Below are positions 1-46,074 of a DNA stretch of 46,074 nucleotides, one piece after another. The DNA comes from Clostridia bacterium (GTDB taxonomy: Bacteria; Bacillota; Clostridia; Oscillospirales; Acutalibacteraceae): NCBI GenBank assembly GCA_017435865.1, contig JAFSEF010000112.1, positions 1-46,074 on the forward strand, in the 5' to 3' direction. The translations under genes and the position numbers were made by a program. Numbering within the stretch: position 1 is the stretch's first letter; the number at the start of each line of letters is the position of its first letter. A model generated the notes under the pieces. It was given only the letters and a program-made list of their open reading frames with translations. It searched no databases and was not told where the DNA came from.

Positions 1-165
1 AGTTTTGAAGGTAAGATTTTTTTTCACAGGGACAACCGAAGGCTGCAGAAATACTTTGTGTCTTTCAAAGACTTCGGGTGTTCTTGTGGGAGAAAAGATT
101 CCTTCAAAACCGTGTAAATCCCTATGTGAGCCCGCCTAAGGGCTGTCCATTTCTTTTGTGCTCAC
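1..165 (+). ncRNA. Possible structured RNA, 3' part of a 6S-like RNA (family uncertain)
   Basis: No convincing reading frame lies here. The stretch folds as a long rod: GTTTTGAAGG (2-11) pairs with CCTTCAAAAC (101-110), and CGAAG (38-42) pairs with CTTCG (71-75), with further partial pairing between. Beyond the rod a small hairpin AGCCC-GCCTAA-GGGCT (about 129-144) sits inside an outer GTGAGC/GCTCAC pair (127-132 with 159-164). A rod followed by a bubble holding a small 3'-side hairpin is the general layout of 6S RNA, and the 5' strand of the closing stem would lie left of the window. I recognise no family signature sequence, so this is inference from shape only. It could also be an untranslated leader or a structured intergenic region. 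Confidence 0.28.
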
Positions 166-202
166 GGAAAAGTTGGGGGAGGAAACCTCTTTTTCAACGC
201 AC

Positions 203-233
203 AAAAAAGGGAGCTGTTTGAGGCAGCTCCCTT
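203..233 (-). terminator. Intrinsic terminator of the secreted hydrolase gene
   Basis: Ten-bp perfect stem AAGGGAGCTG / CAGCTCCCTT (207-216 with 224-233) with a 7-nt loop, followed on the minus strand by a run of six U (203-208 on the plus strand are A). It lies 20 bp beyond the stop codon of the minus-strand gene at 254-1900. The stem core is shared with other terminators in the window. Confidence 0.85.
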
Positions 234-253
234 GCACTTATGATATTTATTTT

Positions 254-1900
254 TTATTCGGCAGGCTTAAAGAGCATACTGCGCAACAGAGCAAAGAGCT
301 TTTTGAAGAACTCAATAAAGACCTTGAACGGATTGTTGTTCCAGATGCCGTTTGTGGGGTCTTCTTCTGTTACTTCAACGAATGCACCTTCCACGTATTC
401 ATGGAACTGCGGGAAGCGTTCATCGTTCACCGTCAACTGACCGTCAGAAAGGAAGAAAGCGGTTGCAATGGGGTCAATCTGCACCAACTGGTCATGGTAA
501 AGATTTTTGGAGAACCATGTGGTTTCGGGCAGCAGACAGGTACCTGCATATACCTTTTTGTCGGGGGAGAGGTACTTTTCGTTGTAGTCTTCCATGGCAG
601 CAAACGAATCGAGCTGCGATTGTGTAAAGGTTTCACCGATCAGTGTACCCACACCGCCGAGTGACAGTTCCGTGACTGTGCCGCGGGCATCACCTGTCAT
701 GTTGCTGTCTTCAAACAGCGGAACGGTGGCAAATCCGTATTTGGCAAAAACGGCCGTTTTCATGCCGTATTTTTCTTCGCAGCGTTTGATGAGGGATGCA
801 TACAAAGGTTTGCCTGTTTCAGGCTCAATGGCACCGATAAGGTTATAATAATTATCAAGCTTTTCAATGAATACTTTGTATTCATCTTTGCGTTCCTGTG
901 TGTTGAACACGGCAGCCTTGGCAGCATCATAATAACGTGCACCGATCATGGACCAGTAGGACGGGAAGGATCCGTAGCAGACAAGTGCTGCACGCGGAAT
1001 CAGTTCACTTGCAATTCTTTTGTAGAATGCATTCATTGCAAGCGTTCCCAGACCCAACACTTTCATCTGGTTGAGAAGAGATACGAGAATGGTTACAAAA
1101 TCTTCCATCAGCGGATCATCAAACAGATCGTGGTTGTTGGTGTAGTAGCTGACAAAACGGTCGATTTCATCGTCATCAAAATCAACCTGTCCCGACATCA
1201 ATGCACCGATTGCAATATAGCCGTCCAGAGGTGTTGTATTCAGGCAAAGGTTGTTCATGCGGAAAGGTGTGTCATATTCACCTGCTTCACTTTTTGCGAT
1301 GTACGCCATGGTTACGTTGGTACCGTAGCAGCGTGCATGGATGTTGACCTTTTCGACCTTTTCTTTCTGACAGACATATTCCACGAATCTGTGCAGTTCA
1401 TCCGCTACTTCGTAGGGAGAAAAACGCCAGTCATATCTGAAATAATAATACTTCAGACCGCCTGCACCGATGGTGGGTTTCTGTACCGAGTAGTCCCAGC
1501 AGATGGCACCGTCAAGGTCTTCAGCATTGCCGTCAAGCACAAGGTCGGCATAAATGGGAGCCACGGCACCGATGAGTGCATCAAGGTACTCGTCATAGTC
1601 ATTTGTCAGAATGGCGGTGGGCAGCTTGGACAGAACCGGTTCAAGCTGGGAAGTGATGTATTCCTCACGAGTCATTCCCATGGGTGTGTTGACGTTGTCA
1701 ACGGGGATCATTTTGCCGTTTTCATCACGGGCGTAATCTCCGTTTTCGTCAAGCTTATAAATGGGTGTGTTCTGCTTGCCCACAATGTAAATGACGGGCA
1801 GTTTGCTTTCTTCGACCTGTGCTGCGGATGCCGATAAAACAGGCAGCAGACAGGTAGCAAGCATCAGCATTGCAAGCAATACGGACAAAATCTTTTTCAT
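254..1900 (-). CDS. Secreted alpha/beta-hydrolase (LCAT/lipase-like) with Cys at the nucleophile position
   Basis: 548 residues from the ATG at 1900, preceded by GGAGG at a normal distance; an upstream in-frame start would spoil the signal peptide. Residues 1-28 form a type I signal peptide (MKKILSVLLAMLML, cleavage near ASA-A). After a VIYIVG beta-strand and a long insertion, VNIHARCYGTNV (about 185-196) matches the nucleophile elbow Sm-X-Nu-X-Sm of lipases, but the nucleophile is Cys191 rather than Ser. YHDQL and DPI near the C-terminus may supply the acid and base. The last 30 residues are an amphipathic Phe/Leu/Lys-rich helix that could bind membrane. It probably acts on lipids or esters outside the cell; the substrate is unknown. 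It is monocistronic, bounded by the terminator at 203-233 and the divergent intergenic region. A partial gene at 45643 looks like a distant relative. Confidence 0.7.
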   Translation of the reverse strand: MKKILSVLLAMLMLATCLLPVLSASAAQVEESKLPVIYIVGKQNTPIYKLDENGDYARDENGKMIPVDNVNTPMGMTREEYITSQLEPVLSKLPTAILTNDYDEYLDALIGAVAPIYADLVLDGNAEDLDGAICWDYSVQKPTIGAGGLKYYYFRYDWRFSPYEVADELHRFVEYVCQKEKVEKVNIHARCYGTNVTMAYIAKSEAGEYDTPFRMNNLCLNTTPLDGYIAIGALMSGQVDFDDDEIDRFVSYYTNNHDLFDDPLMEDFVTILVSLLNQMKVLGLGTLAMNAFYKRIASELIPRAALVCYGSFPSYWSMIGARYYDAAKAAVFNTQERKDEYKVFIEKLDNYYNLIGAIEPETGKPLYASLIKRCEEKYGMKTAVFAKYGFATVPLFEDSNMTGDARGTVTELSLGGVGTLIGETFTQSQLDSFAAMEDYNEKYLSPDKKVYAGTCLLPETTWFSKNLYHDQLVQIDPIATAFFLSDGQLTVNDERFPQFHEYVEGAFVEVTEEDPTNGIWNNNPFKVFIEFFKKLFALLRSMLFKPAE

Positions 1901-2036
1901 GGTATTCCCTCCGTTTGATTTTTTTGGTGAATTACAGGAATTCACTGTATGCTATTATTGTATACCTGTTTTATTGTATTTTGTTTCCAAAATGTAAAAT
2001 CGATGAAAACATTTCTTTTTTTTTATAAAATTTTTG

Positions 2037-2066
2037 TTGTGTTGCAAGCGGAAAGTATTGTATACT
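2037..2066 (+). promoter_or_regulatory. Possible sigma-A promoter for the PLP lyase gene
   Basis: TTGTGT (2037-2042) and TATACT (2061-2066) with an 18-bp spacer, about 40 bp upstream of the AGGAGG ribosome site of the gene at 2112. The -35 is weak. The surrounding divergent intergenic region (1901-2111) is very A/T-rich and also holds an inverted repeat TGAATT-ACAG-GAATTCA near 1928-1945. Confidence 0.4.
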
Positions 2067-2111
2067 GAAAATAATGAACAACTTTTGTTAACAAAAAAAG
2101 GAGGCAGCAGG

Positions 2112-3647
2112 ATGAAAACCATTCCCGAACAGGGCAGATCCTATGAGGATGTTTTGCATCAGCTTGATACCTTTGCCTGTGAAGATCCTGCATACAAGGA
2201 CGGAAAGACATGGAGTCTTGTGTATTATAAGGATGAGGAATATACCCATTTTTTAGGACAGGCACATGAAAAATTCATGTCTGCCAACGGTCTGAATCCC
2301 ACTGCATTCAAAAGTCTGAAACGCTTTGAGAATGACATTGTTGCCTTTACCGCAGAACTGCTGCACGCGGATGAAAATGCGGCAGGCTGTGTTACGTCCT
2401 GCGGTACGGAGAGCTGTATGCTTGCCGTCAAAACCTACCGTGATTATGCAAGAAAAACAAAAGGAATCCGTCACCCCGAAATCATTGTCTGTGAAACCGC
2501 ACACGTTGCATGGTTCAAGGGTGCCGAGTATTTCGGTGTCAAGGTCCGAACGGTTCCTGTTGACAAGGATCTGAAAATTGATATTGCTGCCGTCCGCCGC
2601 AAAATCAACCGCAACACCTGTATGCTGCTCGGCTCTGCACCCGAATATCCGCACGGTATCATTGATGATATTGTCGCTTTAGGAGTATTGGGCGAAAAAT
2701 ACAACATCCCCGTACACGTCGATGCCTGTGTGGGCGGTTATCTGTTGCCGTTCATGGTGCAGGCAGGTGCAAACATACCGCCGTTTGATTTTACCGTTCC
2801 CGGTGTCATGTCCATGTCTGCGGACATCCACAAATACGGTTTTGCTGCCAAGGGTTGCAGTTGCATACTCTACCGCAACCTCGACCTTTTCCGCAGTCAA
2901 TGCTTTGTACATCCCGACTGGCCGGGCGGACTGTTTGCTTCCCCTGCATTTCTGGGGACTCGCAATGGCGGTGCCTATGCTGCCGCATGGGCTGCCATAC
3001 AGGCAAACGGCAGACAAGGGTATGTCGAAAACGCAAAAAAGACCATGCAGGTTGCGGAAAAATTCCGCTGTATGCTGCGGGAAATTCCTGAACTTGAAAT
3101 CATCGGAAACCCCTTGTGCAGCCTGGTTGCCTACCGTTCAAAGGATCCGTACAATGTCAATATCTTTGCTGTCGGTGATTATATGCAGCAAAAAGGCTGG
3201 CACATTGACCGCCTGTTGCATCCCGACGGATTGCACGCCATGATCACAGCCTCCCACGAAAATGTGCTTGAGAGTTATTTTGCCGATCTGCGTGAAGCGG
3301 TGGATTTTGTAAAGGGCAAACCCGAACTTGCCATGGCAGGGGAAGCGGCAACCTATTCCACCGTCGGCCATATTCCGCTGAAAGGCATTGTCCGCAACAC
3401 CGTACTTGACACATTTTCAAAATCTTACAAGGTGTCGGAGGGAATGATCGACCTGTCTGACCCGTCGGCAACATCGGTCGGAAAAGCAGATACTCTCATC
3501 AGAAAAATCGTGATGAAAGACATCCGCACCCCCGGTTATGCAAAACATCTTGTACAAGGTGCCGTCGCAGGGGTCACCACGGCAGCAACCGCCGTCGCAG
3601 CTACTGCAGCAGGCATTGCATATTCCGCTATCAAAAAACGCAGATAA
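2112..3647 (+). CDS. Sphingosine-1-phosphate lyase-like PLP-dependent enzyme
   Basis: 511 residues from the ATG at 2112, which follows AGGAGG (2099-2104). It belongs to the group II PLP decarboxylase fold, and the motif set is that of sphingosine-1-phosphate lyases: TSCGTES phosphate-binding turn, VDACVGGYLLPF with the PLP-contacting Asp, SADIHKYGFAAKG with Schiff-base Lys241, then WPGGLFASP and HIP before the C-terminus. Family members cleave phosphorylated sphingoid bases to a fatty aldehyde and phosphoethanolamine; that activity is inferred. The second Gly usual in TSGGTES is Cys. The last 35 residues are an Ala/Thr/Val-rich hydrophobic stretch ending IKKRR, which looks like a C-terminal membrane anchor, whereas eukaryotic enzymes anchor by the N-terminus. 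A histidine phosphatase gene follows after 27 bp, probably in one transcript. An aromatic-amino-acid or glutamate decarboxylase is less likely. Confidence 0.8.
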   Translation: MKTIPEQGRSYEDVLHQLDTFACEDPAYKDGKTWSLVYYKDEEYTHFLGQAHEKFMSANGLNPTAFKSLKRFENDIVAFTAELLHADENAAGCVTSCGTESCMLAVKTYRDYARKTKGIRHPEIIVCETAHVAWFKGAEYFGVKVRTVPVDKDLKIDIAAVRRKINRNTCMLLGSAPEYPHGIIDDIVALGVLGEKYNIPVHVDACVGGYLLPFMVQAGANIPPFDFTVPGVMSMSADIHKYGFAAKGCSCILYRNLDLFRSQCFVHPDWPGGLFASPAFLGTRNGGAYAAAWAAIQANGRQGYVENAKKTMQVAEKFRCMLREIPELEIIGNPLCSLVAYRSKDPYNVNIFAVGDYMQQKGWHIDRLLHPDGLHAMITASHENVLESYFADLREAVDFVKGKPELAMAGEAATYSTVGHIPLKGIVRNTVLDTFSKSYKVSEGMIDLSDPSATSVGKADTLIRKIVMKDIRTPGYAKHLVQGAVAGVTTAATAVAATAAGIAYSAIKKRR

Positions 3648-3674
3648 CATTGCACACCGAAAAGAGGTTTTATT

Positions 3675-4376
3675 ATGTATTTGTATATCATCCGCCACGG
3701 TGAACCCGGTGACGGCGGTGCTTTGACAGAACTCGGACACAAACAGGCTGCCGCGGTCGGGGAGAGAATGTACAAAACAGGTCTTGACCGCATTTTTACA
3801 TCTCCTCTGCTCAGAGCCGTGCAGACCGCTGAGCCTGCCTGCAGACTGCTCGGAAAAACCGCTGTTGTGGAAGATTGGGCAGCTGAAATCGGGGACGGCA
3901 GACTCACCACTTTGCCCGACGGCAGCAAAAAATCAGTTTCCCTTTTGCAGAATACCCTGTTTTTGCAGGGTGACAATGCAAACCTCCCGTTTGAAAGTGC
4001 GTATGAATGTGATTATTTCAATACTTCGGGCATGAAAGATGCCGTCTCCTTTATTGAACAAAACGGAAACGCATTTCTTGAACGTCTCGGTTACCGCAAG
4101 GAGGGCAATGTCTACCGTATTGTAAAACCGAGCGATGAAAAAGTGGCACTGTTCTGCCATGCTGCTTTTTCGCGGGCATGGATTTCGGTGCTGCTGCACA
4201 TTCCTGTTCACATCATGTGGGCAGGCTTTGATTATGAACATACGGGCGTGACCGTGCTGGAGTTTGAAAACAATCCCGACGGTTTTACCGCACCCACCTG
4301 CCTGCGGTATTCCGATACCGCACACCTGTATGCAGCAGGTCTTGAACCGCTGTTTTATGAGAAAAAAGAGATGTAA
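3675..4376 (+). CDS. Histidine phosphatase superfamily protein (phosphoglycerate mutase-like)
   Basis: 233 residues. The N-terminus YIIRHGEPG carries the RHG signature with phospho-acceptor His8; LTELGHKQAAAVGERM, the LRAVQTAEP strand with its Arg, and a second core His in ALFCHAAFSRAW complete the family pattern. A central insertion (about residues 75-150) is longer than in small cobC/gpmB-type members. No signal peptide, so cytoplasmic. The ATG at 3675 has AAGAGG upstream. It follows the lyase-like gene by 27 bp, so it may be a phosphatase acting on the same phosphorylated metabolite, but this is only inference from neighbourhood. The transcript ends at the double terminator just downstream. 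Confidence 0.85.
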   Translation: MYLYIIRHGEPGDGGALTELGHKQAAAVGERMYKTGLDRIFTSPLLRAVQTAEPACRLLGKTAVVEDWAAEIGDGRLTTLPDGSKKSVSLLQNTLFLQGDNANLPFESAYECDYFNTSGMKDAVSFIEQNGNAFLERLGYRKEGNVYRIVKPSDEKVALFCHAAFSRAWISVLLHIPVHIMWAGFDYEHTGVTVLEFENNPDGFTAPTCLRYSDTAHLYAAGLEPLFYEKKEM

Positions 4377-4392
4377 CTCTTGGTACACATAC

Positions 4393-4443
4393 AAAAAAGG
4401 AGCTGTTTTTCAGCTCCTTTAGCTGTTTTTCAGCTCCTTTTTT
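4393..4443. terminator. Bidirectional terminator between convergent genes, with duplicated half
   Basis: AGGAGCTG (4398-4405), five T, CAGCTCCT (4411-4418), flanked by A-runs on the left and T-runs on the right, so it can end transcription from both the histidine phosphatase (plus) and the alpha-galactosidase (minus). The right half of the hairpin is duplicated, giving alternative stems that end in a longer T-run. Confidence 0.85.
4401..4440. repeat. Perfect 20-bp tandem duplication inside the terminator
   Basis: Bases 4401-4420 and 4421-4440 are identical (AGCTGTTTTTCAGCTCCTTT). The duplication makes a chain of terminator arms, probably a slippage event. Confidence 0.95.
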
Positions 4444-4445
4444 GC

Positions 4446-5744
4446 TTATTTAATTCTGTATACGACCGATGCATGGGGTGCAAGTTCTGCACTGACATCG
4501 CTGCCGAGTACGGTTTCTTCCTTTGTCCACAGATCGGTGGCGGTGAAGACTTTCTTTTCGGTCAGACCAAGTTCTGCAAGACTGATTGCAACCGTCGCAT
4601 CCGTATCCGCGAGGTTGAAAAGACCGACGACCGTGCTGCCGTCACTGTCTTTGCCTGCCCATACGGCATGGTTGTCGTCGCTTTCAAGCGGCACGGCACC
4701 TTCCGAATAACGGCAGAAATCAAGCAGTTCCTTGTTTGTCAGCAGGCTGAGCGTGAAGTCATCGTTCAATCGCAGTTCGCCGCCCACCATCAGCGGTGAA
4801 CGGAACAGGCACCACAGATTCATCAGTGTGTACTGTTCGTCTTTTGTGAAGCGTGTTTTACGGTTTTTGTATTTCGGATCGGTTTCGGTGAGCTGAATGG
4901 TACCAAGCGGCAACATATCGCAATCGGGCCAGCAGCCGGGGGAACGCCATGCATACCATTCGTCGCATTTTGTGAACATTTTTTTCAGTGCATCCCAGCG
5001 ATCCCAGAAGTCACCCGTGATTCTCCACATATTCGCATTGCGGCACAGGTGCCCAGCATTGGCAACGGGAGCCGGTCCGGGGGACAGACTCAGCACCATT
5101 TCTCTGCCACAGTTGTCAATGGCATTGCGGATCATTTCGATTTCTTTGGCTGCGGAATAGGGTCTGTTGGGGAATTGTTCGGTGTTTGCAATGTCATCGA
5201 CCTTGACATAGTCCACACCCCACGAAGCATACAGCTCAAAAATGGAATTGTAATATTCCTGTGCACCTTTTCTGCCGTATTCAATGCCGTACATATCGGT
5301 GTTCCACGGACAGATGGAATACTGCTGTGCGATGTCGCGTGCCGTGGCACCCTCGCATTTGATGGGGGTGTTGCGGTGCACCGCCTGACGGGGAATGCCG
5401 CGCATGATGTGAATGCCGAACTTGAGACCCATGGCATGAATTTTGTCGGCGATGGGCTTGAAACCTTTTCCGTCGGCAGCCGATGGGAAACGGTTGGGTG
5501 CAGGGATCAGACGGGAGTATTCGTCCATATGCAGTTCAACAAAATTGTTGTAGGCATAGCCGACCGCTGTCGGTTCGGACCACTGGATGTCACAAACGAC
5601 ATATTCCCAGCCGAACTCTTTAAGATGATCGCGTACATATTCGGCATTACCGAGCAGTTGTTCTTCATTGACGGCAGCACCGTAGCAATCCCACGAATTC
5701 CACCCCATGGGCGGAGTCAGGGCGCAATTGTTTTTGTTTGACAT
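4446..5744 (-). CDS. GH27-type alpha-galactosidase, cytoplasmic
   Basis: 432 residues from the ATG at 5744, with AAGGAG eight bases upstream; an upstream in-frame start lacks a ribosome site. The N-terminal TPPMGWNSWDCYG is the hallmark of clan GH-D barrels. GVDYVKVDD holds the expected nucleophile Asp183, and MWRITGDFWDRWD the acid/base Asp245; GCWPDCDMLPLG and LMNLWCLFRSPLMVGG are further conserved barrel segments. The last 80 residues form the usual antiparallel beta domain. There is no signal peptide, so it should hydrolyse imported alpha-galactosides. A related GH27 specificity (beta-L-arabinopyranoside) cannot be excluded. It starts 13 bp after the binding-protein gene, and its ribosome site overlaps that gene's stop region, so the two are surely co-transcribed and probably translationally linked. 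Confidence 0.88.
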   Translation of the reverse strand: MSNKNNCALTPPMGWNSWDCYGAAVNEEQLLGNAEYVRDHLKEFGWEYVVCDIQWSEPTAVGYAYNNFVELHMDEYSRLIPAPNRFPSAADGKGFKPIADKIHAMGLKFGIHIMRGIPRQAVHRNTPIKCEGATARDIAQQYSICPWNTDMYGIEYGRKGAQEYYNSIFELYASWGVDYVKVDDIANTEQFPNRPYSAAKEIEMIRNAIDNCGREMVLSLSPGPAPVANAGHLCRNANMWRITGDFWDRWDALKKMFTKCDEWYAWRSPGCWPDCDMLPLGTIQLTETDPKYKNRKTRFTKDEQYTLMNLWCLFRSPLMVGGELRLNDDFTLSLLTNKELLDFCRYSEGAVPLESDDNHAVWAGKDSDGSTVVGLFNLADTDATVAISLAELGLTEKKVFTATDLWTKEETVLGSDVSAELAPHASVVYRIK

Positions 5745-5757
5745 TTTATTCTCCTTT

Positions 5758-7761
5758 TTAATAGATGACAGCATTTGTGAAAGAGGGATATCCGTAAGGG
5801 GTGGTTGTGATCCCTTTTACGTTGGTATTCTGTAAAACGGGAGTCGAAAAATAATACAAAGGCATAACGACACCTGTTTCCATCAGCAGATCTTCAGCCA
5901 TGTGCATCAGACGGTAACGGAGTGCAACATCTGTTACGGACCAGATAAGAGAGATGAGAATGTCATAGGTTTCTTCCCATGTTGCATTGATCACTTTGTA
6001 ATTCAATCCGAGCGGTGTCAGATCCAGACTGTAGGCACCGACGGAAGCGTGAGCACCGTTGCCGAGTTGAGCAGAGTTGTTACCGGATTTGCTGTAGAAC
6101 ATTTCAAGGAAATTAACAGGATCATTGTAGTCGGCAATCCAACCGTCGCGGATCACTTCAAAGTCGCCGTTTGCTCGATTCTCGAGCAGTGTAGCCCAAT
6201 CTGTTTCTTTGATGCTGATCTGAAGGCCGTATGCGGCGAGATCGCGTTGAATGCTCTGTGCAATGGCTTTGTGACCTTCGCCGTTGTGCAAAATCTCTGC
6301 TCCGGGGAAGTCTGTGAACTTGCCTGTGCTTGTGTTGTAGGAATAATATTTACGCAGGGTTGCAACAGCAGCATTGCAGTTTTGCTGATAAGCAAGGGGG
6401 AGTGTATCATAATAACCGTGATATTTTGTTGTTGGACCTGCATTTTCATAGAACAGCTCACCGGCACCTGCATCCGCTACGGTATTTGCAACAAATGTGG
6501 ATGCTGCATTTTCAGCGGGCAAACCGACTGATTCAAGAATGGATTGTCTGTTGATGAGAAGTGCAAGTGCCCTGCGGATTTCAGCTTCTGCCTTTTCTTT
6601 TTGAGAGCCCTTCAAGGTGCTTGTCCGCGGCAACAGGGAGTGGTTTGCGTTGAATACATAATAATAGGTGCCCATGTTGTTAAGATTGCGGAAGGCAGGG
6701 TCGGAGGAACCATAGGTTTGTGCAGCTTCGATGTTGTTTGTGAAATGCAGATTTCCTGTTTGAAAAGCGGACAGCACGGCAGCTGTGTCATCGGTCACGG
6801 AAAATGTGATTTTTTCTATGTTTGCTGCATTGTGATAATGATTGTTTTTGGTCAATTGTATCGTGTTATCATCGGACCATTCCGATATCGTATAGGCTCC
6901 GTTGCAAACAAAGGAAGAAGCCTCATTTGCCCAATTCGTATTGTTTTCAACAACCGATTGTTTGACAGGCATGAAAATGCTGTTGGTAAGCAGATCAAAC
7001 AAATACATGCAAGGCCAGGCAGTAACAACGGTCAGTTTGTTCCCCTGTGCATGCACATTGAGTTTTGCTGACGGATCATTCTGCATTTCCATGTAACCGT
7101 CAATATCATAAAACAGGTAATTGAAAGCAGCGTATGTGTCGGGGGCTGCAGCTCTGTTCCATGCATATACAAAATCGGCAGCTGTCAGCGGTGTGCCGTC
7201 AGACCATTTCAGATTGTCTTTCAGTTCAAAAACATAGGTGACTTTTCCGTCTTCAGCGACAGTGCCGACGGGCAAGGATTTTGCACAGTCCGCGACAATG
7301 TAATACTTACCGTTTTCATCCTGTTCGTATTTTGTCAGACCGGCAAACAAATGCTGAACAATGGTAAAATCATTGTAAGCAGAAGCAAAGGCAGGGTCAA
7401 GAGATTCGGGTTCAATACCGGTATTTACATGCAGGTGTTGCCGTGCGGCAGGCAGACGATCAAGATTGACTGCAACTCGCAGTGCGGTACGGGCATCGGA
7501 TGCATCGTATTTGCCGTCTCTGTTTGGGTCAGCAGCCTTGCGATAATCATAATTCTCAGCATCTCTGCAATTTTCAGCCAGTGTTTCCCATGTTTCCAGA
7601 TGAACGGAAAGACGGAGTATCGTACGGGCATCTGCTGCTGTAACACTGCCGTCGTTATCTGTGTCACCGGGCAAATAATATTTTTCTGTTTCGGCTACGA
7701 CGAACACGGATAAAGGAAAAATCAGCAAACAAGTTAAGGCCAAGCATAAAAAACGTTTCAT
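5758..7761 (-). CDS. Dockerin-bearing oligopeptide/solute-binding protein (SBP_bac_5 family)
   Basis: 667 residues. Residues 1-23 are a type I signal peptide with no lipobox Cys. Residues 31-103 are a type I dockerin: two calcium-loop/helix halves, PGDTDNDGSVTAADART and ADPNRDGKYDASDARTALR. From about residue 110 (NTGIEPESLDPAF...) to the end is a full-length OppA/DppA-type binding protein, with LKWSDGTPLTAADFVYAWNR the family signature. The family captures oligopeptides or, in some cases, oligosaccharides for an ABC importer. A dockerin directly before such a protein is unusual, and the lack of a lipid anchor suggests attachment through a cohesin instead. No permease genes accompany it. It is co-directional and tightly linked with the alpha-galactosidase, which suggests a galactoside-related ligand. 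The start has GAGAGGTG upstream. Confidence 0.85.
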   Translation of the reverse strand: MKRFLCLALTCLLIFPLSVFVVAETEKYYLPGDTDNDGSVTAADARTILRLSVHLETWETLAENCRDAENYDYRKAADPNRDGKYDASDARTALRVAVNLDRLPAARQHLHVNTGIEPESLDPAFASAYNDFTIVQHLFAGLTKYEQDENGKYYIVADCAKSLPVGTVAEDGKVTYVFELKDNLKWSDGTPLTAADFVYAWNRAAAPDTYAAFNYLFYDIDGYMEMQNDPSAKLNVHAQGNKLTVVTAWPCMYLFDLLTNSIFMPVKQSVVENNTNWANEASSFVCNGAYTISEWSDDNTIQLTKNNHYHNAANIEKITFSVTDDTAAVLSAFQTGNLHFTNNIEAAQTYGSSDPAFRNLNNMGTYYYVFNANHSLLPRTSTLKGSQKEKAEAEIRRALALLINRQSILESVGLPAENAASTFVANTVADAGAGELFYENAGPTTKYHGYYDTLPLAYQQNCNAAVATLRKYYSYNTSTGKFTDFPGAEILHNGEGHKAIAQSIQRDLAAYGLQISIKETDWATLLENRANGDFEVIRDGWIADYNDPVNFLEMFYSKSGNNSAQLGNGAHASVGAYSLDLTPLGLNYKVINATWEETYDILISLIWSVTDVALRYRLMHMAEDLLMETGVVMPLYYFSTPVLQNTNVKGITTTPYGYPSFTNAVIY

Positions 7762-7811
7762 TTTTCTTTCACCTCTCTGTTAATTCTAAAAAGCAATTCT
7801 TACAAGAAGAC

Positions 7812-7840
7812 AAAAAATGGCTGCCGTTTAGACAGCCATT
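7812..7840 (-). terminator. Intrinsic terminator after the sugar transporter
   Basis: Minus-strand stem AATGGCTG / CAGCCATT (7833-7840 with 7816-7823), 9-nt loop, followed by six U. It lies just beyond the transporter stop codon and 50 bp upstream of the binding-protein gene. I find no clear promoter in the 50 bp between, so the downstream genes may rely on read-through. Confidence 0.75.
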
Positions 7841-7851
7841 TATCGTTTTTA

Positions 7852-9693
7852 TCAGTCGCCTGCTTCTTCCGCTTCCTTGATGACTTCATCCGGAACCGCT
7901 TCACCGTGCTTGACGAAGACAAGCATGATGCATGCAAGGGCAAACATGATCGGACTGTAATAGAACAGTGACATATACGTGCCTGCAAACATACGGATGA
8001 AACCATACAGAATGGGGGATGCGATCTGTGCGGAGAAGGTTGCTGTGTAATAATAACCCGTGAAGGTACCGACCTTATCGACACCGCCGATTTCAAGAAC
8101 AAGAGGCAATGTGTTGACGGTGATGAACATATTGGCTGCACCGCCGAGGATCAGAACGGGATAAATGAGAATACCGAGGATCTTGGTGACGTTGGAAACG
8201 GCATCCTGTACCGCGATGAGTGCTTCGCCGAAGGTGCTGTCTGCTTCGAGTTCAAGGATGTTGGTAGCGGCCGAAATAACAGCGGCTTCAATGTTTGCAC
8301 CTTCATCACCGAGGTAAGTAACAAATGCTTCGTACTTGTCAGCTTCGCTGCCGTCAGTGAGGTAAGCAATGTAGCCGTCCACACTCAGGGTTGAACCTTC
8401 TTCAAGTTCTGTATCAGCTGCCTTTGCGGCATCAGACAAGTCAGCATTGTAAGAGTTGATCTTTTCGTTGACAGCAATGTAGGAATTGTTGACGGTAACG
8501 TACTTGTTGATGGAAAGACCCTTGCCGCCGAGCATGCCGACGAATACGCCGAAGAATACGATGAAAGCAACAAGGAATACGGCAAGACCGACAACGATGG
8601 TCTTTTTTCTGCCGAGCTTCTTACCCATTTTACCTGCCGGCAGTGCAGCGGCACCTGCAACAACAGCAAAGATGAGCATCAGAATGGTAGCTTCTGCAGT
8701 GGGTTTGTGAAGAATTTCCTGTGCGAACAGGGAGAAGAATGTGGTGATTGCGTTGGCACCGCAGAACAGGAAGAACAATGTGCCGAGCATGAACAGAAGG
8801 CTCTTTCTTTCACCCTTGGAAAGCTTGATAGCTTTTCTGGCAGCCTTTTCGGCTTTCTTGGCTTCTTTTTCAGCAAGTTTTCTTGCCTGTGCATCTGCGT
8901 AAGCATTGGCTTCACCCTGCAGTTTGATGCGGGAGTCGGGTTCCTTGACGAAGAACAGCAGTACAAGCATACCTGCGATCATAACAAGAGATCCGATTGC
9001 AAAAACATAGGGGAAGGAAAGGGTTTCGTCTGCGGAGATAGCTTCTTTTGAATAGCCACCGATCAGACCGCAAAGAAGAACACCGATGGTGCCTGCAACC
9101 ATACCGACAGCAGAACCGATACCGCCCATGAGGTTGATGACGGCATTGCCTTCACTGCGAAGTGCAGGCGGGGTCAGGTCGGGCATGAGAGCAACAACGG
9201 GGGCACGCCACAGTGACATGGTGAAAACAAAGAGAATAATGCAGACCATGGTAAGAGGCAGGCTCTTTGTTGTCTGATAGATGATGGGAATCAGCAGGAA
9301 GAACAAAGCCGAAATCGGAGCACCTGCTACGATGAACGGACGACGTTTGCCGAGTTTGGAGTGGCATTCGTCGGACAGTCTGCCGAATGTGGGCTGGAAG
9401 ATAACACCGAAGATGTTATCGAAGGTCATGATGATACCGATGAACAGAGGAACAAGTGTGAATCCGCCGCCTGCAAGGACAACTTCTTCACCCTGTGCTT
9501 CTGCAAGCTTTGCAAGAAGGGGCATTTTTTCGACAAGAAGATTGCTCATCTTCGTGACAGTGTCACTTTCGGTCAGAAGACGATTGAGGATCTTTGTGAT
9601 GTAAGGATCGTAAATCGCCCATGCAATAGAAGTTGCCAAAAATCCGAATCCGGTCAGAATCGTCTTTTTGTAGTTGAGCTTTGTTTCAGCCAT
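7852..9693 (-). CDS. GPH/MFS-family sugar transporter with a large extra loop
   Basis: 613 residues, about 12 membrane segments. The first loop carries GRLSDECHSKLGKRRPFI, the cation-symporter signature of GPH and sucrose-type carriers (D-R-T-x-S-x-x-G-R-R-P), so it should bring in a sugar with a cation. A charged Lys-rich cytoplasmic stretch (about 265-295) marks the centre. Between later membrane segments lies an insertion of roughly 105 residues (about 395-500), soluble, acidic and Ala/Ser/Tyr-rich, which the family normally lacks. The ATG at 9693 has AAGGAG upstream and a strong sigma-A promoter at 9727-9755. Its position before the binding protein and alpha-galactosidase suggests alpha-galactosides as substrate; that is inference. 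Confidence 0.82.
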   Translation of the reverse strand: MAETKLNYKKTILTGFGFLATSIAWAIYDPYITKILNRLLTESDTVTKMSNLLVEKMPLLAKLAEAQGEEVVLAGGGFTLVPLFIGIIMTFDNIFGVIFQPTFGRLSDECHSKLGKRRPFIVAGAPISALFFLLIPIIYQTTKSLPLTMVCIILFVFTMSLWRAPVVALMPDLTPPALRSEGNAVINLMGGIGSAVGMVAGTIGVLLCGLIGGYSKEAISADETLSFPYVFAIGSLVMIAGMLVLLFFVKEPDSRIKLQGEANAYADAQARKLAEKEAKKAEKAARKAIKLSKGERKSLLFMLGTLFFLFCGANAITTFFSLFAQEILHKPTAEATILMLIFAVVAGAAALPAGKMGKKLGRKKTIVVGLAVFLVAFIVFFGVFVGMLGGKGLSINKYVTVNNSYIAVNEKINSYNADLSDAAKAADTELEEGSTLSVDGYIAYLTDGSEADKYEAFVTYLGDEGANIEAAVISAATNILELEADSTFGEALIAVQDAVSNVTKILGILIYPVLILGGAANMFITVNTLPLVLEIGGVDKVGTFTGYYYTATFSAQIASPILYGFIRMFAGTYMSLFYYSPIMFALACIMLVFVKHGEAVPDEVIKEAEEAGD

Positions 9694-9726
9694 ACTGATT
9701 TCTCCTTATATTTTTATGATGATTCA

Positions 9727-9755
9727 ATAATATACCATTACGCCTTTTTTGTCAA
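9727..9755 (-). promoter_or_regulatory. Sigma-A promoter of the sugar transporter gene
   Basis: On the minus strand TTGACA (9750-9755), 17-bp spacer, TATTAT (9727-9732), which is near consensus. It lies only 20 bp beyond the stop of the upstream large membrane protein gene, so that gene has no obvious terminator of its own. Confidence 0.8.
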
Positions 9756-9774
9756 ACCATTCCTGTAAAAAAGA

Positions 9775-12700
9775 TCAGGAATTGATTCCGAAAAGATCAT
9801 CGAAACCTGTGTTCAGCACGAAGTTCAGGTTTTCGGTTGACGGTGCGGATGTGTTGTTATCCTGTGCATCGTTGCCGAATGCATTGTCCTTGGTGATATC
9901 CGTGTTTTCATCCAGAGAAAAATCTTCTGCGGCAGTGTCCGCGGAAAATTCTGCCGTGGAATCTTTCAATGTAATTTCTTCTGCAGGTGCATCCAGAGAA
10001 TACTCTTCTTCAGCAGCAGTTTCCTCTTCTGCAGGCTGTACAGGGTCGGCAGGCTGTGTTTCTTCCTGTGCAGGCGCTTTTTCGGTGTCCTCTGCAGCAG
10101 AAAGCACGGGTTCTTCGGTTTGCTTGCGGATCTTTACTTTCTTTTCTGCAGTGCTTTTCTTTTTGCTGTTCTTTTCAAGCATGGCAGCCAACTGCGGAAC
10201 GGCGATGATAACGGCAATCCACAGCAGTTGCAGCAATACGGCACTCCAGCCTGTTGCACGGCTGATGCCGCCGGTGAATGACAGCAGCAAGGCTGCAAAC
10301 GCACCGATGAGGGAGCACAGTGTTGTGGTGACACCTGCCAGATGGGAATCGCGTTCGAGTGCAACCGCTTTTGCGGCACAGATGCAGAGGCCCTTGAATC
10401 CGTTTGCGGTCACAATGCCGGTGCTTTCTTTTTCAGCAACACCGTCATGCAGGCTGTCAAACAGTTCTGCACCTGATTTGGCAACAATTTTGATGCTGTT
10501 GTCGGGCAGAACGACTGTTTTTTGTACCATGTCGGGTGTAATCAGCGGATCATTGGAGCGAATCAGCAGGTTAACACCTGCTTTTGCAGCACTCTGCAGC
10601 CCCTTTGCCTTTTCTGCATCGCAGGAATAATGCAGTGCAAAGGCGGCAATGGGTTTGCCTTCCACGGCAAGGTGCAGCAGGCGGCAATCGGGATCTGCCT
10701 GCGGAATGGAGCCAGGCTCCACGTTGTGGTTGACAAGCATTTCTGCTGTGCCCAGCAGCACGCGGCAGTTGTCAACCCATGCACAGATACCCAGTTTTTC
10801 TTCATACTTGATTTCTTCGGGAACGGGTATCTTCTTGTCTTTCATGTTCATGTCCGCACAGAATGCCGTGCTGAGGGTGCCGCCTGCATGGTACGCAAGC
10901 ACGCATGCTGCGGTCAGGGCGTTCTTTTCGGACACAGTATCGATGGAATAGGTCTTACGCAGTTCTACGTCAAACAGTTCATCCGCATCAAAGGCAAAGT
11001 GATCGACCGTCACAAAACCTCTTGCATCCTGCAAGCTGCGGATGTAGGACTTCTTGTTGCCGAGTTCCTTGTTTGCCGAACGCATCATCAGGCCGCAGGA
11101 AATCAGACTGCAAACGGGGAATGCAAAGCAGGATGCGGCAGCTGCGGCACTCAGACCCGTTACGGGACTTTTTGCTGCAATGGCGGTGACGATGCCGCTC
11201 AATATGCAAATGACCCAGACAGCCGGTACCAGAAAACTTCTGGGCATAGCGGAACGGGCTGCATCTGCACTGTCGGCAAAGAAGTCGCTGACAAAAGCGG
11301 TACGGGCACTGAAATCGGCACGCAGACCTTCGGTGTGGTATTCGCTGAGCAGTTTACGCAATGCTTTGGGGCTGCGTACTTCACGCAGGTAATGCTTGCT
11401 GCCTGTCAGTGTAATGGTACGGAAGCAATGACGCACACTGTCATACCACAGTGTTTTTGAGAACATATAAATCGCACTCAGCAGCACGGCGGCTCCCGTA
11501 AACAGATGATAGGAGGATTCGGGCTGCATGGCGGTGAAATACTGGCAGGCAGTCTGTATCAGGACGGTCACATACATTCCCAACAGAGCTGCTTCCGTAC
11601 GCGGATGCAGTTGCAAAAGGGAGATGAAAGCGTTTTTGAAATCGGGCAGCAGCAATGCACCGGCTGCCAGCAGCAACACAAGGTTGACCGTGGTATATGC
11701 ACTTACACTTGCACCGAACACCGTGAAGAAGCCGTTGTTTGCGGCAGCGGATGCGGTGGTGATGATGTTCATCAGCAGCAGCACAAGACCGATTCCGAGC
11801 AGAATGCCCGTACGGATGAGTGTATTGCTGCGGGTTTTCAGCAGTGCACGGAATGCAAAACGGTGTTGCTCATGGTTCTGATATTCTTCTCCTTTGACAG
11901 GTGCAAAGGGTGTTGCTTTGTCTGCGAAGCGTTCGGACACTTTTTTGACAAAGGCAGGCAGGCTTGCGGATTTGTTTTTGAAATCAGCTTCATTGTCATC
12001 CAGTTCGGGCGGTGCTGCCTGTGCACCGAGACCGAATTCTTCTATGCGTTTTTCACGGGCAATGCGGACTTCTTCTTCAATGGTGTCCTCGTCCGTGATT
12101 TCGGGCTTCGGCTGTTCGAAACCGGACATGGAAAGCTGTTCGGCTTCGGGGGCTTCTTCAATGGCTGCACTCTTTGCGATTGCACGAAGCAGAGACCCCT
12201 TGTCTTCTTCGGCGGCAGGGAAGAAGACGGAAATGTCGTCGCCGTCCGTTTTGCGAAGACCCGTGGTTGCAGCAACGGGATCTCCGATGTTGCGTGTTTT
12301 TTCGGGATTGGGGAGCTTGTCATTGCGGTTGAGAAGCTTTGTTCTCTGTTTGTGTTCGCGGTCTTTTTTCAGAGACGGCAGGTTGTGCAGCGTTCTTGTT
12401 TTTTCAAACAGACTGCGGGAAGATTGGACGGGTTCTTCTTTTTGCGGTTCTGCGGGGACAGCTTCTGTCGGTGTTGAGTCTGCAGTTTCTGCAGTTTCCG
12501 TTTGTGCTGTTTCTTCGGTTGCAGGGGCTACCTCTGCGGGTTCCTGTGTGACAGCTTCTTCTGCCTGTTCTGTAGTTTCTTCTGCAGCAGGTTGTTCGGG
12601 CAGCGGTGTGCCGAGGGCTTGTGCCATCGTCTGTGCTACCACTTCGTCGACAACTGCCTGATCGGCTTCGGTTGCAGTTTTTGCTTCTTCAACAGCCTGC

Positions 12701-13152
12701 GGTTCTTCGGCAGGGACTTCTTCGGGTGTCGGTTTTTCGAGGGCTTCCGCCAGCTCTCTGACGGCAGCTTTTTGTTCTTCGCTGAGAATTTCAGCAACCG
12801 AAACAACGGTATCTTCCTGCGGTTCTTCTGTCGGCAGGTAGTCAAAACTATTGTTACTCTGTTCTTCTTCAACCACAGGAACGGGACGTTCACGCTTGCG
12901 GATGAGTGTATCGGAAAGCGGCGAAGTATCGATCATACCGTCGGGCAACTGTTCCAGGAAAGCAGAGGGGGAGATGGAACTCTTGCGGGGTTCTTCCGCT
13001 GCAAGAATGGGTTTGCTGAGATCTTCTTTTGCAGCTGCCTGCTGCTGCACAGGGGGAGCATTGTCATTTTTTTTCTGCGGGGGAACACTGACAGGTTTGG
13101 CGGGTGTATCGCTTCTGCGCATCAGGTCAAGAAAGTTATTATAATCGTTCAT
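9775..13152 (-). CDS. Giant membrane protein resembling a degenerate P-type ATPase
   Basis: 1125 residues from the ATG at 13152 (AGGAG upstream). Residues 1-430 are mostly disordered and Glu/Pro/Ala-rich. From about 440 there are four membrane segments, a soluble stretch, two more near 655-710, a large soluble part (about 715-930), two last segments (about 945-1000) and an acidic tail. The soluble part recalls P- and N-domains: AFDADELFD occupies the place of the phosphorylation motif DKTGTLT, with Asp722 kept but KTGT lost; CRVLLGTAEMLV resembles the nucleotide-domain strand, and AKAGVNLLIRSNDP the usual LGIKVVMLTGDN. No TGES actuator motif is seen. I therefore infer a non-pumping P-type ATPase relative, perhaps a scaffold. 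It follows the rlmB-like gene by 19 bp and shares its transcript. The homology is by eye and could be wrong. Confidence 0.45.
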   Translation of the reverse strand: MNDYNNFLDLMRRSDTPAKPVSVPPQKKNDNAPPVQQQAAAKEDLSKPILAAEEPRKSSISPSAFLEQLPDGMIDTSPLSDTLIRKRERPVPVVEEEQSNNSFDYLPTEEPQEDTVVSVAEILSEEQKAAVRELAEALEKPTPEEVPAEEPQAVEEAKTATEADQAVVDEVVAQTMAQALGTPLPEQPAAEETTEQAEEAVTQEPAEVAPATEETAQTETAETADSTPTEAVPAEPQKEEPVQSSRSLFEKTRTLHNLPSLKKDREHKQRTKLLNRNDKLPNPEKTRNIGDPVAATTGLRKTDGDDISVFFPAAEEDKGSLLRAIAKSAAIEEAPEAEQLSMSGFEQPKPEITDEDTIEEEVRIAREKRIEEFGLGAQAAPPELDDNEADFKNKSASLPAFVKKVSERFADKATPFAPVKGEEYQNHEQHRFAFRALLKTRSNTLIRTGILLGIGLVLLLMNIITTASAAANNGFFTVFGASVSAYTTVNLVLLLAAGALLLPDFKNAFISLLQLHPRTEAALLGMYVTVLIQTACQYFTAMQPESSYHLFTGAAVLLSAIYMFSKTLWYDSVRHCFRTITLTGSKHYLREVRSPKALRKLLSEYHTEGLRADFSARTAFVSDFFADSADAARSAMPRSFLVPAVWVICILSGIVTAIAAKSPVTGLSAAAAASCFAFPVCSLISCGLMMRSANKELGNKKSYIRSLQDARGFVTVDHFAFDADELFDVELRKTYSIDTVSEKNALTAACVLAYHAGGTLSTAFCADMNMKDKKIPVPEEIKYEEKLGICAWVDNCRVLLGTAEMLVNHNVEPGSIPQADPDCRLLHLAVEGKPIAAFALHYSCDAEKAKGLQSAAKAGVNLLIRSNDPLITPDMVQKTVVLPDNSIKIVAKSGAELFDSLHDGVAEKESTGIVTANGFKGLCICAAKAVALERDSHLAGVTTTLCSLIGAFAALLLSFTGGISRATGWSAVLLQLLWIAVIIAVPQLAAMLEKNSKKKSTAEKKVKIRKQTEEPVLSAAEDTEKAPAQEETQPADPVQPAEEETAAEEEYSLDAPAEEITLKDSTAEFSADTAAEDFSLDENTDITKDNAFGNDAQDNNTSAPSTENLNFVLNTGFDDLFGINS

Positions 13153-13171
13153 CCGTATCTTCTCCTGTCTT

Positions 13172-14017
13172 TTACTTCGCACCCTTTTCACGGCAAGCGG
13201 TCACGCCTGCCATGAGAATGCCTGCCGCAACGGAAGCATTCAGGGAGTTGATCTGTCCTTTCATGGGAATGGACAGCACTGCATCGCATTTTTCACGAAC
13301 AAGACGGCTCACGCCGTTGCCTTCGCTGCCGATAACCAGTGCAATCGGACCCGAAAGGTCTGCTTTGTACCAGGACTGACCGTCCGCATCTGCGGCATAC
13401 ACCCAAAGACCTTTTTCTTTGAGCTCTTCAATAACGGTGTTGAGGTTTGTCACCTTGGCGACGGGAACATATTCAAGTGCACCTGCACTGGCTTTCCCGA
13501 CTGCCCATGTAAGGCCCACACTTCGTCTTTGCGGAACAATTACACCATGTGCACCGCAGCATTCTGCCGTGCGGATGATGGCACCTAAGTTGTGCGGATC
13601 TTCCAGACCGTCGCACAGAATGATAAACGGCGGTTCGCCGCGTTCTTCTGCAAGTGCAAGTATATCTTCCACTGTCGAATAGGCATGGGCGGCTGCGGTC
13701 AGCACAATGCCCTGGTGGTTTGCATGGCCGCACATAAAGTCAAGCTTGCGGCTGTCGGCTTCTTTGATAATAATTCCTTTTTCGCGGCATTTTGCAATCA
13801 ACGGAACCACGGCACCGCTGCGTTCTCCTTTGGCAACAAAGGCACAGTCAATGGCTCTGCCGGATTTGAGTGCTTCCGCAACCGCGTTTCTGCCGATGAT
13901 AAGATCTTCTCTCGGTTCCTCGCGGGATTGTGTGTCGCGGCTGTTGCGGCGGTCGCGTTTTTCGCCGTAATCATCGCGTTTGAAATCACCGCGACGTTCG
14001 TTATCTGGTTTTTTCAT
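13172..14017 (-). CDS. rlmB: RlmB/TrmH-family 23S rRNA 2'-O-methyltransferase
   Basis: 281 residues if started at 14017, where an AGGAG lies about 12 bases upstream; a longer frame to 14053 has no ribosome site. Residues 1-40 are a basic Arg/Asp-rich extension. IIGRNAVAEAL opens the small substrate-binding domain, then the SpoU knot domain shows motif 1 (DPHNLGAIIRTAECCGA), motif 2 (LVIGSEGNGVSRLV) and motif 3 (IPMKGQINSLNASVAAGI). Family members methylate a ribose 2'-OH of 23S rRNA or tRNA using S-adenosylmethionine; RlmB acts on G2251. Specificity is inferred from domain layout. It has its own promoter and is followed after 19 bp by the giant membrane protein gene. Confidence 0.88.
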   Translation of the reverse strand: MKKPDNERRGDFKRDDYGEKRDRRNSRDTQSREEPREDLIIGRNAVAEALKSGRAIDCAFVAKGERSGAVVPLIAKCREKGIIIKEADSRKLDFMCGHANHQGIVLTAAAHAYSTVEDILALAEERGEPPFIILCDGLEDPHNLGAIIRTAECCGAHGVIVPQRRSVGLTWAVGKASAGALEYVPVAKVTNLNTVIEELKEKGLWVYAADADGQSWYKADLSGPIALVIGSEGNGVSRLVREKCDAVLSIPMKGQINSLNASVAAGILMAGVTACREKGAK

Positions 14018-14073
14018 AAGAAATCTGTTTCTCCTCTTATTAAAAAAGAACATTAATAGGCATATTTATTTGT

Positions 14074-14103
14074 ATTATACAACTAAACAGACACAAATTT
14101 CAA
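14074..14103 (-). promoter_or_regulatory. Sigma-A promoter for the rlmB-like operon
   Basis: Minus-strand TTGAAA (14098-14103), 18-bp spacer, TATAAT (14074-14079). It would give a transcript beginning near 14067, about 50 bp before the start codon. Confidence 0.65.
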
Positions 14104-14181
14104 TAGTCCGACAATATTTTTTCTGCATGACCGAAAACAAACAGGAGAATATGCAGAAAGATTTTGTTTGCATTCCCTGAT

Positions 14182-14214
14182 ATGACAAAAAATACCATTA
14201 CACTGCTGTACAAT
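14182..14214 (+). promoter_or_regulatory. Putative Spo0A-type promoter of spoIIE (21-bp spacing)
   Basis: ATGACA (14182-14187) and TACAAT (14209-14214) are separated by 21 bp, not 17. In Bacillus subtilis, spoIIE and spoIIG have sigma-A promoters with this abnormally long spacing and need phosphorylated Spo0A. TGACAAA overlapping the -35 is one base from the 0A box TGNCGAA, and TCCGACA at 14107-14113 is one base from its complement. The regulation is inferred. Confidence 0.55.
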
Positions 14215-14245
14215 AGAGTCAATAAAAGCAAGGAAGATGAAAAGT

Positions 14246-16558
14246 ATGGAACACAAAAGAAAGATTCTGCAAAAATTTCCTGTCCGCTTGTCGGCACCGT
14301 TGCGGTTGCTGATGCAAAGACTTGCGGTGTGCGGTGTGGCATTGCTGCTGAGCAATGCAGCGGTGGTCGGTGATCTGCGTCCGTTGGGACTCGGCTTTGC
14401 GGCTGCGGCACCGACGGGACTCGAAATATGGGCGGCTGCAGGTGCGGCGGTCGGAAGTCTCTTGTTCTGCAATCTGCTGGATGCACTCAAATATACAGGT
14501 GCAGCGGTGCTGTGTGTTATTGTACGGATTACCCTGCACAAACCGTTGATGAAACTGCATCGGCAGGCAGCTTATCCGCTGTGTGCATTTATCTGCGTGC
14601 TGCCGTGTTCGGTTGCGACCCTTGCTGCATCGGGGTTTTCGGGAGCAGGTTTTTTGCTGTGCGTGTGTGAGTCCGTGCTGACAGGGGCTGCTGCTTTTTT
14701 ATGGGGAAACCTGTTTTTGCTGTTGTCAGAAAACGGCCTCGTAACGCGGACCGATGAATATACACGGGTGAGTGTCCTGATTGCGGCAGGCGGTTTTGCA
14801 CTGGCTCTGATGCCGCTGAAACCCTTCGGTTTTCCTGTTGCCGATGTGTTGCTCGGTCTGTTGATTCTCGTCTGGGCATACTGTGCGGGTGTGACGGGCG
14901 GTTGCCTTGCAGGTGTGTGCTGCGGCTGCATTGCAGGCATGAGTACAGAGGGTATTTATACCATGCTTTCCTGTGGCTTCGGCGGTCTGGTGGCAGGACT
15001 TTGTATGCCTGCCGGTCGTTCGGTTGCGGGGATCGGTTATTTTGTTGCGTGTCTGCTGACCATGATTATCGGCGGTGTGACAGGCAATCCCGTGCTGTAT
15101 TGCGTTGCAAACGGGGTTGCTGTGATTCTGTTCGCAGTGTTGCCGCAAAAACTGCTTGATCGCATCAGACCCTTTGTGTCTCCTTATGATGCACACAGCA
15201 CGGCAGAGCAGACAAGATCCCTTTTCAATACCTGCCTTCTACAGACAGGACAGGCGGTGACACGCTATGCCGATTCTGTGGAAACCGTTACGAAACGTCT
15301 GACAAAGCTGTCGCAGCCCGAAGTTTCCGACATTTCACGCACTGTGCGTGCCGCGTGTTGTTCGGATTGCCATCGTCATTCATTCTGTTGGGAGCATGAG
15401 CTGCCGGGGATGCGGTCTGCGTTTTCGCAGGCGGTACATATTCTGCAACGCGACGGTGTGCTGACTGCTGCAAGCCTGCCCGATAAACTGACGGTGTTGT
15501 GTCGTCGCAATGTTGCCCTGACGGAGTGTTTCAATGATTCCTACCGTCACTACCTGCAGCGTTGTGCACGTACCAAAGATATGCTCTCCGTACGCAGTAT
15601 GGCGGCTTCGCAGCTCAAAACGGCCGCATTTCTGCTCGAAGATGTTGCACACAACCGCCTGAACGGACAGTTTGCAGCACCTGCTGCCGCCCAGGCTGCA
15701 CGGTCGGTATTGCAGAACGGGGATGACGGTTTTTCGGATGTCAGTGCCCGTACCGATGCACAGGGACATCTGTTTGTCCATGTCAGTTTTACCGCACCGC
15801 GGAACCGCCATCAGCTCAAAAAAACTGCAGCCGCACTGGCTGCAGGATTGGGGGTGGATATGGCTGCACCTGTGCCGACCGATGACAGCGGATTGCATTT
15901 TTGTTTTGCCGAAGCACCCGATTATTCCGTTCTGACCGCAACGGGTCAGCAACTCGGTTCGGGGGAAACCTATTGCGGAGATTCCTATGCGGGCTTCCGT
16001 GATGCATTCGGGCGTTTTGTGATGATTCTCAGTGACGGAATGGGAACAGGGGAGCGTGCCGCACTGGACAGCCTGATGGCTTCGTCGCTGACCGCAACGC
16101 TTCTCAAGGCAGGTATCAGTGTGCAGTGTGCCGTGTCCATGGTCAATGCCGCTTTGTTGCTGCGGTGTGCACAGGAGACAATGGCAACGCTTGACATTGC
16201 CGTGATTGATCTGTTTACGGGGCATACACAGCTGTACAAGGCAGGTGCCTCTTTTTCCGTGTTGCAGAACAAACGCGGAACGGCAATCATCGAGCAGCAG
16301 ACGCTGCCGCTGGGAATCCTCAATGATACCGATCTTGCCTGCACGGAGTTCGATTTGCAGGAAGGGGATACACTGTTGTTGCTGTCAGACGGTGCCGCTC
16401 CTTTGCCGGCATCCTGTTTCAAAGAGCTTCTCGGCAACCGACAGGCAATGCCGATCCGTGAAGCGGTCAATGAAATAACCCGACAAGCGGTCAATGCCTG
16501 CCCGTCGGGAAAAACCGATGATATTACCTGTGTTGCTGCTCAGCTTGTCAGACGATGA
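14246..16558 (+). CDS. spoIIE: Stage II sporulation protein E (PP2C-type phosphatase)
   Basis: About 770 residues. Two in-frame ATGs exist (14237 and 14246); AAGGAAG at 14229-14236 touches the first and stands 9 bases before the second, so 14246 is preferred. Residues 20-330 hold about ten hydrophobic segments, then a central region, then the PP2C domain (about 560-770) with the metal-binding Asp motifs ILSDGMGTG, LLLSDGA and TDDITCVAA. SpoIIE sits at the polar septum and dephosphorylates SpoIIAA so that sigma-F becomes active in the forespore. Length is slightly below the 827 residues of B. subtilis. It ends 15 bp from the convergent glycosyltransferase gene, with no clear terminator between. 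The gene implies the organism sporulates. Confidence 0.93.
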   Translation: MEHKRKILQKFPVRLSAPLRLLMQRLAVCGVALLLSNAAVVGDLRPLGLGFAAAAPTGLEIWAAAGAAVGSLLFCNLLDALKYTGAAVLCVIVRITLHKPLMKLHRQAAYPLCAFICVLPCSVATLAASGFSGAGFLLCVCESVLTGAAAFLWGNLFLLLSENGLVTRTDEYTRVSVLIAAGGFALALMPLKPFGFPVADVLLGLLILVWAYCAGVTGGCLAGVCCGCIAGMSTEGIYTMLSCGFGGLVAGLCMPAGRSVAGIGYFVACLLTMIIGGVTGNPVLYCVANGVAVILFAVLPQKLLDRIRPFVSPYDAHSTAEQTRSLFNTCLLQTGQAVTRYADSVETVTKRLTKLSQPEVSDISRTVRAACCSDCHRHSFCWEHELPGMRSAFSQAVHILQRDGVLTAASLPDKLTVLCRRNVALTECFNDSYRHYLQRCARTKDMLSVRSMAASQLKTAAFLLEDVAHNRLNGQFAAPAAAQAARSVLQNGDDGFSDVSARTDAQGHLFVHVSFTAPRNRHQLKKTAAALAAGLGVDMAAPVPTDDSGLHFCFAEAPDYSVLTATGQQLGSGETYCGDSYAGFRDAFGRFVMILSDGMGTGERAALDSLMASSLTATLLKAGISVQCAVSMVNAALLLRCAQETMATLDIAVIDLFTGHTQLYKAGASFSVLQNKRGTAIIEQQTLPLGILNDTDLACTEFDLQEGDTLLLLSDGAAPLPASCFKELLGNRQAMPIREAVNEITRQAVNACPSGKTDDITCVAAQLVRR

Positions 16559-16573
16559 TTGTTCTGCACTTTT

Positions 16574-17659
16574 TTAGATTTGCTTTTGCATCAGAATACG
16601 GTTGGCACGGATGCGTTTGTCTGTCGGGGCGAGTGCTTCCGCTTTTCGGACGGCCTCAAGAGCTTTTTCCGTTTGTCCCGTGTGCCACAGTGCAACGGAA
16701 TACAGATCCCACGGCAGGCTGCCCCATGCTGCGGCTTCGGAGATGTAAGTGTCGGGTCGTTGTGTAATTTGCAGGCAGCGTTCTGCTGCTGCGGCACAGG
16801 CCATGTGTTCCTTGCGGTCGGCACAGTGCCGTGCAAGATCCAGCCACGGTTCACGAAGGTGCGGTGCTTCCGCACAGGCACGCAAAAGCCAACGCAATGC
16901 TTCATCGTTATCTCCCTTTTCTTTGTAAGAACGTGCAATATAACGCATGGATGCACAGCGTTCGTCTGCCCATACGGCAGTAGGAAGCTGCAGGTGTTGT
17001 TTTAGTATATTTATGCAATCATCCCAGCGGCGGTAATACATATATTCTCTGCCGAGGTAATGCATATTACGGTCATCTTCGGGGGATTCCCTTACGGACA
17101 TTTCCAGCAACGGAAGGTATTGTGTGCGTGGTTTTGTGTTGTCTGCAAGATGATCGACCTGTATTCCTGCGGCTCTTGCTTTTTTCGGTTCACCTTCGCC
17201 GACCCATTGCAAGACCTCATGTACGGGATGTGTCCATTTCCATCCGTGTCGGGAGTGAATTTTTTCAATCATGAACACGGTTCCTTCGCTGCCGTCATCG
17301 TTGAAATTCCATGTATATCGGTAGCTGAGCTGTTGCACACCTTGTTCCCATGCGGCTTCGGCGGCAGCTCTCCAACCCTTGTGCAGCACTTCATCAAGAT
17401 CAATGCAAACGCAGATATCTGCGTCTTCAGGTACTTTTTCAAGGGATCTGTTGCGTGCTGTATCAAACCGCCAGGGTGATATTTCTTCTTTGTAAACCTG
17501 TGTTTTCGGGCAGGCAGCAAGGAAAGTGTCCGTTCCGTCGGTGGATCCTGTGTCGAGTACAATGATGCCGTCTGCCTCTTTTACGCTGTTGTACCACCGC
17601 TGTGCAAACTGCATTTCATTTTTGCATATTGCATACACGTAAACAGTATATTTATACAT
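16574..17659 (-). CDS. GT2-family glycosyltransferase with C-terminal TPR repeats
   Basis: 361 residues from the ATG at 17659 (AGGTG upstream). The N-terminal 200 residues are a GT-A domain: ICKNEMQFAQRW, VLDTGSTDGT for nucleotide-sugar binding, and CIDLDEVL as the DxD-like metal site. From about residue 215 helix pairs with Ala/Trp/Leu spacing (YYRRWDDCINILKQH, KGDNDEALRWLLRAC, GQTEKALEAVRKAEAL) form TPR repeats, as in protein-modifying glycosyltransferases. No membrane segment. It lies 87 bp downstream of the collagen-like protein gene on the same strand, so it may glycosylate the Thr-rich collagen stalk; that is inference from position. Confidence 0.85.
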   Translation of the reverse strand: MYKYTVYVYAICKNEMQFAQRWYNSVKEADGIIVLDTGSTDGTDTFLAACPKTQVYKEEISPWRFDTARNRSLEKVPEDADICVCIDLDEVLHKGWRAAAEAAWEQGVQQLSYRYTWNFNDDGSEGTVFMIEKIHSRHGWKWTHPVHEVLQWVGEGEPKKARAAGIQVDHLADNTKPRTQYLPLLEMSVRESPEDDRNMHYLGREYMYYRRWDDCINILKQHLQLPTAVWADERCASMRYIARSYKEKGDNDEALRWLLRACAEAPHLREPWLDLARHCADRKEHMACAAAAERCLQITQRPDTYISEAAAWGSLPWDLYSVALWHTGQTEKALEAVRKAEALAPTDKRIRANRILMQKQI

Positions 17660-17691
17660 ATTTCACCTCGTTATTGCCGTGATACACCTGA

Positions 17692-17724
17692 CAGACAGGA
17701 GCTGTTTTGTACAGCTCCTGTCTG
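17692..17724 (-). other. Perfect 13-bp hairpin between collagen-like gene and glycosyltransferase
   Basis: CAGACAGGAGCTG (17692-17704) and its complement (17712-17724) with a 7-nt loop. The minus-strand sequence after it has no U-run, so it is not a standard terminator. It may attenuate transcription into the glycosyltransferase gene or protect the 3' end of the collagen message. The stem core matches the terminators at 207, 4398 and 41869. Confidence 0.7.
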
Positions 17725-17745
17725 CCGTTGTGAACGGAGTTTGCT

Positions 17746-18435
17746 TTATGCAGCAGGACCTGTCGGACCCTGCGGAATGGTAAAGTTGAGAACATAGTCG
17801 GGTGCGGTGCCTGTGATGGTTACAGCAGCTGCTGTGCCGGGATCACCTGTGGTGACGGTACCGATGGTGAATGTGGGTGTTACACCGTCTGCACCTGCAG
17901 GACCTGTGGGACCGACTTCACCTGCAGGACCTGTGGGACCGATTTCGCCTGCGGGACCTGTAGGACCGATTTCGCCTGCGGGACCTGTGGGACCGACTTC
18001 GCCTGCAGGACCTGCGGGACCGACTTCGCCTGCGGGACCCGTGGGACCGATTTCACCTGCGGGACCTGCGGGACCGACTTCGCCTGCGGGACCTGTAGGA
18101 CCGATTTCGCCTGCAGGACCTGTGGGACCGATTTCGCCTGCAGGACCTGCGGGACCGATTTCGCCTGCAGGACCTGTAGCACCTGTAGCACCTGTCGCAC
18201 CTGTCAGACCTGTAGGCCCGGTCGGCCCTGTCGGCCCTGTCGGTCCTGTGGGGCCTGTGGGGCCTGTGGGCCCGGTTGGTCCTGTTGTACCGCTGCCCGG
18301 GTCAACAGGCGGCGGACAGACAGGAATACAGCAGTTCTGACGGCAACAGTTGTTCTCGTCGCGAACAACATTGGTCGGAAGTGCATCAAAAAAGCAGCCG
18401 CAGGCATCGTCCTGAAAGTATTGATACTTAGCCAT
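17746..18435 (-). CDS. Collagen-like surface/exosporium protein (BclA type)
   Basis: 229 residues with AAAGGAGG before the ATG at 18435. Residues 1-48 are a Cys-rich leader ([18 protein letters not shown]) without a signal peptide. Residues 49-183 are 45 unbroken Gly-X-Y triplets: a GPT-rich block followed by nine-residue units of the type GPTGPAGEI. Residues 184-229 ([15 protein letters not shown]...[11 protein letters not shown]) are the short beta-rich end typical of clostridial collagen-like proteins. The Thr in GPT triplets is the glycosylation site in BclA stalks. Lack of a signal peptide suits assembly on the spore from the mother cell. Closeness to spoIIE and a GT2 enzyme fits an exosporium role, but this is inferred. 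Confidence 0.88.
17887..18291 (-). repeat. Coding repeat: Gly-X-Y collagen stalk
   Basis: 405 bp of tandem 9-bp triplet codons, with a higher-order 27-bp unit ([12 protein letters not shown]) in the 3' two-thirds. Synonymous third positions vary between units, so length is likely to change by recombination between strains. Confidence 0.9.
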
Positions 18436-18480
18436 GGTTGCCTCCTTTTGTTATAAGAATTTGCGGATTGCCCGCAGTTC

Positions 18481-18506
18481 ATTATATGTTACCGCAGGAC
18501 AGCGGT
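18481..18506 (-). promoter_or_regulatory. Possible sporulation-sigma promoter of the collagen-like gene
   Basis: On the minus strand CATATAAT (18481-18488) resembles the -10 of sigma-E/sigma-K promoters (CATAnnnT), with AC in ACCG about 16 bp upstream (18503-18506) as a sigma-K-like -35. No TTGACA-like -35 is found at 17 bp. The region also has two small hairpins (near 18492-18535). Weak evidence. Confidence 0.3.
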
Positions 18507-18623
18507 TCCTGTAAAAAACAGGTATTTATGTCCTATTTAAGATATTTGTTGTACTCTCAATTTGCTGCCGTTGCAGGCAACTATGGTAAAAAATAAAAAG
18601 AATTATTAAAAAAGCTTGTTTTG

Positions 18624-18651
18624 TTGTGTTATGTATGCTAATATATATAAT
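18624..18651 (+). promoter_or_regulatory. Possible sigma-A promoter of the sortase cluster
   Basis: TTGTGT (18624-18629), 16-bp spacer, TATAAT (18646-18651), in an A/T-rich stretch 35 bp before the sortase start. Confidence 0.42.
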
Positions 18652-18685
18652 AAGCATGATGTATTCAAAAAAGGAGCGATTGTAA

Positions 18686-19699
18686 TTGGCAGCAAAAACA
18701 TCCCACGCACAGCAGCGTAAACAGCCGCAAAAAAGGCTGCACACTGCAGTTATGTTGCTTGCCGTTTGCAATGTTGCGGTGCTTGCCGCCATCGGTGTAT
18801 TGCTGATTGTCAGTTCCTTTTATGAACCGCCGCAGCAACCGACCGAAAGTCTTGTAGTTATGACACCGGTTCCCACGCAGCCGCAGACAACGCAAATGCC
18901 CGTTCCGCAAGGATTCTTTGAACATGAAGGTGTGTTCGCGGACGAGTTGACGGCTGCATTGCCGCAAAGTCAGCCGCCTGCTATGATGCAGGAAAAATAC
19001 AAAGCCCTGTATGCACAGAATCCTGACTTCATCGGCTGGATCACAATTGACGGAACAAGCATTGATTTCCCTGTGTATCAGGCACAGGACAACGAAAAAT
19101 ATATGCGTGCCAATCCGTATCTTGAATATGACCGCCGCGGCAGCATTTTTATGGACTACCGTTGTCAGACAGGGGTTTCGCGTGCACAGTTTTCTGCGTG
19201 TACAATCCTGTACGGTCATCATCTGATTGCCGATGACTCGTTGTTTGCCGAAGTGGAAAATTATTTGTCGGTTGCGTATTACAAAACCCATCCCGTTGTC
19301 CGCTTCAACACCCTGTACGGGGATTACGAATGGTTTGTGAGTGATGTTTTTCTGACCAATGTGGATGAAAAAGATGACAACGGCAATGCTTTTTACTACC
19401 TGTACACAAAATTTACGGACGATGCCGCCTTTGCTGCATTTACCGATGACATACATGAAAGAAGTTTTATCCGCAACCCTGCCGTGCAGATACAGCCGGA
19501 GGACAAGCTGTTGCTGCTTTCCACCTGTACCTATCGTTTGGGAGAACAGACCGATGCACGGTGTGTGCTTGTCTGCCGTCTTCGCAGGCAGAACGAAGCC
19601 GCTGTCCCCGATGTTTCCGCTGCTGTGCAGAATGACAATCCGCATCTGCCGCAGATCTGGTACGACCTGCATGAAAACGGGGAGAATCCATGGAAATGA
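18686..19699 (+). CDS. srtB: Class B sortase
   Basis: 337 residues. The start is TTG at 18686: AAAGGAG lies at 18669-18676 with good spacing, and the next ATG falls inside the membrane segment. Residues 22-43 are one membrane anchor, followed by a Pro/Thr/Gln-rich linker (48-75). The catalytic domain shows DFIGWITIDGT, the His in LYGHHL (His178), Cys281 in LLLSTCTY and Arg292 in TDARCVLVCR, all required residues. Class B sortases cut a short C-terminal motif and link the protein to peptidoglycan. No substrate with an obvious sorting signal is seen next to it. The next gene is a second sortase 39 bp downstream. Confidence 0.92.
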   Translation: MAAKTSHAQQRKQPQKRLHTAVMLLAVCNVAVLAAIGVLLIVSSFYEPPQQPTESLVVMTPVPTQPQTTQMPVPQGFFEHEGVFADELTAALPQSQPPAMMQEKYKALYAQNPDFIGWITIDGTSIDFPVYQAQDNEKYMRANPYLEYDRRGSIFMDYRCQTGVSRAQFSACTILYGHHLIADDSLFAEVENYLSVAYYKTHPVVRFNTLYGDYEWFVSDVFLTNVDEKDDNGNAFYYLYTKFTDDAAFAAFTDDIHERSFIRNPAVQIQPEDKLLLLSTCTYRLGEQTDARCVLVCRLRRQNEAAVPDVSAAVQNDNPHLPQIWYDLHENGENPWK

Positions 19700-19738
19700 C
19701 GTTTAACAGAAATTGTTTAGTGATAAGGAGAATTGAAA

Positions 19739-22654
19739 ATGGCTGAAAAGGAAAGAGATGCTTATTTGCCTGATTCGGATGAAAGTGTTGATGCAATTCT
19801 TGCGGAAGTACTCGGCACATCCGGCTCCAAAGGCAGCAATTATTATGAGCTTTACAAGCGTTACAATGTTGGAATGCGTAAAGATGCCAAGGATGTAATC
19901 AAAAAAGAAGAAGCTGCCGAAGAACCTGTTGCCGCACCGCAGGAAAAAGAGGCACAAAGTACTCTGCATACGCAGTATCGTGAAAAGGAACCGCAAAGAA
20001 AAGCGGATGACTATACTGCCGAACAGATTGCCGATACATATCGTGCCGCAGCTGCAAAATATGAGGTCAACGGCTATCATTTCTCGCAGCCTTCGCAGCC
20101 GTATTTCACAGGCTACCCGACTTATATGCCGCCTGCATATTCACCTTATATGCAGCCGCCTGTGTATACACCCTACGTTCAGCCTTATGCACAGCCTTAC
20201 GGTCAGCCTTATATTCCGCCTTATGCACAACCCTACGCACAGCCTTACGGTCAGCCTTATGCACAACCTTATGCACAGCCCTACACGCAGCAGCCTTATA
20301 TGCAGCAGCCGGGCTACAATGCTGCAGGTTATTACGCACAGGAAACAACGCAGCAGAACGAAGAAAAACAGAAATCTCCCACTTCTCAGTATGCTGCAGC
20401 GGCCGGAGAACGTGTGGTGTTTGATGCTGATTGGGAAAACGGAGCACCGCCGCAGCCCGGCAACAATCCGATTCCCGGCGGCAAACCAATCCCCGTAACC
20501 ATGCACAATGACGGCAGACCGCTTGTCAATCCCGCTTTTATTGATCCTATTTCGGATGATGCGGAAGATCTTGATTTTGAAGACGGTGCCATCACTTTCA
20601 GCAGCCGAAAAAAAATAAAAACTCCTGAAGACAATAATCAGAATTTTTTTCCGGAAGGTTTTTCCGTAACAAATAAGAATGCTGCCGCAGACGGAAAAAC
20701 CGTAAAAACGAAAGCGACAGAACAGGAACAGGTTTTTGATTCCGTTTCCGCCGAAGACGAACTTGCACACGCAAGCAAAACAGACTGGATGATGACTGAA
20801 CAGGAGATTCAGCAGAATCAGGAGCAACTGCGCAACGAAAGCAAGGCGGAAAAGAAAAAGAAAAAACGCAGAAAATCAAAGAAAGAACCGCAGGAAGAAA
20901 CGGTCATTCCCGTCGCTCCTGTTGAGGAAGAAAGCGTTCCGCAAATGCAGGAATCTGCAGCAGAAGAACAAGCGGAAGCGTCTTTTGATGAGTACCGCGA
21001 AGAAGACTTTGCAGCATATCCCGAAGAGACTTTTGAGGAGTATGCGGAAGAAGATTTTGCAGAATACTCCGAAGAAGCTTTTGAAGAATATGGTGAAGAC
21101 GCTTTTGAGGACATTTCCGCACCGCAGCAACCGTCCCTGACAGCCGAGCAGGCTTTCGAGATGATGAACTACGGCAGTGCGAAGAATGCCGGCAGATCTG
21201 TTGCCGACAATGAAGCAGAAGAAATCGGTGAAAATTCTGCTTACGATTATGCGGGAGCGTATGACGATGCGCAGGAAGAACCGCAGATCAATTATTACGG
21301 AGGTGAACAGGATTTGTATTATAACAAACCCGAAGTCAACGAAAACGAAAACAAAAAAGTGAAGAAACCGGGCAAATTCAAAGCCTTTATTCTGCGCAAT
21401 GTTCCGCATAAAGGACAAACAAAACGCGAGTTCATCAGTTGCCTTATCATGAACCTTGCTTTTGTGGTTCTCATCGGCGGACTTGTGTTCTGCGGAGTGT
21501 ACCTGCGTAACTACAAGGACACACTCACCAAGGATGACGATCTGCAGAAGATTGTTGACGAAATGAGAGGAAAAGAGATCAATGACGTTGACCTTGACAA
21601 CCTCTGGGGTGAGTTGAAAGCACTGTATCCCGATGTTGTTTTTCCCGACGGACTCAACCCCGTACTTGCAAAGCTGTATGCAATCAACCAGGATGTTGTC
21701 GGTTGGCTTTCCATTGACAGTCTTGACCTTTCTACCGTTGTGCTGCAGTCCTATGACAATGATTATTACCTGTACCGCAACACCTACAAGGAAAAGACCG
21801 AATACGGTACCCCCTTTGCTGATTATCGCAACGATATGAACTCCAAGCAGTTCAGCCGCCACACCATCATTTACGGCCACAATACCTATGACGGACTGAA
21901 GTTCTACAATCTGACCCGTTATACGGATCTGAGTGCCTACCGCATGGCTCCTGTCATTGAAATGGAAAGCAAATTCAACGGCACCACTTACTGGAAGATT
22001 TTCGGTATTGCCATCAGCGACTCCGAAACCGATGAATTTGAATACCTGTACACAGACTTTGCTTCGGAAGAAGACTTCCTTGCACTGGCAGACGAAATCA
22101 AGGCACACTCTATGTTTGATATTCCCGTGGATGTACAGGCAGGTGACAACATCCTGACACTGTACACCTGTTATCCCAACTATTTCCAGAGCGGTCGTCT
22201 TTGCATCTTTGCAAGACAGGTCCGTGCAGGGGAGGATATGACGGTCAACACCGCCCAGGCAGCTGTCAACATTGACTGTCTGTATCCCGATGCTTACTAC
22301 GGCAAGACGTACGATCCCGATGCCACCATTCCCGGTGCGGATGCGGATGAACCTGATGCACAGACTCCTGCAACACAGGCTCCCACTGCTGCTCCCACGG
22401 AAGCTCCCACCGAAGCTCCTGAAGAAGCTCCCACCGAAGCCGAGGACGAGGATTACGGTTACGGAGAGGACTACGGTTACGGAGAAGACTATGGCTACGG
22501 TGAAGAAGACTACGGCTATGGCGAAGAAGACTACGGCTATGGCGAAGAAGACTATGGCTATGGCGAAGAAGACTATGGCTACGGCGAAGAAGACTATGGC
22601 TACGGCGAAGAAGATTACGGTTATGAAGAAGATGCCGGCGAAGTTGTCGGCTGA
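19739..22654 (+). CDS. Giant class B sortase with long cytoplasmic and extracellular low-complexity arms
   Basis: 971 residues from the ATG at 19739, eight bases after AAGGAG; a TTG two codons earlier is too close. Residues 1-560 are predicted cytoplasmic and disordered: a Gln-Pro-Tyr repeat region (YAQPYGQPY, about 120-200), Glu/Lys-rich stretches and FEEYAEEDF-like repeats (about 415-460). One membrane segment spans about 565-588. The sortase B domain (about 640-830) keeps His714 (IIYGHN), Cys811 (TLYTCYP) and Arg820 (GRLCIFAR). A Pro/Thr-rich linker and six 7-residue units GYGEEDY end the protein. Ordinary sortases have about 200-350 residues, so both arms are exceptional; the acidic Tyr/Gly tail faces the wall. 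Probably in one operon with srtB and the next gene (20-bp gap). Confidence 0.88.
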   Translation: MAEKERDAYLPDSDESVDAILAEVLGTSGSKGSNYYELYKRYNVGMRKDAKDVIKKEEAAEEPVAAPQEKEAQSTLHTQYREKEPQRKADDYTAEQIADTYRAAAAKYEVNGYHFSQPSQPYFTGYPTYMPPAYSPYMQPPVYTPYVQPYAQPYGQPYIPPYAQPYAQPYGQPYAQPYAQPYTQQPYMQQPGYNAAGYYAQETTQQNEEKQKSPTSQYAAAAGERVVFDADWENGAPPQPGNNPIPGGKPIPVTMHNDGRPLVNPAFIDPISDDAEDLDFEDGAITFSSRKKIKTPEDNNQNFFPEGFSVTNKNAAADGKTVKTKATEQEQVFDSVSAEDELAHASKTDWMMTEQEIQQNQEQLRNESKAEKKKKKRRKSKKEPQEETVIPVAPVEEESVPQMQESAAEEQAEASFDEYREEDFAAYPEETFEEYAEEDFAEYSEEAFEEYGEDAFEDISAPQQPSLTAEQAFEMMNYGSAKNAGRSVADNEAEEIGENSAYDYAGAYDDAQEEPQINYYGGEQDLYYNKPEVNENENKKVKKPGKFKAFILRNVPHKGQTKREFISCLIMNLAFVVLIGGLVFCGVYLRNYKDTLTKDDDLQKIVDEMRGKEINDVDLDNLWGELKALYPDVVFPDGLNPVLAKLYAINQDVVGWLSIDSLDLSTVVLQSYDNDYYLYRNTYKEKTEYGTPFADYRNDMNSKQFSRHTIIYGHNTYDGLKFYNLTRYTDLSAYRMAPVIEMESKFNGTTYWKIFGIAISDSETDEFEYLYTDFASEEDFLALADEIKAHSMFDIPVDVQAGDNILTLYTCYPNYFQSGRLCIFARQVRAGEDMTVNTAQAAVNIDCLYPDAYYGKTYDPDATIPGADADEPDAQTPATQAPTAAPTEAPTEAPEEAPTEAEDEDYGYGEDYGYGEDYGYGEEDYGYGEEDYGYGEEDYGYGEEDYGYGEEDYGYGEEDYGYEEDAGEVVG
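22490..22615 (+). repeat. Six tandem 21-bp coding repeats (GYGEEDY-type)
   Basis: Six 21-bp units at 22490, 22511, 22532, 22553, 22574 and 22595, differing only at a few synonymous bases; shorter 15-18-bp relatives precede them from 22450. They encode the acidic Tyr/Gly tail of the giant sortase and are likely variable in copy number. Confidence 0.93.
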
Positions 22655-22674
22655 GAACTGATGAGGGTAAAGAA

Positions 22675-23964
22675 ATGGGTTTGAATTTTAAGATATTGGT
22701 CTTTGGTACGCAGTGGAACAACAAAGCTGAAAAAATCGGTGATGAACTGCGTTATATGTTAAAGGGATATCTGCAACCGGGCAAGGAAATTGCTTTTTAC
22801 GAATCCATGTCAGAAGCACTTCCTGAGTTTTATGCCCGTTTTCAGGGAACGGATGTCATCTTTTTGCTGGCGGATCCCTCCATTTATGCACAAACCAAAA
22901 AAATGCTTTCCGATGCACTGCGTCTGCGTCTGCAGGCAGAAGCTGCATATGTGGTCAGTGCCCGCAAGCGACTCGGTGACTTTGATGTCAATTCCGAGGA
23001 AATGCTTGCCCATTGCATGGTGCCCGAAGGTAAGCAGTCTTTCTGTATGGATGACGGTCTGTATTCAGGTTTTGCGGCAACCGCAGGCAAGCAGAATATG
23101 ATTCTTCTGCCTTTTGAAAAAGAGCGTACCGTGCGAATGCTCGGTGAACAGGTGTTTCCGTATCTGAATCATTTTTATGATATTTCTCTTGATATTCATG
23201 CATCCGAACGCTACCATGCAAATCTTCTTGCACAACTGCTGGAAGAAAAAGAGAGCATGATTGCCGTTTCCGGCACAAAGACATCCGTCTTTTTGCGCAG
23301 CATTGCCGAACAGGATCCCGTTCTTGCTTCTTTGCTGCGTTTTACACCGTCTGCCGAAAGCATCGGCAATCTGCAGCCTGTGGAATATGCCGTCAACCTG
23401 TCCATTGCGGCTTCCGAACTGGAGGATTGTCCTTACGGTGCTGCCATCACCAATGCTTATTACACAGGCAACGATATGTCGGCTCCCAAAAAGGTCTTTA
23501 TTGCATTCACGGATGAGGACGATTCCGCTGTGCGTGAAATCACTTCTTTCCCCGATGAAACGGTGGAACTTTTCCTGAACCGCTGTGCATTGGAGCTGAT
23601 TGAGTTTGCCATTGAACGCATCACGGATGCAGAAGAAAAAACACAGGAAGAAGACGCACCGAAGGCCTTTGTCAGCCGCAGCACCATGACGGTTCTGACC
23701 TCCATTGCTGCCGTAGGTGCCGTGCTGTGTGTGTTGGTTTCGTTCCTTGTGACCAATCTTATGATCAAGAACCGCGAACAGGACAACAGCGGCATGGCAG
23801 ATGTTGCGATAACGGATGTTATGCAACCGACCACGCTTGCCCCCGAATTGCCCACAGAGACGGCAACCACACTTGCACCCGAGCTGCCCACAGAAACCGC
23901 AACCACGCTTGCTGCCGTAACACCGACAGAAGAAGCAACAACAGTTTCAAACGAACTGAACTGA
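22675..23964 (+). CDS. Membrane protein with a degenerate CinA/MoCF-like cytoplasmic domain
   Basis: 429 residues. The first 170 residues resemble the N-terminal domain of CinA: KILVFGTQW at the start, DVIFLLADPS where CinA has DLVILTGGLGPT, CMVPEGKQ and then GKQNMILLPFEKERTVRMLGEQVFPYL, which mirrors LPGPPxEMxxMxxxxxxPxL. The GGxGPTxDD active-site loop is lost, so it is probably not an enzyme. Residues 171-330 have no recognised motif. One membrane segment (about 343-367) leads to a short outer tail with two copies of TTLAPELPTETA. No signal peptide. It sits 20 bp after the giant sortase gene and 30 bp before galE. Function unknown; a regulatory or scaffold partner of the sortases is a guess. 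GAGGG precedes the ATG. Confidence 0.6.
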   Translation: MGLNFKILVFGTQWNNKAEKIGDELRYMLKGYLQPGKEIAFYESMSEALPEFYARFQGTDVIFLLADPSIYAQTKKMLSDALRLRLQAEAAYVVSARKRLGDFDVNSEEMLAHCMVPEGKQSFCMDDGLYSGFAATAGKQNMILLPFEKERTVRMLGEQVFPYLNHFYDISLDIHASERYHANLLAQLLEEKESMIAVSGTKTSVFLRSIAEQDPVLASLLRFTPSAESIGNLQPVEYAVNLSIAASELEDCPYGAAITNAYYTGNDMSAPKKVFIAFTDEDDSAVREITSFPDETVELFLNRCALELIEFAIERITDAEEKTQEEDAPKAFVSRSTMTVLTSIAAVGAVLCVLVSFLVTNLMIKNREQDNSGMADVAITDVMQPTTLAPELPTETATTLAPELPTETATTLAAVTPTEEATTVSNELN

Positions 23965-23994
23965 ACTTTTTAACATTCCCGGAGGATATATAAT

Positions 23995-25011
23995 ATGGCT
24001 GTTCTTATTACCGGCGGTGCCGGATTCATCGGTTCTCACACCTGTGTCGAGCTGCTCAATGCAGGTTTTGACATTGCAGTGCTTGACAATTTCTGCAACT
24101 CCAATCCCGAAAGCTGCAAACGTGTTGAAAAAATTACAGGCAAGAGCTTTCCTGTTTATAACTGCGATATCCGCGACAAAGACGGTCTTGACAAGGTTTT
24201 TGCAGCCGTCAGACCCGAAGCTGTTATTCACTTTGCAGGACTCAAGGCAGTTCCCGAAAGTGTTTCCAAGCCGATTCTTTATTATGATAACAACATTGCA
24301 GGTACCGTTACATTGCTCAAAGCCATGAACGATGCCGGTTGCAAGTGCATTGTTTTCAGTTCTTCCGCAACCGTATACGGCGACAGCAATCCCGTTCCGT
24401 TCAAGGAAGATATGCCTGAAGGCAATACCACCAATCCCTACGGTACCACCAAACTGTATATTGAACGCATCCTTAAGGATCTGTGCATTTCCGATCCCGA
24501 ATGGCACGTCTGCATTCTGCGTTATTTCAATCCCATCGGTGCACATGAAAGCGGCATGATCGGTGAAGCTCCCAACGGCATTCCCAACAACCTCATGCCC
24601 TACATCACCCAGGTTGCAGTCGGCAAACGCGAAAAACTCAGCGTTTACGGTGATGACTACAACACACCCGACGGTACGGGTGTGCGTGACTACATCCATG
24701 TCACTGACCTTGCCATCGGCCATGTCCGTGCGGTGGAACGTGCACTGAAAACAGCAGGCTCCGAAATTTTCAACCTCGGCACCGGTCACGGTGTCAGTGT
24801 TCTTGACCTTGTACACGCATTTGAAAAAGCCTGCGGCAAACCGCTGCCTTATCAGATCGTGGAACGTCGTCCCGGCGATATCGATACTTCTTATGCAGAT
24901 GCTTCCAGAGCCAATGAACTGCTCAACTGGAAAGCAGAACGCGATGTCAACAAGATGTGCGAAGACAGCTGGCGTTGGCAGAAAAACAATCCCAACGGCT
25001 ACGATGCCTGA
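23995..25011 (+). CDS. galE: UDP-glucose 4-epimerase
   Basis: 338 residues, the usual length. GGAGFIGS (7-14) is the NAD-binding glycine motif; Ser124 in SSSATVYG and Tyr149/Lys153 in NPYGTTK are the catalytic triad; RYFNPIGAHESG, DGTGVRDYIHV and RRPGDI are GalE signatures for UDP-sugar binding. It interconverts UDP-glucose and UDP-galactose in the cytoplasm, supplying galactose for glycans or clearing galactose from alpha-galactosides. GGAGG precedes the ATG. Its position inside the sortase/surface-protein run, rather than with gal genes, points to surface glycan supply, but this is inference. Confidence 0.95.
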   Translation: MAVLITGGAGFIGSHTCVELLNAGFDIAVLDNFCNSNPESCKRVEKITGKSFPVYNCDIRDKDGLDKVFAAVRPEAVIHFAGLKAVPESVSKPILYYDNNIAGTVTLLKAMNDAGCKCIVFSSSATVYGDSNPVPFKEDMPEGNTTNPYGTTKLYIERILKDLCISDPEWHVCILRYFNPIGAHESGMIGEAPNGIPNNLMPYITQVAVGKREKLSVYGDDYNTPDGTGVRDYIHVTDLAIGHVRAVERALKTAGSEIFNLGTGHGVSVLDLVHAFEKACGKPLPYQIVERRPGDIDTSYADASRANELLNWKAERDVNKMCEDSWRWQKNNPNGYDA

Positions 25012-25030
25012 TGTGCAAAGGGATGATTTT

Positions 25031-25999
25031 TTGAAGCGTTTTATATCTTGTATACTGACGTTGGTTTTGTTTTGCGGCGTGTGCAGTGTGTCTGTGTCAG
25101 CCGCTGTCCCCTCGGAAATCACCTGGTGTTATGTTGAGGAGCAGGCAGATTCTGCTGTTCTTCATTTTGAAACACCTGCCCACCTGCTCTCTTCGGTGCA
25201 ACAGTATGAGCTTTCCGCAAACGGTTCCGAATGGATGGTTGTCGCAGGCAGTGAGGGCGGCAGTACAACGCTTTCAAAGGGCGGTTATGTGCATTTGCGA
25301 TGCAAAGGGGCGGACGGATATTCTTCCGTTTGCACGGTGTATGTCAGCTTCGGTGAAATGTACGGCATTGCGGATGTGCAATCGGGTGTCAGTTGCATCT
25401 ATCGTGCATCTGACCTGTTTCCGCAGAATGCGTATCTCACCGCAGATTGTATCACCAGCGGCAAAGTATACGAAACGGTGCAACAGGCTGTGCCGACATC
25501 ACGACCCTTCCGTTTGTATGACATTTATTACCTGTACGGCAACGGCAACACCTTCCAGACGGCAAGTGCACCTGTGTTGCGGCTTCCGTTGGATGATGTG
25601 TTCCTGCGCGGGTATTGCAATGCATATTACGTCAATGAAAAAAATCATACAACACAGATGCTTGATGTCAGTTATGACCGCACAAGTGTTTCGTTCCGCA
25701 GTTGCGGACCCGGCTTATATTATATCGTCAGCACTTACAAGCAGGGCGACCCTGTGTATGTGGTGACGGCGCCTGTGCTCGGTACTGTCTTTTCCTTTTA
25801 CGGCAGACGTCTGCTGGCAGGTGATGCCGACGGCAATGCCATCATTGAAGCAGCCGATGCAAGACTGACTTTGCGAGCTGCGGTCGGCCTGGAGGCTCTT
25901 ACCCCCATGCAGGAAGAATGTGCCGATGCTGACTGGGATTGTCACATCACGGCTGCCGATGCAAGACTGGTGCTGCGTAAGAGCGTAGGTTTGTCATAA
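25031..25999 (+). CDS. Secreted dockerin protein of unknown function
   Basis: About 322 residues from TTG at 25031, which has AAAGGG upstream and opens directly on a signal peptide (KRFISCILTLVLFCGVCSVSVSA). An ATG at 25004 in the same frame overlaps the galE stop but lacks a ribosome site; translational coupling is possible. Residues 30-250 form one or two beta-rich domains I do not recognise. The C-terminal 60 residues are a type I dockerin with two halves, AGDADGNAIIEAADARLTLR and DADWDCHITAADARLVLRK, so the protein should dock to a cohesin on a scaffold. The first loop keeps the calcium Asp pattern, the second replaces Asn with Trp/Asp-Cys, a weaker loop. Last gene of the likely sortase operon. 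Confidence 0.8.
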   Translation: MKRFISCILTLVLFCGVCSVSVSAAVPSEITWCYVEEQADSAVLHFETPAHLLSSVQQYELSANGSEWMVVAGSEGGSTTLSKGGYVHLRCKGADGYSSVCTVYVSFGEMYGIADVQSGVSCIYRASDLFPQNAYLTADCITSGKVYETVQQAVPTSRPFRLYDIYYLYGNGNTFQTASAPVLRLPLDDVFLRGYCNAYYVNEKNHTTQMLDVSYDRTSVSFRSCGPGLYYIVSTYKQGDPVYVVTAPVLGTVFSFYGRRLLAGDADGNAIIEAADARLTLRAAVGLEALTPMQEECADADWDCHITAADARLVLRKSVGLS

Positions 26000-26025
26000 T
26001 GTGTGTTGAAAATTTACTTATTGAA

Positions 26026-26035
26026 CACAATTGTG
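26026..26035. promoter_or_regulatory. Palindrome upstream of the secreted protein promoter
   Basis: CACAATTGTG is a perfect 10-bp palindrome 15 bp upstream of the -35 box at 26050; it could be an activator or repressor half-pair, but no regulator is known. Confidence 0.3.
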
Positions 26036-26049
26036 CAATATGATTGACA

Positions 26050-26078
26050 TTGACAAATTATAAATTTTTTAATACAAT
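26050..26078 (+). promoter_or_regulatory. Strong sigma-A promoter for the secreted protein at 26110
   Basis: TTGACA (26050-26055), 17-bp A/T-rich spacer, TACAAT (26073-26078). A second TTGACA partly precedes it at 26044. The predicted leader is about 25 nt, ending in AGGAGG. Confidence 0.82.
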
Positions 26079-26109
26079 AAAATCAGAAAACAACAGGAGG
26101 TCTTTATCC

Positions 26110-27471
26110 ATGAAAAAGTTTTTGTGCGTGCTTCTTTCCCTGCTTATGACAGCTTGCGTAATCGCTCCTGCAGCCGCAATGGAAGTTGCGGATCCCACAG
26201 ATGCACTCGCTCCGTATGCAATGCCCGTTACAGGTATTGTCGATGACGGTGAAGGTGAATTTACGGTTACTTTCAAGCAGCCTACCGTGAATCAGGAATA
26301 TGGCGACTACTATAAGGACGGTTATTGGTTTGCCACATCCAAGGACGGCGATTATAACTATGTTCTTGACACCGATCCCGCCAGAAGTGATGAATGGAAA
26401 TACGAAAACGATTTCCTGTATGACGAAAAGAACGACCGTTTTGTTCTTGCAAAGGATGTTATTGCTTCTTACTTCCCCGAAAATCCCGTTTACTACACGG
26501 TTGAAAAAATGCCTGAAAGCATGCCTGCCTCTGCCGGCCAGATTGTGACTTTCAAGGTTATGACTTCTCCCAAGTTCAACCCCACCACTGTAGTTGTCCG
26601 TGCAAACGGTGTGAATGTGCAGCCCAACGTTAAGGGTGAATACTCCGTTCTTGTCAATCAGGACATTGTTATTAATGTTGTCGAACGCAATGCAGCAGGC
26701 GAAGAAGTGCTGCTGCGTAACCATTTCTTTGTTTACCTGCCCAAGGGCGAAGACGGTGAATACCGCTGCCGTACCCTTGAAAACACCAACTATAAAGTAG
26801 TTTATTACGGTGACAGCTTTGATTTCCGTCTTGTTCTCGGTAAGGATACCGTTGTCAACAATCTGAAAGTAAGCGTCACAAGAGGTTCTTCCACCCTTGC
26901 TGACGAACTCGGTTTTGATCCCGGTGCCTTCCTCAGCCAGATCGGCCTTGTATCTCTTGAAACTCTCACAAGTTACGGTACGGATGCAGCCGGCAACAGA
27001 CTTTACACTGTGCCCGATGTAACCACCGACGTAACGGTCAATGTAAGCGGTGTCAAGACCAAGGAAAGCTCCGATACGATGAATCTTATCATGCGTATCC
27101 TTCGTATGATTCTCAACTTCCTCGGTATCAATCTTCCCTTCCTGCAGGATATGAATGTGACACACGATGTCACCATCAAAAATGACTCCAATGTTCTGGA
27201 CTACGCTGTCATGCAGGGTGCAACACCGGATGAGCTGCAGGGCAATGTCTATGCTGTCGGCGACGGCGACAATTTGTCCCTCGTTGTTTATAAGTACAGT
27301 GAAACCCAGAACGTAACCGTTACCTGGACTCCCGGTAATGAAGTGGGCGGACAGTACAGCAGTGAATGGTTGTCCGACTTCGATTCCAACACCGACACCC
27401 ATTATTACTATGCAATTTATAACATCGACAACATCACCGAAGACACTGTTGTTACCATTTCCCTCGGCTGA
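26110..27471 (+). CDS. Secreted protein of unknown function, beta-sandwich rich
   Basis: 453 residues from the ATG at 26110, with AGGAGG upstream. Residues 1-25 are a signal peptide (MKKFLCVLLSLLM...); LMTAC inside it is only a poor lipobox, and cleavage after AAA is more likely. The rest is rich in beta-strand patterns (FTVTFKQPT, VVVRANGVNV, DVTVNVSGV, VTVTWTPGNE) with Tyr/Asp-rich loops, and has an amphipathic Met/Leu/Arg segment near 325-345 (IMRILRMILNFLG). That segment recalls the C-terminal helix of the hydrolase at 254-1900. I recognise no family. It has its own strong promoter and a terminator, so it is probably monocistronic and well expressed. Confidence 0.75.
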   Translation: MKKFLCVLLSLLMTACVIAPAAAMEVADPTDALAPYAMPVTGIVDDGEGEFTVTFKQPTVNQEYGDYYKDGYWFATSKDGDYNYVLDTDPARSDEWKYENDFLYDEKNDRFVLAKDVIASYFPENPVYYTVEKMPESMPASAGQIVTFKVMTSPKFNPTTVVVRANGVNVQPNVKGEYSVLVNQDIVINVVERNAAGEEVLLRNHFFVYLPKGEDGEYRCRTLENTNYKVVYYGDSFDFRLVLGKDTVVNNLKVSVTRGSSTLADELGFDPGAFLSQIGLVSLETLTSYGTDAAGNRLYTVPDVTTDVTVNVSGVKTKESSDTMNLIMRILRMILNFLGINLPFLQDMNVTHDVTIKNDSNVLDYAVMQGATPDELQGNVYAVGDGDNLSLVVYKYSETQNVTVTWTPGNEVGGQYSSEWLSDFDSNTDTHYYYAIYNIDNITEDTVVTISLG

Positions 27472-27488
27472 TGCCCCAAAACCGCAAC

Positions 27489-27520
27489 GAAAGGATTGTC
27501 CGAAAGGGCAATCCTTTTTT
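27489..27520 (+). terminator. Intrinsic terminator after the secreted protein gene
   Basis: Stem AAAGGATTG (27490-27498) with CAATCCTTT (27509-27517), followed by T-run to 27520, 18 bp after the stop codon. Confidence 0.85.
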
Positions 27521-27644
27521 ACTTTATAGGAAACTGCGTTTTCTATAAAGTAAAAAATATTGTATGTCCCTCCGAACGCACGCTTCACGTGCTCGGAGAT
27601 GGACGAATCGAAAACGGTCGCCGCGTTACGGCGAAGCCGTTTTC
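27517..27644. repeat. Block of three strong hairpins, possible extragenic palindromic element
   Basis: Three hairpins follow one another in a non-coding stretch. The first (27517-27555) has 13-bp perfect arms TTTTACTTTATAG/CTATAAAGTAAAA extended inward by GAAAC/GTTTT to a 3-nt loop. The second (27570-27598) pairs CTCCGA with TCGGAG and CACG with CGTG. The third (27610-27644) pairs GAAAACGG with CCGTTTTC and CGCCG with CGGCG. Together they look like a repeat element or a small structured RNA; no reading frame is convincing. Confidence 0.55.
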
Positions 27645-27729
27645 TTGGGTAAGCAGATGTTGGTTTTTGTCCTGTTCTTGATTCTCTGTCAGAATTGTAG
27701 TAAGATATAATAAAAAACGGAGGTTGCTT

Positions 27730-28692
27730 ATGCTCAACAAAATTATTTCTGTGTTTTTTATGCTGCTGCTTACACTTTCTTCGGCTCTGGGCATTCCGCT
27801 TGACGGCCTTGAAGGAAGATCCCTTTTTACGGATGCCGATTTTTCGGACGGCTTCACCGTGCTTTCGCAGGAAACCGAAAACGGAAATGCGGTCGCACTG
27901 GGTGAGTTTGCATTTGCGGACTCTGAAAATGTACCTGCATGGATGATTGCACAGTGGAATGCGGGCGATTGTCTGTGGAATGACCGCATTGAAAGCGATG
28001 CGTATACCCTGACCGACGGCACATCCAAGTGGGTTACTTACAACAAGGATGAAAACAGTGTTGCTCTGCGGCTGAATGCGGCAGCGGTTTATAACGGACA
28101 GCCTGCAGGTTATGAAAACTGGCCGCACCTTTTGCTTGAGCAATCTCCTCTGGTGGATTATGCGGCACTTGATGAAAGTGAAAAGGCTGTTTACAATCTT
28201 GACAACAACCGTTTTGTGCTTGATCTCAAGCTGCGTCTTGCCGATTTCAAGGACACTACAAACACCGATGGTGTCAATGCCGTACAGTTCCTTTCTTATT
28301 TTTACCTCAAGGATACAGACGGTCACAACTTTATCTGGTTCGGTGTGGATCTGTTTGATAACAGAGGACACAATGACACCTACTGGGCAGTTGATACCGT
28401 CAGCGGAAACATGATTTATACCCTTTCGACGAAGGATACTTACGGCACAATGCGTACATTGCTCAGCGGTGGTCAGCCTGTTTTGTCGGACGAATGGACA
28501 ACCGTCAGAGTGGACCTTACACCGCATCTTGCCGAGGTCATTGACAGAGCCAACGAGGACAATGTTTTCGGTGAAGAAGTTTCACTTTCCGATTTCTATA
28601 TCGGCGGCACCAACATCGGCTTTGAAATTCACGGCAATTATGACTGTACGGTGGAAATCAAAGACTTCAACCTTACGTCTTATCATCGATAA
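27730..28692 (+). CDS. Secreted protein of unknown function, possible beta-jelly-roll
   Basis: 320 residues from the ATG at 27730 with GGAGG six bases upstream. A signal peptide (MLNKIISVFFMLLLTLSSALG) is followed by a protein rich in strand-like segments; FVLDLKLRLADFKDTTN, NFIWFGVDLFDNRGH and WTTVRVDLTPHLAEVI resemble the sheets of carbohydrate-binding or LamG-like jelly rolls, and the end CTVEIKDFNLT is a typical last strand. No catalytic motif or dockerin. A glycan-binding role is only a guess from the fold impression and neighbourhood. The gene ends at the shared terminator at 28711-28760. Confidence 0.72.
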   Translation: MLNKIISVFFMLLLTLSSALGIPLDGLEGRSLFTDADFSDGFTVLSQETENGNAVALGEFAFADSENVPAWMIAQWNAGDCLWNDRIESDAYTLTDGTSKWVTYNKDENSVALRLNAAAVYNGQPAGYENWPHLLLEQSPLVDYAALDESEKAVYNLDNNRFVLDLKLRLADFKDTTNTDGVNAVQFLSYFYLKDTDGHNFIWFGVDLFDNRGHNDTYWAVDTVSGNMIYTLSTKDTYGTMRTLLSGGQPVLSDEWTTVRVDLTPHLAEVIDRANEDNVFGEEVSLSDFYIGGTNIGFEIHGNYDCTVEIKDFNLTSYHR

Positions 28693-28710
28693 CGAAAATT
28701 TAAAATAAGC

Positions 28711-28760
28711 AAAAAAAAACAGGTACTTTTAAGTGTAAGCGTTGCTTAAAAGTACCTGTT
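28711..28760. terminator. Shared terminator of convergent genes
   Basis: A stem of about 15 bp (28719-28733 with 28745-28760), 11-nt loop. On the minus strand a run of nine U follows (28711-28719), so it is strongest for the propeller gene; on the plus strand the tail is TTAATATTTT. Confidence 0.88.
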
Positions 28761-28797
28761 AATATTTTATTGTACAGCGATATGGCTGTAAAAGAAA

Positions 28798-30972
28798 TCA
28801 ATCGCCGAGCAAACCGTGGTATCTGCCCATCCAGTAGGGAAGCAGGAAAACATACGGCTGCATGGAACACATTCCGTTTGCACCGGTGCCGGGCAGTGTG
28901 GAAGTACGGTTGACGATTTTTGAGTTGATCTGTACAAATTCTTCTGCACCCGAATCACAGACAAAGGGATTGCCGTCGTAATGCACAAGTACTCTTGAAC
29001 CGAATTCCACGGGGTATTTCAGCTGTGCGGGCACGCCCATTTCTTCTTGCTCGGTATCCCATACAATGTCCTTGCGGTAGGAGTTGAACACAGGCCAACG
29101 AACGAGGTCGAGGTTCATTTCTGCCAGGCTCTTTGCTGCGTTTTCAAGGTCGCAGGAGTTGTCCGTCAGTGCACCGTAAACAATGTTGAAGAACGGGGAG
29201 CGTTCGGTGCGTTCATACTGCCAGTGGTGGGTCAGACCCATCTTGAACACTTCACGCTGTGCGGGACAATCGGTGTACATCAGCAGCGGATAAATATTGG
29301 TAAAGTCAAGCTGATCATCGATGTGTGCAACGTGACCGTCTTCACATTTGTATTGCATGCAGTTCATTGCATAGTGGTGCTTTGCAATGAGCATATTGTA
29401 AACTTCGTTGTATTTTTCTTCGCCCGTGACATGGTATGTTGTTTTCAGGAAAGACAGAATTTCAAGTGAATTGGTGCCTTTTTCATAATACCAGCGGTCA
29501 TCGTTGTTCAGCAGGTCGGGTTCCCAGTTTGCCCATGTGGTCGGAACGCCGTCCACATCGCACAGGTGGAAATTGTTTTCGAGGATGTGATCGGTGATGG
29601 TTTTGACAACACCTGCAATTCTCTTCTTTTCATCCTCATCGGCAAGCAGATCAAAATAAATACCATAGGCAAAGTAATGACCTGTCATTTCGTCGCTTGA
29701 GGTTTCGCCCAACCATTCACAATCGGGGTTGTCTTCGCAGATATGCCATTCTTCGCGGTTGCCTGTGCCGAAGTTTTCTTCGTGGGCATAACGGGTTGCA
29801 CGTGCGGTGAAACCTTTTTTACCTGTGACTTCGGTCAGCTTGATCATGGCTTCCACGGCACGTTTTGCATTGGATTTAGCCTGTTCGTCCCCTGTAACGG
29901 CATAACGGAAACACTGGCTTGCGCAGTAAAGACCCGTGAACAGGCCGTCATTATCGGAATTGGGCAGCCAACCCGAATCCATGTCACCGTATTTGCGTAA
30001 TGCCCTGCTGACCATGTAGCCTTCGTTGCGGCAGTAATATTTGTCAGCGAGTGCATCAAAATGAGCTGCCTTTTCGGCAAGTGTCATGTATTGCGGTGTG
30101 ATCAGGCTGATACCGCGGGGAGTTACGGCCGCAATGGTTCCGTCTTCGGAAACAGCAAGTTTTGTAACCGTGGGATGCAGCAGCCATGCACCGAAGGAAT
30201 AGTAAGAGATTTTACCTTCAATGAGGGTGATAAGGCCTGTGTCGGTTGCAAAATATTTTTTACCGTCGGATGTGAAGTGCATATCGTTGATGCGGCCGTC
30301 GGGAACGGAATAAAAATCATTGCCGTTGAACCAGTAATTTCTGCCGTCGTAAATGTTTAAACCTTCGTCCGAACCGACCCACAGATGACCGAGTGCATCG
30401 GTTGCAATGCAGTTGATTTTTTTGCTCAGTGCACCGGTGATGTCGGGAAGCAGTTCTGCCCAGTGGCGACGTTTGCCTTTCATAGACAACAGGCCTTCTT
30501 CGGTGCAGCCGATGTAAACGGTCTCGCCGTACTTTGCCTTGTTGTCGCGTGCAGACAGGCAGACGGTATTGTCGGGTACGTCCACAATGTGTTCAAAAGT
30601 GCCGTCTTTCTGCAGGTACAGTGCGTTTTCTGTCAGCAGCCATACAGAGCCGTCCAGAGCAATGCTGATGTCAATGACAGGTGCATCGAAAGCAGCTGTC
30701 TTTTCAATCTTGCCCTTTTTCATTTCACCCAGCGAGTTTCCGATGGCGGCAAACAGCTTGCCTTTGCGGGTAAAAAGGCGGTCTGCCTTGTAATCGGTTT
30801 TCTGCAATTTGCCGTCCGCGTACACAAAAAGACCTGTGTTGTCGGCAATGTACAGGGTCTCGCCCTCAAAGGCAACACCGCAGACGTTTGCCGGATCAAT
30901 GCCGTTTTCTGCGGTCAGAAAAACCTTGTCATACTGTTTAAAAGATCCAAAATAAAGGGTGTTCTTTTTCAT
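28798..30972 (-). CDS. Beta-propeller plus alpha/alpha-toroid protein next to hexuronate genes
   Basis: 724 residues, GGAG before the ATG at 30972, no signal peptide. The first 330 residues are propeller repeats of the two-component-regulator type: DALGHLWVGSDEGLNIYDG, DGSVWLLTENALYL and DGKKYFATDTGLITL recur with the W-V/L-G-T pattern. From about residue 350 the protein turns helical (AEKAAHFDALADKYY, RNEGYMVSRALR, NDGLFTGLYCASQCFRYAVTG, TNSLEILSFLKTTYHVTGEEKY), as in alpha/alpha-barrel glycan-active enzymes such as unsaturated glucuronyl hydrolases and lyases. It may act on an uronate-containing oligosaccharide before the downstream pathway; no catalytic residues could be assigned. It follows the hexuronate operon after a terminator and lacks a clear promoter. 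Confidence 0.65.
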   Translation of the reverse strand: MKKNTLYFGSFKQYDKVFLTAENGIDPANVCGVAFEGETLYIADNTGLFVYADGKLQKTDYKADRLFTRKGKLFAAIGNSLGEMKKGKIEKTAAFDAPVIDISIALDGSVWLLTENALYLQKDGTFEHIVDVPDNTVCLSARDNKAKYGETVYIGCTEEGLLSMKGKRRHWAELLPDITGALSKKINCIATDALGHLWVGSDEGLNIYDGRNYWFNGNDFYSVPDGRINDMHFTSDGKKYFATDTGLITLIEGKISYYSFGAWLLHPTVTKLAVSEDGTIAAVTPRGISLITPQYMTLAEKAAHFDALADKYYCRNEGYMVSRALRKYGDMDSGWLPNSDNDGLFTGLYCASQCFRYAVTGDEQAKSNAKRAVEAMIKLTEVTGKKGFTARATRYAHEENFGTGNREEWHICEDNPDCEWLGETSSDEMTGHYFAYGIYFDLLADEDEKKRIAGVVKTITDHILENNFHLCDVDGVPTTWANWEPDLLNNDDRWYYEKGTNSLEILSFLKTTYHVTGEEKYNEVYNMLIAKHHYAMNCMQYKCEDGHVAHIDDQLDFTNIYPLLMYTDCPAQREVFKMGLTHHWQYERTERSPFFNIVYGALTDNSCDLENAAKSLAEMNLDLVRWPVFNSYRKDIVWDTEQEEMGVPAQLKYPVEFGSRVLVHYDGNPFVCDSGAEEFVQINSKIVNRTSTLPGTGANGMCSMQPYVFLLPYWMGRYHGLLGD

Positions 30973-30991
30973 TTTCCTTCTCCTGTTTTAA

Positions 30992-31015
30992 TTAATAAAT
31001 CCATTGTTTTTGCAT
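30992..31015 (-). other. Possible seven-codon upstream ORF before the propeller gene
   Basis: On the minus strand AAGGAG, nine bases, then ATG and codons for MQKQWIY and TAA, ending 19 bases before the propeller start codon. It could couple translation or act as a leader peptide; the small size makes chance likely. Confidence 0.25.
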
Positions 31016-31056
31016 AGTAATAAGCTCCTTTGCGTTCATCCAAAATAGCGATTTAA

Positions 31057-31082
31057 GAAAGAAGGGGCTGTTTTTCAGCCCC
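31057..31082 (-). terminator. Intrinsic terminator of the hexuronate operon
   Basis: Minus-strand stem GGGGCTG/CAGCCCC (31076-31082 with 31064-31070), 5-nt loop, followed by UUCUUUCUU. It lies just beyond the kdgK stop and before the propeller gene. Confidence 0.75.
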
Positions 31083-31094
31083 CCCCTGAATTTG

Positions 31095-32123
31095 TTATCT
31101 CTGAATTCTGCCCGAGCCGTCGCCGCCTGCTAATTTTTCGACTTCTGCGACGGTGACCATGTTGTAGTCGCCCTCAATGGAGTGTTTGAGTGCACTGGCT
31201 GCAACTGCAAATTCAACCGCTGCCTGTGTGGACTTGCCGTTCATCAGCGAATAAATCAGACCGCCGCCGAAGCTGTCACCGCCGCCGACACGGTCGATGA
31301 TGTGCAGCTCATATTTCTTGGAGAAGCAGTATTCGTCTTCCTTTACATTATAAAGCATGGCACTCCAGCCGTTGTCGAATGCGGAATGACTTTCACGCAG
31401 CGTGATGGCAACCATTTCAAAGCCGAATTTGTCGGCAAGCTGACGGGCAACACTCTTGTAACCCTCACGGTTGATTTCGCCTGCATAGATGTCGGTAGCT
31501 TCTGCTTCAATGCCGAACACGTCTTTTGCGTCTTCTTCGTTGGAAATACACACGTCAACATACTGACAAAGCTCGGTCATGGCGGCTCTTGCCTGCTCTC
31601 TTGTCCAGAGCTTGCCGCGGTAATTCAGGTCGCAGGAAATTTTAATATTTCTCTTTTTAGCGGCAATGCAGGCCTGCTTGCAGATTTCAACAAGATTTTC
31701 GCCCAAAGCAGGTGTGATGCCCGTAAAGTGGAACCATTCTGCACCGTCAAAAATGCTGTCCCAGTCAAAATCTTCTGCACTTGCTTTCTGAATGGCAGAA
31801 CCTGCACGGTCGTAAATGCAGACAGAACCTCTCTGTGAAGCACCTTTTTCGTTGAAATAAATACCCACTCTTTCACCGCCGCGGACGATCTTGGTGGTAT
31901 CAACGCCGTATCTGCGCAGGCTGTTCACAGCTGCCTGACCGATGGAATGGGTCGGAAGTTTTGTAACGTAAGCGACGTCCATGCCGTAGTTTGCAAGTGA
32001 TACCGCCACATTGGCTTCACCGCCGCCGAAGGTAAATTCGACATGATCGCACTGTACGAAGCGTTCATAATTGTAGGGTTGCAGGCGAAGCATCAGTTCG
32101 CCGAAAGTAATGACTTTTGCCAT
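31095..32123 (-). CDS. kdgK: 2-keto-3-deoxygluconate kinase (PfkB family)
   Basis: 342 residues. PfkB features are FGELMLRL at the start, FGGGEANVAVSLA (32-44) and the C-terminal DRVGGGDSFGGGLIY with catalytic base Asp283. It should phosphorylate KDG to KDPG with ATP. A ribokinase-type kinase is the alternative, but it sits in one operon with KDPG aldolase, mannonate dehydratase and fructuronate reductase, which makes KDG the clear substrate. It is the last gene of the operon, 30 bp after the tautomerase gene; AAGAGG precedes the ATG. Confidence 0.92.
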   Translation of the reverse strand: MAKVITFGELMLRLQPYNYERFVQCDHVEFTFGGGEANVAVSLANYGMDVAYVTKLPTHSIGQAAVNSLRRYGVDTTKIVRGGERVGIYFNEKGASQRGSVCIYDRAGSAIQKASAEDFDWDSIFDGAEWFHFTGITPALGENLVEICKQACIAAKKRNIKISCDLNYRGKLWTREQARAAMTELCQYVDVCISNEEDAKDVFGIEAEATDIYAGEINREGYKSVARQLADKFGFEMVAITLRESHSAFDNGWSAMLYNVKEDEYCFSKKYELHIIDRVGGGDSFGGGLIYSLMNGKSTQAAVEFAVAASALKHSIEGDYNMVTVAEVEKLAGGDGSGRIQR

Positions 32124-32153
32124 TTTTATATCCTCTTTTCAGTTGATGTTTTA

Positions 32154-32498
32154 TCAGAAATTGCCGCCGTTCCAGCCCCAGTCGGAATAGCCCGTGTATT
32201 TGACATACACACGGTCGGGTGCGATGCCGAGGTTCTTCTCAAGAATCTCACACACGGCAGCGGTCATGTTGCTGCTTGCATTTTTGTTGACAGCACCCAA
32301 CAGTTCCACATCCACCATGGCGGTGTCAGCGGAATTGTCGCCACGCATCCACATGGGAATGCCGTCTTCAATGGCAACCATGAGCCACTGTTCGCTCTTG
32401 CCGGGGAAATTTTCGATCGCTTTGCCGAAGTCGGCTTTGATGGCATCTGCTGTCTGCGGTGCCACCTTTGCGGTGGTGGTCAGTTTGATATAAGGCAT
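32154..32498 (-). CDS. MIF/tautomerase-superfamily protein in the hexuronate operon
   Basis: 114 residues, the length of macrophage migration inhibitory factor. The mature N-terminus is Pro2 (MPYIKLTT), the catalytic proline of the tautomerase superfamily; SEQWLMVAIEDG, DVELLGAVN and the C-terminal DWGWNGGNF are MIF-type signatures. GGGAGG precedes the ATG at 32498. It lies between the KDPG aldolase (15 bp) and KDG kinase (30 bp) genes, so it may tautomerise or isomerise a keto-acid intermediate of hexuronate breakdown; that role is inference. MIF-like proteins are known in bacteria and protists, but this place in an operon is unusual. Confidence 0.85.
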   Translation of the reverse strand: MPYIKLTTTAKVAPQTADAIKADFGKAIENFPGKSEQWLMVAIEDGIPMWMRGDNSADTAMVDVELLGAVNKNASSNMTAAVCEILEKNLGIAPDRVYVKYTGYSDWGWNGGNF

Positions 32499-32513
32499 GG
32501 TGCAACCTCCCGA

Positions 32514-33140
32514 TCAATCGAATGCCGCATGGCGTGCTTCTGCACACAGTGCGGTGATTTTTTCAAAATTGCCTGCGGCGATGTCAGCTTTCGGGCAGAC
32601 CCAGCTGCCGCCGACTGCATGAATGAAGGGAGCATCAATGTATTCACGCAGATTCTGTGCGTTGATGCCGCCTGTGGGCATGAATTTGATACCGACAAAA
32701 GGTGCGGCAAGGTTTTTCATGGCATTGAGTCCGCCGTATACATTGGCGGGGAAGAATTTGATGATGTTAAGACCCAGCTTGATTGCGGCGGTGATTTCCG
32801 TCGGGGTCACGCAACCGGGGGTGACGGCAATGTTGTTTTCAATGCACCAACTGACGATTTCGGCATCGAAACCGGGGGACACGATAAACTTTGCACCCAT
32901 TTCCACAGCCTTTTTGCACTGCTCCATGGTTAGCACCGTACCGGCACCGACGAGCATATCGGGGCAGTTTTCGGAAACGGCCTTGATGGAATCGGCAGCA
33001 GCAGCTGTGCGGAATGTGATTTCCATAACGTCAATACCGCCCTTGAGCATCGCTTCGGCGGTGGGGACAGCATCTTTTGCATCGTCAAGTACCACAACGG
33101 GTACAATACCCGAACGGGCAAGTCTGTCAATAACGGTCAT
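32514..33140 (-). CDS. eda: KDPG aldolase
   Basis: 208 residues, full length. Glu40 in DVMEITFRT and the Schiff-base Lys128 in LNIIKFFPA are the class I aldolase catalytic residues; VGAGTVLT, SPGFD, TPGCVTPTEI and MPTGGIN are further signatures. It splits 2-keto-3-deoxy-6-phosphogluconate to pyruvate and glyceraldehyde-3-phosphate. Third gene of the operon, GGAGG before the ATG. Confidence 0.94.
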   Translation of the reverse strand: MTVIDRLARSGIVPVVVLDDAKDAVPTAEAMLKGGIDVMEITFRTAAAADSIKAVSENCPDMLVGAGTVLTMEQCKKAVEMGAKFIVSPGFDAEIVSWCIENNIAVTPGCVTPTEITAAIKLGLNIIKFFPANVYGGLNAMKNLAAPFVGIKFMPTGGINAQNLREYIDAPFIHAVGGSWVCPKADIAAGNFEKITALCAEARHAAFD

Positions 33141-33175
33141 TTTATTGTACCTCCAAAAAGGATTCTTTCTTATTT

Positions 33176-34021
33176 TTAAACACCGCAGTAGGCCGAGAAG
33201 CCTGCGTCGATGGGCATGACAACACCCGTAACAGCGGAAGCGGATCTGTCGTCACACAGGAACAGTGTTGCACCGAGCAGCTCGCTTGCATCCACATAGC
33301 GGTGGGTGGGTGTGCCGTTCAGAATTTTTGCCGAACGGGCGGTCGGGGTGCCGTCAGCGTTGAACAGGAGCCCTCTGTTCTGTGAGGACACAAGGAAACC
33401 GGGAGCAATGGCATTGCAACGGATTCCCGTGCCTGCAAAGTGGGTAGCAAGCCACTGTGTGAAGTTGGAAATACCTGCCTTGGCAGCAGAGTATGCAGGA
33501 ATCTTGGTCAGGGGTGTGTAAGCATTCATGGACGAAATGTTCAGAATGCAGCCTGCCTGCTTTTCGACCATATCCACGGCAAATGCCTGTGTGGGCAGCA
33601 GTGCACCCTGGAAGTTGAGTTTGAATACGAAGTCAACACCGTCTGCATCGAGGTCAAAGAAGGACTTGCCGCCTTCCTTGTGTTCGTGCTGGTATTCGTT
33701 GTCGGTGGTGGCACGGGGATTGTTGCCGCCTGCACCGTTGACGAGGATGTCGCACTTGCCGAGGTCAGCGATGACCTGTTCGTGTACGGCTTTGAGTGCT
33801 TCGGGGTCAAGCACGTTTGCTTTGTAACCCTTGCAGACAAAACCTTCTGCAACAAGTTCGTTTTCAAGATTCTTAACAGCTTCTTCGTTGAGGTCGAGGG
33901 CAGCGACTTTTGCACCGCACTGTGCAAAGGCTCTTGCCATAGCACCGCAGATGAGTCCGCCTGCACCTGTGATAACAACAACTTTACCGGTATAGTCTAC
34001 TTTCAAAGGGAGATCGATCAT
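33176..34021 (-). CDS. uxuB: SDR-family D-mannonate oxidoreductase / fructuronate reductase
   Basis: 281 residues, AGGAGG before the ATG at 34021. Short-chain dehydrogenase motifs: TGAGGLICG (18-26) for NAD(P), NGAGG (96-99), and Ser163/Tyr177/Lys181 in NISSMNAY...AYSAAK. The long insertion NPRATTDNEYQHEHKEGG is typical of the mannonate-oxidoreductase type of SDR found in Firmicutes uxu operons, unlike the long-chain UxuB of E. coli. It interconverts D-fructuronate and D-mannonate. Position between uxuA and KDPG aldolase supports the assignment. Confidence 0.88.
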   Translation of the reverse strand: MIDLPLKVDYTGKVVVITGAGGLICGAMARAFAQCGAKVAALDLNEEAVKNLENELVAEGFVCKGYKANVLDPEALKAVHEQVIADLGKCDILVNGAGGNNPRATTDNEYQHEHKEGGKSFFDLDADGVDFVFKLNFQGALLPTQAFAVDMVEKQAGCILNISSMNAYTPLTKIPAYSAAKAGISNFTQWLATHFAGTGIRCNAIAPGFLVSSQNRGLLFNADGTPTARSAKILNGTPTHRYVDASELLGATLFLCDDRSASAVTGVVMPIDAGFSAYCGV

Positions 34022-34042
34022 TTTTTATATCCTCCTGTTTAT

Positions 34043-35095
34043 TCAGTTGAGTTCAATGACACCGCCGTTGGCTTCAACAAGACCGTTGATATAAGCCGAA
34101 CCGAGTGCACGGTCAAACAGACCGTAGCCGGGTTTGCCTGTTTCGCCCCAGATCATTCTGCCGTGGTCAGGACGGAAATAGCCTTCAAAACCTGTTTCGA
34201 CGAGTGCCTTGACGATGGCGTTCATGTCAAGCGAGCCTTTGCTTGTGATGTGACCCGATTCTTCAAACGAGGTGTCGGGCAGAATTTTTATATTACGCAG
34301 GTGCATGAAACCGATGCGGTTCATGGCAGAGTATTTACGCACAAGCGAGGGCATATCGTTTTTCGGATGGCAGCCGAGCGAGCCTGTGCAGAAGCAAAGG
34401 GAGTTTGCAGGGCTGTCCACGATTTTCAAAAAACGGTCAAGGTTTTCTTCGCAGGTGATAATACGCGGCAGTCCGAAAATGGGATACGGCGGATCATCGG
34501 GATGAATTGCCATCACAACACCGCATTCTTCAGCCACAGGAATGACTTTTCTAAGGAAATAGGCAATGTTTTCCCAAAGTCCGTCTTCACCGATCTCACC
34601 GTAAGCGGTGATCAGTTCACGCACCTGATCCTGTGTGTAAGAGGAATCCCAACCGGGCAGGTGAATATCGTCCTTGAGGGGATCAAGTCCTTTCATCTGT
34701 TTCCAATACATGACAAGGCTTGTTGAACCGTCTTCGGCTTCTTTGTCAAGCTGTGTTCTGGTCCAGTCAAACACGGGCATGAAGTTGTAGGTCACGCACT
34801 TGACACCGTATTTTGCACAGCGGCGGATGGATTCGCAGTAATTTTCAATGTGACGTTCGCGTTCGGGTCTGCCGAGTTTGATTTCTTCGGTCACGGGGAT
34901 GGATTCGACCACATCGAATACAAGGCCGTTTTCTTTGCAGCGGTCGGCAATGTATCTGATGCTTTCTTCCGGCCATACTTCACCGGGCTTTACATCATAC
35001 ACAGCGGAAACAATGGAACGCATACCGGGAATCTGACGGATATATTCGAGTGTTACGGGGTCGCTGTCGCCGTACCAGCGGAATGAACTTTTCAT
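34043..35095 (-). CDS. uxuA: Mannonate dehydratase
   Basis: 350 residues, as usual for the family. FRWYGDSDPVTLEYIRQIP at the start, YNFMPVFDWTRTQL, HPDDPPYPIFGLPRI, CTGSLG and FMHLRNIK are UxuA signatures and contain the metal-binding His, Cys and Asp residues. It dehydrates D-mannonate to KDG. First gene of the operon, with AAGGAGG before the ATG and a near-consensus promoter. Confidence 0.96.
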   Translation of the reverse strand: MKSSFRWYGDSDPVTLEYIRQIPGMRSIVSAVYDVKPGEVWPEESIRYIADRCKENGLVFDVVESIPVTEEIKLGRPERERHIENYCESIRRCAKYGVKCVTYNFMPVFDWTRTQLDKEAEDGSTSLVMYWKQMKGLDPLKDDIHLPGWDSSYTQDQVRELITAYGEIGEDGLWENIAYFLRKVIPVAEECGVVMAIHPDDPPYPIFGLPRIITCEENLDRFLKIVDSPANSLCFCTGSLGCHPKNDMPSLVRKYSAMNRIGFMHLRNIKILPDTSFEESGHITSKGSLDMNAIVKALVETGFEGYFRPDHGRMIWGETGKPGYGLFDRALGSAYINGLVEANGGVIELN

Positions 35096-35144
35096 GGAAA
35101 ATGCCTCCTTTGTGTGCGGTTATATAATAAGTATATATAAATAA

Positions 35145-35173
35145 ATATTATCAAATGTAAAGCACATAGTCAA
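35145..35173 (-). promoter_or_regulatory. Sigma-A promoter of the hexuronate operon
   Basis: Minus-strand TTGACT (35168-35173), 17-bp spacer, TAATAT (35145-35150). The leader of about 45 nt is A/T-rich. I see no clear operator for a UxuR/GntR-type repressor, although CACGTG at 35201-35206 lies just upstream. Confidence 0.82.
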
Positions 35174-35209
35174 GAATATTTTAGCAAAAAAGAATGAACA
35201 CGTGTTTTA

Positions 35210-35252
35210 CAAAAACAAAATCGGGATACCCTTTGTGAGCAGGGTACCCCGA
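35210..35252 (-). terminator. Intrinsic terminator of the GH5 gene
   Basis: Minus-strand stem TCGGGGTACCCT / AGGGTATCCCGA (one mismatch), 8-nt loop, followed by UUUUGUUUUUG. It lies 30 bp beyond the GH5 stop codon. Confidence 0.82.
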
Positions 35253-35283
35253 TATCATTTTTTTGTTCAGTTGTTATTAAACC

Positions 35284-36549
35284 TCAGCCGATCCATGCTG
35301 CAACATCACGTTCGTAATGACCTGTGTCAACATAGCCGTTTTCGGTACGTATACAGCTGCCGAGTTTGCGTGCGATTTCCTCATAAGAGTCGGTCTCAAG
35401 TTTGGCTCTTTCAAAGCCGTCACGGCTGCCGTACAGGCACCAGTCGGATTCCCACATCATATGGCCTGCAGCCTTGTAGGTCCACAGCATCCAGCTGTAG
35501 TTGAAGAGTTTCATGGATCTGAAACAGCCTTCCCATGTGGTTTTCTGATGCGGATAGAATTCACCCATGAGCATCGGAACATTGGGATGCAGAATCTTCT
35601 GCAACAGCAGGAACAGGGCAAAAATGAAGTCGGAATTGTTGTAGAAATGTACCTGATACACAACATTTGTCCAACCCTTGAGCCATGTCTGCGGCAGTGC
35701 AAAACCTGTCCAGATGCATTCCATGGTGATGATGTGGTCGGGGTCCGCTGCACGGACAGCATCATAGAGGATGGTATAAATGAATTCATTTTTGACACGT
35801 CTGTCAATTTCGTTGGTCGGTACATCGCACATGGGTTCGTTGAGCAGGTCATACATTGCAACAGCAGGATGACCTTTGAAGCGTTCTGCAATGGCAGTCC
35901 AGAGTTCGACCGTCAGACCGCGGTAAAATTCGCCTTCTTCGGTCTGTTCATACAATCCGCAGGAGCCGCCTTTGCCGTTGTGGGGAGCATCACTCTGAAA
36001 ACCGGGAGCACCGTGCATATCGAGAATCACATACAGTCCTCTTTCTGCACATTCGGAAACAACCCACTCCAGACGGGAAAAATCCCATTCGCCGTTTTCG
36101 TCAAGGATTTTTGTGCCGATGTCATCGTAATAGAAATTGCGGTACCAGAACGGAACACGCACACAGTTGAAGCCCATTTTTGCGATCTGATCGATATCGT
36201 ATTCGGTGAACCAGTTGTCCATGTAAGTGTTCATCAGGTCATACGTCTTTTCAACACCGAAGCGTTCGGTCAGCACTTCAAAAGCATTGTAATGGTCGGT
36301 GGCTTGTTCATACGGACTCAGCCAGTCTTCCCAGATCATCCACGAACCGATGTTGACACCTTTGAGAACGATTTCTTCACCTTTGCGGTTGACAATTTTT
36401 GTACCCTTGGTGATCAGAAAATCGTCTTCTGTGAATGCACCGTAGGGACTATCGGCTGTTGCATCGGCAGCCACTGCCAACAGAGAAAACGGAATTCCCA
36501 TGACTACACACAGCAGTAAGCTCAGCATTTGTCTGAAATGTTTTTTCAT
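35284..36549 (-). CDS. Secreted GH5-family glycoside hydrolase (glucanase)
   Basis: 421 residues from the ATG at 36549, which has GAGGAG upstream; an ATG five codons earlier overlaps that site. A signal peptide (residues 1-28) is followed by LKGVNIGSW, RVPFWYRNFY and the catalytic motifs DLLNEP (acid/base Glu238) and MLMGEF (nucleophile Glu330), with VYQVHFYN between. This is a GH5 barrel, of the cellulase/exo-1,3-glucanase superfamily; the exact substrate cannot be read from sequence. It has no carbohydrate-binding module and no dockerin, unlike other secreted proteins here. A hydrophobic FIFALFLLLQKIL loop before the nucleophile strand is odd for a secreted barrel. Monocistronic. Confidence 0.88.
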   Translation of the reverse strand: MKKHFRQMLSLLLCVVMGIPFSLLAVAADATADSPYGAFTEDDFLITKGTKIVNRKGEEIVLKGVNIGSWMIWEDWLSPYEQATDHYNAFEVLTERFGVEKTYDLMNTYMDNWFTEYDIDQIAKMGFNCVRVPFWYRNFYYDDIGTKILDENGEWDFSRLEWVVSECAERGLYVILDMHGAPGFQSDAPHNGKGGSCGLYEQTEEGEFYRGLTVELWTAIAERFKGHPAVAMYDLLNEPMCDVPTNEIDRRVKNEFIYTILYDAVRAADPDHIITMECIWTGFALPQTWLKGWTNVVYQVHFYNNSDFIFALFLLLQKILHPNVPMLMGEFYPHQKTTWEGCFRSMKLFNYSWMLWTYKAAGHMMWESDWCLYGSRDGFERAKLETDSYEEIARKLGSCIRTENGYVDTGHYERDVAAWIG

Positions 36550-36596
36550 TGCGATTCTCCTCATAATTGTTCCTTGAAAAAGATACCGTGTATAAA

Positions 36597-36624
36597 ATTA
36601 TACAACGTCCGTCTTTATTGTAAC
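36597..36624 (-). promoter_or_regulatory. Possible sigma-A promoter of the GH5 gene
   Basis: Minus-strand GTTACA (36619-36624), 16-bp spacer, TATAAT (36597-36602), leading to a message that starts about 40 bp before the ATG. Confidence 0.5.
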
Positions 36625-36669
36625 ACAGATTTTTGCCGCAAACAAGACAAAAACAACACAAAAAAAGGC

Positions 36670-36727
36670 TTATCTTACGAAAACGTAAGATAAAAGTCAC
36701 CGAATCGTAAGATTTGGGGTGTATAAT
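36670..36727 (+). promoter_or_regulatory. Operator and promoter of the ABC transporter operon
   Basis: TTATCTTACG-AAAA-CGTAAGATAA (36670-36693) is a perfect 10-bp inverted repeat; a third half-site CGTAAGAT lies at 36706-36713, 22 bp (two helical turns) downstream of the second. TATAAT (36722-36727) gives the -10, but no good -35 is found at 17 bp, so the promoter probably needs an activator bound to these sites. No regulator gene is adjacent. Confidence 0.7.
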
Positions 36728-36753
36728 ATAGTCATCAAAGGAGGTATTGCCCT

Positions 36754-37434
36754 ATGCACATTCTGGAATGCAAAGATCTGAGAAAAGAATATTACAGCGG
36801 TGAAAATATCGTTTCTGCCGTGGACGGCATCACCGCAGCGTTTGAAAAAGGCAGCTTTACGGCTGTCATCGGACCCAGCGGTTCGGGAAAGTCTACGTTT
36901 CTGCACCTGCTCAGCGGACTTGAAAACCCGAACGGCGGTGAAGTGTATTATGACGGAAAACCCTTGAGCGGTTACAACGACAATCAGCTGTCCATTCTGC
37001 GTCGCAGACGCTTCGGTTTTGTCTTTCAGGCTTACAACCTTGTGCAGGAGCTGACGGGGTATGAAAACATTCTGCTGCCCATTATGCTTGACCGCAAACA
37101 CAAGGACGAAGCCTACCTCAAAAAACTCATCGAAGTGCTTGAAATCGAGGACAGGCTGCATCATCTGCCCTCTGCCATGTCGGGCGGTCAGCAGCAGCGT
37201 ATTGCCATTGCCCGTGCACTCGCCAACAAGCCTGCCATTCTGTTTGCGGATGAACCGACCGGTAACCTTGACGGCAAAAGCGGCAGGGAAGTGCTGTCTC
37301 TTTTGCAGCTTGTCAACCGTGAATTCGGTATCACACTTGTACTTGTCACGCATGATCTGTCCGTTGCCGAGCATTCGCAACGCATCATCCGTATTGAAGA
37401 CGGAAAAATCACGTCGGACAGCCTGCCTGTCTGA
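36754..37434 (+). CDS. ABC transporter ATPase, MacB/BceA/LolD type
   Basis: 226 residues. Walker A GPSGSGKST (40-48), signature MSGGQQQR (142-149), Walker B ILFADEPTGNLD (162-173) and the H-loop TLVLVTHD are all intact. The short length, the GSFTAVIGPSGSGKST and ADEPTGNLD forms, and the downstream FtsX-like permease mark the MacB/BceA family, which drives mechanotransmission or antimicrobial peptide detoxification rather than nutrient import. GGAGG precedes the ATG. Behind an inverted-repeat operator, suggesting induction by an unknown signal. Confidence 0.95.
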   Translation: MHILECKDLRKEYYSGENIVSAVDGITAAFEKGSFTAVIGPSGSGKSTFLHLLSGLENPNGGEVYYDGKPLSGYNDNQLSILRRRRFGFVFQAYNLVQELTGYENILLPIMLDRKHKDEAYLKKLIEVLEIEDRLHHLPSAMSGGQQQRIAIARALANKPAILFADEPTGNLDGKSGREVLSLLQLVNREFGITLVLVTHDLSVAEHSQRIIRIEDGKITSDSLPV

Positions 37435-37450
37435 CGGAAAGGACTGAAAA

Positions 37451-40213
37451 ATGAAAAAGAATCTGACCGTCAATCAGCTTGCTCTGGGCAACCTGAAAAT
37501 ACGGAAAAAGCAATATATTCTGCTCATTGTCGGCATCATTCTGTCCATTGCATTTTCGGCAAGCATCCTGCTGTTTTTCAACGCTTCGCAGGAAAGTACG
37601 GCAGAACGCCGCCTCAATCGCATCGGTGAACAGCAGTTCATTGTACTTGACAGTGAGGGGAAGGACCTGACCGACCTGTTCAGAGTCAGCTCCGCATGCG
37701 AAACGGTAACGGCAAAAAATGTCGCATATGCGTATCTGACCGAAGAAGAACGTGAACGCGGTATGTGCATTGCCGTGGGGAATGAAGAGTTCCGCACCAT
37801 GACCCGACAGACCCTTGTTGAGGGCAGGTTGCCCGAAACAGCAGGCGAAATCGCTGTGGAAGTGTCCGCTCTTTCGCAAATGCAGTTAGAAGCTGCAGTG
37901 GGAGATACATTCACCCTGCTTGTCGAAATTCCCGACGGCAACGGCGGTGTATTTGAGCCGGTAGAGCAGACTTATACCCTTGTCGGTATTTTAACCGACA
38001 AACGCCGATCCCTTCGTTTTGAACACGGTTGGGAACGTATGGAATACTCCGTTTATAACGATTATCCTGCCGCCTACCTTGCCGATACCGAAACCGTTGC
38101 CCCCGGCGGAAAAGCCGTGGAGCTGATGTACGGCAAATGGAATCAACCGACGGGCAGAATGGTGACAAAACTGTATAATGAAACCGATTTTACAGACAAA
38201 ACCATCGCCGGTGTTGAGTTCTTTTATGAAGGCTTTTACACCACCGAGGACACTGCAGGATTTGATACGCTTTATACGCTGTGTTTCCTGGGGATCGTGC
38301 TTGTGGTCGGTACGTGCTTCGGCATTGTCAGTGCGTTCAACATGAATCTGCAGGAGCGCAGACGGCAGATCGGTCTTTTGCGTGCAGTCGGCACAACCAA
38401 AAAGCAGATCGTCAATATTTTCGGCAGAGAAGCGTTGCTCATTGCCCTGTGCAGCGTTCCTGCAGGCTTGCTGCTTTCGTATGCGGGTGTTTACATTGTG
38501 GTAAGAATCATGGCTGACGGTTTTTCCTATCGTCCGGCATGGTATGTTTTTGTTCTCAGTGCCCTGTTGGGTATGGCGGTTGTCATGCTCGCCGCCATGA
38601 TTCCGCTGATCAATGCGACCCGTATCACTCCCATGCAGGCACTTCGTAACACCGACATCGGTGTAAAAATGAAACGCAGAAAAATAAAAACAAAAACGCA
38701 GTTCCGTGCTCCGATGCTGCTTGCAAACCGCGAAATCAAGCTTCGCGGTGCAAAACAAAGCGGTATGGCAATCTTTCTTTCGCTCGGCATTCTGCTTGCC
38801 ACTCTGGGCACGAGTGCATTGGTCGAAGAATTCAGCGACAGCTTCCGCTATCCGACCGATTTTTTCATCAATGCACAGCAGATGTATCTGTACGGCTGGA
38901 TCAACGTGGACGATAAATCGCAGTGGTTTACTGAGGGGGATGTCGCACGCATCCGTGCAAACCCGTATGTAAAAGAAATGTATGTTTCCCGTGCCACCAA
39001 TGTCTGCCTGGATGCAGGTATGCCGACACCTTATATGCTGGAGTGTGCAGGCCAATATGCCTATGAATTCCCCTCTATGACGGAAGATTTTAACACAACC
39101 ATCATCTTTGCACCCGACGTAGCCGAAATGGTGGTTCTGCCTCAAATGCAACAATTCCTGAACAATCTGGAATTGCCCGAAACGGCATTCACCTTTCCGC
39201 TGATCGTGGTGGATGACAAGGCAGCCGAAGCACTGCTGGAGGTTTGCTATGAGGGCACAGGGAATATGGATGAAATCCATGCAGGACGACAGGTCATTAT
39301 GATCGCCCCGAAAGGGTTTTACATGAATGACTACGGTAACGGTGGCTGGGGATCAAGCAGCTTTACAGAGCATACCACGCAAAAGGATCTTGACGAAGCT
39401 GCCCGCGTGGTTTACAAGGATGCTTTTTACCCCGGTGACAAGCTGACTCTGCACTGGCTCAACGGGCCTTTGGAGTATGAAGAATATCTCGGTACGGACA
39501 AGATCAAGCACGTAGTCAAGGAAATCGAGATTGGTGCGGTTGCCGACGGGGCAGGTATTGAAAGTATGATGGAATATCATTCGCAGGGAATTTATAACAC
39601 CACCTGTGTTGTGACGACTGATCGCGGAATGCGTGCTTTGGGTATTGATGCAGGCGTACGCAACATGGACGTGAACCTGCGTGACAACACCGACGAAACC
39701 GCACAGACCACCGTGAAGAATCTGCTTGACGAAGTCGGAACAAGGGTCAATTCTTATTATCTGTTTTCCAATTATGAATGGGCACAGGAAATGCAGAAAG
39801 ACAGAGCCGAAGTGGTGGTTATGCTGTTTGCCTTACTTGCATTGTTCTTCTGTATCACCGCTGCTACGCTTTGCAATGCGACCAATGCAAGAATCCGCGA
39901 AAGCAGACGTGTCATCGGCACTCTGCGTGCCGTGGGTGCTGCTGCGGCAGATCTGCGAAAAATCTATTGGCTGCAATATCTGTATGTGTTCGGCATCGGT
40001 TGCGGCATCGGTTACGGCGGTACGGCATTGTTCAGAATCGGCATTTTTGTGTATGAAAAAGTCATGCAGACCACTTTCTTTATGCACGACTTTACCCTCT
40101 GGCCGTCGTTTGTGTTTGTCGGTGCGTTGCTTGCAGTGTGTCTGCTCAACCTTGTTGTGCGACTTCGCCGCGAAACAAAGAACAGCATTGTCGATAATAT
40201 CCGTGAGCTGTAA
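37451..40213 (+). CDS. FtsX-like ABC permease with two permease units
   Basis: 920 residues. A membrane segment near residues 22-42 is followed by a large outer domain, three segments (about 280-405), RLGLLRAVGTTKKQIV-type FtsX coupling motif (QIGLLRAVGTTKKQI), then a second unit with its own first segment near 440, a second outer domain (about 460-790) and three segments to the end, including RRVIGTLRAVGAAAADL. The duplicated FtsX layout with about eight to ten segments is that of BceB/MacB-type large permeases. It works with the ATPase encoded 16 bp upstream. The outer domains probably bind a peptide or envelope ligand; which one is unknown. Confidence 0.92.
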   Translation: MKKNLTVNQLALGNLKIRKKQYILLIVGIILSIAFSASILLFFNASQESTAERRLNRIGEQQFIVLDSEGKDLTDLFRVSSACETVTAKNVAYAYLTEEERERGMCIAVGNEEFRTMTRQTLVEGRLPETAGEIAVEVSALSQMQLEAAVGDTFTLLVEIPDGNGGVFEPVEQTYTLVGILTDKRRSLRFEHGWERMEYSVYNDYPAAYLADTETVAPGGKAVELMYGKWNQPTGRMVTKLYNETDFTDKTIAGVEFFYEGFYTTEDTAGFDTLYTLCFLGIVLVVGTCFGIVSAFNMNLQERRRQIGLLRAVGTTKKQIVNIFGREALLIALCSVPAGLLLSYAGVYIVVRIMADGFSYRPAWYVFVLSALLGMAVVMLAAMIPLINATRITPMQALRNTDIGVKMKRRKIKTKTQFRAPMLLANREIKLRGAKQSGMAIFLSLGILLATLGTSALVEEFSDSFRYPTDFFINAQQMYLYGWINVDDKSQWFTEGDVARIRANPYVKEMYVSRATNVCLDAGMPTPYMLECAGQYAYEFPSMTEDFNTTIIFAPDVAEMVVLPQMQQFLNNLELPETAFTFPLIVVDDKAAEALLEVCYEGTGNMDEIHAGRQVIMIAPKGFYMNDYGNGGWGSSSFTEHTTQKDLDEAARVVYKDAFYPGDKLTLHWLNGPLEYEEYLGTDKIKHVVKEIEIGAVADGAGIESMMEYHSQGIYNTTCVVTTDRGMRALGIDAGVRNMDVNLRDNTDETAQTTVKNLLDEVGTRVNSYYLFSNYEWAQEMQKDRAEVVVMLFALLALFFCITAATLCNATNARIRESRRVIGTLRAVGAAAADLRKIYWLQYLYVFGIGCGIGYGGTALFRIGIFVYEKVMQTTFFMHDFTLWPSFVFVGALLAVCLLNLVVRLRRETKNSIVDNIREL

Positions 40214-40228
40214 AAGAAAGGCTTTGCT

Positions 40229-41854
40229 ATGAAAAAACTGATTACATTTCTTTTACTTTTTATATTTTCCGTTGTGCCTGTTTCCGCAACGTCAACGGAC
40301 GGTTCGGCTGCAATGCTCATGCTCACACATTGCACCGTATCCGAGGGCGGGCTTGTTGCAGGTGAAACTGCGTATGTGTATATCACTCTGCAGAATATGA
40401 GTACAACCGCCGCGGCAACCGCGTGCAAACTGACCTTTTCCGAGGATAGCGGAGATATTCTTCCTGTCGGCACGGGAACACAATATGTTGATGCAATTGC
40501 TCCCGGAGAAAGCTATATATGGACGCTTCCCGTTGCAGTTTCCGCAAATGCGGCAGACGGAAATCACGTAGCACACGTGTCGGTCAGCTTTACGCAGGCT
40601 GACGGCAGCCCCGGTATGGCGGAGGATGTTCTGCGGCTGACGGTGCACCAATCCGCAAGACTCGAAATCGGCAGCAGGAACATTCCGTCTGCAATTACGG
40701 CAGGTGAGACGGGTAACCTCAGTTTTTCGGTGCTCAACACAGGCAAAAGTGTGCTCTATGGTGTCACCATGCACGTCTCTGCAGAGGGCATCGGCTCTTT
40801 GGGCAAAGATGCTCTCGGTGACATTGCCGCAGGGCAGGCAGAAAGCGGTACGGTCAGCTTTCCGACCGCAGGACTCGCGGCAGGGACCTACAATGCGGCT
40901 GTGCGTTTTGACGGCGAAACCCTGAACGGAACCCCTGTGAGTGTCGGTACTTATTTTACATTCCGCATTTCGACAACGCAGGAAGCGGAAAGCGAAGCTG
41001 ACCGCAGCCAACCGCGACTTTCCGTGACAAGCTACAGTATTGAGGGGGACTCCCTCCTGCCGGGTGAGCAGAAAAAACTGACCGTGAAAATTGTCAACAA
41101 TCACCCCGAAAAAGCGGTTCGCAACATCATGCTCCGCTTTGCTGCGGCAGACGGTGAAATTACCTGTGAAGGAGTCGGTTCGCAGTATCTGACCGCATTG
41201 GATGCAGGTGAAAGCTATGTCTGGACGCTTTCTTTGCAGGCGGCTCACACCGCGGCTTCCGGTGTGCACAATGCAAGCGTGAGCATGGAATACGAGGATG
41301 AAAACGGCGGCAGTTATCAGGCAAGCGATCCGTTGCGGTTGGCTGTCAGGCAGCGTGTGCAGCTTGTGTGGGACAGCCTGTTGTTCCCGCCGACCGTAGT
41401 CATCGGAGACACCGTCAGTTTGTCGCTGACCTTGCAGAACATGGGCGGTGCTGCCTTGCAAAATGTGCTGCTGACCTTTGATACAGAAGGTCTGGGCGGT
41501 GCAGGCAGTGTGCTTGTAGGAACCATTCAGGCAGGTGAAAGCAGCGGTGTCAGTGCCAATTTCAACGTCACGGCAGCGACACCGGGCGACATAAAAGGAA
41601 CCGTGCATCTGCAATATGAGGACGATTACGGTGACCTGCACACGGAGGATATCCCGTTTTCCGCACAGGCCATCGAACAACCGCAGGAACCCGATGCCGA
41701 AACCGAAAAAAAGCAGCAGCAGGAATCCAGAGGGATGCGTTTGTGGTGGTTGTTCCTCACGGGCGGACTTGCAATCGGTGTCGGCGGCGGTGCAGGAGTT
41801 GTATATTCCGTATTCAGCCGCAAAAACCGTCTGCAGGATGAAGAGCGACTGTAA
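40229..41854 (+). CDS. Membrane-anchored CARDB-like surface protein of the ABC operon
   Basis: 541 residues, start 15 bp after the permease gene. Signal peptide (residues 1-20), then four immunoglobulin-like CARDB/NEW1-type domains: each has a G-E-x-x-Y-V/T-x-x-x-L-x-N pattern (AGETAYVYITLQNM, AGETGNLSFSVLNTG, PGEQKKLTVKIVNN, IGDTVSLSLTLQNMG) and an AGESYIWTL or AGES closing strand. A C-terminal membrane segment (about 508-530) is followed by a basic cytoplasmic end RKNRLQDEERL. It is therefore held at the outer face of the membrane. Operon position suggests it assists the transporter, as a ligand-holding or adhesion partner; that is inference. Confidence 0.82.
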   Translation: MKKLITFLLLFIFSVVPVSATSTDGSAAMLMLTHCTVSEGGLVAGETAYVYITLQNMSTTAAATACKLTFSEDSGDILPVGTGTQYVDAIAPGESYIWTLPVAVSANAADGNHVAHVSVSFTQADGSPGMAEDVLRLTVHQSARLEIGSRNIPSAITAGETGNLSFSVLNTGKSVLYGVTMHVSAEGIGSLGKDALGDIAAGQAESGTVSFPTAGLAAGTYNAAVRFDGETLNGTPVSVGTYFTFRISTTQEAESEADRSQPRLSVTSYSIEGDSLLPGEQKKLTVKIVNNHPEKAVRNIMLRFAAADGEITCEGVGSQYLTALDAGESYVWTLSLQAAHTAASGVHNASVSMEYEDENGGSYQASDPLRLAVRQRVQLVWDSLLFPPTVVIGDTVSLSLTLQNMGGAALQNVLLTFDTEGLGGAGSVLVGTIQAGESSGVSANFNVTAATPGDIKGTVHLQYEDDYGDLHTEDIPFSAQAIEQPQEPDAETEKKQQQESRGMRLWWLFLTGGLAIGVGGGAGVVYSVFSRKNRLQDEERL

Positions 41855-41868
41855 AAAGAAAAATGAAA

Positions 41869-41901
41869 AAGGAGCTGTGAATCCGTCTTTCACAGCTCCT
41901 T
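41869..41901. terminator. Bidirectional terminator between ABC operon and dockerin protein
   Basis: 12-bp stem AAGGAGCTGTGA / TCACAGCTCCTT (41869-41880 with 41890-41901), 9-nt loop, with A-run on the left (minus-strand U-run) and TTAAATT on the right. Confidence 0.85.
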
Positions 41902-41918
41902 AAATTATGCTTTTTTTA

Positions 41919-44330
41919 TTATTTCAGCCAAGTTTCCGTGTTTTCAAGACTGACAGCTGCACGCAGAATCATTCTTGCATCATCTGCCATGATTTTGCCG
42001 TCGCCCGTAATATCTGCGGCAAGTGACTGAATCGCGGACAGGCTTTCGAGGTTGACCGCTTTACGCAGGGTCATTCTTGCATCGTCTGCCATGATAAGAC
42101 CGTCAGCAGCGATATCGCCGAGCACTGCAATTTCAAGTGTCGTGCCGTCGGGCAGGAAAAGGATGCAGCCGGTATAGCACAATACATCTTTTTCGAGAAT
42201 AAAGCCGTACTCATTGGTGATGTACGAAGTCGGGGAAGCCTGTGCGAGCAGTTCTTCAATCGTGCGACCCTTGACGGAGGTAATCGTTTCGTCCTCTGTT
42301 TTCTGCGACAGGGAAGAGTCTTCAAACACGGCAATCAGTTTCGGAACAGAAGTACCTTCTTCAATCTTTTCACCGCAATCAAGGCAGTATGTGTCACCTG
42401 TGTAACCGTCTTCGAGGTAGGTCGGGAATTTTGCTCCGCGAATTTCGGTGTTGTAGTGGTCACAGGTAAGTTTGTATTCAAACAGACTCGGTATATTGAA
42501 AAAGTGTCCGTTCAGACCGTTGTAGCCTTTGTATTCAATGTCCGAAGTACCGCTGAGATTCTGTAGCAATTCTGCATCGTCACATTCCACATAAATGGTG
42601 GCGGCATGGAAATGCTCTGCATTGACAACGCAATCCTCGTTGCGTTTTGCATCGGCAGCAAATTCTTCCGCTGTCCACAGAGCTTCTTTGAAGAACGCAC
42701 TGAGTTTGATTTCGTTATTGACTTCGGCTGCACATTCGGCAGTGAAGGAGTTAGCTTTGCTGTCGCCTGTTTCTGCAGCATCTGCTCCGTATTCCCAATA
42801 ATCAAAACGCACATCTGCAAAAGACGGAACGATTATATAGGTTTCAAATGAGGTCATGCCGACACAGTCATTGAGGTAGACATCGAGCTTGTAATAGTTG
42901 TCATACTCTCTGTCAGGGCTGATGACCACGTTCACATAACCGTTCTCAGGCAACGGCAGAACAGGAATGACAGTTCCGCTTGCAATCTTTTCACCGCAAT
43001 CGGTACAGAATGTATCACCTGTGTAACCTTCTTCGGAATGGGTGGCATCTTTTTGGTTGCGGATTTCGGTATTTTTGTGCGGGCAGGAGAGATTGAACGT
43101 CATCGGTACTGTCGCACCGTATACAAAACCGAGAGTTTCGTATGTCTTGTTGTTAAAAGTGTTGCCTTTGAATTCGATGTCAGCTGTTGCGGTGATGCCT
43201 TCAATGAGGGTCTGATCATCGCACGTCACATAAATGGTGGCAGCGTGGAATTTTTCGGTGTTGACCGTAACGGTCTGTCCGCGTTTTGCATCGGCGGTAA
43301 AACTGTCTGCCGTCCACAGGCATTCCTTAAAATAAGCACTGTACTTCAGAGTCCTGCTGTCAAGCAGATTGCATTCAGATGTATATGCATTGGTTTTGGT
43401 TTTTGCAAGTTCCTCGGCATCTGTACCGTTTTCATTGTATGAATATTCAACGGCATATTCTGCGGGCAGATTGAAGAACAGTTCATAAGAAGTAAGGCCG
43501 ATGCAGTCATTGAGGTACACATCGAACACATACTCACCATAGTCTGCATCATAACTGACTTGAGCACTGATGTGTGCATTGTCGGAGATGCTTATAAATT
43601 CACCTGTCAGTTTCGGGATGACGGATCCTGTTGCAATCTTTTTGCCGCAATCAAGGCAGTATGTGTCACCTGTGTAACCTTCTTCGGAATGGGTGGCATC
43701 TTTTTGGTTGCGGATTTCGGTATTTTTGTGCGGGCAGGAGAGATTGAACGTCATCGGAACTGCCACACCGCTTACAAAACCGATGGTTTCGTATGTCATG
43801 CCGTCAAAGGTATTGCCTTTGAATTCAAGGTCAGCTGTTGCGGTGATGTTTTTAAGAAGAGCCTGATCATCGCACGTCACATAAACGGTGGCAGCGTGGA
43901 ACTTTTCGGTGTTGACCGTAACGGTCTGTCCGCGTTTTGCATCGCCTGTAAAGCTGTCTGCTATCCACAGACATTCTTTAAAATAAGCACCGTATTTCAG
44001 AGTCTTGCTGTCAAGCAGATTGCATTCAGCCGTGTATGCGTTGTTTTTGGTTTTTGCAAGTTCTCCGGCATCTGCACCGTTTTCATTGTATGAATATGCA
44101 ACGGCATATTCTGTGGGTAAATTAAAAAACAGCTCATAAGAAGTAAGACCGATACAGTTGTTGAGGTACACATCGAACGCATACTCACCATAGTCTGCAT
44201 CATAATTGACTTCTACACTGATGTGTGCATTGTCATCAACGACAACCAATGCCGATGCAAAACACGGCAACAGGCTGAAAAGCATGCCGATCACAAGAAA
44301 AACAGACATTGCCTTTTTGTAAAATTTCAT
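41919..44330 (-). CDS. Secreted three-module dockerin protein
   Basis: 803 residues from the ATG at 44330, with AAAGGAG upstream. A signal peptide precedes three modules of about 217 residues. Each begins HISVEVNYDADYGEYAFDVYLN, has GLTSYELFFNLP and a HAATxYVxCDD strand, and ends with HKNTEIRNQKDAT and the knuckle TGDTYCLDCGxKIATGS, in which two Cys may bind metal or form a disulfide. Modules 1 and 2 are nearly identical, module 3 diverged. The C-terminal 65 residues are a type I dockerin (two halves with MADDARMTLRKAV and MADDARMILRAAV). The module beta-pattern could be a divergent cohesin, but this is unproven. It should be a secreted component of a surface complex. Confidence 0.85.
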   Translation of the reverse strand: MKFYKKAMSVFLVIGMLFSLLPCFASALVVVDDNAHISVEVNYDADYGEYAFDVYLNNCIGLTSYELFFNLPTEYAVAYSYNENGADAGELAKTKNNAYTAECNLLDSKTLKYGAYFKECLWIADSFTGDAKRGQTVTVNTEKFHAATVYVTCDDQALLKNITATADLEFKGNTFDGMTYETIGFVSGVAVPMTFNLSCPHKNTEIRNQKDATHSEEGYTGDTYCLDCGKKIATGSVIPKLTGEFISISDNAHISAQVSYDADYGEYVFDVYLNDCIGLTSYELFFNLPAEYAVEYSYNENGTDAEELAKTKTNAYTSECNLLDSRTLKYSAYFKECLWTADSFTADAKRGQTVTVNTEKFHAATIYVTCDDQTLIEGITATADIEFKGNTFNNKTYETLGFVYGATVPMTFNLSCPHKNTEIRNQKDATHSEEGYTGDTFCTDCGEKIASGTVIPVLPLPENGYVNVVISPDREYDNYYKLDVYLNDCVGMTSFETYIIVPSFADVRFDYWEYGADAAETGDSKANSFTAECAAEVNNEIKLSAFFKEALWTAEEFAADAKRNEDCVVNAEHFHAATIYVECDDAELLQNLSGTSDIEYKGYNGLNGHFFNIPSLFEYKLTCDHYNTEIRGAKFPTYLEDGYTGDTYCLDCGEKIEEGTSVPKLIAVFEDSSLSQKTEDETITSVKGRTIEELLAQASPTSYITNEYGFILEKDVLCYTGCILFLPDGTTLEIAVLGDIAADGLIMADDARMTLRKAVNLESLSAIQSLAADITGDGKIMADDARMILRAAVSLENTETWLK
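43015..43106 (-). repeat. Copy 2 of a 92-bp perfect direct repeat within the dockerin protein gene
   Basis: Identical base for base to 43666-43757, spaced 651 bp, which is one module length (217 codons). It covers the HKNTEIRNQKDAT and knuckle region at the module boundary. Confidence 0.95.
43666..43757 (-). repeat. Copy 1 of the 92-bp perfect direct repeat
   Basis: Partner of 43015-43106. The lack of any synonymous change over 92 bp shows recent duplication or gene conversion between modules. Confidence 0.95.
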
Positions 44331-44362
44331 AACAATCGCTCCTTTTGGATATTGCAATTATC

Positions 44363-44391
44363 ATTATGCTCTTTTTTTATTCATATTTCAA
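44363..44391 (-). promoter_or_regulatory. Possible sigma-A promoter of the three-module dockerin gene
   Basis: Minus-strand TTGAAA (44386-44391), 17-bp spacer, CATAAT (44363-44368), about 30 bp before the start codon. The rest of 44392-44461 is A/T-rich with nothing else recognised. Confidence 0.5.
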
Positions 44392-44461
44392 GTGCAAATC
44401 AGATAAAAAATAATTTTATTTTCAATAATAATTACTTCCAAAAGAATATACTTTTCTCAAC

Positions 44462-44496
44462 AAAAAACCGCAAAAACCGTTTGGCTTTTGCGGTTT
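44462..44496 (-). terminator. Intrinsic terminator of the zinc-ribbon protein gene
   Basis: 11-bp stem AAACCGCAAAA / TTTTGCGGTTT (44465-44475 with 44486-44496), 10-nt loop, followed by a U-run on the minus strand. Confidence 0.85.
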
Positions 44497-44513
44497 GTCT
44501 GTTGAAGTTGCTA

Positions 44514-45422
44514 TCAGCCGATGGCGTGCACAACAGCGGTGGTGGGGACTTCCGTTGCAGGAACAACGGAGGATTGCTGCAGTCCGTTCATGGGCACCCA
44601 GCCGTATGTGTTGTCAATTTTGATTCTGCCCCAGTATTGCTGACTTTCAGCATCGTATTTGAAGGCCTTGACATCAAGGATGGTGTCTTTTGTCATGGCA
44701 TCAAGGTAGTCGGAGTTGTCGCTTGCAGCCGAATACACGCCGACACCTGCATCGGCAGTAACAATGTAAGCACCTGCGGGCGGTTCTGCAGGCATACCGG
44801 GGATCTGTTCGTTGATGTTGACGGCAATGGTGGTTTTTTCGTTGCCGTTTGCACCGTTGATGACGGCAGGCAGGTCGAAAAATGTCAGGTTGTTTTTGTA
44901 CATAAAGCCAAGACCGCAGCAGATTGCGATCAGCACCAGGCAGACAACAAACATCAGCTTGTTGGTGTTGCGGTTGATCTGGCGGCTGATTTTTGCATTG
45001 CGTTTGTCTTCTTTTGCCTGTTTTTTATCTCTCTTTTTTTGCTTTTTCGCATTTTTTTTGTCAATCCGTGCCTGCTTTTCGGGAGAAACAGGACGCGGTT
45101 CTTTGACCTTTTTTTCTTTTTTCTCTTTTTTTTGTTTCTTTTCAACAGGAGCTGCCACAGGTGGCGTATTTTTGTTTTCTTCCGTCTGTGCAGGATATTT
45201 TTCCATGTCGGCTTCGTAGCTTTCAATGATGCTGCTGCGAAGACGGCTCAGAGAAAAACCTTCATTTTCGCTGCCGTCAGAGAGTGCATCGGACGGTGCT
45301 TCTTCTTCCTTCTTTTTACGCAGGGTCACGGTGTGGTGGGTTCCGCAAACAGGGCACTTGACGGTGCCTTCGTTTTCTATATTGAATTCATTGCCGCAGC
45401 TGTCGCAAATAAAAATATCCAT
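44514..45422 (-). CDS. Zinc-ribbon membrane protein with outer SH3-like domain
   Basis: 302 residues from the ATG at 45422, with GGAGG five bases upstream. The N-terminus DIFICDSCGNEFN...VKCPVCGTHHTV is a four-Cys zinc ribbon. A long Lys/Glu-rich cytoplasmic stretch follows (KKQKKEKKEKK, about 85-145), then one membrane segment (MFVVCLVLIAICCGLGFMY, about 160-180) and an outer domain whose AGAYIVTADAGVGVYSA...YWGRIKIDNTYGWVPMNGL pattern is that of bacterial SH3 wall-binding domains. It is therefore a single-pass protein that could sense or bind the wall outside and nucleic acid or protein inside. Function unknown. Strong promoter at 45472-45500; monocistronic. Confidence 0.8.
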   Translation of the reverse strand: MDIFICDSCGNEFNIENEGTVKCPVCGTHHTVTLRKKKEEEAPSDALSDGSENEGFSLSRLRSSIIESYEADMEKYPAQTEENKNTPPVAAPVEKKQKKEKKEKKVKEPRPVSPEKQARIDKKNAKKQKKRDKKQAKEDKRNAKISRQINRNTNKLMFVVCLVLIAICCGLGFMYKNNLTFFDLPAVINGANGNEKTTIAVNINEQIPGMPAEPPAGAYIVTADAGVGVYSAASDNSDYLDAMTKDTILDVKAFKYDAESQQYWGRIKIDNTYGWVPMNGLQQSSVVPATEVPTTAVVHAIG

Positions 45423-45471
45423 ATTCTCCTCCGATTGTGCCAAAAATGCAGAAAAGTGTCATAACGTGTAT

Positions 45472-45500
45472 ATTATGCAATGTAAATTAAGTTTTGTCAA
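45472..45500 (-). promoter_or_regulatory. Sigma-A promoter of the zinc-ribbon membrane protein gene
   Basis: Minus-strand TTGACA (45495-45500), 17-bp spacer, CATAAT (45472-45477). Confidence 0.78.
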
Positions 45501-45566
45501 TGGATTTTTATTAATCTTTATTTACAATTTTGTTACAAATAAAAATTAATAAATATAAAAAATATC

Positions 45567-45595
45567 TTGCAATTAAAAAGGTGATGTGATAAGAT
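45567..45595 (+). promoter_or_regulatory. Sigma-A promoter of the LCAT-like gene at the window end
   Basis: TTGCAA (45567-45572), 17-bp spacer, TAAGAT (45590-45595), about 45 bp before the start codon. Confidence 0.65.
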
Positions 45596-45642
45596 ATATT
45601 TTGAATTTGTATGCAGCAAAAAAGGAAGGAGATGCTTGTTGA

Positions 45643-46074
45643 ATGGCAAAAATACCTCTGATTGTGATCGGCGGAATCGGCTACAGCAAGGTCTTCCTCG
45701 GTGAAGGAGATAAAACTGCCTGGCCGCCGCAGCTTGAAATAGAAGATTTCAAGCGTGACTTCATGGGATTGTTCCTGAAAATGAGTCTGTTCCGCAAGGA
45801 CAGCGGTTTTTCTTCAAAACTCAGTGAGCTGTTTGCATCCTGTATTTCTCCGTTTGCCGCAGACGAAAACGGCGATCTCCTCTGCCGCAGCCTGTATGTT
45901 GAACAGGATGTGACAGGACATGACAAACAAGCACTTTTGCAACGTCTGGCTGTGGAAGATCTGTTTTCGCAGGCCGGCGACGAAAATTGTTTTGTTTTCT
46001 CTTATGTTTTTGCCGAAGATCCGCTTGTAAACGGCAAAAAACTTTGTGCTTTCATTGAATCGGTCTGTGAACGC
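45643..46074 (+). CDS. N-terminal part of an LCAT/alpha-beta-hydrolase-like protein (cut by window end)
   Basis: 144 codons are open from the ATG at 45643 to the last base. AAGGAG lies about 11 bases upstream; an ATG at 45632 in another frame closes after ten codons. The start MAKIPLIVIGGIGYS resembles the PVIVVPGxxGS first strand of LCAT-type lipases, and TAWPP and the region after it recall the early part of the secreted hydrolase at 254-1900. No signal peptide, so cytoplasmic if this start is right. The nucleophile elbow lies beyond the window, so catalysis cannot be judged. Confidence 0.55.
   Translation, partial: MAKIPLIVIGGIGYSKVFLGEGDKTAWPPQLEIEDFKRDFMGLFLKMSLFRKDSGFSSKLSELFASCISPFAADENGDLLCRSLYVEQDVTGHDKQALLQRLAVEDLFSQAGDENCFVFSYVFAEDPLVNGKKLCAFIESVCER

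Follow-up and report, generated by a model that had tools for sequence, protein, structure and literature searches.

At positions 18686 to 25999 of the window (the whole stretch of 46,074 nucleotides analyzed here), the genes of two sortases, a membrane protein of 429 residues (P429), GalE and a dockerin protein follow each other on the plus strand. Sortases attach secreted proteins to the wall. The locus raises the question of what such enzymes share with a membrane protein whose larger part is predicted to lie in the cytoplasm, and whether the five genes belong together. A preliminary description took them for one operon-like unit that could couple wall anchoring to a cytoplasmic scaffold.

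The five-gene run and its sortases

The run and its surroundings contain the following features.

18686..19699, + strand: SrtB1, class B sortase of 337 aa with an N-terminal membrane helix, TTG start
19739..22654, + strand: SrtB2, giant class B sortase of ~970 aa, ATG start
19739..21442, + strand: SrtB2, N-terminal low-complexity cytoplasmic part
21443..21499, + strand: SrtB2, membrane helix (hydropathy)
21710..22219, + strand: SrtB2, sortase domain
22379..22632, + strand: SrtB2, tandem repeats coding for an outer Pro/Thr-rich and GYGEEDY-type tail
22675..23964, + strand: P429, membrane-anchored pseudo-CinA of 429 aa
22675..23628, + strand: P429, pseudo-CinA part with COG1058/MoCF-like and NMN-deamidase-like folds, no KH domain
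23692..23748, + strand: P429, membrane helix
23749..23961, + strand: P429, outer Pro/Thr-rich tail
23830..23931, + strand: 36-bp repeat in the P429 tail
23995..25011, + strand: galE, UDP-glucose 4-epimerase
25004..25999, + strand: dockerin protein of 331 aa with a hydrophobic N-terminus
25820..25999, + strand: dockerin repeats
26050..26078, + strand: promoter-like site directly 3' of the dockerin gene, the best of the region (11 of 12 consensus matches; consensus match only)

Read from the sequence, the four junctions of these tightly packed genes measure 39, 20, 30 and -8 bp. The SrtB1 stop (19699) is separated from the SrtB2 ATG (19739) by 39 bp, the SrtB2 stop (22654) from the P429 ATG (22675) by 20 bp and the P429 end (23964) from the galE ATG (23995) by 30 bp, and the first 8 bp of the dockerin gene (ATG at 25004) lie within galE, which stops at 25011. 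With all five genes present at such distances, the description as one operon-like unit stands. Because of the conservation counts in relatives (see below), the grouping is more than chance. The TTG start of SrtB1 is preceded by AAAGGAG and the ATG of SrtB2 at 19739 by AAGGAG; the list of open reading frames takes an upstream TTG at 19733 instead. Neither promoter-like sites (10, with 9.8 expected from shuffled sequences) nor terminator-like sites (14, with 9.7 expected, s.d. 3.0) are in clear excess in the region, and scans of the window for tRNA genes and Rfam families gave no match.

Both sortases score above the Pfam Sortase cut-off of 26.6 bits (30.1 bits for SrtB1, 34.2 bits for SrtB2). 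The best NCBIfam family of both is the class B sortase TIGR03064 (E 1.7e-42 and 3.2e-34, respectively), with scores of 145.4 and 118.3 bits that lie below the curated equivalog cut-off of 153.75. The active-site His and Cys and the following Arg are kept in both. Loci of class B sortases are known in the form of Isd-type and clostridial SrtB loci. The window likewise has class B domains with His, Cys and Arg; in contrast to those loci, the loci of its family combine one to three sortases with CinA, pseudo-CinA and SpoIID, and SrtB2 has a giant cytoplasmic part.

Hydropathy indicates one membrane helix each in SrtB1, SrtB2 and P429. In SrtB2, ~570 residues precede the helix and the outer tail consists of tandem repeats. 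The sequence type of its N-terminal part occurs as a separate open reading frame in 11 of 25 same-genus loci, and in eight same-genus loci it matches the N-terminal part of a sortase. The SVDxILAE motif near the N-terminal end of SrtB2 was at first taken for a family-wide feature; this was rejected, as only 3 of 173 open reading frames have even a looser pattern before the sortase domain (a count that excludes the separate N-terminal frames).

P429 and its relation to CinA

Neither Pfam nor NCBIfam assigns P429 to a meaningful family, and Pfam does not do so for 25 members of its family either. In profile comparisons with hhalign, P429 matches CinA with E-values of 2e-29 and 3e-28, compared with 0.16 or worse for unrelated profiles and 0.08–0.51 for a third control set (CinA against sortase, SpoIID and GalE). 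The AlphaFold model of P429 (mean pLDDT 85) has CinA structures as its best matches in the PDB. Thus P429, labeled CinA-like in the preliminary description, is truly derived from CinA.

CinA consists of a COG1058 domain, a KH domain and an NMN deamidase domain (Thermus thermophilus, PDB entries 4CT8 and 4CTA). P429 shares the folds of both catalytic domains, a COG1058/MoCF-type N-terminal and an NMN-deamidase C-terminal domain, in the same order. It differs from CinA in the absence of the KH domain (CinA columns 184–205 and 208–254 have no partner), the loss of most near-invariant residues, the addition of a membrane helix and an outer tail, and the presence of sortase and SpoIID as neighbors or fusion partners. 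The residues lost throughout the P429 family, numbered here by alignment column, include Asp77 (0/92), which is the Mg-binding Asp of CinA, as well as Glu277, Cys279 and Arg392 (each 0/91). The stretch around Lys310 has no partner in P429, and the deamidase residue Thr352 is still kept in 23 of 91 sequences. P429 is therefore a pseudo-CinA: a CinA without KH domain that has lost most near-invariant residues and gained one membrane helix. Judged by its residues, it should not perform CinA chemistry. The family is nevertheless under purifying selection (dN/dS of nine pairs, two of them near synonymous saturation; sortase rows pairing different paralogues were ignored). An odd membrane protein is thereby explained as a CinA paralogue, and its unannotated family gains a lead to function.

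The predicted topology places ~335 residues of P429 in the cytoplasm, followed by one membrane helix and, outside, the Pro/Thr-rich tail with the 36-bp repeat. At the position of this tail, 29 relatives have a linker that leads from the helix to an outer SpoIID domain; the tail therefore looks like a left-over SpoIID linker. The preliminary description had noted outer tails unusual for sortase loci; for P429 the tail is present and its reading is corrected accordingly. Two tandem pseudo-CinA genes, one fused to SpoIID and the other not, are found in loci L115 and L153.

Conservation and fusions in relatives

Searching with the single P429 sequence gave matches in 31 of 59 genomes sampled: the window's genome, all 25 others of its genus, 5 of 10 from same-family genera and 0 of 23 from other families of the order. 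A profile search, whose hits include cross-matches to true CinA, matched 143 of 300 genomes from the family, in 69 of 135 genera. In the order sample, 11 of 394 genomes matched at E 1e-15, all within the family. In the class sample, 18 of 391 matched, 16 of them outside the family; the 12 of these that were read (four were left out) are plain CinA. No SrtB, SpoIID or P429 is present in any of the 12 CinA loci from other families. A collection scan with the single P429 sequence gave no relative, and a query with the alignment of relatives gave 25 records, titled Clostridia, Oscillospiraceae, Ruminococcaceae or Clostridiales; 11 of the 25 titles refer to gut samples of goat, sheep, water deer or water buffalo.

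In total, 147 family loci were read (30 from the search of relatives, 80 from the family search and 37 weaker matches). The set of 80 covers every listed genome down to E 1.9e-12 and four weaker matches in long frames; other weak matches of the family profile search are not among the loci read. As the loci were chosen by profile hits and read with profiles built for this analysis, the fractions given here are not frequencies in the family. P429 is present in 102 of these loci (35 genera), and 100 of the 102 have a class B sortase. The two exceptions are L146, which has P429 at the end of its contig, and L244, whose match is weak (E 1.4e-4) and shows no sortase in 8.5 kb. Within the first locus set, the gene immediately before P429 encodes a sortase in all 25 same-genus loci and in 69 of the 70 from other genera. 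CinA or a CinA part occurs together with a sortase in 112 loci of 54 genera. The neighborhood is thus strongly conserved within one GTDB family, and the conservation on which the preliminary description had staked its reading is found.

Its membership list fared less evenly. The sortases and the CinA-derived protein belong to the conserved set. GalE, whose identity is unambiguous (NCBIfam), is an optional member present in 23 of 102 pseudo-CinA loci, and the core partners CinA and SpoIID are missing from the window. Among the same-genus loci, galE occurs in 3 of 25 and was not found in the locus elsewhere in the genus, CinA occurs in 0 of 25, and SpoIID is absent from seven (L023–L025, L035, L042, L045 and L047, the last a 3.5-kb contig). 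Additionally, the dockerin protein of the window remains below the Pfam cut-off (E 0.05, 14.2 bits with a cut-off of 22.9) and has two visible EF-hand-like repeats. Its homologues follow galE in the three nearest kin as well as in six loci of other genera (E 1.9e-12 to 2.7e-4); that of L121 passes the Pfam cut-off (E 5.4e-7).

In L121, L145 and L159 the gene order is CinA-C, SrtB, SrtB, P429, dockerin-SpoIID, GalE, dockerin protein. Given this order and the dockerin homologues behind galE, the window looks like the same arrangement minus CinA-C and dockerin-SpoIID. The locus thus looks like a derived form of the family module from which both genes have gone. The nearest three kin (L023–L025) also have no dockerin-SpoIID there, and no SrtB1 was seen. 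Elsewhere, the window's genome (3.1 Mb, 133 contigs) has a CinA-C of 175 aa, the only CinA found, and one SpoIID-type gene on another contig; being 85% complete, it may hide further parts. With CinA in none of the 25 genus loci and no SpoIID at the window locus, the full module is not together here.

The physical linkage of the module parts is shown by fusions. CinA-sortase fusions are present in 41 of the 147 loci (23 genera), and in 10 of them (5 genera) CinA, sortase and SpoIID form one chain. Pseudo-CinA is fused to SpoIID in 29 loci (11 genera). All eight CinA-sortase chains scanned have a membrane helix that separates the CinA part from the sortase domain, and in both pseudo-CinA-SpoIID fusions scanned such a helix separates pseudo-CinA from SpoIID. 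Curated models recognize CinA in the fusions of L106, L108 and L112 and give class B sortase matches in all three, with the TIGR03064 cut-off exceeded in L112 only and the SpoIID_LytB cut-off in L106 and L108. The Pfam MoCF, KH and deamidase domains are seen in L106 and L112; L108 was scanned by NCBIfam only. Like the known SpoIID/LytB lytic enzymes, the SpoIID partner scores over the TIGR02669 cut-off in each of four SpoIID-bearing relatives examined (L106, L108, L050 and L026). In contrast to those enzymes, it is fused to pseudo-CinA or sortase or bears a dockerin in relatives, and none is present at the window locus. A quick tree of 58 full-length CinA sequences needs three changes of the fused state and is also compatible with a single origin. 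In L050, cinA is preceded by an apparent thiI and a cysteine desulfurase gene, both recognized by eye.

Genomes with CinA-SrtB fusions often have a second chain composed of a decayed MoCF domain, a helix, a sortase and SpoIID. The N-terminal parts of SrtB-SpoIID chains match CinA in three of five tested (L109, E 3e-10; L180, 2e-8; L181, 1e-5); L174 is marginal (0.004) and L178 negative. By their domain labels, L211, L212, L228 and L234 resemble the chains of decayed MoCF domain, sortase and SpoIID. In the CinA copies of the loci, six residues of the deamidase domain (Ser, Cys, Tyr, Lys, Thr and Arg) are kept in every fused (41) and every adjacent (36) copy, and the Mg-binding Asp in 35 of 41 and 36 of 36, respectively. 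The catalytic His and Cys are gone from the sortases of all 10 triple fusions and from those of the four other SrtB-SpoIID chains. Both residues are kept in most CinA-SrtB chains (His 26/29, Cys 26/29) and sortases encoded alone (His 158/167, Cys 160/167). These sortase counts come from divergent sequences, are only as good as the alignment and leave out 2 of the 41 CinA-sortase chains, which fell under the score limit. The CinA-sortase-SpoIID chains with such a pseudo-sortase are those of L106, L108, L177, L221, L225, L227, L236–L238 and L240. By these residue counts, an active enzyme seems to be accompanied by a decayed version of itself in many modules.

Proposed function and alternatives

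Most likely, the locus belongs to an envelope machine in which the CinA or pseudo-CinA parts would hold or control sortase and SpoIID. The family-wide membrane module would have four parts: a class B sortase, a glycan-cutting SpoIID domain, CinA and a decayed CinA. With pseudo-CinA predicted to lie inside the cell and most of its near-invariant CinA residues lost, it would hold the outer enzymes in one place; the decayed copy is probably a holder. It may be paired with CinA, and it would gather sortase and SpoIID at one membrane spot. SpoIID cuts glycan strands (PMC6635528, excerpt). It could open these strands first, and the sortases would next couple secreted proteins to the wall just opened. 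Both that CinA pairs with its decayed copy and that SpoIID acts ahead of sortase are guesses. After the loss, the window locus would retain pseudo-CinA, GalE, the dockerin protein and two sortases whose active-site residues are intact, and the cytoplasmic N-terminal part of SrtB2 may serve as a second contact point. That the locus is such a derived family module, with pseudo-CinA as the holder, has about an even chance of being correct. The coupling of wall anchoring to a cytoplasmic scaffold, as proposed in the preliminary description, holds in so far as the locus links anchoring to cytoplasmic parts, which fits the fusions; the scaffold itself is a role that pseudo-CinA may have.

The broader picture is more tentative and is held at somewhat under even. 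It describes a transmembrane envelope machine of a family of gut Clostridia, with an enzyme of the NAD cycle and its dead copy inside and a sortase, in some lineages its dead copy, and SpoIID outside. These parts would form one regulated complex that opens the wall and attaches proteins, with live enzymes paired with decayed twins as holder or switch.

A precedent may be found in gephyrin and Glp. Glp of Corynebacterium is a gephyrin-like repurposed molybdotransferase with the membrane receptor GlpR, a fold turned into an envelope scaffold (PMC10522489, excerpt). P429 has the gephyrin/Glp-type combination of a MoCF-type fold without conserved catalytic residues, and pseudo-CinA would work alike, as a cofactor-enzyme fold reused as envelope scaffold. 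In contrast to Glp and GlpR, it comes from the CinA and not the MoeA lineage, its helix is in the same chain, and its partners are sortase and SpoIID.

The main rival to the holder is a metabolite sensor. CinA or pseudo-CinA would bind NMN, ADP-ribose or a related nucleotide and switch sortase or SpoIID across the membrane, which would tie wall work to the NAD cycle. This agrees with the six near-invariant deamidase residues kept in all fused and adjacent CinA copies, for four of which (Lys, Thr, Arg and Tyr) a role is given in T. thermophilus CinA (PMC4246079, excerpt; the correspondence is that of the alignment made here), and with the CinA fold kept in the model of pseudo-CinA. However, pseudo-CinA has lost the Mg-binding Asp column and most other residues, CinA is absent from the 25 genus loci, and the only CinA found in the window's genome is the short CinA-C elsewhere; sensing is rather unlikely. 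Another reading is a plain cellulosome-anchoring operon: cohesin scaffolds would be anchored by the sortases and bound by dockerin-SpoIID and the dockerin protein, with the CinA part carried along as a historical passenger. It would account for the dockerins that SpoIID and the final protein of the operon bear and for the cohesin matches in the window's genome (five, four over the cut-off). Sortase-anchored scaffoldins are reported for Ruminococcus (PMC11557425, excerpt) and predicted for Limousia (PMC12997984, excerpt). However, in some loci with CinA, SrtB and pseudo-CinA-SpoIID, for example L050–L052 and L103, the model finds no dockerin, and a passenger would hardly be expected to be fused to a sortase in 41 loci of 23 genera; such an operon is distinctly improbable.

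SpoIID acts in an engulfment complex with SpoIIM and SpoIIP (PMC9600426, excerpt), and the module could be a sporulation device in which a paralogue of this system works at the forespore. The single SpoIID-type protein on another contig of the window's genome would be in line with that. SpoIID-domain proteins are, however, found in many non-sporulating bacteria (PMC6635528, excerpt), so that its presence is by itself no sign of sporulation, and the device is very improbable. Finally, the neighborhood might be kept by descent only, with CinA and sortase uncoupled, as the two are separate genes in many loci. This is already unlikely because of the fusions: the same parts recur in different fusions, CinA or a part of it accompanies a sortase in 54 genera, and pseudo-CinA is under purifying selection. 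Mere descent is scarcely credible.

In the literature on combinations of sortase, SpoIID, CinA, dockerin and NMN deamidase, no such module is among the matches listed, which cover subscription papers thinly. A SpoIID-like protein of C. acetobutylicum with LPXTG motifs is a possible sortase substrate (PMC4877998, excerpt). Among the sortase systems found there, none is physically joined to a cytoplasmic metabolic enzyme. The module linking sortases and SpoIID to CinA or a decayed CinA is thus apparently an undescribed, widely conserved membrane module; new is its architecture, and the functions proposed for it are read from sequence. From the CinA-sortase fusions in 23 genera, some of which extend into SpoIID, comes the testable proposal that wall remodeling and protein attachment in gut bacteria are steered by the NAD cycle or by a scaffold that evolved from one of its enzymes.

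Pfam and class B searches of the incomplete genome found three sortases, all of class B, the third lying elsewhere. No pilin with a sorting signal is present in the five-gene run (list of open reading frames, Pfam). A sortase-built pilus cluster was considered and dropped because the pilin-like proteins with LPETGG signals sit on other contigs. Although only class B sortases were found, proteins ending in LPETGG signals are encoded in L199, L200 and L203 (contigs C130 and C52 of the window's genome), that of L200 with pilin domains. Among L098–L102, the five cohesin matches on other contigs of this genome, a long protein has Listeria-Bacteroides repeats and a weak cohesin. The window itself encodes two further dockerin-bearing proteins (5758–7761 and 41919–44357, both on the minus strand) and, upstream of the sortases and in divergent orientation to them, a collagen-like protein made of repeats (17746–18435, minus strand). 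In L198 (contig C56), a 343-aa protein ends in HPNTG and a hydrophobic tail and is a candidate class B sortase substrate.
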